NCBI RefSeq assembly: GCF_028369105.1
Contig: NZ_JAQNDO010000001.1
Coordinates: 7,162,501-7,226,500, forward strand
Direction of reading: 5' to 3'
DNA: 64,000 bases
DNA from: Polyangium mundeleinium
GTDB taxonomy: Bacteria > Myxococcota_A > Polyangia > Polyangiales > Polyangiaceae
Below, piece after piece: positions 1-64,000 of this stretch. The translations under genes were made by a program, and so were the position numbers. Within the stretch, counting starts at the first letter, position 1, and the number at the start of each line of letters is the position of its first letter. The notes under the pieces were generated by a model. The model was not told the origin of the DNA, ran no database searches, and worked only from the letters and a program-made list of their open reading frames with translations.

Positions 1-306
1 CACCGAGCCCGTGCCGCCCTCGCCGAGCACCGACACGACCTCGTACCGCGCGTCGATGATCTGGCCGATCAGCGGATCGGCGTTCGGGTTCCAGTCCGGC
101 GCGTCGATGAGCGCGTCGCCGTCGAACGGGCAGAAGCGCACCTCGCCGGAGAAGCACTTGTCGCACGCGGGGCAGCGCCGGGCGCGCGCCCGCTTTTGCT
201 TCCCGTCGGCCACGAGCGATGCGTCCACGGCGGCTCCGTTCGACTCGCGAGGAGGGGCGGGCGAAGGCGCCGGAGCGTCATTCCCTATACGGATGGTTCG
301 CGCCAC
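1..306 (-). CDS. Serine/threonine protein kinase, N-terminal fragment (runs off the left edge)
   Basis: Only the first ~100 residues are present. Reading leftwards, a Pro/Ala-rich leader is followed by a four-cysteine zinc-ribbon-like motif (CPACDKCF, then about eight residues on, RFCPFDG). The start of a Hanks-type kinase domain follows: [20 protein letters not shown], whose glycine-rich ATP loop ends at the window edge. Kinases with this small ribbon before the kinase domain are common in myxobacteria and usually continue into a membrane segment and a sensor domain, which cannot be seen here. The start is uncertain: a GTG at 306 opens the frame, and a second GTG at 228 has a better ribosome site (CGGAG). 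The kinase assignment is firm; its targets are unknown. Confidence 0.75.
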
Positions 307-535
307 TGAACAACTCTAACCGAGGAACCGGCAGGCCGCGTCCTCAAAATGGTCTTCCACGCGGGGACAAACCGACGGCCCCCGCCGACCAGCCCCCGAG
401 CTCCAAGGTATCAATCCGCCCGAGCGTCGGGCAACCTTCTCGAAACGCCTTCACGCCTCGAAAACGAAGGACGAAGCACGGGCGCCCGCGGATCCCGCGA
501 GGCGCCCGCGCTCATCGCCGAGGCCGCTCGGCCGC

Positions 536-1681
536 TCAGATCTCTTCGAGGATCTTCGCCTTGCGCGCGTTGAAGTCCTCATCGCTGATGAGGCCCTGCT
601 GCTTGAGCGAAGCGAGCTTCTGGAGCCGCACCTCCACGCTCTGCGTCCCGCCCGCCGCCTGCTGCGGCTGCGGGGGCTGCTGCTGCTGAGCGTACTGCGG
701 CTGCTGGAAGTTCTGCGGCTGCATCATCTGCGCCATGCCCATGCCGATCGCGGCCTGCGCGCCGAGCTGCGCGACGCCCGTGCTCCCGCCGCCCTTGGCC
801 ATGCCCTCGCCCGCGCCCATCATCGCCTGCCCCGACGCGTAGTTGTTCCACGCCGGCGAACCTGCGAGGTGCTGCACGTACCGCGCGTCCTGCTGGAACT
901 TCTGATCGAGCTGGAACTGCTGCGCCCGCGCCGTGTCCGCCGCGATCCCGACGCCGCGCCGCGCCTCGGCCCGCGCCTTGTTCGCCTCCGTGAGGCGCTT
1001 CTGATCGTCGGCCGCGAAGTTGATGTTGAAGTTGCCGATCTGCAGGATCTTGACCCCGATCTCGTCGAGGTTCGGCGCGCTCTGCTGGATGCGCCCCGCG
1101 ATCTCCATGCTCATGCCGCCGAGGTTGAGCAGGCTCTTGCCCTGCTGCGCACACATCGTGCCGATGACCGTCTTCACGCTCATGAAGAACAGGCCCTTGA
1201 TCCAGTTCAGGATCACGTCGTTGTCCTGCGCGCCGGCCGCCTGGCCGTGGTAGCCGATGACGAACCGCACCGGGTCCGTCACGACGAGCGAGAACTCGCC
1301 GAAGATGCGCGGCGTGACGAACTCGTAGAGGATCGGATCCTCCATCGACTCGAGCGGGCCGCCGAACGGGACGCTCCGGATCGGCTGCATCTTCACGAAG
1401 TAGATCTCCGCGATGAAGACGTCGCCGCCCGTGAAGCTGTTGATGAGGTTGTTCAGGAACGGGATGTTCTGCGTCTGCAGCGTGTGACGCCCCGGCGGCA
1501 AGTAACCCATGTACTTGCCGTCCTTGAAGAAGAGCGCGCACTCGTCGCTGTCGACGGTGAGCTGCGACCAGAACGGGATGTTCTGATCCGGGTGCTTGTA
1601 GACGATGAGGTTTTTGAACCTATCGGGGCGCGCAATCATCATCTCGCGCACGCCACCCTTGACGAAATCCATGATCCCCAT
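536..1681 (-). CDS. SPFH-domain protein with C-terminal SHOCT motif (YdjI-like)
   Basis: A 381-residue protein. The N-terminal two thirds resemble the SPFH/virion-core family (start MGIMDFVKGGVREMM, central IKGLFFMSVKTVIG and ILQIGNFNINF), followed by an Ala/Arg/Gln-rich helical stretch. A low-complexity Gly/Met/Gln region comes next, and the last ~30 residues match a SHOCT motif (LQKLASLKQQGLISDEDF). SPFH proteins form membrane-associated oligomeric scaffolds, and SHOCT is a short oligomerisation or localisation element. ATG 1681 was chosen because AGGGAG lies 7 bases upstream; the longer frame has no such site. The gene diverges from the HEAT-like gene at 1872. There is no transmembrane segment at the N-terminus, so any membrane contact would be peripheral. 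The family is clear and the specific role unknown. Confidence 0.8.
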   Translation of the reverse strand: MGIMDFVKGGVREMMIARPDRFKNLIVYKHPDQNIPFWSQLTVDSDECALFFKDGKYMGYLPPGRHTLQTQNIPFLNNLINSFTGGDVFIAEIYFVKMQPIRSVPFGGPLESMEDPILYEFVTPRIFGEFSLVVTDPVRFVIGYHGQAAGAQDNDVILNWIKGLFFMSVKTVIGTMCAQQGKSLLNLGGMSMEIAGRIQQSAPNLDEIGVKILQIGNFNINFAADDQKRLTEANKARAEARRGVGIAADTARAQQFQLDQKFQQDARYVQHLAGSPAWNNYASGQAMMGAGEGMAKGGGSTGVAQLGAQAAIGMGMAQMMQPQNFQQPQYAQQQQPPQPQQAAGGTQSVEVRLQKLASLKQQGLISDEDFNARKAKILEEI

Positions 1682-1871
1682 GTCGAGCTCCCTGCTCTCC
1701 GCCCGCGCGCCGGCGGGACGGACGCCTTGCCACGTCACGAGAAACCCGCTTTCGGCAGGCTCGCTTCCCATGGCCCGAACTTTTCGCCGCGACGGACCGC
1801 GACGTCGGTGAGAATAGTGCCGAGCACGGTCTCCAGCAATGGCAAGCCGGCCGGAAGAGCACAGGTCCCCC

Positions 1872-2990
1872 ATGGCTCCCCCCATCGACATCAGCTCCCT
1901 GCCAGGCCCAGCCCAAAAGCTCGTCGACCCGAGCGCGCCGCCGAAGCTGCAAGAGCTCGCCGCGCGCGGCGTCGCGCCGGGCCTGAAGCCGCCTGCCATG
2001 CTCGCCGTGGTCGTGCTCCTCGCGAAGAGCGAGCGCGCCGACGTCGCAGCCACCGCGCGCGCGACGCTCGCCGCCCTGCCCCCGCCCCTGCTCGCCGGCG
2101 CCCTCGCGAGCGACCTCCACCCGGCCGTGATCGACGCCCTCGCGAGGGCCTCGGAAGGCAAGCTCGACGTGCTCGACAAGCTCGTCACGATGCCGCGCGT
2201 CGATCTGGAGACGATCGAGCACCTCGCGCGCACGGGGACCGAGGCCATCACCGAGCTCGTGGCCACGAACGAGGCGCGCCTGCTCGCCCACCCCCGGCTC
2301 ATCGAGCTGCTCTACATGAACCGGGCGACGCGCATGTCCACGGCCGATCGGATCGTCGACCTCGCGCGGCGGAACGGCCTCGAGCTCTCCGGGATCCCCG
2401 CCTTCCGCGAGGCCGCGGCGGCGCTCGAAGGCGAGCTCATCCCCGAGGCCTCGGAGGAGCCCACGCCCGACGACGTCCTCTTCACCGAGACCGCCGCGCT
2501 CGCCGATGCACTCGCCTCGCCCGCGCCCGAGGACACGCACGAGGCGAGCGACGAGGGCGCCGAGGCCGTCAAGCCGAAGTTCAAGCCGCTCTACAAGCTC
2601 ATCGCGGACATGAGCATCAGCCAGAAGGTGCGGCGCGCGCAGCTCGGTTCGAAGGAGGAGCGGCTCCTGCTCGTGCGCGATCGCAACCGCCTCGTGGCGA
2701 GCGCCGTCGCCCGGAGCCCCATGCTCCAGGAGGACGACGTCAACCTCATCACGAAGAACAGGAACGTCTCCGAGGAGGTGCTGCGCATCCTCGGCTCGAA
2801 TGCCGAGTGGCTGAAGAGTTACATCATCAAGCGCAACCTCGTGGAGAACCCGAAGACGCCCCTCTCCCTGTCGACGCGCCTGATCCCGCTCCTCCGCGAC
2901 GCGGACGTCCGCCAGCTCGCCAAGAGCAAGAACGTGACCGCGGCCATCCAGGAGGCCGCGCGCAGGCACCTCGACCGGAAGAAGCAGTGA
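1872..2990 (+). CDS. HEAT-like helical repeat protein, conserved myxobacterial type
   Basis: About 372 residues from ATG 1872, which has AGG 8 bases upstream; an in-frame ATG at 1839 would add 11. The first ~190 residues are Ala/Leu-rich helical units of the HEAT or leucine-rich-variant kind (LAKSERADVAATARATL, LVTMPRVDLETIEHLA, LVATNEARLLAHPRLIE). An acidic Glu/Ala/Pro linker follows, then a basic helical C-terminal half (KFKPLYKLIADMSISQKVRR, LITKNRNVSEEVLRILG). No enzyme motif, signal peptide or membrane segment is seen, so a cytoplasmic scaffold or adaptor role is the likeliest reading. It is divergent from the SPFH gene and followed 20 bases later by the nikR-like gene. I do not recognise a named family. 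Confidence 0.75.
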   Translation: MAPPIDISSLPGPAQKLVDPSAPPKLQELAARGVAPGLKPPAMLAVVVLLAKSERADVAATARATLAALPPPLLAGALASDLHPAVIDALARASEGKLDVLDKLVTMPRVDLETIEHLARTGTEAITELVATNEARLLAHPRLIELLYMNRATRMSTADRIVDLARRNGLELSGIPAFREAAAALEGELIPEASEEPTPDDVLFTETAALADALASPAPEDTHEASDEGAEAVKPKFKPLYKLIADMSISQKVRRAQLGSKEERLLLVRDRNRLVASAVARSPMLQEDDVNLITKNRNVSEEVLRILGSNAEWLKSYIIKRNLVENPKTPLSLSTRLIPLLRDADVRQLAKSKNVTAAIQEAARRHLDRKKQ

Positions 2991-3010
2991 GCTGATACGG
3001 TGTACGAACG

Positions 3011-3487
3011 ATGAGCGACCTCGTCCGCTTCGGCGTGGCCATGGACCGCGCGCTGCTCACCGAGTTCGATCGGCGCATCGCGGCGCTCGGCTACGAGAAC
3101 CGCTCCGAGGCCATCCGCGATCTCGTCCGCGCAGATCTCACGCGCGCCGCCTGGGACCGCGGCGCCGCCGTCGTCGCCACGCTCTCCGTCGTCTACAAGC
3201 CCCACGTGCGCGCCGAGGTCCTGCGCATCGCCGAGCCCGAGCCCGGGAGCGCCGACCTCGTCGTCGCGAGCCAGCACGTGCGGATCGATCGCGAGCGCTG
3301 CCTCGACACGATGGTCCTGCGCGGCCCCGCGGAGAGCCTCTCCACGCTCGCCGGCAAGATCGCCGGCACGAAGGGCGTGCTCTCCTGCGAGCTGCACGTC
3401 GCCGCCTCCGTGGCAGACGACACGCGCGCAAACGAGGCCCAGCCTTCCCCCCCGAGAGACAGAGACAGAGACCAGGAGCAGGGATGA
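3011..3487 (+). CDS. NikR-like ribbon-helix-helix regulator with an incomplete nickel site
   Basis: A 158-residue protein with the NikR layout: an N-terminal ribbon-helix-helix DNA-binding domain (VRFGVAMDRALLTEFDRRI, then YENRSEAIRDLVR) and a C-terminal ACT-like metal domain. In E. coli NikR the high-affinity nickel ligands are His76, His87, His89 and Cys95. Aligning by ASQHVRIDRERCLDTMVLRG, the His87 and Cys95 equivalents are present. The position of His89 is Arg and the position of His76 is Pro or Ala. The protein therefore keeps the fold but probably not square-planar nickel binding, so the effector may be another metal or none. It ends in a poorly conserved charged tail. Its stop overlaps the start of the SDR gene (ATGA), so the two are translationally coupled; no nickel transporter lies nearby. 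Confidence 0.8.
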   Translation: MSDLVRFGVAMDRALLTEFDRRIAALGYENRSEAIRDLVRADLTRAAWDRGAAVVATLSVVYKPHVRAEVLRIAEPEPGSADLVVASQHVRIDRERCLDTMVLRGPAESLSTLAGKIAGTKGVLSCELHVAASVADDTRANEAQPSPPRDRDRDQEQG

Positions 3488-4203
3488 CGATCCCCCACGA
3501 TCCGAAGCGTATCCTCGTCGTCGGCGCCACCGGCAGGCTCGGCGTCGCCATCGCGAAGGCCCTCGTCCAGCGCGGCGATCACGTCGCCATCACGGCCCGC
3601 AGCGAGCCGCGCCTCGGCGCCCTCGCCGACGAGCTCACGCACGACCCCACGGGCCGCCCCACCACCATCTGCGCCGACCTGCGGGATCCCGCAGCGCCCG
3701 AGCGCATCGCGAGCCGCGTGCTCGAGAGCGGCCGCCTCGACGGCATCATCCTCGCCTGCGGCCCCTTCCCGCACACGCCGCTCGAAAAGCTCTCGCGCGA
3801 GGACCTCGAGAACACGCTCGCCGTGCACGCGGTCGCGCCGCTCCTGCTCGTGAACGCGCTCTCCGAGGAGCTCACGCGCACCGAGGGCGCGGTCGTCGCG
3901 CTCGTCGACGCGGGCGTCACGCGGCCCTTCCCGAACCACGTCGCGTACCTGACCGCGAAGGGCGCGCTGCAGACGGGCCTGCGCGCGCTCGCCGTCGAAC
4001 TCGCGCCGCAGGTGCGCGTCAACCTGCTCGCGATCGGCATCGTCGCCGACCCCGAGGCCGACGCCGATCCGAAGCGCCTGCACCGCCTCGCCGCCCGCTC
4101 CCCGCTCGGCCGCTTCGGCACGCCCGCGGAGGTCGTGCACGGGGCGCTGTCGCTGCTCGACGCGACGTGGGCGACGGGCGAGATCTGGGGGATCGGGCGG
4201 TAA
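3484..4203 (+). CDS. Short-chain dehydrogenase/reductase
   Basis: A 239-residue classical SDR. The Rossmann nucleotide motif is GATGRLGVAIAKAL near residue 14, followed by TARSEPR (an Arg after strand 2 suggests NADPH). The strand-4 NAG motif is replaced by ACG (IILACGPFPHTP), and the catalytic YLTAK motif sits near residue 156 with the preceding Ser/Asp position occupied by VDAGV. The end RFGTPAEVV, then ATGEIWGIGR is typical of pteridine-reductase-like SDRs. The family reduces carbonyls or pterins with NAD(P)H in the cytoplasm; the substrate here is unknown. Its start overlaps the nikR-like gene by four bases, so it is probably expressed from the same message. It converges on the SPOR gene 4 bases further on. 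Confidence 0.85.
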   Translation: MTIPHDPKRILVVGATGRLGVAIAKALVQRGDHVAITARSEPRLGALADELTHDPTGRPTTICADLRDPAAPERIASRVLESGRLDGIILACGPFPHTPLEKLSREDLENTLAVHAVAPLLLVNALSEELTRTEGAVVALVDAGVTRPFPNHVAYLTAKGALQTGLRALAVELAPQVRVNLLAIGIVADPEADADPKRLHRLAARSPLGRFGTPAEVVHGALSLLDATWATGEIWGIGR

Positions 4204-4207
4204 GCGA

Positions 4208-5038
4208 TTACTGCGCGGCGCTCTCGTCCGCGAGCTTGGCGAGGGCGTCCTTCTTCGGCGGCTCGACGATGAACGTGACGAGCCGCTCCTTCGCTTCAAA
4301 ATCCTGCCGGTAGATCGTGGCCGAGTGCTTGTACTTGAAGGGGCCGATGCGCACGCGGTACCAGAGTCCGCGGCCCTTCACCATCGCGGGCTCGACGTAA
4401 GCGCGGTGGCCCCGTCGGCGCAGCGCGGCCGCGAACTTGTCGCCCTCCTGCTGCGTCTTGAACGAGCTCACCTGGAGCTGGTACTGCCCCGGGCCACCAG
4501 CCTCCGCGGCCTCGGCGCCGTCTTCCCGCGCGACGTGCTTCGCCATCTGCGTGAGCGTGTCGCGGCCCGCGGCCGAGTCCGGCGGCGCTTGCAGGATGTG
4601 CTGCGCCGGCAGCGGCGACGGCGGCAACCGGTCGGCCACCGTCTCCGGCGGCAGCGGCAACGCCTCCGCGGCCGCGCCCTCCGGCGGCGGCTTTCCGGCC
4701 TGCGGCGAGCGCACGGCTTCGAGCGCCGTCGTGTTCTTCGTGTCGGAGAGCATCCCCGGGAAGGTGATCTCGTGGCCGGCGAGATCCGGCTTCTTGTCCA
4801 CCTTCACGCCCGCGGGGTGCGCCTTCGCCACGAGATCGCCGAGCGGATCCACGTTCGTCGGCTTCTCCTTCACGGGCGCGCGGAGCAACGCGACGGCCGC
4901 GAACATGATGCACGCGCCGCCGAGCGAGGCGAGCACGAGCGCCGAGGCGCGCGACGGCCGCGACGCGGGATCGGCCTCCTGGATGTCCTCCAGGTTCTTG
5001 ATGGCCCCGCCGTCCCCGATGTCCGAACGTACGGTCAT
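4208..5038 (-). CDS. SPOR-domain membrane protein
   Basis: A 276-residue protein: a short cytoplasmic N-terminus, one transmembrane helix at about residues 33-53 (ALVLASLGGACIMFAAVALL), a long Pro/Ala/Glu-rich periplasmic linker, and a C-terminal SPOR domain from about residue 185 (GQYQLQVSSFKTQQEGDKFA, then RGLWYRVRIGPFKYKHSA). SPOR domains bind denuded glycan strands of septal peptidoglycan, which places the protein at the division site or cell wall. The ATG at 5038 overlaps the stop of argS (ATGA), so the two genes are cotranscribed and coupled. The argS-SPOR pairing recurs in several deltaproteobacteria as far as I recall. The topology and domain are clear; a specific division role is inferred. 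Confidence 0.85.
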   Translation of the reverse strand: MTVRSDIGDGGAIKNLEDIQEADPASRPSRASALVLASLGGACIMFAAVALLRAPVKEKPTNVDPLGDLVAKAHPAGVKVDKKPDLAGHEITFPGMLSDTKNTTALEAVRSPQAGKPPPEGAAAEALPLPPETVADRLPPSPLPAQHILQAPPDSAAGRDTLTQMAKHVAREDGAEAAEAGGPGQYQLQVSSFKTQQEGDKFAAALRRRGHRAYVEPAMVKGRGLWYRVRIGPFKYKHSATIYRQDFEAKERLVTFIVEPPKKDALAKLADESAAQ

Positions 5039-6903
5039 GACGCTTCGGCCTCCTTGTTCGACGCCTGGGGCTGGGGATCGCCGTCGGCGTCCTCCGCCCC
5101 AAACCCCAGCTCCGTCTCTGCTGCGGCGGCCTCGCCTTCGAGCTTGTGCATGCGCTCGAGCGCGGTGATGCCCGCGAGCTTCAGCCCCGCGCCGTACACC
5201 GTGCGGATCGCCTCGATCCAGAGCAGCCGCGCCTCGCTCTTCGGGCGATCCCACTTCTCCTGCCAGCCCGCCTCCGCCACCTGCGCGTCGAGCGGCAGGA
5301 TCGTGTCGCCGTCCTTCTTCAGCCGCGTGAAGTAGCTCTGGAAGTCCTGCGAGAGCTCCTGCAGGTAGAACAGGATCCGGTGCGGCTCGCGCAGCGTCGA
5401 GGCCTCCGCCACGACGGCCGGGAAGCGCCCGAGGCGCCCGAGGATCGCGAGCTCGTCCGGGTGCTCGAGGCGCGCGGCGAGCGCGGGGGCGTGCCTCGGA
5501 ACTTGGAGCCCAAACTTTTCCTGGGCGCGGCGCAGGATCGAGCAGAGGCGCGCGTAGCCGTACTGCAGATAAAAGACGGGGTTGTCCATCGAGGCCTTCT
5601 TGGCGAGCTCGATGTCGAGATCGATCGTCGTGTCGCTCCGTCGCGCGAGGTAGAAGTAGCGCAGCGCGTCGGCGCCGGCGCCCTTCCTCCGCGCGGCCTC
5701 GTCGATCTCGTCGACGACCTCCTCGATCGTGACGAGGTTGCCGAGCCGCTTGCCCATCTTGTAGGGCTTGCCGTCGCGCAGCAGGTTCACGAGCTGGTAG
5801 AGCACCACCTCGAAGCGCTCCTTCGGCAAGCCGAGCGCCGCGAGCGCGCCGCGCACCCGCGCCGTGTAGCCGTGGTGATCGGCGCCGAGCACGTTCACGA
5901 GCCGGTCGTAGCCGCGGCCGATCTTGTCGGCGTGGTACGCGATGTCGCTCGCGAAGTACGTGAAGTAGCCGTCGCGCTTCTTGACGACCCGGTCCTTGTC
6001 GTCGCCCTCGTCGGTGCTCTTGAAGAAGAGCGCCCCTTCGCGTTCTTCGAGGTAGCCGCGCGTGTTGAGCTCCGCGAGCGCCGCGTTCACGCGGCCCCAC
6101 CGGTGCAAGCTCTCCTCGGAGTACCAGCCGTCGAACTGGATGCGCAGCGACGCGAGCGTCTTCTTGATGCCCGGCAGCGCCTTCGAGCCCGGCACGCCGT
6201 CGAGCATGCGCGTCACGCACACGCGCGCGAGCTCTTCGACCTTGTCGTCGGCGATCAGCTCGGGGCTCGTCTTCTGCAGCCAGGCGACGAGATCCTCGAG
6301 GTAGTCGTTTTTGCCGTAGCCGCCCTCGGGCGGCTCGCGGCCGAGCGCCACGGCGAGCACGCTCGCCGCGAGCAGCCGGATCTGGTTGCCGAAGTCGTTG
6401 ATGTAGTACTCGCGCGTGACGCGGTGCCCCGTGGCCTCCAGGAGCGTCGCCACCGCGTCGCCGAGGATCGCGCCTCGGCCGTGCGAGATGAGCAGCGGTC
6501 CCGTCGGGTTGGCGCTGACGAACTCGACGAGCACCCGCTCGCCGAGCCCCGCGGGCCCTCGCCCGAAGGCCGGCCCTGCGGCCATCACGTCGCCGAGCAC
6601 GCGCTGATAAATCGCTGGCGCGAGGCGCAGATTCAAAAAACCCGGCCCGGCGATCTCCACGGCGCGGATGTCGGCCTCTTTGCCGAGACGCTCGGCCAGC
6701 AGCGTCGCGATCTCCCGAGGCGGCTTCTTGGCTGCCTTCTGGATCGCGAGCGCCGCGTTCGTCGCCAGGTCTCCGTGCTCGGGGCGCTTCGGGCGCTCCA
6801 CGGAGAACGTTGCAGACGTGACTTCCGACGGCAGGACCCCACTCCCCGCCAGATCGGTGAGTGCACCCACCACCAGATTCCGAACTTGCTCTTCGACGCC
6901 CAT
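5035..6903 (-). CDS. argS: Arginyl-tRNA synthetase
   Basis: A 622-residue class I aminoacyl-tRNA synthetase that charges tRNA-Arg. Visible signatures are the additional N-terminal domain (RPEHGDLATNAALAIQKAAK), the HIGH-like motif in SANPTGPLLISHGRG at about residues 130-144, NDFGNQIRLL, and the KMSKR-like motif KMGKRLGN at about residue 385. The C-terminal anticodon-binding DALR region is near QYGYARLCSILRR. The length is slightly above the usual ~560-590, owing to an acidic Ala/Glu-rich tail. ATG 6903 gives the expected N-terminus. The 77-base gap from pabB contains a perfect TTGACA on the minus strand but no convincing -10, so its own promoter is possible but not shown. The SPOR gene overlaps the stop codon. 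Confidence 0.95.
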   Translation of the reverse strand: MGVEEQVRNLVVGALTDLAGSGVLPSEVTSATFSVERPKRPEHGDLATNAALAIQKAAKKPPREIATLLAERLGKEADIRAVEIAGPGFLNLRLAPAIYQRVLGDVMAAGPAFGRGPAGLGERVLVEFVSANPTGPLLISHGRGAILGDAVATLLEATGHRVTREYYINDFGNQIRLLAASVLAVALGREPPEGGYGKNDYLEDLVAWLQKTSPELIADDKVEELARVCVTRMLDGVPGSKALPGIKKTLASLRIQFDGWYSEESLHRWGRVNAALAELNTRGYLEEREGALFFKSTDEGDDKDRVVKKRDGYFTYFASDIAYHADKIGRGYDRLVNVLGADHHGYTARVRGALAALGLPKERFEVVLYQLVNLLRDGKPYKMGKRLGNLVTIEEVVDEIDEAARRKGAGADALRYFYLARRSDTTIDLDIELAKKASMDNPVFYLQYGYARLCSILRRAQEKFGLQVPRHAPALAARLEHPDELAILGRLGRFPAVVAEASTLREPHRILFYLQELSQDFQSYFTRLKKDGDTILPLDAQVAEAGWQEKWDRPKSEARLLWIEAIRTVYGAGLKLAGITALERMHKLEGEAAAAETELGFGAEDADGDPQPQASNKEAEAS

Positions 6904-6980
6904 CGTACGGGCGGATTAGTACCCCGAGGCCGCTCGAACCACCAACTTTCTGTCAACACATAGTCTTACATTCGCGTACA

Positions 6981-8444
6981 TCACGCTCCCACGAAGGCCC
7001 GATTTGCCGCTTTTTCGAGTTGGAGAGCCTTCCAGCGGGTCTCTTCGAGCTCGCGGGCGGGGTCGGAGTCGGCGACGATGCCGCCGCCGGTGAAGTATTC
7101 GCCCTCGCGGCCCTGGAGCACGACGGTACGAATGGCCATGGCGAGGGTGACGCTGCCGTCGTGGGCGACGTGGCCGAAGCCGCCGGTGTAAAGGCCGCGG
7201 CGGGCGCTTTCGAGACGGGCGATGACCTCCATGGCGCGGACCTTGGGCGCGCCGGTGACGCTGCCGCTCGGGACCATGGCGGCGAGGACGTCGTGCCGGG
7301 TCGCGCCGGGCCGGGTCCACGCCCCGAGCAAGGCCTCGCGGTGGTGGATGGTTCTGTGCGTCACCACACCGGGCCCGTGGAGAACCTGAACCGAGCCCAC
7401 GGCCGCGACGCGACCGAGATCGTTACGCTCCACATCCACGATCATCGTGAGCTCCGCGTTTTCCTTGGGATCTTGATCGAGCTCCTGGACAAGCGCCGCG
7501 TCCTCGCGGGCGTCCTTTCCGCGAGGTCGTGTGCCCTTGATGGGACACGTGAACAATCGCCCGAAAGGCACCGAATTCAGAACGTGCCTTTGTCGTGAAT
7601 CCCCTCCCCGATCCGACCGTTTTTGATCCTCTCGCACGCTCGACGTGAAGGTTCGCATTCTATCCTGCGGAAACTCCATGCCTTCGGGCAATTGCCTCGT
7701 TCGGGCTTCGAGGAGCAGCTCTGGTGACGTGGACACGACGGCCAGATCACGACCGAGGTGCAGGCACGCGGCGAACGGGGACGGCGCGGCGGCGCTCAAG
7801 CGGCGGTGCAAATCGAGCGGCTCGCCCCGCACGAGCGAGACGAGGAGCCGTCGCGCCAGGTTGACCTGGTAAAGCTCCCCCCGGGCGATGAGCTCCTTGG
7901 CGGCGAGGATCCGCTCCAGGTGAAGCCGCGTCGGCTCCGCATCCGCGACCTCGACGGCGAACGCCCCCCGCCCCGCAGGCGCACGCGCCACGAGCAGGCG
8001 ACGCGCGAGCGCCTCGACGTGGCCCTGTGTGACGCCCACCGCAAACACGCGGCCCTCGGCATGGTCCACCACGACGACGGCCGGGTACCGGAGCCAGAGC
8101 GGCCGTTCGAGCATCGCCCGCGGCCGCCGATCTCCCTCGCGCGGTGTCCAGCCGGGGCGTTCGAGCTGCCGGTGCCCCTCGTACGGCAGCACGCCGATCC
8201 AGCGGGGCACGGACCGAAACGTGCCCGTCGCACCGCCGAACGGAAAGTCGGGGTCGTCGGCGAGTGGATCGAGGGCGCTCGACTGGCGGTCGGGATCACA
8301 CGCGACGTAGGAGAAGCGCGCGTAGGGGCCAGGGGTGCGATCGGCCGCGTGGAGCAGAGCGAGGCGGTCCGCGGCGGTTTCGCGGAGGCGATCGGCGAGG
8401 GCGATCGGATCGGGCGCGAGGGGGAGCTGTCGACCGACGAGCAC
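6981..8444 (-). CDS. pabB: Aminodeoxychorismate synthase component I (PabB type)
   Basis: A 487-residue chorismate-binding enzyme. The active-site motif is PIKGTRPRG with Lys303, which marks PabB; anthranilate synthase TrpE has Ala there. Other family blocks are present: ARGELYQVNLARRL, VDVERNDLGRV, VPSGSVTGAPKVRAME and YTGGFGHVAHDGS. The enzyme makes 4-amino-4-deoxychorismate for folate, normally with a glutaminase partner (PabA), which is not adjacent. GTG 8444 is preceded by AGGA 8 bases upstream. About 54 residues lie between the SPELLLE block and PIKGT, where I expect 10-15. This makes a ~40-residue, Arg/Ser-rich insert (residues ~247-297, DNA ~7545-7700) that is visibly less GC-rich than the rest. 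Confidence 0.85.
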   Translation of the reverse strand: MLVGRQLPLAPDPIALADRLRETAADRLALLHAADRTPGPYARFSYVACDPDRQSSALDPLADDPDFPFGGATGTFRSVPRWIGVLPYEGHRQLERPGWTPREGDRRPRAMLERPLWLRYPAVVVVDHAEGRVFAVGVTQGHVEALARRLLVARAPAGRGAFAVEVADAEPTRLHLERILAAKELIARGELYQVNLARRLLVSLVRGEPLDLHRRLSAAAPSPFAACLHLGRDLAVVSTSPELLLEARTRQLPEGMEFPQDRMRTFTSSVREDQKRSDRGGDSRQRHVLNSVPFGRLFTCPIKGTRPRGKDAREDAALVQELDQDPKENAELTMIVDVERNDLGRVAAVGSVQVLHGPGVVTHRTIHHREALLGAWTRPGATRHDVLAAMVPSGSVTGAPKVRAMEVIARLESARRGLYTGGFGHVAHDGSVTLAMAIRTVVLQGREGEYFTGGGIVADSDPARELEETRWKALQLEKAANRAFVGA

Positions 8445-8525
8445 GGCGAGATCCTGCTAGCACGGGGGGCGCGCGGCGCGGCGGCGAGATGAAAAGCCGC
8501 CGGGCTCGGGCTACGCTCGCGCCGC

Positions 8526-9905
8526 GTGAACGCTCGAATGGACCGGCGCGCTGGGTGGCTCGTGGCGGCGGCGCTCCTCGGGGGCGGATGCAGCGAGGAG
8601 CCGATCGAGCGGACGCTGCAGATCGTGACGGGACACGAGTCGGACACGTTCTCGGCCACGCCCGCCGTGACGAAGATCCGCATCGAAGCAAAAACGGCGA
8701 CCGGAACGACGTTCGCCGCGGAGACGACGCCCGGCGGGACGTTCGACCTCGGCGAGGTGCCCGAAGACGAGCCGCTCGGCGTCGAGGTGACGGGGACCAC
8801 GGCGGAAGGAGCGACGGTCGTGCGAGGCCGGTCGCTCACGGGAATCGTGCCCGGCGCGTTCGCGAGCGCGGACATCCCGGTGTTCGTGCAACGCGTCGGG
8901 ACGTGGGCGCGGCCGCCGGGCGGGCTCGTGCGGGCGCACGTGGACGCGCCGGCCGCGGTGCTCGGCGAGCAGTTCCTGGTGACGACGGGCGGGAGCGCGG
9001 CGGCGAGCGCGGACGGGGCGGCGGACGTGCGGCTCGGGGATTTTTACGATTTGCTCGGCTGGGGGCCGTCCGTGACGCCAGCGATGCCGCTGGAAGCGCG
9101 GACGATCGTGGGACGGCCGAGCGGGATGATGCTCGTCGGGGCGACGGGCGCGAGCGCGGTGGACGCGGGCGGCTCGGCGTACGCGGTGGCGTGGCCGGAG
9201 AGCGCGGGATCGTTCGCCGACGTGGCCGGGGGGCTCGTGGTGGAGTCGCCGTCCGGCACGAGTTACGTGGTCGGGGCGACGCAGGCGGGGACGGCGACGG
9301 ACGAGGTGCTGGTGGTGAGCTCGACGGGCGCGCTCTCGGTGCTGCGGCTGTCGGCGGCGCGCAAGGGCGCGGCGGCGGCGTGGGCGCCGGGCGTGGGGCT
9401 CGTGGTGGCCGGGGGAAGCGCGACTGCGGCGGGGTTCGAGGTGCTGCCGGAGGGCGGGACGGCGTTCGCGCCGAGGGACATGCCCGCAGACGCGACGGAA
9501 GGCGCAGCAGCGGTCGTGGCGGGGGATGGGAAGATGGCGCTCGTCGGCGGGCTCGATGCGATGGGCGCCGACGCGAAGGTCCGGACGTGGAGCCCGAGCT
9601 GCACGTCGGGATGCGCGGCCGAGGAGGTGGCGGGCGCGGCGCTGCCCGTCGGGATCACGCGGGCGCAGGGGTTTTCGCTGGGCGGCTCGCGGATGCTCGT
9701 GGTCGGGCACGAGGCGACGGCGGCGAAGCTCGTGCGGGTGTTCGTGATCGATCGGAGCGGCCCGAGCGTGGAAGAGCGACCGCTGCGGGAGCCACGCGCG
9801 GGCGCGGCGGTGGTGGCCGCGCCGAACGGGACGCTGGCAATCCTGGGCGGCGTGCTCGAAGACGGCTCACCCGCGCTGCACGTGGAGACGTTTTTCCCCG
9901 ACTGA
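8526..9905 (+). CDS. Secreted lipoprotein, beta-propeller-like
   Basis: A 459-residue lipoprotein. An N-terminal signal ends in a lipobox (AALLGGGCSEE, Cys near residue 22), so it should be lipid-anchored in the envelope. A short Ig-like segment follows (~residues 28-120), then repeated ~50-residue beta units with Gly-rich turns (VVVAGGSATAAGFEVLP, MALVGGLDAMGADAKV, LAILGGVLEDGSPA) resembling kelch or galactose-oxidase-type blades. No catalytic residues are recognised. The GTG at 8526 and an in-frame ATG at 8538 are both possible starts. The 3' end overlaps the convergent nucleotidyltransferase gene by 39 bases. The gene diverges from pabB with 81 bases between starts. Confidence 0.8.
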   Translation: MNARMDRRAGWLVAAALLGGGCSEEPIERTLQIVTGHESDTFSATPAVTKIRIEAKTATGTTFAAETTPGGTFDLGEVPEDEPLGVEVTGTTAEGATVVRGRSLTGIVPGAFASADIPVFVQRVGTWARPPGGLVRAHVDAPAAVLGEQFLVTTGGSAAASADGAADVRLGDFYDLLGWGPSVTPAMPLEARTIVGRPSGMMLVGATGASAVDAGGSAYAVAWPESAGSFADVAGGLVVESPSGTSYVVGATQAGTATDEVLVVSSTGALSVLRLSAARKGAAAAWAPGVGLVVAGGSATAAGFEVLPEGGTAFAPRDMPADATEGAAAVVAGDGKMALVGGLDAMGADAKVRTWSPSCTSGCAAEEVAGAALPVGITRAQGFSLGGSRMLVVGHEATAAKLVRVFVIDRSGPSVEERPLREPRAGAAVVAAPNGTLAILGGVLEDGSPALHVETFFPD

Positions 9906-10817
9906 TCGATTCGTTCGGATCCGTACGATCGTACCGCTCCCGAGAACGATCGCGCGCTCGAGGGGTGCTTCCACGGCGGCGCCGGGACAGGCCACGACCT
10001 CGCGAAGCTCGCCCTGCCCTCGCACGGTCACGCCGTCGCCGAGGATGACGCTCGCGAGGGAGACGTCGGGATCCACGTGCACGTCCTCGCCGCGCCACGA
10101 TCCGAACTCCGCGAGCCAGTGCATGCTCTCCTCGAAATAAGCCTGGGGCGTGCCGAGATCGCAGAAGCTCGACACGATCGCGCTTGCCGCGACCCGCTCG
10201 CCCGCGCGGAGCGCCGGCAAGTACACGTCCCCGACGAGGCAGCCCTCGCTGGGCAAGCGTGCGCGCGCCACCTCGCCGAGGATCTGCACGCCGACGAAAT
10301 CCGCCCCCCGCACCTCGCGACCAAACGTCTCGCCGCGCAGCCGCACGATCGAGCCATCCTCCCCGAGGCCCACGGTCCCCTCCCCGACCCGCATCTTCTC
10401 GGGATCCCGGAACGCGACCGCGAGCGTGGCGATCGCGCCCTTGGCCTTCGCGCGCGCGTGGGCCCCTTCGAGCGCAGTGACGGAGAACGTCGCGAGGATG
10501 TCGCCATTCCAGACGAGCACGTCCCCCGGCCCGAGCGCGGGCGCCGCCGCCGCGACGCCCCCCGCGGTGCCGAGGATCTTCGGCTCGTGCACGAGGGTCA
10601 CCTCGATCGGGACCTCCAGAAACAGCCGCGGCTCGAAGCGCTCCGCGAGGTGGTGCGTGTTCAGCACGACCTGCTCGACGCCAGCGGCGGCGAGGTGATC
10701 GAGGATGTGAAAGAGCAGCGGCTTGTTGCCGAACCAAACGAGCGGCTTGGGCATCTCGTCGGTGATCGGCCGCAAACGCGTGCCGAGGCCGGCGCAGAGG
10801 ATCATCGCGGTGGTCAT
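9867..10817 (-). CDS. Sugar-1-phosphate nucleotidyltransferase
   Basis: A 316-residue NDP-sugar pyrophosphorylase of the GT-A-like nucleotidyltransferase fold. The signature nucleotide loop opens the protein (MILCAGLGTRLRPITDEMPK), with VLNTHHLAERF, EPKILGTAGG and VWNGDILATF (metal-binding Asp in NGD) in the expected order. A C-terminal segment with left-handed-helix-like hexapeptides (VILGDGVTVRGQGELREVV) follows. It probably activates mannose-1-phosphate or glucose-1-phosphate with GTP or UTP for polysaccharide or lipid glycosylation; the substrate cannot be read from sequence. No sugar-biosynthesis cluster surrounds it. It converges on, and overlaps by 39 bases, the lipoprotein gene at 8526. 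Confidence 0.88.
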   Translation of the reverse strand: MTTAMILCAGLGTRLRPITDEMPKPLVWFGNKPLLFHILDHLAAAGVEQVVLNTHHLAERFEPRLFLEVPIEVTLVHEPKILGTAGGVAAAAPALGPGDVLVWNGDILATFSVTALEGAHARAKAKGAIATLAVAFRDPEKMRVGEGTVGLGEDGSIVRLRGETFGREVRGADFVGVQILGEVARARLPSEGCLVGDVYLPALRAGERVAASAIVSSFCDLGTPQAYFEESMHWLAEFGSWRGEDVHVDPDVSLASVILGDGVTVRGQGELREVVACPGAAVEAPLERAIVLGSGTIVRIRTNRSVGEKRLHVQRG

Positions 10818-10930
10818 GCCTTCCGGAACCCGCGTGCCCTGGACGGGAGACGTCCCCTCGGGGCGGCGTCGGGGCGCGTAGCTTTGCCGAAAGCTCGACG
10901 CATGGCCAAGAGCCGTGCTACCCGACCGCC

Positions 10931-11437
10931 GTGCGCGTGCGCCCCGAACTCCGCCACCTCCTCGCCGCGGCCTTCGGCCTTCTCGTCGGTAGCTTCGCCA
11001 GCGCCTGCGGCACGGACGCCGTCGGGATCGACGCCTGCCGGGAGATCGAATCGGCGCGGTGCGAGGCCACGCAGGCCTGCGGCGCCACCGAGGCCGAGGC
11101 GACCTACTGCATCGACCTCTACCGCGATCAATGCCTGCACGGCTTCCAGAGCGGCAAGGAGCCCGGCGCCGATGCGACGGCCCGCTGTGTCGAGGCCGTC
11201 CGCGCCGTGGCCGCCTGCGCGCGCGCGGGCGCCGCGAGCATGGCCGACTGCGCCGCCGAGCCGCTCGTCGCGGCCGCGGATCCCGCCGCGATCACGCCGT
11301 GCGTGGTCCTCACGCGCAAGCCCGAGCAGCTCGCCGACTGCGCGTTCGTCGCGAAGGCCGCGGACACCGGCACGACGACGCTTTCCATGAACGACGCCGG
11401 CGACGCGAGCGACACGGGCGACGCCGCGATGGAGTGA
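10931..11437 (+). CDS. Small Cys-rich secreted protein
   Basis: A 168-residue protein of unknown function. It has a signal peptide with a plausible lipobox-like end (GLLVGSFASACGTDA), then about eight cysteines spaced in pairs (DACREIESARCEATQACG, YCIDLYRDQCL, CVEAVRAVAACAR), suggesting disulfides in the periplasm or outside the cell. The tail is acidic and low-complexity. The GTG start at 10931 is the only one giving a signal peptide. It is convergent with the lipoprotein gene ending at 11439, one base away. Similar short multi-Cys lipoproteins occur elsewhere in this window (26352, 53328), but no named family is recognised. Confidence 0.7.
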   Translation: MRVRPELRHLLAAAFGLLVGSFASACGTDAVGIDACREIESARCEATQACGATEAEATYCIDLYRDQCLHGFQSGKEPGADATARCVEAVRAVAACARAGAASMADCAAEPLVAAADPAAITPCVVLTRKPEQLADCAFVAKAADTGTTTLSMNDAGDASDTGDAAME

Positions 11438-11438
11438 G

Positions 11439-12551
11439 TCAGGGGTTCATCGGCGCCGGGCAGCCGAACATCTGGAACGACGCGATCGGATCGGTCTCGG
11501 GCGGGCAACCCGGCGAGTCGGGGTTCGGCGCTTTCGGCACGCCGATCACCGCGGGATCGGCGTCGAAGCCAGCGGCGAACGAGACCGCGTTGCAGGGCTT
11601 GTTCGGCTCGGGCGGGCCGGTCTGCATGTCGAGCCCGCGACAGAACGCATCCTGCGTCGTGCCCCAGAAAATGTTGTCGGTGCAGAACGGCTTGCCCGTG
11701 TCGTCGCGGAAGCTCTGCACCATCCGGAAGAGCTCGACCTGCGGAATACGCCCTGCGATGAGGCCGTCGCGCAGGATCCAGCGGTCGAGAGCGTCCTTCT
11801 GGATCTTCGCCTGGATCGTGCCTGCGGACAGGTTGATGTGCAGCCGCGTGTTGCCGCCGGCGACCGCGATCCCGCCCGTCGGCGCCGAGAGGACGAGCAT
11901 CCCATCGGTCACGTACGCGTCGTTGTCGAAGTACTTCGGCGTGTTCACATCGGCGGGGTTTTCGAGCGTGCTCGTCGCGATCGGCCAGGCGTCGCTCCCG
12001 TCCCACGCGGGCGTCACCTCCGTCCCTTCGCTCCCGTACCAGGCGACGCGCACCTTCGAGTCGTTCGGCTGGCCGTTGTAGCCGCTGACGTGAAAAATGA
12101 TGCCCCAGCTCCCGAGCTCGGCGAACTGGCTGTACAGCTCCGAAAGGTCCTTCAGCTGCAAGGCGACCTCGACGAGGCCGAAGAGCGCGGGCATCTGGTT
12201 GTCCCGCCCCATCGCCTTGTCGCAGCTCAAACTCTCCTTTTGATCGACCGGCGGGATGCACGACCGCTCCTCGCCCTGGCAAGTGCAGAACCTGTCGAGA
12301 TCGAGCCCGAGATCGCCGCCGTCCTTGTCCGTCTTCAGCCGGAGGACACGCAGCGCCACGACGAACTCCTCTTCGGGCCCCGCTTCGTTCGGGGGCGTCG
12401 GCGCCGGAGGTCCCGGCACCGAGGCGTGGCCACAAGGCCCCTGCTCGGGTTCGGGCGGAGGCGTGAACTTCTCAAAGCCTTCGAGGGCACAACTCGACGC
12501 CAGCCCCACGGTCGGCGCGAGCAGGAACAAGCAAGCCAGCCAGGCGCGCAC
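11439..12551 (-). CDS. Lipoprotein of unknown function
   Basis: A 370-residue protein with a signal peptide and lipobox-like end (APTVGLASSCALEG). A Pro/Glu-rich linker leads to a globular domain rich in aromatic and Gly residues (ELGSWGIIFHVSGYNGQPND, VAWYGSEGTEVTPAWDGS, TGGIAVAGGNTRLHINLSAG). Several cysteine pairs (CTCQGEERSC, CRGLDM, CPPETDP, CPAPMNP) suggest disulfides. The fold looks mainly beta and no active site is recognised. It is envelope-anchored by prediction. It is convergent with the small Cys-rich gene and has no operon partner. The call rests on a long intact frame, a proper signal peptide and consistent codon bias. Confidence 0.75.
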   Translation of the reverse strand: MRAWLACLFLLAPTVGLASSCALEGFEKFTPPPEPEQGPCGHASVPGPPAPTPPNEAGPEEEFVVALRVLRLKTDKDGGDLGLDLDRFCTCQGEERSCIPPVDQKESLSCDKAMGRDNQMPALFGLVEVALQLKDLSELYSQFAELGSWGIIFHVSGYNGQPNDSKVRVAWYGSEGTEVTPAWDGSDAWPIATSTLENPADVNTPKYFDNDAYVTDGMLVLSAPTGGIAVAGGNTRLHINLSAGTIQAKIQKDALDRWILRDGLIAGRIPQVELFRMVQSFRDDTGKPFCTDNIFWGTTQDAFCRGLDMQTGPPEPNKPCNAVSFAAGFDADPAVIGVPKAPNPDSPGCPPETDPIASFQMFGCPAPMNP

Positions 12552-12633
12552 GATGACAGCCTAACGCAAGCCCCCGCCCGCGAGAAGCGGCGCGCGCGAG
12601 GGAGCCTCCCGCGTCCGCAGCGAGGCGCGAACG

Positions 12634-13287
12634 TTACAGCTTCAAGGCTTTCTTGAAGCGCTTCGCGTCCGCGAACATGTCGACGTTCGTGAACACGTAC
12701 GTCGCGTCCTTGTGGTGCCTGCCGCCGCGGGCGATGTCGGCAAGTTTCTCGATCGCCGGATCCTCGTAACGCGACTTGTGCCCCGCAGGGCCATGCAGGC
12801 GGTAATAACCCGTCGGCAGCTTCGAGAGGCCCGAGACGAGCGGATCCCGCGCCGCGAGGGCCCCAACCTCCTGCGTGAGCTCGTCACACTCATCCGGGTC
12901 CCAGCCAGGCGCAGGCTCGTAGACGACGCGGTCAAAGCGCGAGCGCACGGCATGGAGGAACTCCCGGAGCATGCCCTTGTTCGTCTTGCTAGGCGCGAAC
13001 TCGGGCGGGGCCACAAAGACCGCAGTCTTGGCCTCGAGCTCCTCCGCCACGCCCTCGAGACCCTTCAGCGCCGTCTCGATGACCTTGCCATCCCGGAACC
13101 CCTCCTGCCCCACCTCACGCGGTCCGAGCAACGCAAACCGAAACCCCTCCGGGGCCTCGCGCCGCCACCGCCGGATGGTGCCAGGGCCAGGCATGGACAT
13201 GTGGGTTTCCTGGACTTCCACGAACATGAATTCGCGGAAGTACCTCGTCGCTGGGACGGGAAAGCCGGCGCAGCCGACGGTAATCAT
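12634..13287 (-). CDS. DUF72 family protein (YecE-like)
   Basis: A 217-residue protein with the DUF72 TIM-barrel-like signature: a start strand ITVGCAGFPVP, then YFREFMFVEVQETHMSMPG, RRWRREAPEGFRFALLGP, KTAVFVAPPEFAPSKTNKGM, TGYYRLHGPAGHKSRYED, and an end block YVFTNVDMFADAKRFKKAL. The usual motif of the family's last strands (Y-R-L-H-G and F-N-N) is present, with FTNVD in place of the FNN form. The biochemical function of DUF72 is not established. It stands alone, with its own upstream region containing the dispersed repeat at 13.4 kb. Confidence 0.88.
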   Translation of the reverse strand: MITVGCAGFPVPATRYFREFMFVEVQETHMSMPGPGTIRRWRREAPEGFRFALLGPREVGQEGFRDGKVIETALKGLEGVAEELEAKTAVFVAPPEFAPSKTNKGMLREFLHAVRSRFDRVVYEPAPGWDPDECDELTQEVGALAARDPLVSGLSKLPTGYYRLHGPAGHKSRYEDPAIEKLADIARGGRHHKDATYVFTNVDMFADAKRFKKALKL

Positions 13288-13410
13288 CGGTCCCCACGGT
13301 AGCCTACGCGGCGCTGTTTGTCATTGCTGGAGAAAGGACCCGCCCCGAGGAGCACGCACACGGGGGAAGGCCAGTGGGCAAACCTCCAAGGAAGGTGCTC
13401 CACGAGCATG

Positions 13411-13735
13411 CGCGGCGCGGGGCTCTGCCCCGCACCCCGGAAGGGGGCTGTCCGCCCCCTTCACCCCGGACCAGGCACGGCCTGGACCGAGGGTGGAAGA
13501 ACTGCGCTCCGCGCAGTTCTTCCAACGGGCCGGTGGCAAGACCAGCAAACACGTTGCCAACCAAGACGGCGCTGCCCCCCCGTTTGGGCTGGCCAGCCCG
13601 TCGCTGGTCTTGACTCGGCCCGTTGCCAAAACCGCGCGATGCGCGGTTTTGGCATCACCGGTCCAGGCCGTGCCTGGTCCGGGTCCAGGGGTGGACAACC
13701 CCTGGTCGGGTCCGGGGTGAAACCCCGGCGCGACG
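13411..13735. repeat. Dispersed composite palindromic repeat, copy A
   Basis: A ~325-base element made of nested hairpins, non-coding. From left to right it has GCGGGGC/GCCCCGC arms, AAGGGGG/CCCCCTT arms, the palindrome CCAGGC-ACG-GCCTGG, a 13-base hairpin at 13495-13523 (GGAAGAACTGCGC, loop TCC, perfect complement), and a spacer. The mirrored half follows: a 12-base hairpin at 13626-13652 (CCAAAACCGCGC, loop GAT, perfect complement) and the reverse complement of the CCAGGC palindrome at 13660-13680. The two halves therefore form a long imperfect inverted repeat. It lies between the start of the DUF72 gene and the 3' end of the LptE-like gene. The rest of the gap 13288-13410 shows nothing else. 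Confidence 0.85.
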
Positions 13736-13743
13736 CTGCCCTC

Positions 13744-14259
13744 TCACTCCAAAGCCCGGCGCACGAGCTGCGCGCCCAGGCGGAGTGCCGCGCGGCGGAG
13801 GGCTTCCTCGCGGGTCGCGTGAAACGTGCTGGGGTCGTCCTCTCGTGCGGCGAACTCGCGCACCGTGACGTCGGGGCCGAGCCGCTCGGGGGGCGCGTCC
13901 TTTGTGCGACGCACGAATGCGCGGCCGCGGAGTGTGAACGTCACGGACCGCGCGAGTGGCGGGCCGTCTCGGGTCGCGAGGCCCGGTGCGGCGCCGCCTT
14001 CCTCGACACGCACGAGCTCGACGACGAGGGCTGGGCATTGTGCGTCGGTGCCAGGGTCACATGACGCGAGCAGCCCTCCGGCTGCGAGCTCGGCGCGTGC
14101 GCCGGCGACGACCCCCTCCTCGGCGGCGGCGGACGCCACCACGCCGGGTGCGGGCACGACGGCGAGCGGCTCTGCGCTCTCCGCTGCGGCGCCCACGAGG
14201 CGATAGCCGCACCCCGGCACGATGCAGAGCCCCACGAGTGCAACGAACAACCTCTTCAC
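13744..14259 (-). CDS. LptE-like lipoprotein
   Basis: A 171-residue lipoprotein. The signal and lipobox are followed directly by the characteristic CGYRLVG sequence (VPGCGYRLVGAAAES), typical of LptE/RlpB, the lipoprotein plug of the LPS transport barrel LptD. The rest is Ala/Val-rich with an AREALRRAALRLGAQLVRRAL helix at the end, as in deltaproteobacterial LptE-like proteins. GTG 14259 overlaps the stop of the exonuclease gene (GTGA), so the two are coupled. The protein would sit in the inner leaflet of the outer membrane. The family assignment is from the N-terminal motif and size only; no lptD is present. Confidence 0.65.
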   Translation of the reverse strand: MKRLFVALVGLCIVPGCGYRLVGAAAESAEPLAVVPAPGVVASAAAEEGVVAGARAELAAGGLLASCDPGTDAQCPALVVELVRVEEGGAAPGLATRDGPPLARSVTFTLRGRAFVRRTKDAPPERLGPDVTVREFAAREDDPSTFHATREEALRRAALRLGAQLVRRALE

Positions 14260-15557
14260 GGCCGCTTCTCGATCTTGCGCCGGAGCCGCGTGCGCCGCTT
14301 CTCGGTGGCCGCGTCTGCTTCGCCTGTCCCGCGCTCGACGAGCGCGAGCGCTGCTGCGAACGATTTTACGTGGTGCTCGTAGAGCTTTGCGAGCTCGAGC
14401 CGCACGGAAGGATCGTCGACCTCCTCGGCGAGCGCCTGGTAGTCGAGCAGCGCGCGTGCTTTGTCTCCGCGCGCCTTTGCGATGTCGCCGCGCGTCCGCT
14501 TCGCGAGCGCGCCGCCGCCTCGCACGACGGCTGCCTCTGCGGTCTCTGCTGCACGATCGAGCTCGCCTGCGCGACGGAGCGTCTTCGCCACGCCGGCGAG
14601 ATCTGCGCCGGGCAACCCGCCGTGCATGGGCTCGCCGTAGAGCCCCACGAGGGCCACCATCGAGAGCACGTCGTGCTCGTTGTGCGTGACCACGCCGGAG
14701 AGCGCGCCTTCGTCTGACGTGCGCAGATAGTGCATGTAACACGCGACCACGTCCGCGCCGCCGACGTCGCCCACGCGCTCGCGCCCGAGCACCTCGCTCT
14801 CGATTGCGGCGAGCGTACGGCTCTTGAGCCGATGCCCGTGGATACGACGCGCGACGTGAACGAGATCGAGGTGCGGCAACTCTCGCGGCGCTGGCATGCG
14901 GTTCATCACGCAGCGCGCGCGGAGCAGCGGCATGTCGAAGGACTTGCCGTTGTAGGTGACGATCATCGAGGCCTCGTTGAGCCTGCGCGCGAGCAGCTCC
15001 AGCATCGGCGCCTCCTCGCCGAGCCGCCGGAGCAAGGCTTGCTCCAGGATGAACGCGCCTTGGGCCTCGTCGTAGAACGACATCCCGAGCAGAAATGCGA
15101 CCGTGCCGGTGCCGCCCTGGAGCCCTGTCGTCTCGGTGTCGATGAAGAGCGCGCGCCGCGCGTCGCAGGTCGCGAGTGCGGGATCGAGCGCGAGCAGCGA
15201 GAGCAAGCCTGGCTCGGCATCACGCGCGGCCACGAGCGGCGCGCGACCGACACGCGCGGCGTGCGGCGTGCGATCACGCCGCACGTAGAGGGGCCCCCGA
15301 TCGGTGTGCTCGACGAAAAATGGCAGCTCGGTGCGCGTGGGATCGGGCCGCGGCGCGGTGGGGGCGGCCTTGCCGAGGATGCGGGCGATCCGGTCGCGTA
15401 GCTCGTCGAGGGACGGCTTGGACTTCAGCGCGGCCGCGGCGTTCTCGGGAACGGGAACGGGCTCGGGAGCGGGGGCGGCGGCCGGCGCGGGGGATGCGGC
15501 GGGCGCCGCCCCGGGCATCGGCGGCAAGCGGGCGAGCTTGGATGCAAACGAGGCCAT
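14256..15557 (-). CDS. Ribonuclease H-like exonuclease (YprB family) with C-terminal TPR-like helices
   Basis: A 433-residue protein. A Pro/Ala-rich N-terminal ~45 residues lead to a DEDD-type exonuclease fold: exo I FIDTETTGLQGGTG (catalytic Asp and Glu), exo II TYNGKSFDMPLLRARC, a region PHLDLVHVARRIHG, and exo III THNEHDVLSMVAL. The last ~120 residues are helical, TPR-like (AGELDRAAETAEAAV, AKLYEHHVKSFAAALALVE). This matches the YprB/RNase_H_2 family of predicted single-strand nucleases; the substrate is unknown. ATG 15557 has GGGAG upstream. It is the first gene of a two-gene unit with the LptE-like gene. The upstream gap to 15960 holds a 21-bp tandem array. Confidence 0.85.
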   Translation of the reverse strand: MASFASKLARLPPMPGAAPAASPAPAAAPAPEPVPVPENAAAALKSKPSLDELRDRIARILGKAAPTAPRPDPTRTELPFFVEHTDRGPLYVRRDRTPHAARVGRAPLVAARDAEPGLLSLLALDPALATCDARRALFIDTETTGLQGGTGTVAFLLGMSFYDEAQGAFILEQALLRRLGEEAPMLELLARRLNEASMIVTYNGKSFDMPLLRARCVMNRMPAPRELPHLDLVHVARRIHGHRLKSRTLAAIESEVLGRERVGDVGGADVVACYMHYLRTSDEGALSGVVTHNEHDVLSMVALVGLYGEPMHGGLPGADLAGVAKTLRRAGELDRAAETAEAAVVRGGGALAKRTRGDIAKARGDKARALLDYQALAEEVDDPSVRLELAKLYEHHVKSFAAALALVERGTGEADAATEKRRTRLRRKIEKRP

Positions 15558-15651
15558 ACGCTCCCAGGGCGCAGGCTGGCACGACGAACACTGAACATCA
15601 AGACAGGCGTGCCAGGCAGCGGAGGGCCGTGGCGGCACGGTTGCTTCCCGC

Positions 15652-15945
15652 GGCGGGGTCGTGTTCCGCAAGGGCGGGCTCGTGTCCCGCAACGGCGGGA
15701 GCGTGTTCCGCTACGGCGGGAGCGTGTTCCGCTACGGCGGGAGCGTGTTCCGCTACGGCGGGAGCGTGTTCCGCTACGGCGGGAGCGTGTTCCGCTACGG
15801 CGGGAGCGTGTTCCGCTACGGCGGGCTCGTGTCCCGCTACGGCGGGCTCATGTCCCGCTACGGCGGGCTCGTGTCCCGCTACGGCGGGCTCGTGTTCCGC
15901 TACGGCGGGCTCGTGTTCCGCTACGGCGGGCTCGTGTCCCGCTAC
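15652..15945. repeat. Tandem array of 14 units of 21 bp
   Basis: Fourteen head-to-tail 21-base units plus a partial one, consensus GGCGGGAGCGTGTTCCGCTAC. Units 3-8 are identical. The others carry the CTCGTGTC variant, and the first two end in AAG or AAC. Many units contain the small palindrome AGCG-TGTTC-CGCT. The array fills the gap between the 3' end of the lipoprotein gene (stop at 15961) and the start of the exonuclease gene, both on the minus strand. Read on the plus strand it gives a heptapeptide repeat (VFRYGGS), but that frame runs on antisense to a real gene. I therefore treat it as non-coding. Confidence 0.9.
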
Positions 15946-15960
15946 GGCGGGAGCGCACGC

Positions 15961-16728
15961 TCAAGGCGCGATGGTGAGGTTGTACGTGACGTCCAGCTCG
16001 AACGCCTGATCCGGCGCCGTCACGATCTTCGCGGTGAACCGGACCTCGTGGTCGCCGGCGGAGAGGGGCTTCAGCATGACCCAGTAGCCGTCGGCGGCGG
16101 CAATCCGCGTCGAGTCCACCGGCACGCCGCAAGAATTCTCCCGGATGGGCCCGCTGCAAGGGGTCCCGAAGATATCCTCGGCCTGGCTCGACGTGGGGTC
16201 GTCGAAGGTGGCCGTGTGGGCGCGTCGGTCCTCGAGGCCCGTGATGGAATTGCCATCGATTTCGAGCGTCGCCGTGACCTCGTAGTCCTCGAAGAACGAC
16301 GTCGCGATGTCGTGGATCTCAGGCTCCGACGTCAACGCTTCGCACGTCTGGTTGGGGTCGATGGCGACGTACTCCGGGCAGGTCCGCGCGATGGAATTGA
16401 CGATCGGGAAGAAGATGGCCTTTCCCGAGGGAACGGTGCAAGCGCGCGTGGTCTGGCCGCCCGTATTGCCCACCAGGAAAAACACGTCGCCCATCTGGTC
16501 CTGGTCGCAAGGCCCCTCCAGGATCGGGTTTTCGGCCTTGGGGATCGAGAAGGCCCACTGGAACCACGCCTCGGCCCATTGCTCGTACGTCTTGCCGAAG
16601 GGCTGCGCCTCGACGTCGAAGAGGTACTCGGGAGGAGGCGGCGGGGGCTCGGGGTCCTTCCCGGAGCACGCAAGCGCGAGTACCGCGAAGAGGGGGAGCA
16701 GCGATGCGGGAAGGATGTTGCGTTTCAT
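15961..16728 (-). CDS. Secreted lipoprotein with a conserved YEQWAEAWFQW domain
   Basis: A 255-residue lipoprotein: signal and lipobox (FAVLALACSGKD), a Pro stretch, then a globular domain beginning GKTYEQWAEAWFQWAFSIPK. It continues with DQMGDVFFLVGNTGGQTTRA, VPSGKAIFFPIVNSIARTC and a late beta region (VRFTAKIVTAPDQAFELDV). Proteins with this tryptophan-rich opening and the PxGKAIFFPxxN block are widespread as uncharacterised exported proteins in myxobacteria and other proteobacteria. No enzyme motif is recognised. The ATG at 16728 begins the signal peptide. A perfect inverted repeat lies 157 bases upstream (16885-16902) and a 21-bp tandem array immediately downstream. Confidence 0.8.
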   Translation of the reverse strand: MKRNILPASLLPLFAVLALACSGKDPEPPPPPPEYLFDVEAQPFGKTYEQWAEAWFQWAFSIPKAENPILEGPCDQDQMGDVFFLVGNTGGQTTRACTVPSGKAIFFPIVNSIARTCPEYVAIDPNQTCEALTSEPEIHDIATSFFEDYEVTATLEIDGNSITGLEDRRAHTATFDDPTSSQAEDIFGTPCSGPIRENSCGVPVDSTRIAAADGYWVMLKPLSAGDHEVRFTAKIVTAPDQAFELDVTYNLTIAP

Positions 16729-16884
16729 GGAGACTCCACGTCGGCGGTGACTCACGCCTCGATTGGGGTGGTGTTCACGAGAGCACTTCAAGGTCAGCAC
16801 GCCGCATGCCAAGTTCGCCCGAAACGAATCACCTCGGCGCGAGGCGAGCCGCCCCTCGTCCGCGCGTAACGGCGCCAGAACATC

Positions 16885-16902
16885 TGTCACGCGGGCGTGA
16901 CA
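16885..16902. promoter_or_regulatory. 18-bp perfect inverted repeat TGTCA-N8-TGACA
   Basis: TGTCACGC, centre GG, GCGTGACA. It lies 43 bases past the end of the methyltransferase gene and 157 bases upstream of the lipoprotein gene at 16728. It could be an operator for the lipoprotein gene or a rho-independent stem for the methyltransferase; there is no T-run on either side. Two close relatives (GTCA-N8-TGAC) are found at 61808-61849. Confidence 0.4.
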
Positions 16903-16944
16903 GCGAGGTGGTACGCCCGCATGACAGCACCTGGAAACACGTCG

Positions 16945-17763
16945 TCAAAGCCGTTTGTGCGCTTCGACGAGGTAGCCGCGCGGGACGCCGGGCACATGCG
17001 GCGGCGCGGCGGGAAAAGGCCAGCGCCCCCACGCATTGCCGATCACGCTCGCGTCCGTGACCTCGGCCTGGAAGCCGTGCACAGCAGCAAGGGAAGCGGG
17101 GTCGTCGCTCGCGAAGATCCACGGCGCGCCAAGCTCACGCATGTAGCGGAGCACGGGCTCGAGCACAGCCGACGCGAGGAGCGCCTGGCCGACGATGTCG
17201 TAGAGCAGGACCGAGCCCTGGGCCGAGAGGCGGCCGATCCGCTCGAAGAGGCGAACCACGACGCTCGCCTCGAGATATTGCAAGAGCCCTTCGGCGAGCC
17301 AAGCCGTGGGCGCGTCGGGATCAAAGCCGGCCGCGACGAGCACGGCAGGCCAGTCGTCGGCGAGGTTCACGGCAAGCGCGTGCCGTTCGCAGCAAGGCAC
17401 GGCGGATTGCAGCCCGCGCGTCTTGGCCTCGATCATCGCATGTTGATCGAGCTCGAAGAGCCGCGCCTGAGGGCGCAAGGGCAGCCGATACGCGCGCGCG
17501 TCCATGCCGGCGGCGAGGATCACGAACTGCGCGATGCCCGCGTCCTGCGCGCGCAAGAGTGCCTCGTCGTAGGAACGCGTGCGCACCTCGATGATCGGGA
17601 TGCCAGCACCGCTGGCAGCGCGGTAGTCGCGCAGCGCGGCACGTCCGGCATCCCCGGCGAGGTCGTACGCGAAGGGATCTTCGAAGAGGCAATCGCTGCG
17701 CGTGGATTCCTCGGCACGCATGGCGGCGACGATCAGAGCGGTGGTCTCGACGGGATGGTCCAT
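16945..17763 (-). CDS. SAM-dependent methyltransferase, TIGR00027/leucine carboxyl methyltransferase type
   Basis: A 272-residue class I methyltransferase. Recognisable blocks are the opening VETTALIVAAMRAEES, VRTRSYDEALLRAQDAG, the SAM-binding strand FVILAAGMDARAYRLPL, the acidic post-II residue in RLFELDQHAMIEAKT, and PTAWLAEGLLQYLEASVV. These are typical of the TIGR00027/LCM-like family, which includes many actinobacterial and myxobacterial enzymes of unknown substrate, some in secondary metabolism. ATG 17763 was chosen as the family's usual start; the frame is open further upstream but that part overlaps the AraC gene's 3' end. The AraC-type gene ends 20 bases upstream on the same strand, so the two may be cotranscribed. 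Confidence 0.85.
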   Translation of the reverse strand: MDHPVETTALIVAAMRAEESTRSDCLFEDPFAYDLAGDAGRAALRDYRAASGAGIPIIEVRTRSYDEALLRAQDAGIAQFVILAAGMDARAYRLPLRPQARLFELDQHAMIEAKTRGLQSAVPCCERHALAVNLADDWPAVLVAAGFDPDAPTAWLAEGLLQYLEASVVVRLFERIGRLSAQGSVLLYDIVGQALLASAVLEPVLRYMRELGAPWIFASDDPASLAAVHGFQAEVTDASVIGNAWGRWPFPAAPPHVPGVPRGYLVEAHKRL

Positions 17764-17782
17764 GGCGCGGACCGTGCCGCGC

Positions 17783-18613
17783 TCAGGCCGTGAAAGATTG
17801 GATATTTTTGCCGCGCAGGGGCACGTGGTTCGGACGTGCGCATTCATGCGCGAGGTACGCGCGCGGGCTCATGCCGCAGAACGTGCGGAACTCGCGGTTC
17901 CAGTGCGCCTGGTCGAAATAACCATGCTCGGCAGCAATCTCGGCGCCGCCCACATCGCGTGCGCGCTCCAGATGCCGCAGCGCCGCCTGGAAACGTCGCA
18001 CGCGCCAATAAGCCTTGGGCGCGAGGCCAACTTGATCACGAAAGCGCGCGATGAGCTGACGCGGCGAGAGCCCCGTGCGCGCGTTGACCTGGGCGACGCT
18101 CTCGAGCCAAGGGTCCTCGAAGGCACGCAGCGCTTCAACGACAGCAGGATGGCGCGCGAGCGGGCTCCGCACGCGCTCGCGCAAGCAAGCCTCGAGCGTC
18201 ACGAAGCGTTGTCGGAGCGTGGCAGCCTCGGCGAGCCGTTCGCGGAGCTCTCGCGCACTCGGGCCCCAAAGCGCATCGAGCGGAGCCCGCGTGCCTTCGA
18301 GATCACCGGCCGGAACGCCAAGAAAAGGAAACGCGCCGCCAGGCCTGAAGTGCACGCCCATGACGGTCGTTCGTGGCCGCGCGCCGATGGTGACGAAGCC
18401 AGCCGCAGCGCCATTGAGCACAGTGCCAGGAAAAGGCCCGAGCGGAGTCACGGCATCAGGCGCGAAGAAATCGAGGCAATCCGCATCGAGGTTGATGATC
18501 AGATCAAGGCTGCCCGAGGGAAGCGCGCGTTCACGAGCCGCAGGCGGAGGATCGCCGTCGAAGTGCCAGAAGCAGTCCACGAACGCACCAAGCGGAGGCC
18601 CAGGGCAGTACAT
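17783..18613 (-). CDS. AraC-family transcriptional regulator
   Basis: A 276-residue regulator. The N-terminal ~110 residues resemble the DUF6597-type ligand domain (LGAFVDCFWHFDG, RALPSGSLDLIINLDAD, VMGVHFRPGGAFPFLGVPAG). The C-terminal ~100 residues are the two helix-turn-helix units of AraC proteins (NARTGLSPRQLIARFRDQVG, GGAEIAAEHGYFDQAHWNRE, FRTFCGMSPRAYL). The start is uncertain: ATG 18613 matches the family's usual beginning, while ATG 18691 would add 26 residues and lies close to the divergent J-domain gene. It probably activates or represses a nearby gene, with the methyltransferase immediately downstream the obvious candidate. No ligand can be inferred. Confidence 0.85.
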   Translation of the reverse strand: MYCPGPPLGAFVDCFWHFDGDPPPAARERALPSGSLDLIINLDADCLDFFAPDAVTPLGPFPGTVLNGAAAGFVTIGARPRTTVMGVHFRPGGAFPFLGVPAGDLEGTRAPLDALWGPSARELRERLAEAATLRQRFVTLEACLRERVRSPLARHPAVVEALRAFEDPWLESVAQVNARTGLSPRQLIARFRDQVGLAPKAYWRVRRFQAALRHLERARDVGGAEIAAEHGYFDQAHWNREFRTFCGMSPRAYLAHECARPNHVPLRGKNIQSFTA

Positions 18614-18712
18614 CGAAGACGGCACGCACAAGAGCGTGGCCCCGAAGGGACGCAGCGTCGAACACGTGACAGGCCCCCGCTTCGCAGCCATCCTTGGCGC
18701 CGAAGTCCCCCC

Positions 18713-19219
18713 ATGCCCGGCGTCGTCTCCATCACCACCACCAAGCGCCGCCGCTACCTCTGGTGCGCCTGGTGGACAGGCGAGCCCACGCGCGCCCCCT
18801 TCCGCAAACCCGACGCATTCTCCGGCGGCGCGAAGACGCTGGAAGAAGCACGCAAGCAAGCCGAGCGCACCGCAGGCCAGCCCCTCCGCGAAATCGAGGC
18901 CATCTGGGCACGCGCCTGGGTCCGCGTGCAAGCCGGTCAACCGCCCTGGGTCGAGACAAAAACCCGCACCCCCCACGAAGAACCCCCGCCCCAAGATTCA
19001 CGACAAAAACGTCGCAGATTCATCCCCTCCATCCCCGACCCCAACATCTGCCCCTTCGAAGTCCTCGGCCTCCCCAAAACCGCCTCCCCCGACGACATCC
19101 GCCGCGCATTCCGCCGCCGCGCCCTGGAAACACACCCCGATCGAGGCGGCGACGCAGCCGCCTTCATCCGCGTCACCTGGGCCCGCGACGAGGCCACGCT
19201 CCGCGCGAGGCGTATCTAG
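18713..19219 (+). CDS. J-domain protein (DnaJ-like C-terminus)
   Basis: A 168-residue protein. The last ~55 residues form a J domain (PFEVLGLPKTASPDDIRRAF, RRRALETHPDRGGDAAAFI), including the invariant HPD that stimulates Hsp70 ATPase. The N-terminal ~100 residues contain a Trp-rich segment (RRRYLWCAWWTGEPTRAP) and a helix with EARKQAERTAGQPLREIEAI, of no recognised family. The J domain being C-terminal, without a G/F region or zinc fingers, makes this a type III J protein that would direct DnaK to a specific client through its N-terminus. It is divergent from the AraC gene and ends ten bases before the second copy of the dispersed repeat. Confidence 0.8.
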   Translation: MPGVVSITTTKRRRYLWCAWWTGEPTRAPFRKPDAFSGGAKTLEEARKQAERTAGQPLREIEAIWARAWVRVQAGQPPWVETKTRTPHEEPPPQDSRQKRRRFIPSIPDPNICPFEVLGLPKTASPDDIRRAFRRRALETHPDRGGDAAAFIRVTWARDEATLRARRI

Positions 19220-19237
19220 TCGGGGGCGTCGGGGGCG

Positions 19238-19580
19238 TCGCGCCGGGGCGCTGCCCCGGACCCCGCGGGGGCTGTTCGCCCCTCGACCCGAACCAGGCAC
19301 GGCCTGGACCGAAGGTGGAAGAACTGCGCTCCGCGCAGTTCTTCCAACGGGCCGGTGGCAAGACCTTGAAGGTGTGTCTCGAGCTGGCGACGGGCACGTC
19401 GCCGGTGGAAACGTCAGCGCTGCTGTCTTGGTTGGCAGGGTCGTCGCCGGTCTTGCCAGCGGCTGTTCGATGAACTGCGCGGAGCGCAGTTCATCGAACC
19501 CGAGTCCAGCGCTTGCGCTGGTCCGGGTCCAGGGGCGGACAGCCCCGGTGGGGCCTGGGGCAAAGCCCCAGCGCAACGGC
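19238..19580. repeat. Dispersed composite palindromic repeat, copy B
   Basis: It begins about 20 bases after the stop of the J-domain gene and fills the gap to the convergent coaE stop. The left half holds the CCAGGC-ACG-GCCTGG palindrome and the 13-base hairpin at 19317-19345 (GGAAGAACTGCGC, loop TCC). The spacer contains GTCTTGGTTGGCAGG. The right half holds a 15-base hairpin at 19466-19498 (TTCGATGAACTGCGC, loop GGA, perfect complement) and the palindrome CCAGCGC-TT-GCGCTGG. The element ends in a GGGGC...GCCCC stem. Lying between two convergent genes, it may serve both as a transcription terminator. Confidence 0.88.
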
Positions 19581-19595
19581 TCCCACCGAGACGAG

Positions 19596-20210
19596 CTAGC
19601 TCTCTGCCGCCTTCGCGCGGATGGCGGCGAGTACCTCGTCGGCGCGTTGGAGCGTTTGGTCCATCGTGCCGCTCGTGTCGATCACGTAGTCGGCGACCTT
19701 TACCTTCTCGGCGACGGGCATTTGCGCGCGGATCCGTGCGAGTGCGGCTTTCTCGTCGACTCCGTCGCGCGCCATCGTGCGCTCGACTTGGATGGCCTCG
19801 GGGGCGCTCACCACGACGAGTGGGCGAAATGCGTCTGAGAGTCCGTTCTCTACGAGCAGTGCGGCCTCGTAACACGCGAGGGGCTCGCCGCGTTGTGCGA
19901 GCTCCTGCGCGAGCATCATGGTCCGCGCGCCGATACGGGGGTGCAGGATGCGGTTGAGTGCGCGGCGCTTCTCCTCGTCGCCGAACACGATGGCTCCGAG
20001 CTTGCTGCGATCGAGGGTGCCGTCGTGCCGAAGCACGCCGTCTCCGAACAGCTTTACGATTTCCGTGAGCCCGCTCGTCCCCGGCGCGACGGCCTGACGT
20101 GCCACCACGTCTGCGTCGATCACCTGCACGCCTTGCTCGCGGAAGCGCGCTGCGACCGTGCTCTTGCCGCACGCGATCCCGCCCGTCAGGCCGAAGAATA
20201 CGAACGCCAT
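19596..20210 (-). CDS. coaE: Dephospho-CoA kinase
   Basis: A 204-residue P-loop kinase that phosphorylates dephospho-CoA, the last step of CoA synthesis. It shows the Walker A motif GLTGGIACGKSTVAARF, the CoaE-specific VIDADVVARQAVAPG, HPRIGARTM and YEAALLVENGL. The length matches the family. It is the last gene of a four-gene minus-strand operon (pncB, pncA, NUDIX, coaE) and begins one base after the NUDIX stop, implying translational coupling. The ATG at 20210 is fixed by the N-terminal strand MAFVFFGLTGG. Confidence 0.94.
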   Translation of the reverse strand: MAFVFFGLTGGIACGKSTVAARFREQGVQVIDADVVARQAVAPGTSGLTEIVKLFGDGVLRHDGTLDRSKLGAIVFGDEEKRRALNRILHPRIGARTMMLAQELAQRGEPLACYEAALLVENGLSDAFRPLVVVSAPEAIQVERTMARDGVDEKAALARIRAQMPVAEKVKVADYVIDTSGTMDQTLQRADEVLAAIRAKAAES

Positions 20211-20211
20211 T

Positions 20212-20781
20212 TTATTCTCGCGAGAGCGCCGTCTCGACCGCTCGTTGCGCCTCTTCTCCCGACATCGGTCGACCAAAGAGCACCGGGCCTAGCATGTCCG
20301 AGCTCGCTTCGAGCCGCGCGATGGCTCGCGCGAGGATCTCGTCGTGATCGAAGGCGAGCGGACCTGCCTTCTCGCCGTCGGCCTCGAGCGTCACGCGACC
20401 CCGCTCGTCCAGGCCGATCGAAAAGAATTTTGCGGCTCGCGCGTCGTCGCCGCCTTTTGCCTCGCCGCGCCGGTTGGCGGGGAGAATCGCGACGTGCGCG
20501 ACGCTCACGACCCATCCGCGGGGATCACGACCTGGCCGCGAGAACACGCCGAGCTCGACCATCGGCAAATCTCGGATGCCTGTCTCCTCCACGAGCTCGC
20601 GCGCTGCGCTCTCGCGCACCGTCTCCGAGGGCTCGCAGAACCCGCCGGGAACTGCCCATCGCCCTGCGAATGGATCTTTGCCGCGCTGGATGAGCAGCAC
20701 GCAGACGCGGCCTGTGTCGTCGAGCGAGAACGTGACCACGTCTGCGGTCAGGCTCGGCTTCGGGTACTCCTTGTCGCTCAC
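20212..20781 (-). CDS. NUDIX hydrolase
   Basis: A 189-residue NUDIX protein. The complete NUDIX box is present: G-x5-E-x7-REL-x-EE-x-G, seen as GGFCEPSE followed by SAARELVEETGI, binding divalent metal for pyrophosphate hydrolysis. The N-terminus (YPKPSLTADVVTFSLDDTGR) is typical of ADP-ribose or NADH pyrophosphatases. It lacks the C-terminal winged helix of the NrtR regulators. Its place between pncA and coaE points to hydrolysis of ADP-ribose, NAD(H) or a CoA-type substrate; this is inference from context. GTG 20781 has AGGTGA 6 bases upstream and overlaps the pncA stop (GTGA). Confidence 0.88.
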   Translation of the reverse strand: MSDKEYPKPSLTADVVTFSLDDTGRVCVLLIQRGKDPFAGRWAVPGGFCEPSETVRESAARELVEETGIRDLPMVELGVFSRPGRDPRGWVVSVAHVAILPANRRGEAKGGDDARAAKFFSIGLDERGRVTLEADGEKAGPLAFDHDEILARAIARLEASSDMLGPVLFGRPMSGEEAQRAVETALSRE

Positions 20782-21428
20782 GGGGTCACCTGGGACGAGG
20801 TCGCGAGGTTGACACCTGCGGCGCGCATCTCCTGCAGCGCCTTTGCGACGCCTTCTTCCGTGATGCCCGCGCTCGCATCGGTCACGAGCGTCGTCGCGTA
20901 TCCACGCTCTGCGAGCCCGAGTGCTGCGGCGCGCACGCAGTAGTCCGTGGCCACGCCGAAGACGACGAACGAGAGCGGCTCGCCGTACCGCTCGGCGAGC
21001 GCCTTCACGAATGGATCGGCGAGTGGATTCACGAAGAGGCTGTAGACCTCCTTCTCGAAGTACACGCCCTGCGTCTCGCCGCGGACGACCTCGTCCACGA
21101 TCGACGCGATCGGCGCGGACGCCACGTTCGGCACGAACCGGAAGCGCGGCGGCAGCGTGCCGTCGACCTTCAGCCAGCCCGGCGTGCCCTTCACGCAGTG
21201 CTCCGGAAAGTTGGGCTTCTCCCCGTTCGGACCCGTGGAGCTGGTGGAGGCGAACTCCCACGCGTCCCAGGCGTGCGAGTCGACCGAGCCGAGGATCGGG
21301 ATGTGGTGCGCGACCGCGTAGGCGACGAGCCTCCGCATCGCGTCGGTTGGTGATCCCTTCACGTAAAGCGAGCCGCTCGGCTCGCAGAAATCCCGCTGCA
21401 CGTCCACGTCGACGAAGATCGTTCGCAT
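20778..21428 (-). CDS. pncA: Nicotinamidase
   Basis: A 216-residue isochorismatase-fold amidase converting nicotinamide to nicotinate. The catalytic triad is visible: Asp9 in FVDVDVQRDF, Lys126 in GVYFEKEVYSLF, Cys164 in GVATDYCVRAAALG. Metal ligands are in SVDSHAW (Asp50, His52) and PEHCVKGTPG (His77). The length is typical. The gene starts 10 bases after pncB ends and overlaps the NUDIX gene, so nicotinamide can be deamidated and fed straight to the nicotinate phosphoribosyltransferase encoded upstream. Confidence 0.93.
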   Translation of the reverse strand: MRTIFVDVDVQRDFCEPSGSLYVKGSPTDAMRRLVAYAVAHHIPILGSVDSHAWDAWEFASTSSTGPNGEKPNFPEHCVKGTPGWLKVDGTLPPRFRFVPNVASAPIASIVDEVVRGETQGVYFEKEVYSLFVNPLADPFVKALAERYGEPLSFVVFGVATDYCVRAAALGLAERGYATTLVTDASAGITEEGVAKALQEMRAAGVNLATSSQVTP

Positions 21429-21438
21429 GCCCCTCCTC

Positions 21439-22824
21439 CTACGTCGCAGCCCCGACAACCCGGGCGCGTACATCTTCCACGAGCTCGAGCAGCCGCGCGG
21501 AAGGCACGGCCCGGAACGGCTCGTCCGTGCGCTCCGGAGGCGGCGGTGCTTCGTCGAGCACGTGGAGCGCCTCCGGCAAACGCGCTAGCTCCCGCGTGAC
21601 CCGCGCCCGCACCACGTCGAGCCCCTCGGACGGCTCCGTGCGCGCCCCTTCCTTCATGCGCGGCACGAGGAGCGCCTCGGGCTCTCCTTCGCCGAGCCCG
21701 CGCGGCGCCTCGTCCGCGAGCGCGATCACGTCGCGCGCGAGCACGCCCGCGCCGTCCACGAAGCGGTAGACCTGGTGCGGCCCCGGGAACGTGGCCTTGC
21801 CCTCGGAGAACTTGCAGATCGGGACGACCGTCCCGTCCTGCTCGATCTCGACGAGTTTGTAGACGCCGCCGAGCGCGGGCGAGTCGATGCTCGCCACGAC
21901 ATCCGTGCCCACGCCGTACAGATCGATCGGCGCGCCTGCGCGGACGAGCGCCTCGATCTTGTATTCGTTGAGATCCCCCGACGCGACGATCTTCGCCGAC
22001 GTGCAGCCCGCCGCGTCGAGGAGGGGCCGCACCGCGCGCGAGAGCGCGAGCAGGTCCCCCGAGTCGAGGCGCACACCCTTGAGCTTGTCCTTGGCGATCC
22101 GCGCGGCGCGCTCGGCACCACGAAGCGTGTCGTACGTATCGATGAGCAGGATCGACGCGCTCGGGAACGTGGCGACGTAGTTCTCGAACGCTGCCTCCTC
22201 CGTGGCGTGCGCCATGGTCCAGATGTGCGCGGCCGTGCCCATCACGGGGATGCCGAAGCGCTTGCCTGCCTCCACGTTCGACGTGCCCACGAACCCCGCG
22301 GCATACGCGCTACGCGCCGCGTCGATGGCCGCTTCCGGGTGCGTGCGCCGCGTGCCGAACTCGATCACGCCCGCGCCGGCTGCCGCGCGCACCACGCGCG
22401 CCGCCTTCGACGCGATCATCGTCGCGTGGTTCAGCGCCGAGAGCAGGAACGTTTCGACGATCTGCGCCTCGATGATCGGCGCCGAGATCCGCACGAGTGG
22501 CTCGTTCGCGAACACCACCGTGCCCTCGCGGACGGCCGCGACGTCGCCCCGGAACCGGAAGCCCCGCAGGTACTCGACGAAGGGCTCGGTCATCGCGTCG
22601 CGCAGCGCCGGGAGATCCCGCAGGTAGCGGATCTCGTCCTCGGTGAAGGAGAGGTTCTCGAGGTAGCCGAGCAGCCGCTCGATCCCCATCGCGAGGAGGT
22701 AGCGCCGATGCCGCGGCAAGCGGCGCACGAACATCTCGCATGTCGCGCGCCTGTCTTGCATGCCGCGGTGGAAGTACCCCGCGGCCATCGTGAGCTGGTA
22801 GAGGTCGGTGTGCAGGGCGTCCAC
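21439..22824 (-). CDS. pncB: Nicotinate phosphoribosyltransferase
   Basis: A 461-residue enzyme that condenses nicotinate with PRPP to nicotinate mononucleotide, the entry of the Preiss-Handler NAD salvage route. Family blocks are LHTDLYQLTMAAGYFHRGM, IEFGTRRTHPEAAIDAARSA, VGTSNVEAGKRFGIPVMGT, the PRPP-binding GVRLDSGDLLALS, and IVASGDLNEYKIEAL. It is slightly longer than average because of an acidic C-terminal helix. GTG 22824 is the only start compatible with the conserved LHTDLYQLTM. It is the first gene of the NAD/CoA operon. It is preceded on the same strand by a broken antiporter 32 bases away, so the operon promoter may lie in or upstream of that pseudogene. Confidence 0.94.
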   Translation of the reverse strand: MDALHTDLYQLTMAAGYFHRGMQDRRATCEMFVRRLPRHRRYLLAMGIERLLGYLENLSFTEDEIRYLRDLPALRDAMTEPFVEYLRGFRFRGDVAAVREGTVVFANEPLVRISAPIIEAQIVETFLLSALNHATMIASKAARVVRAAAGAGVIEFGTRRTHPEAAIDAARSAYAAGFVGTSNVEAGKRFGIPVMGTAAHIWTMAHATEEAAFENYVATFPSASILLIDTYDTLRGAERAARIAKDKLKGVRLDSGDLLALSRAVRPLLDAAGCTSAKIVASGDLNEYKIEALVRAGAPIDLYGVGTDVVASIDSPALGGVYKLVEIEQDGTVVPICKFSEGKATFPGPHQVYRFVDGAGVLARDVIALADEAPRGLGEGEPEALLVPRMKEGARTEPSEGLDVVRARVTRELARLPEALHVLDEAPPPPERTDEPFRAVPSARLLELVEDVRARVVGAAT

Positions 22825-22856
22825 GAGATCGGTGTTACGAGCACCGCCTCGTCAGG

Positions 22857-23892
22857 TCAATGCGCGTCGCGCGCGTCGGGGATCGGAGGCTCGGGCGGTT
22901 TTGACGCGCGCCGGGACAGGCTCCACTTGAGCGCGGGCGGCGTGACCATCGTGGTGACGATGACCATGGCCACGAGGGCCGAGAAGACCGCGCCGGAGAC
23001 CACGGGCTTGCCGCCCACCGTGAGCGACTGGCCGATGTTGGCGAAGATGAGCCCGACCTCGCCGCGCGGGACCATGCCGACGCCGATGGTCAGCCGATCG
23101 ATCCCCTTGCCCACGCCGAGCGAGCACGCCTGCTTGCCGAGGATCGCCGCGACCGTGAGCGCCACCGCGAGCAGCGGCACGCCCGGCTGCGCGAAGGCGC
23201 CGAGGTCCGTCCGGATGCCCATGAGCACGAAGAAGATTGGCACGAGGAACGACGAGATCGGCTGAACGAGGTGTTCGAGGGTCGACTCGCCGCGTGCCGT
23301 GAAATCGCGGAAGTGCATGTCTTCGAGCACGAGACCCGCGGCGAACGCGCCGACGATCGGGGCGAGGCCGATGAGGCCCGCGAGCCACGCGAAGAGGAAG
23401 CAAAACGCGAGGCCGAGCGCGAGCAAGACACCACGGGCGCGGAGGCGCGAGGCCACGGAGAAGAGGCGCCGGGAGACCTTGGCGCCGATCACGAGCGAGC
23501 CGACGAGGAACACGAGGGCCTTGCCGAACACGAGCCCGATCTCGCCGTAGCCCATCACCCCGCCGCGATCGGCCGCGCCGAGGATGCCCGTGACGACCGC
23601 GAGGATGACGAGCCCGAGCACGTCGTCGATGACGGCCGCGCCGAGGATGATGCGCGCCGAGGTTGCCGAGGAGCACGCCGGCGACGAGCTCGCCGAGCAC
23701 CGCGGGCTGTCCGACGCGAACCGCGAGATCCCCGCCGAGCTTGGCCGCGGCGAGGATCACCGCGAGGTAGAGGAGGACGGCGCCGATCGGATCGGCATGC
23801 GCGCTCCCCTCGGAGCCGAATGCGATCGAGGGCAGGAGCGCGCCGAAGAGGAAGGCGAGGAGGAGGCCGTTTCTTAGAGGATGTCGGACCAC
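22857..23892 (-). pseudogene. CPA2-type cation/proton antiporter with internal deletion and frameshift
   Basis: The first ~79 codons in one frame give a normal antiporter start (LLYLAVILAAAKLGGDLAVR, VGQPAVLGELVAGVLLGN). At about 23652-23668 the frame changes and continues with RIILGAAVIDDVLGLVILAV, LIGLAPIVGAFAAGLVLED, PIFFVLMGIRTDLGAF and GMVPRGEVGLIFANIG to the stop at 22857. In intact CPA2 antiporters roughly 100 residues (helices 3 to 5) separate the VLGELVAG and IILGAAVIDD blocks; here they abut. So about 300 bases plus two (net frame change) are missing. The product cannot be a working transporter. The GTG start overlaps the GH15 stop by 19 bases, so the two were probably cotranscribed. 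Confidence 0.85.
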
Positions 23893-25640
23893 GGAGGAGA
23901 CGACGCGAACGCTGCGTGGATGAGGCCCACGTGGGAGTAGGCCTGGGGGAAATTACCCCACATCCGCAGGGTGCGGGTCTCGTAGTCTTCGGAGAGCAGG
24001 CCCACCGGCGAGAGCGCGGAGCGCGCGCGATCGAGCACCTCGCGCGCCTCGGCCTTGCGACCCACGGTCGCGAGCGCCTCGACGAGCCAGAACGTGCAGA
24101 TGATGAACGCCGCGCTCGTCTCGCCGAACTCGTCGCCGCGATACCGCATGAGCCAGCCGCCCTGCGACAGGCGATCACGGATCGCGTCGATCGTCCCGTT
24201 CAGGCGTGGATCGTTCGGCGGCAAGAAGCGGAGCGGCGCCATTTGCAGGAGCGCCGCGTCGAGCTCCTGGCCGCCGTAACTCGACACGAACGAGTTCAGG
24301 TCCGAGCGCCACGCCTTCTCCACGATCTCGGCGCGGATGCGCTCGGCCGCGGCGCGGTAATGGTTCGCCCGCGCGGGCCGGTGGCGCTCGGCGACGCGCG
24401 CCATGCGGTCGGCGGCGCAGAAGCACATGAGGCTCGAGAAGGTCTGCGGCTGCGCGTCCGAGCGGAACTCCCAGATCCCCGCGTCCGGCGTGCCCGCCAC
24501 CTCGATCGCCTTCTGCGTGAGCCGCTCCAGGAGATCGAGCCCGTGCGTCGATCGTTCGGCCACGAAACGATCGTCGAGGAAGACGGGCGCGAGCGCGAGG
24601 ACCATCTCCCCGAAGACGTCGTGCTGGAGCTGCGTGGCCGCCGCGTTGCCGACGCGCACCGGCCCGTGCCCCTCGTAGCCCGGCCACGCGTCGAGGATGG
24701 ACTCTTCGAGATCGGGCGTGCCGTCGACACGATAGAGCGGGCCGAGCGAGAGCGAGGGCGCGGCCGAGGCGGCGATGTTGAAGAGGTACTGGATGAACTG
24801 CTCGCGCTCCTCGAAGTGGCCGAGGAGCCGGAACGCCGCGAGCGCGTAGTACGCGTCGCGCAGCCAGCAGTAACGATAGTCCCAGTTGCGCCCGCTGCCC
24901 GGCGCCTCGGGGATGCTCGTCGTCATGGCCGCGACGATCGCGCCCGTGTCCTCGAAGCAGTGCAGCTTGAGCGCGAGCGCCGAGCGGATGACCTCCTGCT
25001 GGAAGAGCGGCGGGATGTCGCAGTGCATGACCCAGCGCTCCCAGTAGCGCCGTGTTTGCCCGAGGAAGTGCTCGCAGACGGTCGGGAGCGAGTCCTCGAG
25101 CGGCGGGCCCCAGGCGAGCACGAGGTGCTTCTTGCCCGTGAGCGCAAACGGGATGTCGGTCACGTACGAGAGCGGGATGTCCGTCGTCAAGCGGAGCGGG
25201 GCGGCGAAGCCCTCGTACCGGATGTGGTTCGAGCCGACGAGCTTGCCAGGCGTCCCCTTGCTCCAGCCGAGGCGCGGCTCGCAACGGACGCGCACGCGGG
25301 GCGTGCCCTCGAGCGGCTCGACGATCCGCACGATCATCGTCGGCCGAAAGAACCGGTCCTTCTGGAAGTAGCGCGGCGCGAAGTCGAGGACCCGGAAGGC
25401 GCCCGAGGGGGAGCGGAAGGTCGTCTCGAGGATGTTTGTGTTCGGAAGGTATCGCTGCACGCCCGGCTCACCACCCGCCGGCCCCACCGTGAAGACCCCC
25501 CCACCCTGCTCGTCGAGCAAAGAGGAGAAGACCGGCTCGGCGTCGAAGCGCGGGAGGCAACACCACACGATCGACCCCGAGCGGTCTATCAGCGCGGAAT
25601 ATTGGCAGTTTCCAATGACGGCAAGATCTTCGAGTCGCAC
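23874..25640 (-). CDS. Glycoside hydrolase family 15 protein (glucoamylase/trehalase type)
   Basis: A 588-residue cytoplasmic GH15 enzyme. An N-terminal beta domain (IGNCQYSALIDRSGSIVWCC, LPRFDAEPVFSSLLD) precedes an (alpha/alpha)6 barrel with NWDYRYCWLRDAYYAL, DAGIWEFRSDAQ (general acid Glu) and RMWGNFPQAYSHVGLIHAA near the end. There is no signal peptide, which fits the bacterial GH15 enzymes that act on trehalose or oligosaccharides inside the cell. The motifs do not separate trehalase from glucoamylase. It is upstream of, and overlaps, the broken antiporter, and is divergent from the MarR gene across 211 bases. Confidence 0.92.
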   Translation of the reverse strand: MRLEDLAVIGNCQYSALIDRSGSIVWCCLPRFDAEPVFSSLLDEQGGGVFTVGPAGGEPGVQRYLPNTNILETTFRSPSGAFRVLDFAPRYFQKDRFFRPTMIVRIVEPLEGTPRVRVRCEPRLGWSKGTPGKLVGSNHIRYEGFAAPLRLTTDIPLSYVTDIPFALTGKKHLVLAWGPPLEDSLPTVCEHFLGQTRRYWERWVMHCDIPPLFQQEVIRSALALKLHCFEDTGAIVAAMTTSIPEAPGSGRNWDYRYCWLRDAYYALAAFRLLGHFEEREQFIQYLFNIAASAAPSLSLGPLYRVDGTPDLEESILDAWPGYEGHGPVRVGNAAATQLQHDVFGEMVLALAPVFLDDRFVAERSTHGLDLLERLTQKAIEVAGTPDAGIWEFRSDAQPQTFSSLMCFCAADRMARVAERHRPARANHYRAAAERIRAEIVEKAWRSDLNSFVSSYGGQELDAALLQMAPLRFLPPNDPRLNGTIDAIRDRLSQGGWLMRYRGDEFGETSAAFIICTFWLVEALATVGRKAEAREVLDRARSALSPVGLLSEDYETRTLRMWGNFPQAYSHVGLIHAAFASSPPWSDIL

Positions 25641-25851
25641 CGGTCAAGGATGGCCTGCCCGTCGTTGCCGCTCAAAAGGAAAACCGTCGGAGCAAAAAAC
25701 GATCGTCCGGGGGAACCTTCCTGCGTTTCGTTCCGACGGGTCGTCTGGCGCCGCCGCGCGATCACTGCGCGGTGCACCCTTCGACGATCTCGATCGACGG
25801 GGCGAGGTGGGCTAGCGTGGCTCGCTCGGCGGAAAGGGAATCGGCTCGGTC

Positions 25852-26346
25852 ATGAGCGCAGCACCAAGCGAAAAGAGCGAAAAGAAGAAGCAGAAGGCGG
25901 ACAAGGCCGAGAAGCTCGGCGAGGTCCTGGATTTCATGCGCCTGCTCTGGGCCGTGGATCACGCCCTGCAGTCGATGTCGAAGCGCATGGAGGCGTCGCT
26001 CGGCGTCACGGGCCCGCAGCGCCTCGTGATCCGGATCGTGGGGCGCTTCCCGAGCATCTCGGCAGGCGAGCTCGCGAGCGTGCTGCACATCCACCCGAGC
26101 ACGCTCACGGGGATCCTGAAGCGCCTCGAGAGCCGCGGCATCATCGGACGCAAGCCCGATCCGGACGACGCGCGTCGCGCGCTCTTCGAATTGACGGCGC
26201 GCGGGCGCGAGCTCGACGGCCTGAAGGTCGGGACCGTGGAGTCGATCGTGCGACGATCGCTTTCGAAGATCCCGCCACGGAAAGTCTCCTCGGCGCGCGA
26301 CGTGCTCGGCTTGCTCGCGTTGGCCCTCCTCGAAGAGAAAGAGTAG
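25852..26346 (+). CDS. MarR-family transcriptional regulator
   Basis: A 164-residue regulator. A Lys/Glu-rich N-terminal tail of ~20 residues (EKSEKKKQKADKAEK) precedes a dimerisation helix. The winged helix follows: GPQRLVIRIVGRFPSISAGE, LASVLHIHPSTLTGILKRLE and the wing RKPDPDDARRALFELTARG, a clear MarR wing with the DxRxxxxxLT pattern. The ligand is unknown. Divergence from the GH15 gene and a 5-base gap to the small lipoprotein gene downstream make both possible targets. The region 25641-25851 was scanned for a strong inverted repeat and none was seen. Confidence 0.88.
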   Translation: MSAAPSEKSEKKKQKADKAEKLGEVLDFMRLLWAVDHALQSMSKRMEASLGVTGPQRLVIRIVGRFPSISAGELASVLHIHPSTLTGILKRLESRGIIGRKPDPDDARRALFELTARGRELDGLKVGTVESIVRRSLSKIPPRKVSSARDVLGLLALALLEEKE

Positions 26347-26351
26347 TCCGC

Positions 26352-26738
26352 ATGCGAGAGCTCCGCGTCGCGATCGTCCTCTCCGTGTTCCTCGCCGCGT
26401 GCGGCGCGGAGGATCCGGATCTCACGCCCTTGCCCGACGACGGGAGGTTCCGCCCGCCGGCGAGCGGCGAGCGCACGACCGAGGCGCTCGCGTGCGACAC
26501 GCTCGTCGACGCGCACAGCAAGCGGATGCTCTCGCTCGGCTGCTTCGGCACGTCGCGCACGTGCCCGGGCTTTTTGCGCGCGGAGTTCGGCGCCGAGTGC
26601 CTGCAGTACGACAAGGGCAGCGTCGACGGCTGCCTCGAGTTCTTCGCGTCGAAGACGACGTGTGATGATCTCAAGGTGGCGCTCGAGGGCTGCGTAATCA
26701 CGGCCTACACGGGCACGACGCCGGCCGGCTGTCCGTAG
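26352..26738 (+). CDS. Small Cys-containing lipoprotein
   Basis: A 128-residue protein with a clean signal peptide and lipobox (VLSVFLAACGAED), followed by a short acidic linker and a domain with about eight cysteines (ALACDTLVDAHSKRML, LGCFGTSRTCPGFL, ECLQYDKGSVDGCLEFF, TTCDDLKVALEGC). The regular Cys spacing suggests disulfide bonding outside the inner membrane. It begins five bases after the MarR stop, so it is likely in the same transcript. It resembles the other small multi-Cys exported proteins of the window (10931, 53328), but I know no named family. Confidence 0.75.
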   Translation: MRELRVAIVLSVFLAACGAEDPDLTPLPDDGRFRPPASGERTTEALACDTLVDAHSKRMLSLGCFGTSRTCPGFLRAEFGAECLQYDKGSVDGCLEFFASKTTCDDLKVALEGCVITAYTGTTPAGCP

Positions 26739-26753
26739 AACGTCAGCAGAACG

Positions 26754-27368
26754 TCAGCGTTTTCCTTCCACGAACGATCGCATCGCGCGGACGCCTTTGC
26801 TCGCGCCCTGGAGGTTCTCCGTGTTGAGCAAGCTCGCGGGCAGTGGCAGGCGCGGCAGCAGGAAGACCTCGAGCTCGAGTTCGGTGCGCGCGGCGTCGAT
26901 CGGACGCAGGCGCCACACCGCGTGGAAGTCCTTCACGTTGCCCTCCAACATCGAGACCTCGTAGGTCTCGACGCCCCCCGCCGCGCCCACGAGCTTGCGC
27001 ACGGCCATCCGCGCCCAGAAGCGCGCGGCTCCGTGCAGCGCGGTGACCTCCATGTAGATCTCGCGATCCCCGCTCTTCGTGCGGCCGAGGATCTTCGACT
27101 GGCTGTAGTGCGGCATGAAGCGCGCGTAGTCCCCGAACGCGAGCACCTGCGCGCGCACGGCGTCGATCGGCGCGGCCACGATCACCTTCGCGCGCCCGCG
27201 CACGAGATTGGATCCCGGGATCGGGACCGCGACCGCCATCGCGTTCGCCGCCGTCGAAGCCGCCGCCCGCGCAGGCTCCGCGCGTGCCTCCCCGCCCCCG
27301 AGGACCCCTACGAGCCCCAGCGCCCCGAGCCACCGGAAGCGCCCCCCGCCGCGCATTCGATGCTGCAT
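26754..27368 (-). CDS. Exported SRPBCC (polyketide-cyclase-like) protein
   Basis: A 204-residue protein: signal peptide (GALGLVGVLGGGEARAEP), then an SRPBCC/START-like helix-grip domain. Typical blocks are VRGRAKVIVAAPIDAVRAQV, LAFGDYARFMPHYSQSKILG and a late strand ELELEVFLLPRLPLPASLLN. The family binds hydrophobic ligands in a deep cavity; export of such a domain suggests lipid or small-molecule binding in the periplasm. It is convergent with the small lipoprotein gene (15-base gap). The upstream region 27369-27430 contains CACACC...GGTGTG half sites and CGGAT-GA-ATCCG, which may be operators, but the evidence is weak. Confidence 0.8.
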   Translation of the reverse strand: MQHRMRGGGRFRWLGALGLVGVLGGGEARAEPARAAASTAANAMAVAVPIPGSNLVRGRAKVIVAAPIDAVRAQVLAFGDYARFMPHYSQSKILGRTKSGDREIYMEVTALHGAARFWARMAVRKLVGAAGGVETYEVSMLEGNVKDFHAVWRLRPIDAARTELELEVFLLPRLPLPASLLNTENLQGASKGVRAMRSFVEGKR

Positions 27369-27600
27369 GCGATCGATTGTGGTTCAATAAACACACCCAC
27401 GCACATTCATGGTGTGTGAACGGATGAATCCGTTGCCAGCGTGCGGCGTGGCTTGAAACGAGTAACACCGCATACTGAAACGAATCATGATCCGGAGGTC
27501 CAGACGGAGGGATGGGGTGCGTGGATCCACGCGCAGACCGCGTGGCGCGACGTGCGCGCCGCCGCCCCCGGATCACCGGCGCGTCGGAAGGGGGATACCT

Positions 27601-28764
27601 ATGATTCGAATGTCCTTGATGTTTTTGTGCGGGCTCGGAGCGGCGCTCGGGGGTCTCGGCTGCGGCAGCGACGAGACGCCGGAGCCGCCCGGGACGAAGC
27701 CGCCCGAGCCGCCGGTGACGACCGACGCCGGGCCGGGCGGCGAAGCGGCGGCGTGCGCGCCGCTCGGCGGGACCGTGGTGGTGAGCCAGGAGGACGGAAT
27801 CACGCCCTCGATCCTCTGGACGAACGGGAGCTACCTCCTCGCGTGGCAGACACGCACGGGCGGGACGGAGGAGGTGCGGGTCGCGCGGATCGGCACGGAC
27901 GGCAGTGTGTCGCCTGCGCACGTCGTGGCGACGCTCGCGGGCACACACGCGCTTCCCACGCTGCAGGCGACGAGCAGCGGGCCGATGGTGACGTGGGAGG
28001 ACACGGGTCCGTCCGGGCTCGTGATCCAGGCGCACACGCTGGGCGCGGACGGGACGCCGACGGGGCAGCCGATCCAGCTCGGCACGAGCGACGCGTCGGA
28101 GGCGCGGCCCGCGACGGCGCCGATGTCGGGCGGGCTCGCGGTGGCGTGGATGGAGACGCCGGGCGCGCGGCTCGGGCTCGTGAACGGCGCGGGCATGGGC
28201 TCGACGACGGCGCTGCCCGGGGCGCGTTTTCCGGCGCTCGCGAGCCGAGGCAACGAGCTCGCCTTGGCGTGGAGCATGGGCGGCGATCTCTCGATCGCGC
28301 AGACGACGGGCATGCCCGGCGGCTCGGTGACGGGGACGGTGGTGCGAACGGGCGCCGGCGAGGCGCGGGTGCCGAGCGTGGCGATCGACACGAGCGGAGC
28401 CACGCTCGTCGCCTGGGAGGACACGCGCGAGGGTGAGGAGCGCATCTATCTCGCGCGTGTCTCCGCGAGCGGCGCGAAGCAAGACGAGGTCCGCGTCGAG
28501 GACGCCGAGGGCAGCGCGAACTGGCCCGCCTTGGCCGTCATGGGCGAGCGCGCGGCCGTCGCCTACTACCAGTTCCAGGGTGGTCCGTCCTCGATCTTCC
28601 TGGCGGTCTTCGGGCCGGGTCTCACGCGTGACGGCGCGACGCTCCGCGTCTCGGGCAAAAACGCTCGCTTCCCGGCCGTCACGTTCACGGGCAGCGAGCT
28701 CGGCGTGGCGTGGGCGGAGAAGGACGCGGGCATCCGGATGCGTCGGGTCAGCTGCGACGGGTAA
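27601..28764 (+). CDS. Secreted lipoprotein with beta-propeller-like repeats
   Basis: A 387-residue lipoprotein. The lipobox is in LGGLGCGSDET, followed by a Pro/Glu linker. Then come six or seven ~50-residue units with recurrent blocks such as SILWTNGSYLLAWQTRTGGT, PMVTWEDTGPSGL, LAVAWMETPGA, LALAWSMGGDLS and TLVAWEDTREGEERIYLARV. The repeated V/LAW pattern is common in myxobacterial exported propellers. No catalytic site is recognised. ATG 27601 has AAGGGGG 7 bases upstream. The upstream gap 27369-27600 has no gene. Four 63-bp tandem repeats lie just after the stop. Confidence 0.8.
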   Translation: MIRMSLMFLCGLGAALGGLGCGSDETPEPPGTKPPEPPVTTDAGPGGEAAACAPLGGTVVVSQEDGITPSILWTNGSYLLAWQTRTGGTEEVRVARIGTDGSVSPAHVVATLAGTHALPTLQATSSGPMVTWEDTGPSGLVIQAHTLGADGTPTGQPIQLGTSDASEARPATAPMSGGLAVAWMETPGARLGLVNGAGMGSTTALPGARFPALASRGNELALAWSMGGDLSIAQTTGMPGGSVTGTVVRTGAGEARVPSVAIDTSGATLVAWEDTREGEERIYLARVSASGAKQDEVRVEDAEGSANWPALAVMGERAAVAYYQFQGGPSSIFLAVFGPGLTRDGATLRVSGKNARFPAVTFTGSELGVAWAEKDAGIRMRRVSCDG

Positions 28765-28811
28765 GGCGGCGACCGGAGATCGCAAAGCGATCTCCCTCAT
28801 CTCCCTCAAGG

Positions 28812-29063
28812 GGGTGAATCGGCCGGGCTCTGCCTGGCCGAGAGGGGGACGCGAGGCGTCCCCCTGAGGACCAGAGGTGAATCGGCCGGGCTCTGCCTGG
28901 CCGAGAGGGGGACGCGAGGCGTCCCCCTGAGGACCAGAGGTGAATCGGCCGGGCTCTGCCTGGCCGAGAGGGGGACGCGAGGCGTCCCTCTGAGGACCAG
29001 AGGTGAATCGGCCGGGCTCTGCCTGGCCGAGAGGGGGACGCGAGGCGTCCCTTTGAGGACCAG
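28812..29063. repeat. Four tandem 63-bp units, each with two hairpins
   Basis: Units start at 28812, 28875, 28938 and 29001. Each holds a near-perfect stem CGGCCGGGC-TCT-GCCTGGCCG (one G:T) and a stem AGGGGGACGC-GAG-GCGTCCCCCT. The first two units keep the second stem intact. Unit 3 ends in GCGTCCCTCT and unit 4 in GCGTCCCTTT, so the stem weakens step by step. The array separates the propeller lipoprotein gene (stop at 28764) from the CDP-alcohol phosphotransferase gene (start at 29082), both on the plus strand. It could attenuate read-through. No other content is seen in 28765-29081. Confidence 0.92.
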
Positions 29064-29081
29064 CGATCGAGCGAGCAAACC

Positions 29082-29972
29082 ATGCAGCGCCCGCCCGAAA
29101 ACCGCGCAACGGGGGCGGGCGCGCCTCATGCACCAGCGGACGTCGTGACCATGGTCATCACGCTCGTGGCGCTTCTTCTGTGCACGATGGTGGTCGCGGC
29201 TTACGCAACGCGCGTGGCCCGCTCTGGACGGGCGGCGCACCCGCGCCTCGGGCCCTCGCCCGGCAGCGCGCTCCTGCCCGGCTGGCTCGTCGAGGCCTTT
29301 TACTGGGCGATGCACGCGCCGGGACGGGCGCTCATCGCGCTGCACGTCTCGCCGGACGCATGCACCTACGCCTCGCTCGTGTTCTGCTGCGCGAGCCTGC
29401 CGCTCGCGGCGACGGGACGCTTCGCCGAGGCCGCGGCCGTGGTGATCGTGGGCTCCGTGCTCGACGCTCTGGACGGCATGGTGGCGCGCGCGCGTGGCGT
29501 CGCGTCGCCGTCGGGCGCGGTGCTCGACTCGTTCGTCGATCGCATCGCGGACGCGGCGCCCTTCATCGGCCTCGCGATCTACTACCGGCACAACGTCGTC
29601 TCGCTCGTCATCCCGCTCGCGGCGATGGTCGCCTCTTCGCTCGTGAGTTACGCGCGGGCGAAGGCCGATCAGCACAAGCTCGTGCTCCCGAACGGCCTCA
29701 TGCGCCGGCACGAGCGTGTCGTGTACCTGTCGGCGTCGCTCCTCCTCGGGCCGCTCGTCCCGTACACGAACGTGCTCGGCGGCCTGCCTCGCCCGCTCAC
29801 GCTCGTGGGCGTGGGCCTCGTGGCGGTCGTAGGCACGCTCGCGTCGATCATGCTCGTCGCGCGGACCCGCGCGGCGCTGCGGGATCCGCAACCCGCGACC
29901 TCGAAGCGCGCGGGCAAGTCGTTCGCGCGGAAGGGCGCAGACGCGCGAGGGCCGCTGCCCGTCGAGCACTGA
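29082..29972 (+). CDS. CDP-alcohol phosphatidyltransferase family enzyme
   Basis: A 296-residue membrane enzyme. The complete family signature D-x2-DG-x2-AR-x8-G-x3-D-x3-D is visible, from DALDGMVARARG to SGAVLDSFVDR at about residues 127-153; its Asp residues bind the metal and CDP-lipid. Around six hydrophobic helices are present, the first at VVTMVITLVALLLCTMVVAA. Such enzymes exchange CMP for an alcohol such as glycerol-phosphate, inositol-phosphate or another lipid. The PAP2-type gene starts 8 bases downstream. Together these suggest lipid head-group synthesis, for example an inositol phospholipid, though the acceptor is inferred. Confidence 0.9.
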   Translation: MQRPPENRATGAGAPHAPADVVTMVITLVALLLCTMVVAAYATRVARSGRAAHPRLGPSPGSALLPGWLVEAFYWAMHAPGRALIALHVSPDACTYASLVFCCASLPLAATGRFAEAAAVVIVGSVLDALDGMVARARGVASPSGAVLDSFVDRIADAAPFIGLAIYYRHNVVSLVIPLAAMVASSLVSYARAKADQHKLVLPNGLMRRHERVVYLSASLLLGPLVPYTNVLGGLPRPLTLVGVGLVAVVGTLASIMLVARTRAALRDPQPATSKRAGKSFARKGADARGPLPVEH

Positions 29973-29980
29973 GGCGAGCC

Positions 29981-30997
29981 ATGGTGGCGCGAGCCCGCGC
30001 GCGCTGGGGTCGCAGGTCCTTCCTACCGGCGCTCCCCTGGATCGGATACGCGGCGCTCGTCGCGGTCGTCGACCGGCCGCGCTGGGACATCCTCCTCGTC
30101 GCGGCCCTCGCCACCACCGCGGCCTACGGCGGCGCGCGCATGCGTCGCTTCTACCTCGCCGCGATCCCGGCACTCACGCTCTTCGTCCTGTACGACGCGC
30201 TCCGGTACCTGTGGCCCGTCAGCGTCTCGGCCTCGCGTGTCCTCGGCTGCGAGTTACGCGACGTCGAGCTCGCGTTCTTCGGCGTGGGCGTGCGCGGTGA
30301 GATCGTCACGCCGAACGAGTGGCTCGCGGGCCTCGCGAGTCCCGCGCTCGATCTGCTCTGCGCCCTGCCCTACGGTGCGTACCTCGGCATCATGGCCGCG
30401 CAGTACACCCACCTCTGCGTGAAAAAGCCTGACGCGGCGCGGCGTTTCGCCCGGCTCGCGCTCGGCACGCACGTCGTCGGGTTCGCCACGTACCTGCTCC
30501 TGCCGGCGGCGCCGCCCTGGTACGTGGCCACGCACGGCTGCGCGATCGATCTCGCCGCGCGTGGCTCGCCGGCCGCGCTCACGCGTGTCGACGCGTGGCT
30601 CGGGCACGGCTATTTCGCCTCGCTCTACGGGCACGGCGCCGTGGTCTTCGGCGCCCTCCCCTCGCTGCACGTCACGTATCCGCTCTACGGCTTGATCGCG
30701 ACGTTCCGCACGGCGAGCGCGCCCTCACGTGCCTTGCAGATCGCCTACGCGCTCGTGATGCCGTTCGCCGCGGTCTACCTCGGGCACCACTACGTGATCG
30801 ACGTCGTGCTCGGGCTCGCGTACGTGGCGATCGTGTACGGCCTCTCCCTCGTGGTGGGCGAGGCCTCATTTCGTCAGAGCGCCTTCGACTGGCCCGTCGC
30901 CGACTTGTCCGGCTCCCAGAGCACCTCGCCCGTGCCGAGGTGGAGCGCCACGAAGCGGCTCCAGACGAAGAGCGCGTCGCTCAGGCGGTTCAGGTAG
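29981..30997 (+). CDS. PAP2-superfamily membrane phosphatase/transferase
   Basis: A 338-residue polytopic protein with about six membrane helices. The PAP2 catalytic blocks are seen as LPAAPPWYVATHG (motif 1 region), ALPSLHVTYPLYG (catalytic His in PSLH) and AVYLGHHYVIDVVLGL (His and Asp). The PSLH-GHHYxxD type is found in inositol-phosphoryl transferases and lipid phosphatases. ATG 29981 sits 8 bases after the CDP-alcohol phosphotransferase stop, an operon-like arrangement. The last ~41 codons have no membrane character and lie antisense to the end of the cobalamin adenosyltransferase gene (30874-30997), so the frame simply continues into its neighbour. Head-group chemistry is inferred. Confidence 0.85.
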   Translation: MVARARARWGRRSFLPALPWIGYAALVAVVDRPRWDILLVAALATTAAYGGARMRRFYLAAIPALTLFVLYDALRYLWPVSVSASRVLGCELRDVELAFFGVGVRGEIVTPNEWLAGLASPALDLLCALPYGAYLGIMAAQYTHLCVKKPDAARRFARLALGTHVVGFATYLLLPAAPPWYVATHGCAIDLAARGSPAALTRVDAWLGHGYFASLYGHGAVVFGALPSLHVTYPLYGLIATFRTASAPSRALQIAYALVMPFAAVYLGHHYVIDVVLGLAYVAIVYGLSLVVGEASFRQSAFDWPVADLSGSQSTSPVPRWSATKRLQTKSASLRRFR

Positions 30998-31572
30998 GTC
31001 ACGGCGAGCGGATCGACCTCCGTCTCCCGGGCGAGCGAGACGCAGAGCCGCTCGGCGCGCCGGCACACCGTCCGGCAGACGTGCAGGTCCGTGTTCGCGC
31101 GGGATCCGCCCGGCAGCACGAACGAGCGCAGGATCGGCAGCTCCTCCTGGCAACGATCCATCTCGGCTTCGAGCCGCTCCACGTCCGCGGCCGTCACCCG
31201 GGGCTGACGCGGGTGCACGTCCTCGGGCAACGTGGCGAGCAGCGAGCCCAGGTTGAAGAGCTCGTGCTGGACCCGGCAGAGCGAATCGGCAAGCTCCCCG
31301 AGCGGCGCCGCGCTCTCGGGGCGCGCCTTGTCCGCGGCGAGCCCCTCCAGGATCGATTGCCGGGCCGCGCCGACGAACGCGTTCAGCTCGTCGACCGTCC
31401 CGTAGGCCTCGATCCGCGCGTCGTCCTTGGGCACACGCTGCCCGCCCACGAGGCCCGTATCGCCGGTGTCACCCTTCTTCGTGTAGACCCGGTTGATGGT
31501 GACCCGCGGCTTGTTGAACGTGCGGGCGCCCTCCGTGGGGGCCTGCCCCTCCTGTTTCGACTCATCCGCCAT
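30874..31572 (-). CDS. ATP:cob(I)alamin adenosyltransferase, PduO type
   Basis: A 232-residue PduO/MMAB-family enzyme that makes adenosylcobalamin. Signature blocks are RVYTKKGDTGDTGLVGGQRV with the ATP-binding TKxGDxG, RIEAYGTVDELNAFVG, LPILRSFVLPGGSRANTDLH, CRRAERLCVSLARE and YLNRLSDALFVWSRF. A short acidic N-terminal extension precedes them. ATG 31572 was chosen; no other start gives the motif spacing. It converges on the PAP2 gene with a 124-base overlap and diverges from the lipoprotein gene at 31658. No cobalamin riboswitch was recognised upstream. Confidence 0.93.
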   Translation of the reverse strand: MADESKQEGQAPTEGARTFNKPRVTINRVYTKKGDTGDTGLVGGQRVPKDDARIEAYGTVDELNAFVGAARQSILEGLAADKARPESAAPLGELADSLCRVQHELFNLGSLLATLPEDVHPRQPRVTAADVERLEAEMDRCQEELPILRSFVLPGGSRANTDLHVCRTVCRRAERLCVSLARETEVDPLAVTYLNRLSDALFVWSRFVALHLGTGEVLWEPDKSATGQSKAL

Positions 31573-31657
31573 GGCCTCGGCGTCGTAGGACGCCGGGGGA
31601 GGCCGGTCAAGCCGAGAGGTTTCGGCGCTCGGGCGAGTTGACGATCGAGGATGTGGG

Positions 31658-33256
31658 ATGGGAGAGTCCCGCGCCATGCGAAAGAGCGTCCGTTCCCTCC
31701 CGAGCACCACGCAGCGCGTCGCGACGATCCTCGCGCGCCTCGCGACCGCGGCCTCCCTCGCCGCGACCTTCGCCGCGTGCGGCCCGCCGCCGGCGCCCGC
31801 GATGCCGCCGGAGAGCGCGGAAGAGCGCGCCGAGAAGACCAAGATCGAAAGCGCCAAGAAGCTCATGGAGAAGGCCGACGAGGCCTACAACGCAAAGGAC
31901 TTCGACGAGGCGCGCAAGCTGCTCGGCCAGGCGAAGGACCTCAACGTCGAGTCGCTGAACTTCCAGATCGCCGAGCAGCTCGAGAAGGTCGACAAGCGCC
32001 ACGCCAAGCTCTGGGCGAACGAGGTCGAGGCGTCGCTCAAGGACGGCGACTGCAAGGGCGCGTTCGGCGAGCTCGCGGGCCCGATGCGGGATCTGGAGAG
32101 CGAGGTCTTCGTCCGCGAATTGCGCCGGCTCATCGGCGCGCAGGCCCTCGCGTGCGTGCAGTCGCGCGTCGACGAGGCCACGACGGCGAACAAGTTCGCC
32201 GCGGCGCGCGCGCTCGTCGGCTCGGAGGACACGAAGACGGTGCTCGGCGGCGCCGCGCAGAAGAAGCTCGTGACCGAGGTCGACACCACGATCTTCGAGG
32301 CGAAGAAGGCCGCGCTCGAAGAGCCGCTCAAGGCCAAGCACTGGGCGGACGCGCTCGCGAAGATCGACGAGGCCCAGAAGGGCGGCGACATCAGCGACGA
32401 GGGCGCGAAGGGCCTGCTCGGCGTGGTGCGCGCGGCGATCACGCCCGAGATCGCGGGTCTGGCGGCGCGGGCCGTGGGCCAGGGCCGTGAGGCGCCGAAA
32501 TCACTCGAGGAGGTCGATCGGCTCATCAAGCTCGTGCGCTGGGACATCGCGGGCCCGGACATGGCGCCCGTCGCCAAGGACAAGGCGGCGCCCGAGGTCG
32601 TGGCGAAGAAGCGCCAGGCGCTCGCGGTCTGGGTCGAGGCCCAGCGCGTGAAGATGAAGCCCGGCAAGAAGGCCGAGAAGCGCTGGGCGCACGGCAAGAT
32701 CGCGGTCCTGCCCGCGGCGAAGAGCGACGCCCCCTCGAAGCGCGACCTCGCGCCCGCGACCGAGGTGTGGATCCTCGGACAAACCAAGGACCTCGCGCTC
32801 GTCACGGACGTCGATCCGGCGGGCGCCTCGCTCGACGTGCAGCTCGAGCGCGCCATCGGCTGGACGCCGCTCGCGCGGCTCGCCCCGAAAAACACGACCG
32901 ACTGGATCCCGCCGGACGATCAGCTCGTCGGCACGCGCGTGTGGGCGCCGCTCCGCCCGGGCGAGGCGAACCTCGAGCTCGGCACGGTCTCGGCCGTGAA
33001 GGGGCAAGATGTCACGGTCAAGCGCCTCGCCGACGACAAGGAGCTCCAGGTCAAGCGCGGCACGCTGCGCCTCGGCCGCCTCCTGCCGGGCGCGAAGCTC
33101 GTCGCGTTCTGCCAGGCGAAGACGCAGATCGTCACGCTGGAGGAGGTCCTGCCCGATCAGCGCACGGTGAAGCTCGTGTGCGAGGGCGGCCTGCGCAAGG
33201 ACGAGGTCCTGCCCGGCCTGCGCGCGCGCCCCGAGGACCTGCCCGCGCCCAAGTGA
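31658..33256 (+). CDS. Lipoprotein with TPR-like helices and SH3-like C-terminal units
   Basis: A 532-residue protein. A signal region ends in a lipobox (ASLAATFAACGPPPA). Residues ~55-300 are helical and resemble TPR or Sel1-like scaffolds (MEKADEAYNAKDFDEARKLL, KKAALEEPLKAKHWADALAK). The C-terminal ~150 residues contain two beta-rich units that look SH3- or Tudor-like (TEVWILGQTKDLALVTDVDP, GTRVWAPLRPGEANLELGTV, QDVTVKRLADDKELQVKRG). No catalytic motif is seen. Start choice is uncertain between ATG 31658 (AGGA 8 bases upstream) and ATG 31676 inside it. An envelope-anchored protein-interaction role is inferred. Confidence 0.75.
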   Translation: MGESRAMRKSVRSLPSTTQRVATILARLATAASLAATFAACGPPPAPAMPPESAEERAEKTKIESAKKLMEKADEAYNAKDFDEARKLLGQAKDLNVESLNFQIAEQLEKVDKRHAKLWANEVEASLKDGDCKGAFGELAGPMRDLESEVFVRELRRLIGAQALACVQSRVDEATTANKFAAARALVGSEDTKTVLGGAAQKKLVTEVDTTIFEAKKAALEEPLKAKHWADALAKIDEAQKGGDISDEGAKGLLGVVRAAITPEIAGLAARAVGQGREAPKSLEEVDRLIKLVRWDIAGPDMAPVAKDKAAPEVVAKKRQALAVWVEAQRVKMKPGKKAEKRWAHGKIAVLPAAKSDAPSKRDLAPATEVWILGQTKDLALVTDVDPAGASLDVQLERAIGWTPLARLAPKNTTDWIPPDDQLVGTRVWAPLRPGEANLELGTVSAVKGQDVTVKRLADDKELQVKRGTLRLGRLLPGAKLVAFCQAKTQIVTLEEVLPDQRTVKLVCEGGLRKDEVLPGLRARPEDLPAPK

Positions 33257-33354
33257 GCAAGGACCCGCCACGTGCCGAGGGCGGCTCCACGGGCCACCCT
33301 TGACGGCACGTTGTCTCCGAACGACGAACCCATCCCCGCCCAGCGAGGACCCGC

Positions 33355-34521
33355 ATGCCGACGACCTACACCGATCTGATCGCCGAGGTCCGCAAGACCA
33401 TCTCGACCGTGACTCTGGAGGAGATCAAGCGCCGCCTCGAAGCCCGCGAGCCGATGGTGCTCGTCGACGTGCGCGAGAAAGACGAGAACCGCGCCGGCTA
33501 CATCCCGGGCGCGCTCAGCGTCCCGCGTGGCTTCCTCGAAATGCAGATCGAGCAGAAGGTCCCGGACAAGAACGCGCCCGTGGTCCTCTACTGCGCGGGC
33601 GGCACGCGCTCGGCGCTCGCCGCCAAGACGCTGATCGATCTCGGCTACACGCGCGTCGAGAGCGCGAACCCCGGCTTCGTGCGCTGGAAGGATCTCGGGT
33701 ATCCGATGGAGACCCCGCCCCAGCTCTCGGACGCGCAGCGCGATCGGTACTCGCGCCACCTGCTCCTGCCCGAGGTCGGCGAGGTGGGGCAGGCCAAGCT
33801 CCTCGCCTCGAAGATCCTGCTCCTCGGCGCGGGTGGCCTCGGCAGCCCCGCTGCGCTCTACCTCGCCGCGGCCGGCGTCGGCACGATCGGCCTCGTCGAC
33901 GCCGACGTCGTCGACGCCTCGAACCTCCAGCGCCAGATCATGCACGCCACCTCGCGCGTCGGCATGCCCAAGGTCGACAGCGGCGAGCAGACGATCCGCG
34001 ATCTGAACCCCGACGTGAAGGTCGTGAAGTTCGAGGAGCGGCTCACGAGCCACAACGTCGAGCGCATCTTCCGCGACTTCGACATCATCGTGGACGGCTG
34101 CGACAACTTCCCCACGCGGTACCTCGTGAACGACGCCTCCGTGTGGATGAAGAAGCCCGTCGTGCACGGCTCGATCTTCCGCTTCGAGGGTCAAGTCACG
34201 ACCTTCCACCCCGCGGCCGGCGGCCCTTGTTACCGCTGCCTCTACCCCGAGCCGCCGCCGCCGCACCTCGCGCCGAGCTGCCAGGAGGCCGGCGTTCTAG
34301 GCGTCCTGCCGGGCCTCGTGGGCACGGTCCAGGCGACCGAGGCGATCAAGCTCGTGCTCGGCCAGGGCAACCCCCTCATCGGCCGCCTGCTCACCTACGA
34401 CTCGCTGCGCATGAAGTTCGGCGAGCTCAAGCTCCGCAAGGACAAGACCTGCCCCGTCTGCGGCACCGAGCCGACGATCACGAGCTACATCGACTACGAA
34501 CACTTCTGCAACATCGGCTGA
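33355..34521 (+). CDS. moeB: Rhodanese-ThiF/MoeB fusion (sulfur-carrier adenylyltransferase)
   Basis: A 388-residue two-domain protein. Residues ~20-118 are a rhodanese domain (PMVLVDVREKDENRAGYIPG, active loop YCAGGTRSA with Cys80) that can carry a persulfide. Residues ~126-388 are an E1-like adenylyltransferase: YSRHLLLPEVGEVGQAKLL, GAGGLGSPAA for ATP, DADVVDASNLQRQ, DGCDNFPTRYL, and a zinc site formed by CYRC and CPVC. It would activate the C-terminus of a ubiquitin-like sulfur carrier (MoaD, ThiS or CysO) and pass sulfur to it. In MoeZ/MOCS3 the rhodanese is C-terminal; here it is N-terminal. The stop abuts the stop of the convergent gene in the palindrome TGATCA. Confidence 0.9.
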   Translation: MPTTYTDLIAEVRKTISTVTLEEIKRRLEAREPMVLVDVREKDENRAGYIPGALSVPRGFLEMQIEQKVPDKNAPVVLYCAGGTRSALAAKTLIDLGYTRVESANPGFVRWKDLGYPMETPPQLSDAQRDRYSRHLLLPEVGEVGQAKLLASKILLLGAGGLGSPAALYLAAAGVGTIGLVDADVVDASNLQRQIMHATSRVGMPKVDSGEQTIRDLNPDVKVVKFEERLTSHNVERIFRDFDIIVDGCDNFPTRYLVNDASVWMKKPVVHGSIFRFEGQVTTFHPAAGGPCYRCLYPEPPPPHLAPSCQEAGVLGVLPGLVGTVQATEAIKLVLGQGNPLIGRLLTYDSLRMKFGELKLRKDKTCPVCGTEPTITSYIDYEHFCNIG

Positions 34522-34845
34522 TCACGCATACGAGGCGACGATGTCCTTCGACGGACGCTCGATCGCCTCGATCCGGCTCGTCACGAGCTGCCGGCTCGCG
34601 TCGACGGCCGTCGCGAACCAGATCGCATCCCCCACGCCGGGTTTGTCGATGCGCGGAATCACCGCGCCGTTCGGGAACAACCGCACGCCCCCTTCGAGCT
34701 TCAACGACACCGCGATGTGCGCGGGGACGAACTTCCCCGTCCGCCGGTCCCGCACCGCGACGCAGACCCCGTCGCGCATGTGGTACTCCGTGTTGCGGGT
34801 GACGTAGACGCAGTTCTTCCGACGCTCGACGCCAGGGTGTCCCAT
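34522..34845 (-). CDS. Conserved hypothetical protein, 107 residues
   Basis: A small cytoplasmic protein with an opening RRKNCVYVTRNTEYHMRDG and a later RDRRTGKFVPAHIAVSLKLE. The central GAVIPRIDKPGVGDAIWFA and the acidic-basic ending are mainly beta strands by pattern. The size and the early Arg-rich segment recall PilZ-like c-di-GMP binders, but the required RxxxR and DxSxxG motifs are not both present, so I do not assign it. It abuts the MoeB-like gene tail to tail with no gap and diverges from the gene at 35018. Codon use is like its neighbours, supporting a real gene. Confidence 0.65.
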   Translation of the reverse strand: MGHPGVERRKNCVYVTRNTEYHMRDGVCVAVRDRRTGKFVPAHIAVSLKLEGGVRLFPNGAVIPRIDKPGVGDAIWFATAVDASRQLVTSRIEAIERPSKDIVASYA

Positions 34846-35017
34846 CTCGGTTTCGCTCCTCCCACGCGACCCTCGCAGACGCCGCGGCCGCGGGCCAAGT
34901 TCGTGCGGGCGGCACCACGAAACCGCCGATGCACGGAAGCAACCACGAGCGCAAGTTCCCTCGCGATCGCGCCGGTTTTTCGATCTCGGCGCGCGTGATC
35001 TCTACGATCCGTCGCCG

Positions 35018-35473
35018 ATGGCAAAGAGCCCACCTCGCACGCGTCCCGGCCTCGTCAAGGCAGGCCCGGGGCCTCTCGTCCGGCGTCGACAGCTCGATCT
35101 CGTCGCCGCGGAGGACGGCCCTGTCCGTGCCATGGTCGAAGGCGCGGACATCGTGAGCGAGGGCATGCCCCAGACCGAAGGAGACGGCATCGTCTACTAC
35201 GGCTCGACGAGCGTGCTTTTGCTCGCGCGCTCCCGGGGTGGCACGCTGCCCGATCCCGACCTCGCGTCCATGGCCGCGCTCCTCGCGTGTGATCCGCACC
35301 TCAAGCTCCGCGTGCTCCGCATCGCGCGCAGGGAGGCGTGTACACGTGTGCAGGGGGAGCTCGGACCCGTGCGCGCCGAGATCGACGTACGCGCGTCCGC
35401 TGCGGGTGTCGTCGTGCTGGTGGACGTCGTCGCCGTCGTACATGCCTCCGCCGCGAGCGGCGCGTCGCGCTAA
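35018..35473 (+). CDS. Hypothetical protein, 151 residues
   Basis: A protein of no recognised family. It has a basic Pro-rich start (KSPPRTRPGLVKAGPGP), then a compact alpha/beta region with EGDGIVYYGSTSVLLLARS, ALLACDPHLKLRVLRIARRE and a Val-rich strand VVVLVDVVAVVHA near the end. No signal peptide or membrane helix is evident. It is 36 bases upstream of the MerR-TPR gene on the same strand and may be cotranscribed with it. Confidence comes from the open frame and codon bias only. The intergenic region 34846-35017 holds nothing recognisable. Confidence 0.6.
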   Translation: MAKSPPRTRPGLVKAGPGPLVRRRQLDLVAAEDGPVRAMVEGADIVSEGMPQTEGDGIVYYGSTSVLLLARSRGGTLPDPDLASMAALLACDPHLKLRVLRIARREACTRVQGELGPVRAEIDVRASAAGVVVLVDVVAVVHASAASGASR

Positions 35474-35509
35474 ACTCGCGCCCCTCGCCCCTCGCTCCTG
35501 CCCTACGCC

Positions 35510-36532
35510 ATGAACAACAAAGAACGCCGCGACCCTGACGCAAACAAGGTCATCCACGTGATCTTCGGGCCGGGCGGTGGACGCGTGGCCGAGCCTCCGA
35601 AGCGCCTGCCCGATCCCGACCCGGCGCGTTTGCCCACGGAGCTGCCCGTACCTCAAACGCGCGAGCCCGTGAGCGACATGTTCACCGGCGCCGAGGTGTG
35701 TCGCCTCCTCGGCATCTCCGCGGGCCGCCTGCGATCGCTCGATCGCGCGGGGATCGTCTCGCCGAGCGGCCGTCGCAAGGGCCGCCGCGCGTACACGTTC
35801 TCCGACGTGATCGCGCTCCGCGCCGCGCGGGATCTGCTCGCGCGCAAGGTGCGCCTGCGCGACGTCGCGCGCGCGGTCGAGAACATCCGCGGCGCGCTCC
35901 CCAAGGTCACGCGTCCGCTCGCCGAGCTGCGCATCGTCTCCGATGGACAGCGCGTCGTCGTGAAGAGCGCGACGGGCACGTTCGAACCGCTCACCGGGCA
36001 GATGGTGCTCGACTTCGACGTGAAGTCGCTGCGCGACGACGTCGTGCGTGTCCTGCGCCCGATGGTCGGCCGTGATCGGGCGAAGACCGCGTACGAGATT
36101 TACGTGCGCGCCAGCCAGCTCGACGAGAACCCGCAGACGATGTCCGAGGCCGAGGAGCTTTACCGTCAAGCGCTCGAAATCGATCCGTGGCTCGCGATCG
36201 CGTACACGAACCTCGGCAACATCTGCTTCCGCCGCGGCGACGAAGTGCAGGCCGAGTCGCTCTATCGACGCGCGCTCGAGATCGATCGCAAGCAACCCGA
36301 GGCGCAGTACAACCTCGGCTACGTGATGCTGGAGCGTGGGCACGCGGGCGCGGCGGTCGAGTTTTTCCGCGGCGCGATCGAGAGCGATCCGCGCTTCGCC
36401 GACGCGTACTTCAACCTCGCGATGGCGTACGAACAGGTCGGCGAGAGCGCGAAGGCGCGGCCGTGCTGGCGCAAGTACCTCGAGATCGAACCCACGGGCA
36501 CGTGGGCCGAGATCGCGCGCCGCCACCTCTAG
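35510..36532 (+). CDS. MerR-type regulator fused to TPR repeats
   Basis: A 340-residue protein. A Pro-rich ~55-residue leader precedes a MerR-type winged helix (MFTGAEVCRLLGISAGRLRS, DRAGIVSPSGRRKGRRAYTF, SDVIALRAARDLL). A ~60-residue connector follows. The C-terminal ~150 residues are four TPR units (EAEELYRQALEIDPWLAIAY, TNLGNICFRRGDEVQAESLY, YNLGYVMLERGHAGAAVEFF, YFNLAMAYEQVGESAKA). The DNA-binding part presumably locates a promoter, while TPRs bind a protein partner. The long coiled coil and metal-binding Cys of classical MerR sensors are absent, so activity is likely controlled by protein interaction (inferred). Known in myxobacteria as a recurrent architecture, targets unknown. Confidence 0.85.
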   Translation: MNNKERRDPDANKVIHVIFGPGGGRVAEPPKRLPDPDPARLPTELPVPQTREPVSDMFTGAEVCRLLGISAGRLRSLDRAGIVSPSGRRKGRRAYTFSDVIALRAARDLLARKVRLRDVARAVENIRGALPKVTRPLAELRIVSDGQRVVVKSATGTFEPLTGQMVLDFDVKSLRDDVVRVLRPMVGRDRAKTAYEIYVRASQLDENPQTMSEAEELYRQALEIDPWLAIAYTNLGNICFRRGDEVQAESLYRRALEIDRKQPEAQYNLGYVMLERGHAGAAVEFFRGAIESDPRFADAYFNLAMAYEQVGESAKARPCWRKYLEIEPTGTWAEIARRHL

Positions 36533-36549
36533 CCACGAGCGAGCGACAG

Positions 36550-36957
36550 CTACTTCTGCTCGCGGATCTTCGGCGGGTGATCGAGCTTCACCGTCTGGTG
36601 ATCGCCTGGCGAAACGTTGACGCTCATCGTGCGATCGCCCTCGGCTGGATCGAGGAACGTCACGTCGTGGGGGCCCATCTTCACGCGGTAGTTCGTAAGC
36701 GGCGTTTTGCCGATGGGCTTGCCGTCGAGCAGCACGTCCTGCGGGGGATCCGAGAGGATGTCCAGGGTCCCCGAGTCCTCCACGACCTCCTCGGCCTGCT
36801 CCGGCTCCTCCGCCTTCGGGGCCGTTTGGCCTGCCGTCTCGGGGCCGGCCCCGCCCTCGGCGGCCCCCCCGCAGCCGAGCGCGCCTCCCCCGGCGAACAC
36901 GAAGATCATGGAAATCGCAAGGATAGTGCGGGTGGTCGAACGCGCCTCGGTCATCAT
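36550..36957 (-). CDS. PEGA-domain lipoprotein
   Basis: A 135-residue lipoprotein. The signal ends in GGGALGCGGAAEGG (lipobox Cys), followed by an acidic Glu/Pro linker and a single PEGA domain: GTLDILSDPPQDVLLDGKPI, GKTPLTNYRVKMGPHDVTFL. PEGA domains are small beta modules of envelope or surface proteins, sometimes attached to kinases, and probably bind carbohydrate or protein. Two start codons are adjacent (36957 and 36954). It is convergent with the MerR-TPR gene and divergent from the Gly/Pro-rich gene at 37062. Confidence 0.85.
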   Translation of the reverse strand: MMTEARSTTRTILAISMIFVFAGGGALGCGGAAEGGAGPETAGQTAPKAEEPEQAEEVVEDSGTLDILSDPPQDVLLDGKPIGKTPLTNYRVKMGPHDVTFLDPAEGDRTMSVNVSPGDHQTVKLDHPPKIREQK

Positions 36958-37061
36958 GAAGGCTCATCGTAGCAGCCGCGCAGCCCCGGCCGACGGATCC
37001 TGTTCGTCTCGTCTGGATCCGTTTGCCCGTCCTTCCCCATTTTGCGGCATACTCCGTCGCC

Positions 37062-38333
37062 ATGATCGAGCACACGACGGGCGAGCCGCGCATGGCAAAT
37101 GGATTTGGACCCGGTGGGGGCGGATTGCCGCCGCCCGCACCACCCCCGGGCGGGGCACCGCCTTCGGGAGGTGACAACTTCGGCGGCGGCGGTCCGCCTG
37201 GTGGCTTCGGTGGTGGTGGCCCGCCCGGCGGCTACGGTCCCCCGCCCGGCGGTGGCGGCTACGGCGGGCCTCCCGGCGGCGGACCTCCCGGCGGTGGCGG
37301 TTACGGCGGGCCTCCCGGCGGTGGCGGCTTCGGCGGGCCTCCCGGTGGCGCGCCTCCCGGCGGCGGCGGCTTCGGCGGGCCCCCCGGCGGCCCCGGCGGC
37401 CCTCCCGGCGGCGCGCCTCCCGGCGGCGGCTACGGTCCTCCCCCCGGCGGCGGCTACGGCCCTCCTCCCGGCGGCAACTTCGGCGGCCCTCCGATGGGCG
37501 GCCCTCCGATGGGCGGCCCTCCGATGGGCGGGCCGATTCTCCCGCAGCAGAAGAAGGGCCCGAACATGGGCCTCATCATCGGCCTCGGCTGCGGCGGCCT
37601 CCTCCTGGTCACCATCATCGGCGTCGTCGGCTTCTTCTGGTACGCGGCCAAGAAAACGTCCGAGGCGATCGCAGCGATCCCGCTCGACTCGGCGAACCCG
37701 GACGGCCCGAAGCTCGGCGATCTCGGCGACCTCGCGAAGCCCCCGAAGGCGGGTGATCTCAAGGCCGAGCTCAAGGATCTTCGCCATTACAAGGCCGAGT
37801 ACGGCAGCACGATCCACTTCGTGGGCGAGATCCACAACACGGGCAAGGATCCGCTCGGCTTCCCGAACATCAAGGTGACGTTCTTCGACGACGGGAACAC
37901 CGCGATCGACAGCGGCACCTGCTCGAGCCTCATCCGCGAGCTCGCGCCGGGCGAGAAGGTCCCCTGCACGTTCTCGCTCTACAAGACGACGAAGTGGGCG
38001 TCGTACAAGACCGAGGCGAACCCGATGCGCCCGCTCTTCACGGGCAAGGCGGCGAAGCTCAAGATCTCGGACACCAAGTTCACGGCCAAGAAGGGCTTCA
38101 ACCCCCACCAGGTCGAGGGCAAGATCACGAACGAGAGCGCGTTCAAGGCGAAGAGCGTGTGGGCGCTCGTCTCGCTCTACGACAAGGAAGGCAAGATCTG
38201 CGGCGCAGATCAGGCCCTCGTCGCCGGCAACGATCTCGACTCCAACTCGGGCGGCATCTTTACGGCGAAGATCTACAACGTCGCGGCTCCGCCCGACACC
38301 TTCCGCGTCCTCGCCGTCGGCTACAGCGAGTGA
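37062..38333 (+). CDS. Gly/Pro-rich membrane protein with two FxLYD-like domains
   Basis: A 423-residue protein. The first ~150 residues are almost pure Gly/Pro (GGGGYGGPPGGGPPGGGGYG and similar), followed by one transmembrane helix (MGLIIGLGCGGLLLVTIIGV). The external part has two beta-sandwich units of the FxLYD kind: FVGEIHNTGKDPLGFPNIKV with VTFFDDGNTAI, and VEGKITNESAFKAKSVWALV with VSLYDKEGKICG. The cytosolic Gly/Pro tail suggests a disordered interaction region. ATG 37062 and ATG 37092 are both possible starts; the TTG further up is unlikely. The 4-base gap to the small gene at 38338 indicates an operon. Confidence 0.8.
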   Translation: MIEHTTGEPRMANGFGPGGGGLPPPAPPPGGAPPSGGDNFGGGGPPGGFGGGGPPGGYGPPPGGGGYGGPPGGGPPGGGGYGGPPGGGGFGGPPGGAPPGGGGFGGPPGGPGGPPGGAPPGGGYGPPPGGGYGPPPGGNFGGPPMGGPPMGGPPMGGPILPQQKKGPNMGLIIGLGCGGLLLVTIIGVVGFFWYAAKKTSEAIAAIPLDSANPDGPKLGDLGDLAKPPKAGDLKAELKDLRHYKAEYGSTIHFVGEIHNTGKDPLGFPNIKVTFFDDGNTAIDSGTCSSLIRELAPGEKVPCTFSLYKTTKWASYKTEANPMRPLFTGKAAKLKISDTKFTAKKGFNPHQVEGKITNESAFKAKSVWALVSLYDKEGKICGADQALVAGNDLDSNSGGIFTAKIYNVAAPPDTFRVLAVGYSE

Positions 38334-38337
38334 GCCC

Positions 38338-38550
38338 ATGAGCGACGTCGGCTCCGCGCGCCGCGCGAAGGAACAACTGAAGAACGACATCGGCGCAGAG
38401 CCCTTCTGCGCCGGCGTCGGCGTCGAGCGCGAAGACGGCATCGGGTTCGTCGTGCGCGTGAACGTTCGCCCCGGAACGCTCGCCGAGGCAAAGGCCCGCG
38501 TGCCTGCTCGAATCGGCGACGTGGTCGTCAAGCTCGTCGAGGCCGACTAG
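38338..38550 (+). CDS. Small conserved protein, 70 residues
   Basis: A 70-residue protein beginning four bases after the stop of the FxLYD gene, so probably cotranslated. Its sequence (GAEPFCAGVGVEREDGIGFV, VRVNVRPGTLAEAKARVPAR, IGDVVVKLVEAD) looks like a complete small beta-alpha-beta domain. It resembles the N-terminal fragment of bacterial trypsin-like or Hvo-type small domains of unknown role. No signal peptide. I do not assign a function. Confidence 0.65.
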   Translation: MSDVGSARRAKEQLKNDIGAEPFCAGVGVEREDGIGFVVRVNVRPGTLAEAKARVPARIGDVVVKLVEAD

Positions 38551-38676
38551 GACGTCCCCGCTCTGCGCGGACGTTCGTCTCGTCCCTCCTCTCGATCCCT
38601 TCTCCTCTTGCTCCGCGCACGTTTCGTCCCCGAAACGGCGGCCCACGCGCGCCAAAGCGTGTAAGCTTCACGCTTC

Positions 38677-39978
38677 GTGAACGCGCTCAACCTCTCCCGG
38701 AGGCTCGCTTCCCGCATCGTCGAGGGTCTCAAGGGTCGAGGCCGGATCCTCGTCGTCAAAGGCGGGACGGCCGCGCTCGTCCGCGCCGTGGACGATGCCA
38801 TGTCCGGCTACGTCGAGCCGCTCGCCGAGCGTGCGCTCCGCGTGCCGACGATCGCCGACGATCCTGCCACACGTGAAGCGCTCTCGCGGCTCACGGGCCG
38901 CGTCGCGCAAGCGCTGCTCGCCTCCGAGCACCTCGAAGACGTCTTTGCAGATCGCAGCGTCGTCGAGCGCGAGGTGCTCGACGCGGCGCGCCTCGCGCTG
39001 AACGAGGCGAGCGCCTCGCAGGACGAAGCGGTCGTGCGTGTCGAGCTCGATCTGCTCGGGTACGTCGCCGCCACCGCGGGCAAACGCGCGCGTGCGCAGT
39101 CGCTCGTGGTGGCGCTCGAGCGCGCGGGGCTCGTCGCGGGCGCGCGGCTCGACACCTACGACCCCGCCACGCGCGAGGCCGTGTTCGTGCCCGAGCCGCC
39201 GGCAGATCCGGACCTGCACCTCGAGCTGGAGGAAGCGGTCGCGGACGAGCTCTGCGCGCTCGTCGAGCAAGGCGCGGTGGAGCTGCCGACGCTCGAACGC
39301 AAGGCGCCGCTCACGCGTGAGGTCAGCCCCTCGGAGCGCGCGCGGCTCACGCGCCTCATCGATCGCGCGGCCACGCGCACGCTCCGCCGCACGGGCAACA
39401 CAGCGTCGTGGGAGATTCCCGACGGCCGCAGCGTGCGTGTCGTCTACACGCCGCTCTCGGAGCTGGACGCGCGCGACGTCGACATGCACGTCGCGGCCTT
39501 CGCCGCCGAGGTGGACGCCTTGCTCGCGGACGCGGGCGCGCCGCTCATCACGTCCCTGCCCGCGCCCCCACCTGCGCCGGTCGAGCCTGCCCGCGCGCAG
39601 CCGCGCGGCAAACCCGCGGTGAGGCCCGGGGCGCCCGAGCCTCCGCGTCACGCCAACGGCAACGGCGCGGTGCTGCCCCTCGAGGAGGCAACCGAGGAGG
39701 AGGCCGCGCCCTCGGAGCCGGCGCCGACGCCTGGACGCGCGCGGACCACGACGAAGCGCTCGCCTCGCGCGAGCTCGCGCACACCTGCGACCACGCGCGC
39801 ATCGGCAACGCGGACGGCGACGAAGAAGCGCGCGCCGGCAAAACGCGCGACGAAATCCGCCACGACGGAAGAAGGCACGCGCAAGAAGGCGACGAAGGCC
39901 ACGACGAAGAAACGCGCGCTGCCGGCGACGACGACGAAGGCACGCACGACGAAGCCGCGGGCGACGAAGAAGCGCTGA
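38677..39978 (+). CDS. Protein with a histone-H1-like Lys/Thr/Ala-rich C-terminal tail
   Basis: A 433-residue protein. The first ~300 residues are helical and acidic, of no recognised family (SRRLASRIVEGLKGRGRILV, ARLALNEASASQDEAVVRVE, LIDRAATRTLRRTGNTASWE). A Pro/Ala linker follows (~300-345). The last ~90 residues are a basic Lys/Arg/Thr/Ala tail (TTKRSPRASSRTP, TKKRAPAKRATK, TTKARTTKPRATKKR) like the DNA-binding tails of histone H1, AlgP or myxobacterial HU-type proteins. Non-specific DNA or RNA binding is the natural inference. The GTG start at 38677 opens the conserved helical part. The third dispersed repeat begins about 50 bases after the stop. Confidence 0.75.
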   Translation: MNALNLSRRLASRIVEGLKGRGRILVVKGGTAALVRAVDDAMSGYVEPLAERALRVPTIADDPATREALSRLTGRVAQALLASEHLEDVFADRSVVEREVLDAARLALNEASASQDEAVVRVELDLLGYVAATAGKRARAQSLVVALERAGLVAGARLDTYDPATREAVFVPEPPADPDLHLELEEAVADELCALVEQGAVELPTLERKAPLTREVSPSERARLTRLIDRAATRTLRRTGNTASWEIPDGRSVRVVYTPLSELDARDVDMHVAAFAAEVDALLADAGAPLITSLPAPPPAPVEPARAQPRGKPAVRPGAPEPPRHANGNGAVLPLEEATEEEAAPSEPAPTPGRARTTTKRSPRASSRTPATTRASATRTATKKRAPAKRATKSATTEEGTRKKATKATTKKRALPATTTKARTTKPRATKKR

Positions 39979-40026
39979 GCTTCCCCCTGCCCTCTTGCCA
40001 CGGGGCGGCTGAGCAGGGTGTGTGCT

Positions 40027-40205
40027 TGGGGCCGTCGCGCCGGGGCGCTGCCCCGGGCCCCGCGGGGGCTGTTCGCCCCTCGACCCGAACCAGGCGCGGC
40101 CTGGACCGAGGGTGGAAGAACTGCGCAATGCGCAGTTCTTCCAGCGGGCCGGTGGCAAGACCATGAAGGTGGGGTTCAAGCGGGCGACGGGGAGGTCGTC
40201 GACCT
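40027..40205. repeat. Dispersed composite palindromic repeat, copy C (left half only)
   Basis: It contains GCGCCGGGGCGCTGCCCCGG, the CCAGGC-GCG-GCCTGG palindrome and the 13-base hairpin at 40114-40142 (GGAAGAACTGCGC, loop AAT). The match to copy B continues to about 40205 and then stops; the right half is missing. It starts 49 bases after the stop of the histone-tail gene. The remainder of the gap, 40206-40592, is less GC-rich. I see no convincing gene there, only a short palindrome AGCTT-AAC-AAGCT at about 40563-40575, just before the ribosome site of the next gene. Confidence 0.85.
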
Positions 40206-40592
40206 TGTACGCGTGGTCCCTCCACCACACGCGCGCAGTGACTTACGTCGTCCTGATATTGAAGTCGTTGGGAAACACAGCGGGTCCGCATCCATGCGGA
40301 AGTGGGTTTCTCTATGGCACGGGCCCATGCGGGTCGCTTGCCGAGTGTTCATGCCAAACACCGCACGTCGATCCAATCGAAGGCGTGAGAAAAGCTCGGG
40401 GGCCGTCGTCGTTATTCACCGGGAGCACGAATCCGACGGCGCCAAAGTGTGGTCCACATGCGCCGTCAACCAACGGTTACACAGCATTCACGGCCCCATC
40501 GTTCAAGAGCCCGAAATGGCGCCGAAATGAGCTGGCATGCCTGCTGCTAAGGGGCCCGTCGCAGCTTAACAAGCTGAGAAAGGGCATACCAC

Positions 40593-41066
40593 GTGAACAT
40601 GAAGATCCGCCTTGGCATCCTTGCTTTGGGAACCACCCTCCTGGCCGCATGCGGGGGAACCAGCATCGACGATATCGAAGACCAAGCACCGCAAGGAACG
40701 GTCGCCGGGGCGAGCTGGACGATGAAATCGGCTGTCGTGACGGACGACGGCGACCGATTCTCGGTCAGCCTGTATCCGATCGAGGTCCCCGCGTGCGACA
40801 GCTTCGCCTCGTCCGACACGCAGATCCTGTTCAGCGCGCCGAAGACGGCGGGCGAATATCCTCTCAAGCTCGAGCTCACCGACCTCAACGGCAGCCAGAC
40901 GATTACCTTCGTCACCGGGCCCGGACAAAACGTGATTGCCTCCGAGGGTATCTTGAACGTCGAGTCCGTCTCGGCAGACAAGGTCACGATCGGTCTGCTC
41001 GCCGAAGCGGACAACAACACGATCAACGGCCGCTTCACCACATCGATCTGCAAGACGACGAACTGA
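40593..41066 (+). CDS. Small secreted lipoprotein
   Basis: A 157-residue protein with a clear lipobox (GTTLLAACGGTS), then a beta-sandwich-like domain (VAGASWTMKSAVVTDDGDRF, GEYPLKLELTDLNGSQTITF, VESVSADKVTIGLLAEADNN) and two cysteines that may pair (VPACDSF and SICKTTN). GTG 40593 has AAAGGG 8 bases upstream; an ATG at 40599 is in frame. Its lower GC and codon use differ a little from neighbours, and it stands alone. Function unknown. A strong hairpin follows the stop. Confidence 0.8.
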   Translation: MNMKIRLGILALGTTLLAACGGTSIDDIEDQAPQGTVAGASWTMKSAVVTDDGDRFSVSLYPIEVPACDSFASSDTQILFSAPKTAGEYPLKLELTDLNGSQTITFVTGPGQNVIASEGILNVESVSADKVTIGLLAEADNNTINGRFTTSICKTTN

Positions 41067-41070
41067 TCGC

Positions 41071-41114
41071 GCCCCATGGGCCGAGGCTCCCGGCGGAGGC
41101 TCGGCCCATGGGCC
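41071..41114. terminator. Inverted repeat, probable bidirectional terminator
   Basis: Arms 41071-41090 and 41095-41114 pair at 18 of 20 positions (core CATGGGCCGAG) around a four-base loop. It starts 5 bases after the stop of the lipoprotein gene and separates it from the degenerate minus-strand gene. There is no T-run, so termination strength is uncertain. Confidence 0.55.
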
Positions 41115-41640
41115 TTCCTGGTGAGGCCCCCCGAGGTCCGCGCAGACATTGCACTCGCCGCCAGGGCAAGGGTCGACCGCGACAGCCATGCACGTCCCGC
41201 CATTGCAGTCCGCGTCCGAGGCGCAGTCGTCCACCGGATAACAGCCCTGCGGGAAACCACCCTCGGCAAGGTGTCGCACGTGCCGACGGGCATCCATTGC
41301 ATCCATCGACAGCCCTGTGCATTGCTGCATTGGCTCATGTCCAGGGTGGCGCACGCCGAGCTCGGCGTGCACGAGGCGGCGCTTTGGACCCATACGCCGT
41401 TCTCGCATGTGATCTCGGCCGGGCAGCCGCTCGTGTCGAGGTATGCACAGGTGCTCGATGAGCAGCATGCATTGCAGGGCGTGCCTTCGGCCGGCAGCGT
41501 GTCCGGGCACGGCTTCAGGCAGCCGTGATAACTGAGGACCCACGTCCCGCCCTTGCACATCGCGACATTGCCGTTCCCTTCGCACATCGGCTCGGGTCCA
41601 TGGTCCTGAGCTCCCCTTCCAGGCACAGCCCGGCACAAGG
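41115..41640 (-). pseudogene. Cys-rich exported protein, frameshifted
   Basis: One minus-strand frame gives EGNGNVAMCKGGTWVLSYHG, PAEGTPCNACCSSSTCAYLD and CNAQGCRWMQWMPVGTCDTL-like Cys-rich sequence down to about 41270. There the frame is lost by one missing base. The continuation (EGGFPQGCYPVDDCASDADC, NGGTCMAVAVDPCPGGECNV) is in the next frame and runs towards the terminator without a stop. The DxDC-x-GG-x-C style repeats are typical of myxobacterial exported Cys-rich proteins. No proper signal peptide remains at the N-terminus; the frame is open from about 41640. Either a pseudogene or a single base-call error plus a lost end. Confidence 0.6.
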
Positions 41641-41714
41641 AGGACGCGGCCGGGGTGCATGCGAGGCGCACGCTGCAACATCGAGGCCGGCCACGACCCG
41701 CGACGGCGAAAGGC

Positions 41715-42587
41715 TCAGGCGCCAAGCAAAAGGTCGCGATCGGCCCGCAGGGCGGCCACCAGAAAATCGACCAGCACGCGCACCCGTGGGGTTTGTCGGA
41801 GGTCGCGATGCACCGTGAGCCACAATGGCTGCCCCGGCTCGCGCGGCATGGGCACGTGCGTCAGGCCCGGCGTCCGGTCCCCCAAAAACCTCGGCAGCAC
41901 CGCCACTCCGGCGTCGGCCTGGGCGGCCTCGGCGAGGGCCAGCGACACGTCGCTCACGAAGGCGGGCCGCACGCCCGGCGAGAGATGCGCAAGCCAGGCC
42001 ACCTCGACGCCACTCGAAGGCAAGAGCAGCGGGTGCGCGTGCAGATCACCCGGCGTCCGAACCGGGTGCCGGGCCAGGTACGCGGCGGACGCATAGAGAC
42101 CGTGCCTCACCTCGCCGACGCGGCGAACCCGCAGCGATTCGTGCGACGTACGTACGAATCGCACCGCCAGCTCGGCCTCGCTGCGGCTGAGGTCGAGCAC
42201 CGCACCTGCCGGCAAAAGCTCGACGCACAGCGCCGGGTACTGGCGGCCGAAGCGCGCGAGGCGCGGGGCCAGGTAGGCGATGCCGAAGGTCTCGGGCGAG
42301 GTCACCCGCACCGTGCCCTCCAGCGCGCCGCGCTGCGCGTGGACCCCGCGCTCCAGCGCGAGCACCGCGTCCTCGACCTGGCGCAGGGGGGAAAGCATCC
42401 GCTCGCCGTCGCGCGTCAGCACGTAGCCTGCGGCCGTGCGCGTGAACAGCCGCAGGCCCAGCGCGCGCTCGGCGGCCTCGATGCGACGGCCGACCGTGGT
42501 GTGGTCGACGCCGAGCGCCGCGGCCGTCTTGGCGAGCGATCCGGCGCGCGAGAGCGCGGCGACGAAGCGCAGATCGTCCCAGTTCAT
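41715..42587 (-). CDS. LysR-family transcriptional regulator
   Basis: A 290-residue LysR regulator. The N-terminal winged helix is typical (NWDDLRFVAALSRAGSLAKT, AAALGVDHTTVGRRIEAAER, LGLRLFTRTAAGYVLTRDGE). The substrate-binding domain follows (GTVRVTSPETFGIAYLAPRL, RVGEVRHGLYASAAYLARHP, ALAEAAQADAGVAVLPRFLG). It belongs to the subgroup with the DHTTVGRR helix. ATG 42587 fixes the family start MNWDDLRF. It is divergent from the exported-protein gene at 42691 (103-base gap), which is therefore a possible target. The effector is unknown. Confidence 0.92.
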   Translation of the reverse strand: MNWDDLRFVAALSRAGSLAKTAAALGVDHTTVGRRIEAAERALGLRLFTRTAAGYVLTRDGERMLSPLRQVEDAVLALERGVHAQRGALEGTVRVTSPETFGIAYLAPRLARFGRQYPALCVELLPAGAVLDLSRSEAELAVRFVRTSHESLRVRRVGEVRHGLYASAAYLARHPVRTPGDLHAHPLLLPSSGVEVAWLAHLSPGVRPAFVSDVSLALAEAAQADAGVAVLPRFLGDRTPGLTHVPMPREPGQPLWLTVHRDLRQTPRVRVLVDFLVAALRADRDLLLGA

Positions 42588-42690
42588 AGGTTGTGGATTC
42601 TTGCACGGCCGTCGGGTGCCGACGTGCATTCTCCCCCGGCCGCTCGGGCGCTACGCCTGTCGAGTCCCCTCACCCCCCCTCGAGGTTTTC

Positions 42691-43860
42691 ATGCGCTCCC
42701 TCGCTTTGCTCGTGCTCGGCCTCGCCCTCGCCGCTTGCGCCGACAGCCCCGCCCCTGATGCTGCCGCGCCGTCGCCTGGCCCCGGAGCGCCCGTCCACAC
42801 GCTGACATTGCCAGCGAGCTACGCGTCGTCGTCCGACGTGGTCGCTTACGCCGATCTCGCGAAGGGACAAGCGAAGGAAGAGACCGAATTGACCTACGCG
42901 CTGGCCGAAGGCTACCCGCGCGACGTGACGCTCGTGGCGAAGGGCGGCTTCGTCCTGTCGTCCGAGTGCTCGATTTCCCCTGGCCAGGTGGTCTGGCAGT
43001 CGATCACCGACGTGCAGGGGACGGCCGCAGGGGTCGACCTCGTGGGCGGCGCGCTCGCCATCGAGCTGCGGGAGGAGGGCACCGTGACCGTGCTCCTCGA
43101 AGGCGAGATCACCGGGCAGCATTGCCCCTCCGAGGATGGCTCGACGGCGACCGTGGTGCCGCTCCAGCACCGGCTCGTGCTGCACGTCGAGCGCGTCGCC
43201 GGCTTCGTGGTCGAGCAGCTTCACCAGCAACTGGCCGACTGCTGGAACACCATGGTGCTGCCGTCGGACGCGCCGCTGTGGGCGCCGACGGCACGCCCGC
43301 TCGATGCAACTGGAAAACCCTTTTCGCCGGTCAACGCGCCCGCGCCCGTGGCCCTCACGCTCCGGTCGAACGGAGACCTGACGCCTGGGCCTGGCTCCAC
43401 GGACCTGACCGCCGGCCCAGGCACGGTCACGGTGTCGGTCGACACGACGCTGCCGGTGCAGGGGATGCAGGCCTTCGAGGTGGTGGGCCCCGACGCGCTC
43501 ACGTCCGTCGAGGCCTCGTTCTACCTGCGCAAGGCCGCCCTCAAGGGCAATGTCTCCGAGCCCATCGAGGAAGGCACGTCGTATTCGCTCTTCCTCCCCG
43601 AGGAGAGCAACGGTGTCGACCTCCACGTCGATGCGGCGATGACGACCCTCGGAAAGCTCTGCGCGAACATGCCCCAGGCATGGTTCGCCTCGGCGTCGTC
43701 GACGCCCGCGCAATGCGAGGCGAGCGTGGGCGCCGTCGAGCCCTTCGCTTCCAGCATCCTCCCGGTGGCCGCAATCGGGGACGCCGGCGAGTGCCGGCTT
43801 TCGGTGACGATCCCGGGCACGGCGCAGCGCTGGACGACGCGATTCAGCATCACGCCGTGA
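42691..43860 (+). CDS. Secreted lipoprotein of unknown function
   Basis: A 389-residue lipoprotein: lipobox LGLALAACADSP, a Pro/Ala linker, then a mostly beta protein (VHTLTLPASYASSSDVVAYA, DLVGGALAIELREEGTVTVL, LVLHVERVAGFVVEQLHQQL, TLPVQGMQAFEVVGPDALTS). Four or five cysteines are widely spaced. No family recognised. It faces the LysR gene across 103 bases and may be regulated by it. Its 3' end overlaps by 11 bases the antisense remnant of a metal-binding-repeat protein. Confidence 0.75.
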   Translation: MRSLALLVLGLALAACADSPAPDAAAPSPGPGAPVHTLTLPASYASSSDVVAYADLAKGQAKEETELTYALAEGYPRDVTLVAKGGFVLSSECSISPGQVVWQSITDVQGTAAGVDLVGGALAIELREEGTVTVLLEGEITGQHCPSEDGSTATVVPLQHRLVLHVERVAGFVVEQLHQQLADCWNTMVLPSDAPLWAPTARPLDATGKPFSPVNAPAPVALTLRSNGDLTPGPGSTDLTAGPGTVTVSVDTTLPVQGMQAFEVVGPDALTSVEASFYLRKAALKGNVSEPIEEGTSYSLFLPEESNGVDLHVDAAMTTLGKLCANMPQAWFASASSTPAQCEASVGAVEPFASSILPVAAIGDAGECRLSVTIPGTAQRWTTRFSITP

Positions 43861-44032
43861 GCGCGCGGACGCTCGATCTCGATACGGGGTTGCAATCGTT
43901 GCAGTCGCCGTTCGCGAGGGTATAGCCATCCCCGTCGGCGTCGTCGTTGGGCCCAGGGACACAAGGCGGGCCGCCCCCGCTCCCGCTTCCGGGCTCTCCC
44001 GGAGCCAGCAGCGCATCCCCGGAGGGACACTC
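43850..44032 (-). pseudogene. C-terminal remnant of a DADGDGY/DCNDC repeat protein
   Basis: A 60-codon open stretch bounded by stops reads ECPSGDALLAPGEPG, then CVPGPNDDADGDGYTLANGD and CNDCNPVSRSS. The acidic D-x-D-x-DG-Y-xx-x-N-G-D-C-N-D-C block is the putative metal-binding motif found, often repeated, in large exported myxobacterial proteins. There is no start codon or signal peptide, so this is a fragment. It sits between the lipoprotein gene and the degenerate repeat array. Confidence 0.6.
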
Positions 44033-44480
44033 TCAACCCTCTCGGAGGACACCCTCGACCCTCCCCAACGACAGTCCCATCCTCCCGAACAACGCTCTCG
44101 TCCCTTTTCGATGACAGCGCCATCCCTCTCCAAGAGGCTCTCGACTCTCTCGGAGGATGCTCTCGTCCCTCCACTTGAATGTTATCCATCCTCTCCGAGA
44201 CCCTCCCGACCGCCGCTCGGGACCCCTCGTCACCATCCGGGACAGGGTTCTCCTTACCGCGAGGACCCTCTCGACCCTCTTGCATGACGGTCTCGGCCTT
44301 CCCCGGAGGTCCTGTCCTTCCTCCCCGAGACACCCGCGCTCCATCCGGAGGCGGCTCTCATCCCCCTCGAGGACGCTCCCAACCCTCTTGCAGGGGGGTC
44401 TCACCCTCCCGGAAGACACTCGCCTCTGTCTCTGGAGACCGTCTCACCCCTCCCGGAGACGGTCTCACCCCACCCGGCGA
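44021..44480. repeat. Degenerate 21-22 bp tandem array, about 20 units
   Basis: Consensus about GGACGCTCTCGACCCTCTCGGA on the plus strand. Unit lengths alternate between 20 and 23 bases, mostly 21 or 22, so no reading frame is kept and the array is not coding. Nearly every unit keeps a CTCTC(G/A)-N-CCCTC core with GGAGGA at the joint. It occupies most of the 767-base gap before the CHAT-DUF427 gene. The rest of the gap (44481-44627) contains the GAGGGGGCGAG ribosome site of that gene and nothing else recognised. Confidence 0.8.
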
Positions 44481-44627
44481 ACGGTCCTGCGTAGGAGTCG
44501 CCCCCCCTGCCCCCCACCTCGCGGCAGGGTCTTCCCCGGGCGGCTGGGGACGGTAGCATCCGCGTGAGGTATTGCCCCGTGCGCGGGACCAAGGCCAGCT
44601 GCACCCCCATCACGAGGGGGCGAGAAC

Positions 44628-46487
44628 ATGCTGAAGAGAGCACTCAAACTGATGAGCATGTTGGCAAGCCAAATACGACGCTTGCGACTCGAGTTTGCAA
44701 CATTCACCACGTCGTACTCCAAAAAACGCGCCCTCCGTCAACACAGGAAGGAAGCGGCGGGAGCGCCGGGCGCGCCTCGTCGGAGGAGCGTCGCCAGTCC
44801 TGACGGTCGTCGTGTCGTGAGAATATTGTTCCTCGGCGCCAATGGGATCGACACGTCACGACTGCAGATCGGCGCGGAGTTCCGGGACGTGCAGGTGGAG
44901 ATCGAGCGCGCGCGGGCGAGCCGCGAGATCGAGGTGCACGTCGAGCTCGCCGTCACGCCCGTGGATCTGAACCGGCTCTTGCTCGACTACGAACCGGATG
45001 TCGTGCACTTCAGCGGCCATGGCACGCTCGTCCGCGTCGGAAGACCTTTGCGGTCGGGCGGCGCAAGGGAGTTCGAGCCGCCCGACGAGGGGAGCACGAT
45101 GCAGAGCGCGCTCCTTCTCGAGACGCGGGGAGGTCTGTCGGCGCCCGTGTCGACCGAGGCCTTGGCGCGGCTCTTCGGGCTCCTGAGGACCCAGCGATGC
45201 GTCGTGCTCAACGCGTGTTTCAGCTCCGCCGAGGCCTCCGCGCTTGCCGCGCACGTCGACTGTCTGATCGGAATGCGACGAGCCATCGACGACGAATCGG
45301 CACTCGTGTTCGCGGTCGGATTCTACCAGGCCATCGCGCGTGGCCAGACGGTCAAGGCTGCCTTCGACCTCGGATGCAGCTTGATATCGACGTGTGGCCT
45401 CCCGGGCGCGGACGTGCCGCAGTTACGCGGACGCGTGGATCCAGATACCGTGCGGCTCGTCGACCCACAGGTGTCCACGGCGACGGCCCATCCTCTCCAG
45501 GTGTCGGATCTGCAGGTGATCCCGAACCCGGCCCAAGAGACGAGCACGCTCGATTTTCGCGTATACAACAGCGGAAACGAGAAGGTTCTCATCAATCGGG
45601 TCACGTTGCGAGTTCTCGAATGTCGCGAGCGCCCCGGCAGCAAGGGCTACCTGGAGTTCTCGAGAGAGTACGATCTGGACATCACCTCCCTCGAGAAGGC
45701 AGGAGACGTCATTTCGTGTAATGTCGCTCAGCTCGTCGGTCCACGAGACGTCGATCGATTTGGCATTCGACTGAGCGTGGACCTTCCCCTTCATAGCATT
45801 CGTTTCTGGAGGCTCCGACCCATGCTGTCGACGAACCACGGGCCGCTCGAAGGACCCGAGGTGAAGGTGTGGCTGCCGCCCACAAGCGAGGCGTTGTGTC
45901 GTCGTCTGGAAGAACAGTGGGAGGCAAGAATGATTCATTGGCGGAATGCGACTCCCGGATGCCTGGCCCAGTACCGGAACGCAATCGATGATCGCCACGT
46001 CGATCTGGCCCCGCTCATGGAGGTGCTCGAACGCGCCTACCCGGACATGAGCATTCGTCACCAGGTCCTTTCCGAATGGCTCGGTCCCCAATTCAGTGGC
46101 GGGTACTATGATCACGATATCTTACCCGTGCGCCTTCATTACGCGTCTCTCGTATCTCGTCACGTGCGTGTCGAGCCCTTGAAGCAGCCGCTACGAATCT
46201 CCGTGGGGCGAATCGAGATCGTGAACACCACTCGTGCGCTCGTGTTGCAAGAGGCGGGCGGCCCGCCTCGGTACTATGTCCCGCGGAAGGACGTGCAGGC
46301 CGAGCTGAAAGACAGCCGGGAAGGTCAAGCATGCATCCTCAAGGGGAGGTTGCATTACATCGACGTCACCGTCGGGCGCACGACGGTTCGAGAGGGAGCC
46401 TCAGCCTATCCTGGGTACAAACCCGTCCGTGATCACGTGGCATTTTTCCCGGAGAAGATGGCCTCGTTTGAGATCGGAGGAGGTTGA
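44628..46487 (+). CDS. CHAT caspase-like protease domain fused to a DUF427 domain
   Basis: A 619-residue protein. Residues 1-62 form a basic N-terminal helix and linker. Residues ~63-260 are a CHAT-type caspase-like domain: VRILFLGANGIDTSRLQIGA, DVVHFSGHG with the putative catalytic His131, CVVLNACFSSAEASALAAHV with Cys197, and FAVGFYQAIARGQTVKAAFD. Residues ~285-410 look like an immunoglobulin-type beta domain. Residues ~420-510 are helical with a Trp-rich segment and unassigned. Residues ~522-616 match DUF427: STRALVLQEAGG-type TTRALVLQEAGGPPRYYVPR, KDVQAEL, CILKGRLHYIDVTVG, and KPVRDHVAFFPEKM. There is no signal peptide, so it is cytoplasmic. ATG 44628 has GAGGGG 9 bases upstream. CHAT proteases cut partner proteins in bacterial immunity and signalling. 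No partner gene is adjacent, and the DUF427 role is unknown. Confidence 0.85.
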   Translation: MLKRALKLMSMLASQIRRLRLEFATFTTSYSKKRALRQHRKEAAGAPGAPRRRSVASPDGRRVVRILFLGANGIDTSRLQIGAEFRDVQVEIERARASREIEVHVELAVTPVDLNRLLLDYEPDVVHFSGHGTLVRVGRPLRSGGAREFEPPDEGSTMQSALLLETRGGLSAPVSTEALARLFGLLRTQRCVVLNACFSSAEASALAAHVDCLIGMRRAIDDESALVFAVGFYQAIARGQTVKAAFDLGCSLISTCGLPGADVPQLRGRVDPDTVRLVDPQVSTATAHPLQVSDLQVIPNPAQETSTLDFRVYNSGNEKVLINRVTLRVLECRERPGSKGYLEFSREYDLDITSLEKAGDVISCNVAQLVGPRDVDRFGIRLSVDLPLHSIRFWRLRPMLSTNHGPLEGPEVKVWLPPTSEALCRRLEEQWEARMIHWRNATPGCLAQYRNAIDDRHVDLAPLMEVLERAYPDMSIRHQVLSEWLGPQFSGGYYDHDILPVRLHYASLVSRHVRVEPLKQPLRISVGRIEIVNTTRALVLQEAGGPPRYYVPRKDVQAELKDSREGQACILKGRLHYIDVTVGRTTVREGASAYPGYKPVRDHVAFFPEKMASFEIGGG

Positions 46488-46519
46488 CAAGGTGGTGCCA
46501 CCGCGACGGACCTACACGT

Positions 46520-46990
46520 TCAGGGGCAAGACGCTTGCTCCATCCAGTCGCCGACGGGGCCTTGATCCTCGATGGTGCCACTCGGCCCCATGTCGTAGAT
46601 GTGCTTGTCGATGGAGTTTCCGCTGGACCACGCGGCGCCCAGATGGCTATGGGTCCCCGGATCGGGGCGATAGGTGTACGGGGCCGAGAAGAGCAGGACA
46701 CCCGGAGCGGGCGGAGAAAAGAGGGTTGGATACTGGATTTCCGCCAATCGAATACGCAGGAGATCTGCGCGATCGGTGAGGACGAGGGCGGAGGATGCCG
46801 GCGAGGGTATACGGGCTGGTGTTTCCGAACGAACTCGCGTCGAGGAGGATGTTGCGGTTCGCTCGGGTGGTGCTCGGAAAGAAGGCGCCGCCGCCGGAAT
46901 GGTCGAGCCGCTGGCGCTGCTCGACACGATGATTGCGGCGGCGCCGGGCCCGACGCCCGCGCTTTTGGCCTCAGGCGGGATGGGGCGCGT
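46520..46990 (-). pseudogene. Degenerate exported-protein gene, 3' part
   Basis: The minus strand codes, in the last frame, for RADLLRIRLAEIQYPTLFSP, GVLLFSAPYTYRPDPGTHSH and SSGNSIDKHIYDMGPSGTIE, ending WMEQASCP and a stop at 46520. The upstream part continues better in another frame (SGGGAFFPSTTRANRNILLD, ASSFGNTSPYTLAGI). At least one frameshift near 46800 is needed, and no start codon is obvious. Probably an exported beta protein that has decayed, or two base-call errors. Confidence 0.5.
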
Positions 46991-46999
46991 CCGACTCGC

Positions 47000-47247
47000 T
47001 CACTGGTAACATCCGAGAAACTTGCCGCTGAGGCTGCTCCAGTAGCAGCAAAACTCGTTGCCGCTGGGCGTCGCCACGCAGATGGTTTCCATGTCGGGGC
47101 CTCGCCGCCATCGCCGGCGAACTCCACGTCGCTCTCGATCCCGTCGCCGCCGACGGGATCGAGCCCCTGTGAGCCGCAGCCGACCCCGGCAACCGAGAGC
47201 GCCAAGGCCATGACCATGTTCATCGTTTGCTGAAAACCACGCTTCAT
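47000..47247 (-). pseudogene. Small lipoprotein gene with a one-base frameshift
   Basis: It starts at ATG 47247 with a full signal and lipobox (MALALSVAGVGCGSQG) and an acidic Gly-rich linker. At about 47092 the frame must shift by one missing base to reach ETICVATPSGNEFCCYWSSL, SGKFLGCYQ and a stop at 47000. With that base restored it would be an ~83-residue Cys-containing lipoprotein. The shift is next to a GGGG run, so a base-calling error is possible. The gap 47248-47526 up to the padR promoter holds nothing recognised. Confidence 0.55.
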
Positions 47248-47526
47248 TTCAACGATGGTTGGATGTTGACGCGACGCCTGCCGCGGGGTTCGGCGTCGCT
47301 TCGTCTCACGGCTTCGGGTATCAGCAACGGACGTGCCACCGCCGCGAGCACCGCTGTACGCAGCGGCGACGACGCGTACTTCATCACCACAGCGGCGATC
47401 TTGCGGGGCCCCTGCCTGCCCGCGTCTCCACGAGCGGACTCCGTCACGGACTCCGGTCCGCTCCAGTGGACGCGCAGCGAAGGTACGCAACGGCGGTGGG
47501 GTTGGATGGGTCGACGGCCCCGTACG

Positions 47527-47563
47527 TTGACACATACATCGTCGGACGATATATCGTCGGACG
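47527..47563 (+). promoter_or_regulatory. padR promoter with overlapping direct-repeat operator
   Basis: A perfect -35 TTGACA (47527-47532), 17-base spacer and -10 TATATC (47550-47555). Two copies of the 11-base direct repeat ATCGTCGGACG lie at 47538-47548 and 47553-47563, one in the spacer and one over the -10 and the expected start site. CGTACG flanks both ends (47521, 47562), and CGATATATCG is centred on the -10. The placement would block RNA polymerase, as in PadR autoregulation. Confidence 0.7.
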
Positions 47564-47587
47564 TACGAAGCGAGAGGCAGCCATCCC

Positions 47588-47899
47588 TTGCAAGACGCGA
47601 GCTACTACATCCTCATCTCGCTCGCCGCCGGGCCGCGACACGGCTACGGCATCCTCCAGGACGTCGCGGAGCTGTGCGGCGAGCCAAACGCCCTCGGGGC
47701 TGGCACGCTCTACGGCGCGCTCGAGCGCTTCAGCGACGACGAGCTCATCGAAATCGAGCGAGAGACCATCGAGCGGGGCCGCCCGCGGCGTTATTACCGG
47801 CTCACCCACAAGGGCCGCAAGGTGCTGGAGGAGGAGACGGCGCGCCGCGCCGCGCTGATCAAGGTCGCGCAGAAGCGCCTCCGCGCGAGGACGACGTGA
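47588..47899 (+). CDS. PadR-family transcriptional regulator
   Basis: A 103-residue PadR regulator with the compact winged helix and C-terminal dimer helix: SYYILISLAAGPRHGYGILQ, ELCGEPNALGAGTLYGALER, FSDDELIEIERETIERGRPR, RYYRLTHKGRKVLEEETARR. The start is TTG 47588 with AGAGG upstream; no in-frame ATG exists. Its stop overlaps the start of the membrane-protein gene downstream. PadR genes typically sit before a permease-like partner that they repress together with themselves. The operator is described at 47527. Confidence 0.92.
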   Translation: MQDASYYILISLAAGPRHGYGILQDVAELCGEPNALGAGTLYGALERFSDDELIEIERETIERGRPRRYYRLTHKGRKVLEEETARRAALIKVAQKRLRARTT

Positions 47900-48835
47900 G
47901 CCCGCTCGAGCGCAGGTACCGCGTGCTCGTCTCGCTCTTCCCACGGGCGCACCGCGCGCGCTGGGGTGAAGACCTCGTCGCGACGCTCCTCGACGCGGCC
48001 CCTGAAGGGCGCTCCTTTCCCACGCCGCGCGAGGCGCTCGACCTCACCCTGGCCGCCGCGCGGGCGCACGCGCAGGAGCCCGCGCGGCGCCCGTTCGCGG
48101 AGGTGCTGCGTGGAGGCGTGCTGCTCGGCGCGTTTCTGCTCGCGGCGCTGCGCCTCGGCGCTTCGCTTCGCTTCGCTGGACGCGCGGCTGCGTGGGACGC
48201 ATCGTTTACCTCGACTCTTTTCGCACCGATTGGCACCTCTATCGCGCTGGACTTTGCTGCGTGGAGTCTCTGTTCCTGGCGATGTTCGTGGTCGCGCTCT
48301 TCTCCGCGCGGCGGGCGCTCGCCATCACGGCCGCGCTGCTCCTCGCGCTCAGCTATGCAGCTCCGGACGGGCTGTACGTCAACGTGGCCCGGGCGCTCAA
48401 CAGCGTGCTGCCGCTCGTCCTCGCCGCAGGCCTCGTACGCTCACCGCCGGCGCTCCCACGGCCAGCGCTCGTGGTCATGCTCCCGCCGCTCATCGTGCTG
48501 GGCGCGTACCCGATGGAGTGGCTGCACCAAGACTTGCACGGCGGCGACATCAGGTCTTCGGCGCTTTTGATCCTCCTCGGGCTCGGCACGTCGCTGGTCG
48601 CGGCGGCGCTGCTTCGCGTGCTCGATGCCCGCTGGCTCATCGTGCCCGCGGTCTATCTCGGCGAGGTCTGCCTCTATGGGATCATCCGTACGCTCGCCCA
48701 TGAGCGCCTCACACCGTGGTGGCTTGTGAGGCTGATCGTGTCTTGGTCCCGGTGGCCTTCTTCGTCGGGTGCGCGTGGGCGCATTGGCGGCTTCGACAAC
48801 GTCCTCCCCCCCCTTCACCGACAGCGGACGCGTAG
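47896..48835 (+). pseudogene. PadR-partner membrane protein with two one-base frameshifts
   Basis: It starts at GTG 47896 overlapping padR, with an N-terminal segment typical of PadR partners (SPLERRYRVLVSLFPRAHRA, RWGEDLVATLLDAAPEGRSF) and then several membrane helices. The frame shifts once between 48190 and 48275 (to SLFLAMFVVALFSARRALAI, LIVLGAYPMEWLHQDL). It shifts again near 48735 to VLVPVAFFVGCAWAHWRLRQ, ending at 48835. Both shifts correspond to one missing base. Either a decayed gene or local base-call errors; with both bases restored it would encode ~314 residues. Confidence 0.65.
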
Positions 48836-48879
48836 CGGCCCTGCAACATGCCGACCCGAACCTATGACCTGATGACCTG

Positions 48880-50087
48880 ATGACGAGAACGGGCGTCGAA
48901 CACGCAATCCCCCGGCGCGGCGTGTTTTGCCTGGCGATGCTCGTGCTCGCCGCGTGCGGGCGAGAGCCGGCGCCTGTGCCGGCCACGATGCCGGCCGTGT
49001 CGGTCACGATTCCGGCGTCGTCCGGCGCTGCAAGTGAGGTCGAAGTGGCTCCAAGCAAAAGCTCGGTCGCAGCGCCGCCCGCCATTCTCGTCGGCCGCGC
49101 GGTCGTCGACGTGGCCGGGCGCTCCGTCGTCCGCACGTTGACGGAGGACGCCTTCGGCGCCGGCGCGACGTACGGATCCACGGCGTATCTCTGCGTCGGT
49201 CGCTGGTCGGGGCCGTCGAGGGACGAGAGGCTTCAAGAGCTGCGCGCGTACAACCTCGCGACGGGCAAGCTGCGCTGTTCGAAGCCGGTGGCGTATTGCC
49301 GCAGCATCGCCGCAGGCGCGGCGGGCGTGCTCCTCGGCCGGTACAGCGGCGGAGCGCAGGGCGCGACCTTTTACGATGGCGCCAAAGGCACGCCTCGCGA
49401 GGTGGCCCCGGGGCCGGCCGTCGTCGCCGTGCACCCGTTCGGCACGGGGTTCGTCGCGTTGCACGAAAATGGTGTGCTCGACGCGCTGGACGGCGAGAGC
49501 CTCGCGGTTCGCGGAACGGTGAAGCTCCCCTTCGTTCCAGGGCCTTTCGAGCTCGGCGCGTCGTTCGTCGAGCGCGACGCGCTCGCTGGGTCGTCGCCGC
49601 GACGAGCCAGGGGAGCCCGCGCAGCCTCGTGCTCGATCTCGCCGCCGGCAAGGTCGCCGCGCGGATCGACGCCGAGGTGGTTGCGACGGTGCGCAACGAA
49701 GCCGGCGAGCTCGATAGGCTCCTCGTCACGAGGCCGTCCACGCAGCTCCTCGATCGCAGCGGCCGCGTGCAATGGACCTCGCCCGAGCCCCTGGGAGAAG
49801 CCGCGAGCGCTTTGAGCAAGGATGGGATGATCTTCGTGGCCTCGTACGCCCGGATGTCGACCGGCGCCTCGCTCGTCGCGTTCGACGGGAAAACGGGCGC
49901 CGTGCGCTGGCGTGGGGATCTAAAGCTCGCGCAGGACATCGAGCACAGCCGCTACCACAACCACGTCGAGCTCGACTTCGATCACGGCGACCTCGCGATT
50001 CGAGGCCAGGAATCGTCGCAAGCGTACTTCGAGCTCTTCGCGCCGGCGGACGGCGCCCCCCTCTTCCGCGTCGTGCAGAAGCAATGA
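48880..50087 (+). pseudogene. Lipoprotein with beta-propeller-like domain, one frameshift
   Basis: The lipobox is in LAMLVLAACGREP, followed by a Pro/Ser/Val-rich linker and WD40/PQQ-like beta units (VHPFGTGFVALHENGVLDAL, DGESLAVRGTVKLPFVPGPF). At about 49580 one base is missing, and the protein continues in the next frame (WVVAATSQGSPRSLVLDLAA, MIFVASYARMSTGASLVAFD, GKTGAVRWRGDLKLAQDIEH, LAIRGQESSQAYFELFAPAD) to the stop at 50087. The restored product would be ~402 residues. The FDGKTGAVRW repeat marks a PQQ-type propeller. Confidence 0.7.
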
Positions 50088-50151
50088 TGCCTCCGGGTGG
50101 CGCTGATTCTTTGCCTCCGCCGACCCTCGAAGCCTATGGCCATCGAACCTC

Positions 50152-50724
50152 ATGCAGCTCCGCGCTCTGCTCTCCTTCGCCGCGTTGGCCCTGTCAGGCC
50201 TCGCGACCCTGCCCGGCGCCCAGCGCGGGCTTGTTCGATGGACAGAGCACCCTCCTCCCCGAGATTGTGTTGTCTCGATGAGCGTCCTGCAGGTTCTCCG
50301 AGCACAGCGCGGAGGTGCGCGTAGGATGGATGCACCCTTCGAGGTCCGCGCGTCCTTCGTGCTCGGCGCCGCCAGCGTGGGGGCCGTGGGGGTCGTCACC
50401 GTCGGCGCATGGATCGTCGGCGCGACCGCCGGGGCCGACGTCGTCGGGTTTTGCCGGACCTCGCTCGCCTCGTCGACGGTGCTCGCATTCTTCCTGCTGC
50501 GCCTCCTGACGTTGCTGGGCGCGGTCGTGGTGCCGCTCCTGCTCCTCGTCGGGCTCGCGCGCCACGGCGTGCGGAGGAGCCTCTTGCCCGGCCTCGTCTC
50601 GGCGGTTGTCCTGTGGCTGTACGTCGCGGGGGTGCTCCCGCAGGCGCCCCGGCACCCGTGCATGCGATCGGACGCCACGCCACCCGGCGACGCGGCGCAG
50701 AGGTCGGGTGTGCGGCCGGCGTGA
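50152..50724 (+). CDS. Small membrane protein of unknown function
   Basis: 190 residues with two or three hydrophobic helices in the second half (FVLGAASVGAVGVVTVGAWI, VLAFFLLRLLTLLGAVVVPL, LVSAVVLWLYVAGVL). The first ~60 residues contain a signal-like helix and then a hydrophilic Arg-rich stretch that does not look like a folded protein, so the true start may be ATG 50326 (MDAPFEVRASF). The gene follows the frameshifted lipoprotein by 65 bases. No family recognised; confidence is low for the 5' part. Confidence 0.45.
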   Translation: MQLRALLSFAALALSGLATLPGAQRGLVRWTEHPPPRDCVVSMSVLQVLRAQRGGARRMDAPFEVRASFVLGAASVGAVGVVTVGAWIVGATAGADVVGFCRTSLASSTVLAFFLLRLLTLLGAVVVPLLLLVGLARHGVRRSLLPGLVSAVVLWLYVAGVLPQAPRHPCMRSDATPPGDAAQRSGVRPA

Positions 50725-50861
50725 GGTGAGCTGCGCGAGAGGGAGGCACCACGGGCGAGGCAAGCATCCCACCGGAGGCGCGCCGAAGGACAAGGACCGG
50801 GTGGACCCGTGTCCGCGTCGGTCCCTCCATCGCCATGGTTGAGGGGGCGGAGGCGGGCGCT

Positions 50862-53180
50862 TCAGCGGGGGCGGCGCCGGGCCCTTCGGCCGAGGCCCAG
50901 GCCCAGGAGTGAAAACGCGAGCAGCAAGGCCGGGCTCGTGCTGACCGGGCCGATACGGCAGCCGCAGCCGGCCGGATCCGACGAGGCGCCGCCCGACGAA
51001 GCGCTCCCGCCGTTGCCGGAAGGTCCACACCCGTCGTTTCCGGGATCGAACATGCCGCCCTTGCAATCGTCGCATTCATCCATATCGGAATCGCCGCACG
51101 ACGCGGGGTCGTTCGGCGAAGGATCCGTTTCGTCGGGCACTCCGTCGGCGTCGGTGTCGAGGAGCACGCGGATCGCGACGTTCATCGTGCTCGAAAGGGT
51201 CGACACGCCGACCCTGTAGCGGATGTCCAGGTTGAGCACGTGTTCGCCGAACTGGGTGAACTTCAGGGTCGCATCGCGTGAGCCCGACGCCGCGGGATCA
51301 CTCGGCTGCGAGATCGTGCCGCTGACGGCGCCGAGCTCCCAGCTCCCGCCCTCGGCCGAGACGGTGCCCATCTTGGCGTCGACGACCTCGAGGCCGCTCG
51401 CGGCATTGAGCGCGCGGAGGACCGCGTCGAGCGCCGGCCCGCTCCCCTCGTTTTTGTAACCGACCACGTAGCCGCGCTCGATGGGCAGGCTCTTCGCCGC
51501 CACGACGAGCTCGCCGGTGAGCGAAAGGCCCATGCGTGGTTGCCCGCTGGCGCTCGTGCAATCCGCCTCGAAGAGGGCGTTCAAGAAGAGGCGCTGCCCC
51601 GCCTTCCCGGTATAGGAATGGCCGCCCAGGTAGCTCACCTTGCCGCCGCACGACTCTTCCGGGTTGAAGCTCTTCGGCGGCGCCTCGTCGCCCGTGAACT
51701 TGGGAGGCGGCGGCGGCGGATCGACGTCACACGTCCCGTCCATGTACCCGGACATCCAGACGTCCTCCTTGCCGGGCCCGTCCGTGGACGTGATGAACGT
51801 CACGTCGCGATCATTCTTGTACGTGGTTCCGAGGTACGTGCTCAGGTTATAGGCCGGCTCGCTTCCGCCCTCTGGCGAGAAGAAGCCATCGAATTGCATG
51901 TACGGCACGTCGGGGCGCAGCACCTTGAAGGGGCTCGGCGAGGGCGCGATGAGGAAGCCGGCGCCCCTCTCCTTGACGTCGTTCGGCAGGCAGCAGTCCT
52001 TGCCGGGGCCACAGCCGTCGACCACGCATTGGAAGTCGCCCTCGTCGGGGCCGGGGTTGCATGGGCAGGGGGGCGGGTTTCCGGTCGTCGTGAGGAAATG
52101 GCCCATGCGCCCGGGATCGTCGAAATAGGGCCACGCCGGGTTCGGCACCGCATTCTCGTACGCGTTGACCGCCTGGCACTCGGCGAAGAAATGGGTCGGG
52201 TACTGGAGGAACGAGCGGACCTCGGCGACGACCTCGTGGCCGTGGTAGGTGATGGGCTCGCCGGCGCATTCCTCCGGCGTCGCGGGGCAATTTCCGCCGC
52301 CGCATTCCACGAGCTCCCGGTCGGCCACGTTCCAGTGCATGCTCATGATCTGGCAGTAGGCCGGCAGGCCCTCGGGCGTGAAGAGGGCGCCATTCTTGTG
52401 GTTCTGGTTCGGCGCATCGCAGGTGCCCATGTTCCCCATGACGCTGGGCACGGTGAGCAAGTCCGGATTCGCTGTGCCGGGGCCGCAGGTGCCCGCGCCG
52501 CACTTGGCCGCCGGGAACTCCGCCCCATTCGATTGCTTGATCCCGGCGGCCCGCAGATACGCCGTCGCGATGTCCTCGTTGCCGTCGGCGAAGACGGCGA
52601 TGGTCGGCGCGGCGAGGAGCTCCTTCTTGGAGTCGGCGGTGAAGGGCGCGGTCGCCTCGTGGACCGTCACGACCTTGAACGTGGAGCGGTCCGCCCACGG
52701 GTTTTGCGCCCACAGGCTTTGATCGTTCCAGGCGTTGACGATCGCGAGCGCCTTGTCGCGGTGGGGCGCGTCGACGACGAACGGCCCGCCGCGGTAGCCG
52801 TGGTTCTTGATCATCGCGCCTTTCGCGGGGCTGCCCCATACCACCTGGGCGCCTGCGAAGAAGTCGGGGCTCGCCGTGGGGTACGGGCATTTCACCCCCG
52901 AGCCCTCCTCCGCGCAGTCCCACGCGCACAGGTCGCCGGCGGTGTTGCAAGCCGCGCCGTGCCAGACCTTGTCGGGCTCGATCACCCAATGAACGGGCAC
53001 GCCCTCGCGGAGGAGGTGAAAGAGCAGCCCGTAGGACTGGTACATCCCCTCGGCTTGGTAGGCCTGATCCATGGGGATGATCAGGCTCCCGGCGGGGAAG
53101 GTCCGGTCCTCCGCGCGAGCTTCGCGCGCGGAGACGGTGGTGAGCGCCAGCGCGGGGAAGAGTGCAATCCATCGGTACAT
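50862..53180 (-). CDS. Large exported protein with a MYXO-CTERM-like sorting tail
   Basis: A 772-residue protein. Signal peptide (ALFPALALTTVSAREARAED), then a ~550-residue exported region with many cysteines (GAACNTAGDLCAWDCAEEG, CGAGTCGPGTANPDLLTVPS, CNPGPDEGDFQCVVDGCGPG, KDCCLPNDVKERG). A TSP3-like calcium motif is near the end (DTDADGVPDETDPSPNDP). The tail has a Gly/Ser linker, a Cys pair (AGCGCRIG), a hydrophobic helix and an RR-rich terminus (LGLGRRARRRPR), matching the MYXO-CTERM sorting signal that anchors or releases surface proteins. ATG 53180 has AAAGGAG upstream. No catalytic domain is recognised. Confidence 0.82.
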   Translation of the reverse strand: MYRWIALFPALALTTVSAREARAEDRTFPAGSLIIPMDQAYQAEGMYQSYGLLFHLLREGVPVHWVIEPDKVWHGAACNTAGDLCAWDCAEEGSGVKCPYPTASPDFFAGAQVVWGSPAKGAMIKNHGYRGGPFVVDAPHRDKALAIVNAWNDQSLWAQNPWADRSTFKVVTVHEATAPFTADSKKELLAAPTIAVFADGNEDIATAYLRAAGIKQSNGAEFPAAKCGAGTCGPGTANPDLLTVPSVMGNMGTCDAPNQNHKNGALFTPEGLPAYCQIMSMHWNVADRELVECGGGNCPATPEECAGEPITYHGHEVVAEVRSFLQYPTHFFAECQAVNAYENAVPNPAWPYFDDPGRMGHFLTTTGNPPPCPCNPGPDEGDFQCVVDGCGPGKDCCLPNDVKERGAGFLIAPSPSPFKVLRPDVPYMQFDGFFSPEGGSEPAYNLSTYLGTTYKNDRDVTFITSTDGPGKEDVWMSGYMDGTCDVDPPPPPPKFTGDEAPPKSFNPEESCGGKVSYLGGHSYTGKAGQRLFLNALFEADCTSASGQPRMGLSLTGELVVAAKSLPIERGYVVGYKNEGSGPALDAVLRALNAASGLEVVDAKMGTVSAEGGSWELGAVSGTISQPSDPAASGSRDATLKFTQFGEHVLNLDIRYRVGVSTLSSTMNVAIRVLLDTDADGVPDETDPSPNDPASCGDSDMDECDDCKGGMFDPGNDGCGPSGNGGSASSGGASSDPAGCGCRIGPVSTSPALLLAFSLLGLGLGRRARRRPR

Positions 53181-53327
53181 GGAAGGCTCCTTTCGAGGGT
53201 GCGAGATCCCGGGACCCAAGGGTACTTTGCTGAGCTTCATGCGTGCCTCCTCCAGCATGGGCCTGTGCGTTCGAGGCCGCGCGGCGCCCCTCTGCTCACG
53301 AACGACCTCGTCCCGCGAAGGCAATTC

Positions 53328-53672
53328 TCACTTGTACCGGCACGTCTTGTGCCCGCTTTTGTCTTCGCAGATGAAGTCCGTGGGACAATCGCGGTCGTCC
53401 GCACATTCATTGAAGCAGCGTTTCCCGTCTCGGTCGATGCAAAAGAAACCGCTCGGGCAATCCTGATCGCTCGCGCACGTTGGGCTGCACCATCCCTCGG
53501 GAGAGCACTTTCCCCCTGTGCAGCATGCGTTTTGCGCTCCGCCACAATCATTATCGTTGTTGCACGTCGCACCGAACGGAACGCCGTTGAAGTCAGCGAT
53601 CGGGCGCTCGCCATCGTTGCCGCAACCGAAAACGAGGGTTGCGAGTATGACAAACCATGCTGTACGCGTCAT
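53328..53672 (-). CDS. Small Cys-rich lipoprotein with DxDC repeats
   Basis: A 114-residue lipoprotein. The lipobox is in ATLVFGCGNDG. Then come three or four repeats of the pattern C-x-x-D-x-DC-xxG-xx-C (ATCNNDNDCGGAQNACCTGG, CASDQDCPSGFFCIDRDG, CADDRDCPTDFICEDKSG), clearly disulfide-rich. The same pattern occurs in the degenerate gene at 41.1 kb. The family of small Dickkopf/EGF-like exported repeats is common in myxobacteria with unknown function. It sits alone, upstream on the same strand of the MYXO-CTERM gene. Confidence 0.8.
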   Translation of the reverse strand: MTRTAWFVILATLVFGCGNDGERPIADFNGVPFGATCNNDNDCGGAQNACCTGGKCSPEGWCSPTCASDQDCPSGFFCIDRDGKRCFNECADDRDCPTDFICEDKSGHKTCRYK

Positions 53673-53922
53673 CCTCAAGTGCTCCTGTTTCAGGTGTAAC
53701 GTCAAGCTATCAGAAGCCGCAGTCGGGATCGAGATGGTGCATTGATTTACCGGGGGACAATCGCCCCACATGCAGCGACACACAGCCTGGTAAGAAAAGC
53801 GACCGCGCGCGTGGGGGATATTCATGGGAAACCGTCGATACGCGATTGCCCGAGCGCATCGTGCGGACGCGGCTCGCTTGCTCTCTGCTGGACACGGCCT
53901 CGAGAGTCCGATACGGGGGCCC

Positions 53923-55218
53923 ATGCGAGCCATCCGTCCTCTCCGGATCGTGCCCTGGCGCAGCGGTCGCCGCCCTGTCGGGTCCGCGCTGCTCGGGGTG
54001 GCGCTCGCGCTGAGGACGGGCCTCGCCCTCGGTGAGGAGCCGAAGAGCGCCGGCCCCGCGGTCGACGACGCGGCAGCGCAGCCCGTGCTCGTGCTGCTCG
54101 TCGCGAAGGGCGTGCGCTCGCCGCTCGAGGAGCGCGCCGTGACGCTCGTCGCCGCGCACGTCCGCTCTGCGGGCGTGACGTTGAAGCAGGTCGAGCGCCC
54201 TGCGAGCTCCTCCGCTACGGGCGACCGCATCGCCGACGCGCGTGCGGTCGCGAACGACGAGGGCACGAAGGGGGTGCTCTGGGTGGAGATCGGGCCACAG
54301 GACGAGCTCGTCCTCCATCTCCTCGAGAAGGAAGGGGGGCGCGTGTTTCGCCGCGGCGTCCCCGCGCCCGCCGGCCAGACCTCCGCGGCGCTGGAGGCGC
54401 TCGCGAACATCGCCGGCTCGGCCGCGGCGGAGCTGGTCATCGAGGGGCACATCGTCACGATGACCTCCCTGGAGAGCGCCGACGCCGGGTCCTCTCCTGC
54501 GCCCGCCGCCGAGGCGGTCCCGGTTTCCGCGCCCCCTCCGGCTCCGCCGCCCCCTGAAACGAGGGCGCCTGCGCCCGTGCCTGCGCCTCGGGTGACGCCT
54601 CCTCCGGAGGCTCCCGCGCAGCCGAGCTTTCGGCGGCTGCTCCTCTCCGCGGGATATACGGGCGGCACCTTCGCGAGCGAGGCCTCCTGGCAGAGCGCCC
54701 TCGCGCTCTCTGCGTGGTGGGCGCCCGCGCCGAACGCGCGCGTCGGCCTCGGCTACGAGATGCTCTTCGAAGAGTACATCAAGGGATCGAGCTCCCCGCT
54801 CGACGTCGACCTGTCCCGTCATCCCATCGTCTTGAGCGGCGGATATCGCTTCCTCTTCGGCGGCCGCTGGGACGTCGATCTGGGCGCGCGTAGCACGGTC
54901 GACATCGTCGTCCGCGACCCGCACCCCGTTCCTCCTTCTGCGGCTCCTTCGCCCACGCCGTCGACGCCACCGCCGCTGCGGCATGCGGTCGACACGCTCG
55001 TGAGCGTCGCCCCCACGGTGGGCCTCGGCTTCCGGATCGTCGACCGGCTCCGCCTCGGCGCCTGGGCAGGCGTGGACGTGCCGCTGAACCGGCTCTCCAC
55101 GACGAACCAGCGCCGGATCGACCTCCAGATCGCCCCGGTGAGGTTCCTCGGCGGCCTCGAGTTCCAGGTGGAGCTGATCGAGCCCACGGTCCCGCGCCCT
55201 GTCCGGGCGGGGCGGTGA
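53923..55218 (+). CDS. Exported protein with predicted C-terminal beta-barrel
   Basis: A 431-residue protein from ATG 53923 (GGGGG upstream); an earlier in-frame ATG at 53824 gives no better signal. Signal peptide (GSALLGVALALRTGLALGEE), an alpha/beta domain at ~35-170 (AQPVLVLLVAKGVRSPLEER, GTKGVLWVEIGPQDELVLHL), a Pro/Ala-rich linker, then ~200 residues of alternating strands (FRRLLLSAGYTGGTFASEAS, ALALSAWWAPAPNARVGLGY, WDVDLGARSTVDIVVRDPHP) ending in an aromatic-containing strand. An outer-membrane barrel is the inferred form. It is directly upstream of the sigma and anti-sigma genes and likely in their transcript. Confidence 0.75.
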   Translation: MRAIRPLRIVPWRSGRRPVGSALLGVALALRTGLALGEEPKSAGPAVDDAAAQPVLVLLVAKGVRSPLEERAVTLVAAHVRSAGVTLKQVERPASSSATGDRIADARAVANDEGTKGVLWVEIGPQDELVLHLLEKEGGRVFRRGVPAPAGQTSAALEALANIAGSAAAELVIEGHIVTMTSLESADAGSSPAPAAEAVPVSAPPPAPPPPETRAPAPVPAPRVTPPPEAPAQPSFRRLLLSAGYTGGTFASEASWQSALALSAWWAPAPNARVGLGYEMLFEEYIKGSSSPLDVDLSRHPIVLSGGYRFLFGGRWDVDLGARSTVDIVVRDPHPVPPSAAPSPTPSTPPPLRHAVDTLVSVAPTVGLGFRIVDRLRLGAWAGVDVPLNRLSTTNQRRIDLQIAPVRFLGGLEFQVELIEPTVPRPVRAGR

Positions 55219-55290
55219 AGAAAAAAATGACCCGCTCCCGGGGGCGCGCGGAACCATGCGCCCGTGCGTGTGGGTGGAAAGTCGAGCCTC

Positions 55291-55911
55291 ATGAGCGCGA
55301 GCGTCCTCGGGCGGTCACGCCCCGGCCCTGACGAGGCCGCGGTCGTGGCCTCGCCCCTGGATCTCGATCGGGCTCGCCGTGCCGGCGCGGGCGAGCCCGC
55401 CGCCCAGGCGTGGCTCGCCATGGAGCTGCTCCCGAGCGTCCGGCGGATCGCGCGGGCTTTCCTGCAGAGCCCCGCCGACGCGGACGACGTCGCCCAGCTC
55501 GCGCTGCTCGCGATCCTGAGGAGCGCCGCGACCTACCGCGGCGAGGCCAGCCTCGCGACGTGGGGGCGGCGCATCGCCGTGAGGACCGCGCTCAAGTACG
55601 TCCGCGCGCGGCGGCAGCACGAGGCCTTGATCGCGGGGGACGAGTCGGCCGCCGACGACGTGCCCGCTTCATCGCCCGGCCGTCACGCCGAGGCCCTCCC
55701 TCGCCATGTGCGCGCGTACCTGGACGAGCTGCCCGAGGCGCAGCGCGAGGTGATCATCCTCCACGTCGCGCTGGAGCACACGGTGGACGAGGTCGCCGAG
55801 ATGACGGAGGCGAGCCGCGACACCGTGAAGAGCCGGCTGCGCCTCGGGATCGAGGCGCTGCGAAAGCAGGTCCGGCAGGATATCGCCGTCGGCCGCAGGA
55901 GGTCCGCATGA
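55291..55911 (+). CDS. ECF-type RNA polymerase sigma factor
   Basis: A 206-residue sigma-70 family protein. Region 2 is seen as QAWLAMELLPSVRRIARAFL, ADADDVAQLALLAILRSAAT and LATWGRRIAVRTALKYVRAR. Region 4 is YLDELPEAQREVIILHVALE, HTVDEVAEMTEASRDTVKSR. No region 3 is present, as in ECF factors. ATG 55291 (or GTG 55264) is the start. The anti-sigma gene overlaps the stop by four bases (ATGA), and the barrel-protein gene precedes it by ~70 bases. An ECF-type GGAAC occurs at 55249 but with no matching -10. Confidence 0.92.
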   Translation: MSASVLGRSRPGPDEAAVVASPLDLDRARRAGAGEPAAQAWLAMELLPSVRRIARAFLQSPADADDVAQLALLAILRSAATYRGEASLATWGRRIAVRTALKYVRARRQHEALIAGDESAADDVPASSPGRHAEALPRHVRAYLDELPEAQREVIILHVALEHTVDEVAEMTEASRDTVKSRLRLGIEALRKQVRQDIAVGRRRSA

Positions 55912-56909
55912 AGCCGATGAAGCATGCCTCGGACGAGGAGCGCTGGATCTCCCTCGTCGCGGCCCGGGGCCGTGGGCAGTCGCTCACGCCCGAGGAGGCC
56001 GAGTTCCTCCGTCATCAGGAAGAGGCCGAGCCGGAGCTCGCCGACGAAGCGGCGCTGTGGGCCGAGATCGGCCGACTCGGGTCGCCGCGCGGGGAAGGCG
56101 CCGAGCTCGACGACGGCGTGATGGCCTCACGGGTCCTCGCGAAGCTCCAGGAGGAGCGCGCCCCGTCGTCCGCAGAGCCCTTTCCGGAGCCGCGCCCGCG
56201 ACCCCTCACGCGACCCATGACGAGGCGCGGGGTCGCGGGGCTTGCCGCCACGCTCGCCTTCGCGGCGGCGCTGGGCGCCTTCGCGGCGACGTGGATGAAC
56301 ACGCACTTCGGGGGGCCGGAGCGCCCGATCGAGGGCATCGACGCCGGGCCACCTCCGCCTGCGCAAACGACCGCGCCGCCGAAGCCCGTCGAGGTCGTCG
56401 CGCCGATGCCTTCCTCGGTCGAGGCGCCCGCCGCGAGCGTCGCCGAAGCGCCCGCCGCGAGCGTCGTCGAGGCGCCCGTCCCGGCGGCCCCGCCTCGGGC
56501 GGCGGATCAGGACGGCAGGCGCGGCAAGGTGAGCGCGGGCTCGAGCGCTGACGAGCTCCTGGGCGAAGCGCAGGCCGCGCTCGCCGCGGGCCGGACCCGA
56601 GACGCGATCACGACCTACCAAACGCTGCTCGCGCGTTACCCGGAGAGTACCGAGGCGCGCGCCGCGCTGGTGTCCCTCGGACGCCTCTCGCTCGCGGGCG
56701 GCAACGCGGGCTCCGCGCTCGGCTTTTTCGATCGCTACCTGGCGAGCGGGGGCGGCGCGCTCGCGATCGAGGCCCGCTACGGCCGCATCCAGGCGCTCCA
56801 GCAGCTCGGGCGCGCCGGCGAGGCGCAGGCCGCGATCGACGACTTCCTCGCCCGCCACGGCGACAGCGTCTTCGCGACCCGGCTGCGCGAGCAGCGCAAA
56901 GGGCATTAG
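55908..56909 (+). CDS. Anti-sigma factor with membrane helix and periplasmic TPR-like domain
   Basis: A 333-residue protein. The N-terminal ~80 residues have the anti-sigma helical pattern (DEERWISLVAARGRGQSLTP, EEAEFLRHQEEAEPELADEA) without the zinc-binding HxxxCxxC. One membrane helix follows (GLAATLAFAAALGAFAATWM), then a Pro/Val-rich periplasmic linker and a ~130-residue TPR-like end (ADELLGEAQAALAAGRTRDA, ITTYQTLLARYPESTEARAA, AGSALGFFDRYLASGGGALA). It would hold the sigma factor at the membrane and release it when a periplasmic partner binds the TPR part. The start overlaps the sigma stop. Confidence 0.85.
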   Translation: MKPMKHASDEERWISLVAARGRGQSLTPEEAEFLRHQEEAEPELADEAALWAEIGRLGSPRGEGAELDDGVMASRVLAKLQEERAPSSAEPFPEPRPRPLTRPMTRRGVAGLAATLAFAAALGAFAATWMNTHFGGPERPIEGIDAGPPPPAQTTAPPKPVEVVAPMPSSVEAPAASVAEAPAASVVEAPVPAAPPRAADQDGRRGKVSAGSSADELLGEAQAALAAGRTRDAITTYQTLLARYPESTEARAALVSLGRLSLAGGNAGSALGFFDRYLASGGGALAIEARYGRIQALQQLGRAGEAQAAIDDFLARHGDSVFATRLREQRKGH

Positions 56910-57049
56910 AGCGCCCGACGAGATTCGATCACCTTCGGTTCTTTTTTTGACCCGCTCTCGCGCTCCCCGGGCACGAGGGCGGCACAGAGCGGCGGGGGCA
57001 TGTCCGAATACGCCTGTAGCGCGTCACGTTCCAAAGGACCTGAGGAAAC

Positions 57050-59041
57050 ATGGCCATGTTCAACAAATTCACGATGCCGGGGATCTTCGCATTGGCGCTG
57101 GGTTCGTCGCTCGCCGCGTGTGGCGCCGAGGAGCCGGGCCTGGAGGACACCGAGAACGTCGGACAGGATGCCCAAGAGCTCCAGTCCTTCATCGCGCCGT
57201 TCCGGGACGGGTCGACGATGCGCGGCAGCCCCACGGACTGGGATCACAACCACGGCAAGGCCTCGTGCGCCCCCGGCGAGGTGGTGAGCGGCATCAGCGT
57301 ATACTCCGGGGATCACCAGGGCCGGAACGCGCTCTGCAAGCAGGGCGATGCCGCGAAATTCACGGGGACCGTGGCGGCGACGCTGCTGCTCGACAACGCC
57401 GCGGACCAGCGCCGGGCGTCGCGCCTCGGCGACTGGGCGCCCGGGTTCTACAAGCTCGAGTGCGGTTCCGGCGAGTACGTGAGCGGCGTCAGCGAGAACG
57501 CCACGCAGTTCCAGGGCGACAACAAGTTCCACGGGGTCCAGTGCGCGCAGGGGGCGGGGTTCACCGAGGACACGACCTGCACCGTGCGGATCTTCGATCT
57601 TGGCGACGATCGCGGAGACTCGACGATCGTGGATTGGGACCAATACGCGTACAAGGGCGAGTGCGCAATCAACGAGCACGTGGCCGGCGTCAGCGTGTCG
57701 CCAGCGACGGGCGCCCCGCATTCGCTCCTGTGCTGTCAGAGCTCCGGGCCCGCGCCCACGATGTTGCCCGGCCAGACGTTCTGGGGGACGGGCGCGTTCA
57801 CGGAGTTCGTCGCGCAGACGGCGACGGAGTGTTACACCCCCTGCCTCGAAGACGCGTCGTGCACGGGCGGCACCTTCAACCCGCACAAGCAGCAATGCTG
57901 GCTCCGCACGGGGAGCGCGGCCATCGGCGGCGGGATCCCGTCGGACTATGCGTTCACGGTGTCGTCGAGCCTGGGCGACGCGTACGCCCAGTCGCTGATG
58001 CACGCGGGCCGGACCTTCTGGGGGACGGGGCCGCTCCACGAGTTCACCACGACGAGCGCGGCGGCATGTTATCAGGCCTGTATCCATAACGGGTCCTGCA
58101 CGGGCGGCACCTTCAACCCGCACAAGCAGCAATGCTGGCTCCGCACGGGGAACGCGGACGTCGGCGCCGGGCTTGTGTCGGACAGCGCATTCGTGATCAG
58201 CGCCGGCAGGCGCGACGAGGCGTTGCAAGCGTTGGTGACCAAGTTCGCGCCGCGGCTGCGTTTTGATGGATCAGCCCCCAACTACCCCATGTCCGCGCAG
58301 GTGTTCTACGACGCGGCCGTCGCCAAGCCGCAGACGGGTCGGGTCGACAACACCGACATCGCCTCCCTGTCCGCGGGTACCATCCCGACGTATACCCAGG
58401 CCACCGTCTGCGGCGCGCAGGTGCGGATCCAATACTGGTTCTTCTACGGCCACCAGCCGAGCTGCGACGGGGTTTCCGGCGCCCACAGCGGCGACTGGGA
58501 GAGGATCATGGTGACCTTGCGCGAGGATCGGAGCCAAATCGCGGCCGTCACCTACTGGACGCACGGCTACTACTACACGCGGCTCGTGGAGCGCGGCCAT
58601 GTCCCCATCGAAGACAGCACCCACCCCGTCGTCTTCGCGGGAAAGAACTCGCACGCGAGTTTCTACAACCAGGGTGGGGTTGGTGAGGTCTGCTGGCCTG
58701 CCTGGGGCGAATGGCGCAACAACTCCAACGGCGCTCACATCGACACGTGGAACAACCTCGTCAGCCTCGCCGCGAACGCCGAGCCCTGGATGAGCCATGA
58801 CCGGAAGGGCGACTTCGAGTACTGGGGTGACGACGGCGTGAGCACCCACCCGACCCAGGCCTGGCCGAGCTGCAACATGCCCGCGGCCTCGTGGAAGACC
58901 GGTCTGGAGACCTGGGAGCACACCGATTGCGAGTACGGGGACACGGAGGCGTTGGAGACCTGCTGGACCAGCGGTTGGGACTCGTACACCAAAGCCTGGA
59001 CCATCGGCGTCACCGACCGAGGCCTCATCAAGCCGAACTGA
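57050..59041 (+). CDS. Exported protein with PAN domains and a Vps62-like domain
   Basis: A 663-residue lipoprotein (lipobox ALGSSLAACGAEE). After a beta-rich region at ~45-230 with recurrent SGVS/SGIS blocks (GEVVSGISVYSGDHQGRNAL, GEYVSGVSENATQFQG), two near-identical PAN/Apple-type units follow (CYTPCLEDASCTGGTFNP, CYQACIHNGSCTGGTFNP, each with HKQQCWLRTG). The C-terminal ~260 residues resemble the Vps62/DUF946 family (RIQYWFFYGHQPSCDG, HSGDWERIMVTLRE, VVFAGKNSHASFYNQG). PAN units bind carbohydrate or protein. The function of Vps62-like domains in bacteria is unclear; some are found in secreted effectors. ATG 57050 has a GAGGAA site. Repeat copy D follows the stop. Confidence 0.82.
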   Translation: MAMFNKFTMPGIFALALGSSLAACGAEEPGLEDTENVGQDAQELQSFIAPFRDGSTMRGSPTDWDHNHGKASCAPGEVVSGISVYSGDHQGRNALCKQGDAAKFTGTVAATLLLDNAADQRRASRLGDWAPGFYKLECGSGEYVSGVSENATQFQGDNKFHGVQCAQGAGFTEDTTCTVRIFDLGDDRGDSTIVDWDQYAYKGECAINEHVAGVSVSPATGAPHSLLCCQSSGPAPTMLPGQTFWGTGAFTEFVAQTATECYTPCLEDASCTGGTFNPHKQQCWLRTGSAAIGGGIPSDYAFTVSSSLGDAYAQSLMHAGRTFWGTGPLHEFTTTSAAACYQACIHNGSCTGGTFNPHKQQCWLRTGNADVGAGLVSDSAFVISAGRRDEALQALVTKFAPRLRFDGSAPNYPMSAQVFYDAAVAKPQTGRVDNTDIASLSAGTIPTYTQATVCGAQVRIQYWFFYGHQPSCDGVSGAHSGDWERIMVTLREDRSQIAAVTYWTHGYYYTRLVERGHVPIEDSTHPVVFAGKNSHASFYNQGGVGEVCWPAWGEWRNNSNGAHIDTWNNLVSLAANAEPWMSHDRKGDFEYWGDDGVSTHPTQAWPSCNMPAASWKTGLETWEHTDCEYGDTEALETCWTSGWDSYTKAWTIGVTDRGLIKPN

Positions 59042-59127
59042 GCGCCGCGCCCACGGTTCGTAGGGGCGAAATCGCCCCTCGACCCGAACCAGGCACGGCC
59101 CTCGGCATAGACCTCCTCGGGCAACCG

Positions 59128-59440
59128 TCGCGCCGGGGCGCTGCCCCGGACCCCGCGGGGGCTGTTCGCCCAAAGGCCCGAACCAGGCACGGCCTGGACC
59201 GAAGGTGGAAGAACTGCGCGGTGCGCAGTTCTTCCAACGGCCGGTAACAAGACCAGCGACAGCGTTGCCTGTTGAAATGGCAGCGCGTCTGTCTTGGTTG
59301 GCAGGGGTCGTTCCTCGGCCTGTTCGATGAACTGCGCATCGCGCAGTTCATCGACCCCGGGTCCAGCGCTTGCGCTGGTCCAGGTCCAGGGGCGGATAGC
59401 CCCGGTGGGGCCTGGGGCAAAGCCCCAGCGCAACGGCCCC
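59128..59440. repeat. Dispersed composite palindromic repeat, copy D
   Basis: A full copy with both halves: left 13-base hairpin at 59207-59235 (GGAAGAACTGCGC, loop GGT), the CCAGGC-ACG-GCCTGG palindrome, a spacer with GTCTTGGTTGGCAGG, and a right 14-base hairpin at 59324-59354 (TCGATGAACTGCGC, loop ATC). Then come CCAGCGC-TT-GCGCTGG and the GGGGC/GCCCC end stem. A truncated piece of the same left half (CGCCCCTCGACCCGAACCAG onwards) precedes it at about 59068-59103. It lies between the stop of the PAN-Vps62 gene and the next lipoprotein gene. Confidence 0.88.
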
Positions 59441-59508
59441 CCGTTGGTTCTCCCGCCCGAGCCACTTCACAGCGCGCGTCGCGGTTGACCTGCCTCTCGT
59501 CGCTGGGT

Positions 59509-61023
59509 ATGCAGACCTCCATGCGCACCCTCGGCTCGTTTGCCATTTCGATCCTCCTTTATGCCTTGCTCCCTGGCTGCGGCGACACGAACGCCGATCC
59601 TCCTTCCTCCACGGAGGGAAGCGGGGCGAATGGCGGCACGGGCGGCGGCGGCGGCTCCGCGGGCGAAGGGGGCGCGGGCGGCGCGGGCGGCGACGCCGGC
59701 ATGGGCAGCGTGTGGGGGACCTTTGAAAAACCCTTCGCGGTGGACTCGTTGTGGAACAGCCACCCCAAAAACCCCGTCCTCGGCGACTACCAGATCCCGC
59801 CGACGCCCAATCCGGCCTTTTATCCCGTCGTGGCCGGAGGCGCTTACTCGACGACCATCTTCCGCGCGTCGGAGAGCGACCCGCCGATGCAGGTGCTTGG
59901 CAAAGGCGGCGCCGCGGGCCCGAGCTGCCCCGACGTCGGCGGATCGTGCGCCGTCGTCATCCCGCACTGGCCTGCCTCGGTCGAGGGCGCGTCGGGCAGT
60001 GATGGTCATGCCGACATCGTCGACGAGAAGACGGGCATCATTCATTCGTTCTGGCAGCTCAAGAAAGACGCGGCCGGCGCCTGGACTGCAACGATGTATT
60101 CATGGTCCCCCCTCGCCGGCTCGGGCTGGGGCGACCCCGCGCATTTCTCCCAGGGGGCGCGCGCTTCCGGCGTGTGCACCGCCGCCGGCCTCATTCGCGT
60201 GAACGAAGCCGACGACGGGGAAGAGCTGTTCCACCACGCGCTGGCCTTGTCGCTGGATGGCACCGCGATGAAAGCCGGTTTCGTCTTTCCCGCCACCCTC
60301 GAGGACGGCGACAGCGCCTCGGCCTACAAGGGGCAGATCCCCATGGGCTCGCTCCTGATGCTGCCGCCGGACTACGACACGTCGAAGGTCACGTCGCCTG
60401 GCCTCTTGAAGGTCATCAAGACGCTCCAGGTCTACGGGGCCCGCCTCGTCGACCGAAACACCGATACGCCCTTCGCCATCTACGTGGAGAACGGCAGCCA
60501 ATTCACGGTCTCGACGAAGCCGCCCGGCGAGTGGGACAGCGTGGTGGCCAATCAGTTGTTCGACGTGGCCCACGCGCTGCGCAGGATGGAAAGCTCCGAC
60601 GGGTTCATCGACGGCGACGGCAAGGAATTCGTGCCGAACACGAACCTCAATCGCATGTCGATGCGCGGCCCCTGGAACGGCAGCGGCGGGGCCTTCGACT
60701 CCTGGCAGCAGGCGCTCGTGTTCGCGAGCACGGACACGGCCATCAAGCTGGAGCATACGAATGCCACCTGGGACTATCGGGTGAGCTGGGCTCCGTGGAC
60801 GGCCGGGGCGAGTTATCGGCTCACCGTGGTCGCGAGCGGCGGGGCGAAGCTCAACATGCAGTTCAAGGACGGCATGTACAAGACGATCCTCGAGACCGGC
60901 AGCCTGGGGGACGGCGAGAGCAAGAGCTTCCTCATGCCCGCGGACAATGGATATCCGATCCTCCTCGCGACGAGCGGCGTCGGTCCGGCGTCGACGGTGC
61001 GGGGGATTCTCGTCGCCGAGTGA
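59509..61023 (+). CDS. Secreted lipoprotein of unknown function
   Basis: A 504-residue lipoprotein: lipobox LLYALLPGCGDTN, a long Gly/Ala/Ser-rich linker, then an exported globular protein (WGTFEKPFAVDSLWNSHPKN, GDYQIPPTPNPAFYPVVAGG, VVIPHWPASVEGASGSDGHA, DIVDEKTGIIHSFWQLKKDA). The middle part has the HADIVDEKTGIIHSFW block seen in uncharacterised exported proteins that may be carbohydrate-active; a lectin-like end (GPWNGSGGAFDSWQQALVFA, YRVSWAPWTAGASYRLTVVA) follows. No glycosidase catalytic pair could be assigned. It is followed, 62 bases on, by another lipoprotein gene. Confidence 0.75.
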   Translation: MQTSMRTLGSFAISILLYALLPGCGDTNADPPSSTEGSGANGGTGGGGGSAGEGGAGGAGGDAGMGSVWGTFEKPFAVDSLWNSHPKNPVLGDYQIPPTPNPAFYPVVAGGAYSTTIFRASESDPPMQVLGKGGAAGPSCPDVGGSCAVVIPHWPASVEGASGSDGHADIVDEKTGIIHSFWQLKKDAAGAWTATMYSWSPLAGSGWGDPAHFSQGARASGVCTAAGLIRVNEADDGEELFHHALALSLDGTAMKAGFVFPATLEDGDSASAYKGQIPMGSLLMLPPDYDTSKVTSPGLLKVIKTLQVYGARLVDRNTDTPFAIYVENGSQFTVSTKPPGEWDSVVANQLFDVAHALRRMESSDGFIDGDGKEFVPNTNLNRMSMRGPWNGSGGAFDSWQQALVFASTDTAIKLEHTNATWDYRVSWAPWTAGASYRLTVVASGGAKLNMQFKDGMYKTILETGSLGDGESKSFLMPADNGYPILLATSGVGPASTVRGILVAE

Positions 61024-61085
61024 GACGCGGACCGCGTCGAGGGCTCGGCACGACGGCTGCAAGAGCGCGACGCACGGAGGTGAAC

Positions 61086-61766
61086 ATGACGGAGAGGAAG
61101 GGCCACTGGATGCGGGTTCTCGGGCTCGTGGCGGCGACCTGGGTGGTGGGGATGGCCGGCTGCGGCGGAAGCGAGGCCGGAGGAGGCGGGGGCGCGGCCG
61201 GCGGAGGCGGAGGTGCGGCCGGCGGAGACGGAGTTGACCCCGCGGAGACGCACAAGTGCGATCACGGCATGATCTCGACCGGTATCTCGACCAACCCGTA
61301 CGTCGTGGAGGCCGTGACGGGAGACAATGGCACGTTCGTCGACCATTGCGACGAGAACGGCAACCTCGTCCAATACAACTGCGAGTTCACGATTTGCGAC
61401 GGCGTAAACTGCGAGCCGATCTTCACGGGCGTGGTCGTCGAGGATGTGTTCGACTGCAAGGGCCCCTGCAAGGCAGGCGTCTGCGAGCGGGGCTGTCCGG
61501 AGGCGGACGTCGCACTCACGATCGCATCGGTCGATGCAACCGGAACGACGACGCTGAACGACGCGGCGAGCGGCACGGGGTACACCTGTACCTCCGTCAT
61601 CGACATGAATTCGAACGACGGGTGGGCGTGCACCGGCGCCGAGGCCGTTGGGGCCACGGGGAAGGTCGGGAACTCGTCCGGGTCCTGCAACAGGGGTGAG
61701 GGAGCGTTCCGCGTGGGGTTTCCCACGGGGGACTGCTTCTACCTCAACTGCGCGCACTCGAATTGA
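61086..61766 (+). CDS. Small Cys-rich lipoprotein
   Basis: A 226-residue lipoprotein. The lipobox is in ATWVVGMAGCGGSE, followed by a Gly-rich linker and a domain with about a dozen cysteines (HKCDHGMISTGISTNPYVVE, CEFTICDGVNCEPIF, CKGPCKAGVCERGCPEADVA, GYTCTSVIDMNSNDGWACTG, CFYLNCAHSN). The pattern suggests multiple disulfides. ATG 61086 has GGAGGTGA 4 bases upstream, an optimal site. It follows the larger lipoprotein gene on the same strand and may be cotranscribed with it. Confidence 0.82.
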   Translation: MTERKGHWMRVLGLVAATWVVGMAGCGGSEAGGGGGAAGGGGGAAGGDGVDPAETHKCDHGMISTGISTNPYVVEAVTGDNGTFVDHCDENGNLVQYNCEFTICDGVNCEPIFTGVVVEDVFDCKGPCKAGVCERGCPEADVALTIASVDATGTTTLNDAASGTGYTCTSVIDMNSNDGWACTGAEAVGATGKVGNSSGSCNRGEGAFRVGFPTGDCFYLNCAHSN

Positions 61767-61807
61767 GCGCAGGCGACCCACGCAAGCCGTGACGGGCGCG
61801 CAACAAC

Positions 61808-61849
61808 CGTCACGACGCCATGACAGCCCCCGTCACGTCGTCATGACGG
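61808..61849. promoter_or_regulatory. Two tandem GTCA-N8-TGAC inverted repeats
   Basis: CGTCA-N8-TGACA at 61808-61825 and CGTCA-N8-TGACG at 61831-61848, 23 bases apart centre to centre. They lie in the convergent gap between the lipoprotein gene ending at 61766 and the gene ending at 61965. The spacing and half-sites match the perfect repeat at 16885. A regulator site or paired terminator stems are both possible. Confidence 0.4.
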
Positions 61850-61964
61850 CCTGGCCGAGAGGCAGGGAGGCAACCCACGTTGCCAGGTGCACGCCGAGGG
61901 CCGGAGAAGGCGCCGGACCCGGCCTGCGCCTGCGCGTCGCCGCAAGGACGTGCTCCTCGCGACG

Positions 61965-62354
61965 TTATTCGCAGCCGCAGCCGCAGGCATTGGAGAAGAA
62001 CGACTGCGGCGGCTCGCAGCGATACTTGATGAGCATGCACTTTTCCCTGTCGCCGAGGTATCTGCGGTGCGGCTCTTTGGCAGGGTCGCACCCGCTGGCC
62101 GCAGGGACCTGCGTGCCTGCTGGATTCGTGGGCGCGGTCTGCGGATCCCCGACCGTCGCGGTGGGCTGCGGCGCAGGCGATGGCGGCGCGCTGACAGACG
62201 TCGTTGACGCCCCGAGCGCTTGGGGCGTGGCGGGCGCCTGGTCGCTTGCCGCTGGCGCCTGACCGCTGCAAGCGCCGGCCGTCGACACGGCGAAAAACGC
62301 GAAGACGGCGTACATGGGCGAACGTCGGCAAGGGGAGAGCGAGCTCTTCTTCAT
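61965..62354 (-). CDS. Small lipoprotein ending in a GCGCE motif
   Basis: A 129-residue lipoprotein. The lipobox is in AVSTAGACSGQAP, followed by a long Pro/Ala/Thr-rich linker (~residues 35-90). The conserved C-terminal knot is EKCMLIKYRCEPPQSFFSNA then CGCGCE. This short C-x-x-IKY-x-C ... FFSNACGCGCE ending recurs in exported myxobacterial proteins; function unknown. ATG 62354 fits a signal peptide. It is convergent with the Cys-rich gene and divergent from the gene at 62581. The gap 62355-62580 shows nothing recognised. Confidence 0.75.
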   Translation of the reverse strand: MKKSSLSPCRRSPMYAVFAFFAVSTAGACSGQAPAASDQAPATPQALGASTTSVSAPPSPAPQPTATVGDPQTAPTNPAGTQVPAASGCDPAKEPHRRYLGDREKCMLIKYRCEPPQSFFSNACGCGCE

Positions 62355-62580
62355 TCGAGACCTCAATACGATCCGCGCGCCTCAGGGCGCTCCGCAGGGG
62401 TTCAGCGTACAACATCCCGCCCCCCAGGGAGAGCCTCCCAGGGAACGGTCGCCGCGAACCAGTTTCGAGCACGTCGTGCACCTACCACCACGACCTCGAA
62501 CCTGGTTCGAAGGCGTGCTGCACGGGGAGAGGTCTCTGCGCGGGAACCGACGCGCTGTACGCGGTGTCGTCCGCCGCGCG

Positions 62581-63690
62581 ATGGTCCCCTTGCTGCGTTC
62601 TCTCTCCCTCTTGTGCTGCACAGCGGTCACATTTTCTGCCTGCGCGCGGCCCGTTGTCACACACACCGCACCGCCCGTGGTCGTGCTGCCGACCGTAACG
62701 CCCGAGCTCGACGTCACCGCCGAGCCCCCTGCCCCACAGCCCGCGCAGGCCACGCAGCCCGCACCTCCCCGCGGAACGTACTGGGTGCGGCGGCTCACCC
62801 GCGGGATCAACATCGCGTCGGGCGTGGGCCAAGAGCGCGCGTACTCGGGCGAGGTCGCGTGCGTGCCCGCGACGATCGATCGCAAGGCGAACGAGATCAC
62901 GTTCACGCTGGGTCCGTTTTCGTTTCCGTTGCACGAGATGGGCGAGCACTGGACGCTGGGGTCGCCCACGCTCACGCACGCGTCGCCCGCGTTCTCGTTT
63001 CGCGGGAACACATCCCAGGAGATCGATCGGCTCGATGAGAGCAGCGACGAGGTGGTGCTCACAACGGTGGGCGCGCTGTTCCGTGAACGCGAAGCGTGCG
63101 CGCACAGCACGCGCTTCCTGCTGCGCTGCGTGGGAGACGCGTGCGAGGAGCTTGCGCCCACCGAGCGGCCGTTTCTGCTCCCCGCGTGCGAGCAGGAGAT
63201 GGCCGAGGCGGAGCGCATGCGCGCGCGGGTGATCAACGTTCCGGACGCGGCGCTCGCGCGCACGCTCACGCGCGCAGACGCGCTGATCGCGCACGGCGGG
63301 ACGCTGTGGGAGTACGTGACCAACGAAGCGCAGTGCCGCACGCTCACGGCGACGCCGCGCAAGGGCAACGGCGTGAAGTTCTCGCAGCGTTACACCATGC
63401 GAGACGGGCGGCGCGTGGAGCGCGAGACCGAGTTCGAGTCGGTGATGCCGTCCGCGCGGCAAGCGGCGCGCTCTACCGACTTCGGCTCGGTGACGTTTCC
63501 CGACGGCAGCCGGAGCTCGGGCTGGAGCGGGAGGACGATTCCGTCTCCGCCCGTGACGCTCTCCTTCGGCGACCAGCTCATGGTCGCCGACCAGCGCGAG
63601 TTCTACCTCACCGCAGCGAGTTGCCGCGTGCGACAAGCCCAAGGCAACGCGCCCGCGCTCCCGGCACCGTTCACCCGCGACGCGCAGTAA
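62581..63690 (+). CDS. Secreted lipoprotein, 369 residues
   Basis: ATG 62581 is followed by a signal and lipobox (SLLCCTAVTFSACARPV), a Pro-rich linker and an unusual globular domain with an early beta region (YWVRRLTRGINIASGVGQER, AYSGEVACVPATIDRKANEI) and a later helical part rich in Arg and Cys (FREREACAHSTRFLLRCVGD). The frame upstream to 62314 is open but has no signal peptide, so the shorter start is preferred. Function unknown, envelope-anchored by prediction. Confidence 0.75.
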   Translation: MVPLLRSLSLLCCTAVTFSACARPVVTHTAPPVVVLPTVTPELDVTAEPPAPQPAQATQPAPPRGTYWVRRLTRGINIASGVGQERAYSGEVACVPATIDRKANEITFTLGPFSFPLHEMGEHWTLGSPTLTHASPAFSFRGNTSQEIDRLDESSDEVVLTTVGALFREREACAHSTRFLLRCVGDACEELAPTERPFLLPACEQEMAEAERMRARVINVPDAALARTLTRADALIAHGGTLWEYVTNEAQCRTLTATPRKGNGVKFSQRYTMRDGRRVERETEFESVMPSARQAARSTDFGSVTFPDGSRSSGWSGRTIPSPPVTLSFGDQLMVADQREFYLTAASCRVRQAQGNAPALPAPFTRDAQ

Positions 63691-63791
63691 GCGCGCGTGA
63701 AGGCCGCCCCCCTCCGCCATGGCGCCCGCCACACCTGGCAAGGCCCATGGCCCATCCGGCACTCGACGACATCAGATCCCGGTTGCCGCTG

Positions 63792-63821
63792 CCGCTTCCG
63801 CTTCCGCTTCCGCTTCCGCTT
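63792..63821. repeat. Hexanucleotide repeat (CCGCTT)5
   Basis: Five perfect CCGCTT units in the gap after the last lipoprotein gene. The surrounding 63691-63970 is AT-richer than the rest of the window from about 63830, and no gene was seen there. Simple slippage repeat; possible phase variation cannot be shown. Confidence 0.75.
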
Positions 63822-63970
63822 CCGATCCGGAATCTATTTGCTACCTACTACCTAGGCAGCAAACTTAATGATTCCGAACACTTGTGACACACTGAGAGCG
63901 ACTCGCTGCCCGGCCAAATAGGCTGATCGCGCGTTCAGTAGTGGCACAATCCGACCGAGAGGTCTCGACC

Positions 63971-64000
63971 ATGGAAGCCAGGACCGGCATCATCCCGAGC
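63971..64000 (+). CDS. Possible gene start at the right edge
   Basis: ATG 63971 opens a frame (MEARTGIIPS) with GAGAGGT about 9 bases upstream, but only ten codons are inside the window. Product unknown; it may equally be a chance ATG. Confidence 0.35.
   Translation, partial: MEARTGIIPS

Follow-up and report, generated by a model that had tools for sequence, protein, structure and literature searches.

Gene and domain layout

The window, by which we mean the whole 64,000-nucleotide stretch of Polyangium mundeleinium DNA that was analyzed, carries a gene whose product joins a CHAT caspase-like domain to a C-terminal DUF427 domain. The earlier note had called this gene intact, and it is a single open frame laid out as follows.

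44628..46487, + strand: CHAT-beta-helical-DUF427 gene, 619 amino acids, ATG to TGA, zero internal stops
44811..45461, + strand: CHAT caspase-like domain, residues 62-278 (Pfam, PDB 8tl0_A, dyad)
45018-45020, + strand: His131 codon, within HFSGHG
45216-45218, + strand: Cys197 codon, within LNACFS
45462..45872, + strand: beta-rich domain, residues 279-415, common to the G292 relative L049
45873..46142, + strand: front half of a helical module, residues 416-505, module positions 1-73 of 149
46100..46163, + strand: junction zone of truncated module and DUF427, where similarity to L049 and L052 fades and DUF427 similarity begins
46158..46484, + strand: DUF427 domain, residues 511-619, a diverged copy with a Pfam match

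Both domain assignments made earlier were borne out by Pfam. CHAT (PF12770) matched at 45.1 bits against a cut-off of 24, with residues 34 to 245 aligned, and DUF427 (PF04248) matched at 56.4 bits against a cut-off of 22.1 over residues 523 to 608. The protein has no other Pfam family, the beta-rich part included, and an NCBIfam search of it matched zero families. Among sequences of solved structures, the best matches were 8tl0_A, a CHAT protein (residues 65 to 250, 2.4e-9) that we take to be a SAVED-CHAT protease, and 3djm_A, a DUF427 protein (residues 510 to 608, 1.9e-4). The generic CHAT model of PADLOC matched at 1.5e-6, and its SAVED-CHAT model matched weakly (0.0047, residues 187 to 255). 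The His131/Cys197 pair also stood up: the histidine was kept in 15/15 aligned segments that cover it and the cysteine in 14/14, the window's own included in both counts, in a comparison that left out 10 more distant CHAT loci of the same genome (L036-L045) that the alignment profile did not match.

Judged by sequence, the middle region (beta-rich at about 279 to 415, helical at about 416 to 505) is real, since a 62% identical relative has the same region. The folds of these two parts are predictions from sequence and from a low-confidence AlphaFold2 model of the single 619-residue sequence (mean pLDDT 36.7, pTM 0.23), which is also the source of the strands. The start codon is uncertain because a simple gene caller favors 44826 over 44628 and the first 61 residues, which look noncoding, are the least coding-like part of the frame (codon score of -0.21 per codon). 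A separate DUF427 start, the GTG at 46164, was considered and is unsupported, with no Shine-Dalgarno-like sequence upstream by eye.

Neighborhood and rearrangement

Two further features adjoin the gene.

43971..44554, no strand: block of degenerate 21-22 bp repeats lying upstream of the gene, with similar copies elsewhere
46488..46888, - strand: inverted partial copy, 97-98% identical to the 3' end of a metalloprotease-like gene about 30 kb away

The metalloprotease-like fragment begins at the base directly after the CHAT-DUF427 stop codon and marks a rearrangement breakpoint beside it. Pfam at 0.01 gave no match for 16 of the 20 flanking ORFs, some of which overlap on opposite strands; the other four matched DUF3426, a LysR regulator, a sub-threshold PQQ_2, and a sigma factor. 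PADLOC at 0.001 gave zero matches in seven neighboring ORFs. The earlier note had described a neighborhood of many broken genes, and the inverted fragment and the unmatched ORFs are in line with that. Window positions 43877 to 50800 correspond to about 1.1 kb with another gene in genome G377, and the CHAT gene therefore lies in a variable segment.

Several repeats were observed in and around such loci. One similar copy of the 21-22 bp block lies upstream of a CHAT gene with WD40 repeats (L051). A repeat of about 160 bp (window 40029-40192) is dispersed over the genus genomes, with more than 100 copies among the matches listed, at about 85-96% identity; its RNA form has a better predicted fold than most shuffled versions (z of -2.74, 4/200 as good), and an inverted pair of it lies upstream of the CHAT gene of genome G369 (L050:7242-7369 and 7428-7554). 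Tandem arrays with a period of 43 bp occur in 8 of the 21 genus loci checked.

L049:8725-9157, period-43 array
L052:7377-7680, period-43 array
L115:9486-9951, period-43 array
L118:6378-6738, period-43 array
L120:9608-10042, period-43 array
L151:4234-4586, period-43 array
L152:9549-9827, period-43 array
L153:1343-1697, period-43 array

The units compared from three of them (L049, L052, and L118) differ in sequence and keep the period. We rejected these arrays as part of a CHAT system, with a CHAT gene or remnant in 3/8 of the loci and none in 5/8. Elsewhere in the window, a 63-bp unit is repeated four times at 28813-29063 (98% alike), and a 21-bp array of 14 copies at 15651-15951 overlaps the sole predicted tRNA (a Thr tRNA with anticodon cgt, at 15648-15741), so that this tRNA call may be spurious.

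Relatives and distribution of the fusion

The closest relative of the window protein is L049 in genome G292, of the same genus. It is 62% identical over residues 62 to 488, including 84/135 identical residues in the beta-rich part. CHAT is its sole Pfam domain, DUF427 is absent, and PADLOC gave zero matches at 0.001. Other CHAT relatives are joined to regulatory parts, which supports the earlier interpretation in part. The third close CHAT (160/212 residues identical) is of the cyclase-AAA-TPR kind: a G369 protein (L050), 70% identical over residues 41 to 279, with AAA_16 and TPR repeats next to its cyclase domain. Both CHAT proteins scanned at about 40% identity (L051 and L055) have WD40 repeats, and a further one (L053) has a SAVED domain. 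L051 has its CHAT domain at the C terminus, and so an N-terminal position is not universal among the relatives. A short CHAT gene was also seen in G369 (L118:7062-7610). About 1.2 kb downstream of it lies the counterpart of window gene 53998-55218, which is followed in the window by a sigma-factor gene.

The P. mundeleinium genome (13.25 Mb in two contigs) has 13 CHAT matches and one DUF427 match, that in the CHAT-DUF427 gene. DUF427 matches were found in 0/5 other genomes of the genus and in 29/102 further genomes of the family. Across 377 genomes of the phylum, a full-length match to the protein was found in this genome alone, in a search that scored at most three candidates per genome and whose counts are thus lower bounds. 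When all candidates were scored within the genus, 5/6 genomes, this one included, had a match; outside this gene the matches were confined to the CHAT part and its vicinity, except that the one in G292 extended through the middle.

We also looked for the fusion beyond the phylum. None of 143 matching plasmid records covers 80% of the protein, and the one phage record that matched did so in DUF427 alone. Two pattern-limited scans of an 84,980-species collection, with the protein and a two-row alignment as queries, gave 54 and 127 pattern matches and zero confirmed relatives, in a collection that may lack genomes closely related to the window. A scan of viral contigs gave 174 pattern matches and zero confirmed. 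These scans rest on few short peptides (two in the two-row-alignment and viral scans) and miss distant relatives. Within the phylum, the 43 other DUF427 loci, with flanks of at most 1.5 kb, had zero CHAT matches. In the literature searched, which leaves out most subscription papers and preprints, we found no paper that names both DUF427 and CHAT and none on CHAT with SAVED in myxobacteria; glutamine synthetase papers were set aside as DUF427 literature, their subject being DUF4278. Recurrence in unrelated genomes near defense genes, which the earlier note had named as support, was not seen in these searches. The fusion is one example, in one genome, of a kind of modular protein that is already known.

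Exchange of the helical tail for DUF427

A broken paralogue in the same genome (L052, G000:C1 near 8984700) has a CHAT piece in one frame; in another frame its helical region runs on like that of the G292 protein and lacks DUF427. We made a profile of the helical module (149 positions) from five rows (L049, L052, L145, L146, and L147), which match it by construction. L049 covers positions 1-149 and L052 covers 35-149. The window protein contributed no row to the profile and covers positions 1-73 only. The end of the module match coincides with the onset of DUF427 similarity, so that in this lineage the entire coding sequence of DUF427 has taken the place of the back half of the module, in frame. 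The copy ends 2 residues before the stop codon, and 17/43 other copies end within four. The earlier note could assign neither part of the middle; the region itself holds as one common to the 62% identical relative, and the helical part proves to be half of a longer module. For a protein whose relatives have the same protease and other partners, the layout suggests a one-off swap of tails in a modular protein, probably of immune type. The sister genome gives a before-and-after view of how bacterial caspase-like proteases exchange tails.

The best reading, which we hold with moderate confidence, is a modular conflict-type CHAT protease with exchangeable partner domains and a swapped tail. Its ancestor would have had the order CHAT, beta-rich domain, and helical module, still complete in the sister genome, and the whole coding sequence of DUF427 (a beta-tent) has since replaced the back half of the module, in frame, in a rearranged, gene-poor spot. 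The CHAT domain would be a held-back cysteine protease, the tail would sense or dock a trigger and so release it, and CHAT, once free, would cleave either itself or a target protein, in the manner of other conflict-type CHAT proteins. Section 33 of PMC7159879 describes proteins whose N-terminal caspase domain is constant and whose C-terminal domain comes in up to 50 alternatives. With CHAT domains related to ours joined to cyclase-ATPase-TPR, WD40, or SAVED parts, partner exchange fits this published theme.

Live gene or decay

The main rival of this reading is one in which a rearranged, cut CHAT gene was joined by chance to a stray DUF427, giving a dead or dying chimera with no selected function, whose frame stays open because stops are rare in a GC-rich genome. 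It would then be a case of ordinary gene decay. The evidence from codons falls on both sides. Against the G292 relative, dN was 0.29 and dS 0.82 (NG86; residues 62 to 490, 422 aligned codons), and the beta-rich part alone gave a dN of 0.285 and a dS of 0.757, although such a comparison pools the time before and after the swap. All four segments (CHAT, beta-rich, helical, and DUF427) show GC periodicity (0.67/0.46/0.70 in the DUF427 part). Codon scores from CHAT on are 0.00-0.12 per codon, versus 0.12-0.38 in 14 other genes of the window; they are low in the G292 relative too.

The state of the DUF427 copy bears on the same question. We aligned it with 42 of the 43 other loci from the phylum, one having no match to the seed. 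Identity to the 42 copies is 19-38%. Cys569, Lys572, Gly573, Tyr577, and Tyr594 are retained, and two signature positions are lost: residue 592, the Trp of the AW.Y motif in 42/42 others, is Ser, and residue 571, the aromatic before the KG motif (Trp, Phe, or Tyr in 42/42 others), is Leu. At the positions conserved at 90%, it keeps 9/13, fewer than each of the 42 others; at those conserved at 70%, it keeps 16/23, and 8/42 others keep equally few. The copy is worn and diverged.

We regard the dead chimera as possible but doubtful. It would account for a junction that falls inside the helical module, a DUF427 with the fewest 90%-conserved positions, a near-identical gene fragment that begins at the base after the stop, a segment (43.9-50.8 kb) swapped for about 1.1 kb in G377, an own-genome paralogue that is already broken, low codon scores, and an uncertain start. 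It does less well with 619 stop-free codons, an intact dyad, codon periodicity from CHAT on, and a DUF427 that is complete to a natural-looking end and keeps 9/13 near-invariant positions at 19-38% overall identity. The earlier note had named a frame-joined artifact as a danger: DUF427 is indeed joined inside a domain, but the product is an open, codon-periodic frame. The self-contained system that it suggested is one possible reading; the partnerless state fits a decaying, rearranged spot equally well.

For the modular, swapped-tail protease, we count both domains above their cut-offs, a closest relative and a broken paralogue that lack DUF427, a module match that stops at position 73, CHAT relatives with other partners, dN below dS, GC periodicity, the natural-looking end, and the published theme of variable tails. 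Against it we count that there is a single example, so that selection on the joined form escapes measurement; that the swap cuts through the module and signature residues of DUF427 are lost, as expected of a decaying gene; and that codon scores are low, CHAT is C-terminal in L051, and the ORFs scanned hold no EACC1-like or PADLOC-listed neighbor.

Possible roles of the tail and comparison with known systems

CHAT (PF12770) proteases include SAVED-CHAT and the TPR-CHAT/Csx29 of Craspase. The window protein shares with these a CHAT domain with a GHG...NAC dyad joined to another part. Unlike SAVED-CHAT, it has no SAVED domain by Pfam, and its tail is beta-rich, half of the helical module, and DUF427; unlike TPR-CHAT/Csx29, it has no TPR, and there is no Cas7-11 partner in the ORFs scanned. 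No nucleotide-cyclase or CRISPR partner was matched in the neighboring ORFs scanned. STAND-CHAT receptors differ in having an AAA/NACHT NTPase and a repeat sensor, both absent here, although the related L050 has AAA_16 and TPR.

DUF427 has been described as having a beta-tent fold, with no zinc site and no known function (PMC4287342). The copy here is like the family (PF04248) in being a whole domain (511 to 619) with a natural-looking C-terminal end and differs in being fused to CHAT, which is absent from the 43 other loci. The tail could in principle be a working sensor, the beta-tent binding a small molecule, a peptide, or an RNA end and switching CHAT on in a one-protein immune switch. The fold would suit this, being found also in the RIG-I C-terminal domain and the cereblon CULT domain, with no significant sequence similarity of DUF427 to either and with convergence possible (PMC4287342); the position at the tail, beside CHAT, suits a sensor as well. 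We nevertheless find it improbable. This copy has lost two residues that 42/42 others retain, the Trp at 592 and the aromatic at 571, which weakens the sensor role proposed earlier; we met no named ligand of DUF427 in the literature consulted; and no other DUF427 locus (0/43, flanks of at most 1.5 kb) has a CHAT match.

The EACC1-caspase two-gene system (System 4 of PMC7159879) has, like the protein here, a constant N-terminal caspase-type domain and highly variable C-terminal domains. Self-cleavage with release of the effector has been proposed for it (PMC7159879), and section 33 of that paper does not name DUF427 as a tail. On this model for proteins with a constant caspase and variable tails (PMC7159879, section 33), CHAT would cleave itself and free DUF427 as the acting part. 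We consider that very improbable here, where the DUF427 copy is diverged and an EACC1-like partner was not found upstream. The upstream ORF 44157-44567 has zero Pfam matches, and no EACC1-type match came from the upstream ORFs scanned. Among 16 ORF frames of at least 40 amino acids in 43001-44640, none has a TM-like stretch such as the single-TM EACC1 protein of the 5' neighbor would show, with a 19-residue hydropathy of at most 1.46. As the defining partner was not found, we do not claim membership in the EACC1-caspase system.

The helical module and RHS-PAAR loci

The helical module was found in 13/317 genomes of the class, this one included, with at most 12 candidates scored per genome. Outside CHAT proteins it occurs at 14 places, in proteins mostly of about 300-620 amino acids. 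RHS and/or toxin-PAAR homologues were present in 10/14 of these loci versus 0/23 control loci, with an RHS query that was taken from L146, which matches by construction (9/13 without it), and that missed the RHS-repeat protein that Pfam finds in control locus L115. Because the 23 controls came mostly from other genomes, we took as further controls twenty 14-kb stretches, placed at round coordinates, in four module-bearing genomes. The result was 0/20 versus 6/7 module loci in the same four genomes (Fisher p of 2.4e-5, which overstates independence because the module loci are related by descent). With the Pfam model, these four genomes have 71 toxin-PAAR matches over about 55 Mb (roughly 0.02 for each 14 kb), for a chance expectation of about one 14-kb stretch in 55; the same 6/7 module loci contain a match. 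Most of the PAAR matches (65/71) lie outside module loci, and the module is thus not a general partner. RHS was not seen in the other 4/14 module loci (L145, L149, L172, and L174, of which L149 is a 3-kb contig).

Six loci encode an RHS-PAAR protein of about 1400 amino acids next to a module protein of 548-597 amino acids.

L146:2351-8250, RHS-PAAR and module protein
L147:1889-7782, RHS-PAAR and module protein
L171:5740-11741, RHS-PAAR and module protein
L177:2107-7965, RHS-PAAR and module protein
L179:367-6201, RHS-PAAR and module protein
L150:1582-7504, RHS-PAAR and module protein, convergent genes

By the gene calls, the module protein in L146, L147, L171, L177, and L179 starts within about 31 bases of the end of the RHS gene, a spot that is the usual place of immunity or partner genes. 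The two module proteins scanned (L146 and L150) had zero Pfam matches, and we found no family name for proteins of this group. The RHS-linked proteins are like the window protein in the helical module (W..A.P...LLEWLG...G.W) and unlike it in having no CHAT, another N-terminal domain, and a mostly longer C-terminal part. We claim no link between the beta-rich domain and the N-terminal domain of these proteins, as a profile comparison aligned the helical part alone.

A speculative extension, which we consider unlikely, is that the CHAT proteases of the genus, through the module that they have in common with the partners of RHS-PAAR genes, are decoy sensors: an RHS effector, incoming or mis-handled, would dock on the module and unleash the protease, and here the back half of the decoy would have been swapped for the DUF427 beta-tent as a new input. 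With the L146 query, neither the window nor the surroundings of the G292 gene gave an RHS or PAAR homologue. If the decoy reading were true, it would tie contact-dependent warfare to a suicide response. If the module senses RHS proteins, CHAT proteases would be tied to toxin-based competition and DUF427 would gain a testable context. The link between the module and RHS-PAAR may be a more general result than the CHAT-DUF427 fusion. In G377, another RHS-repeat protein lies about 6 kb from the site where the window has the CHAT gene.
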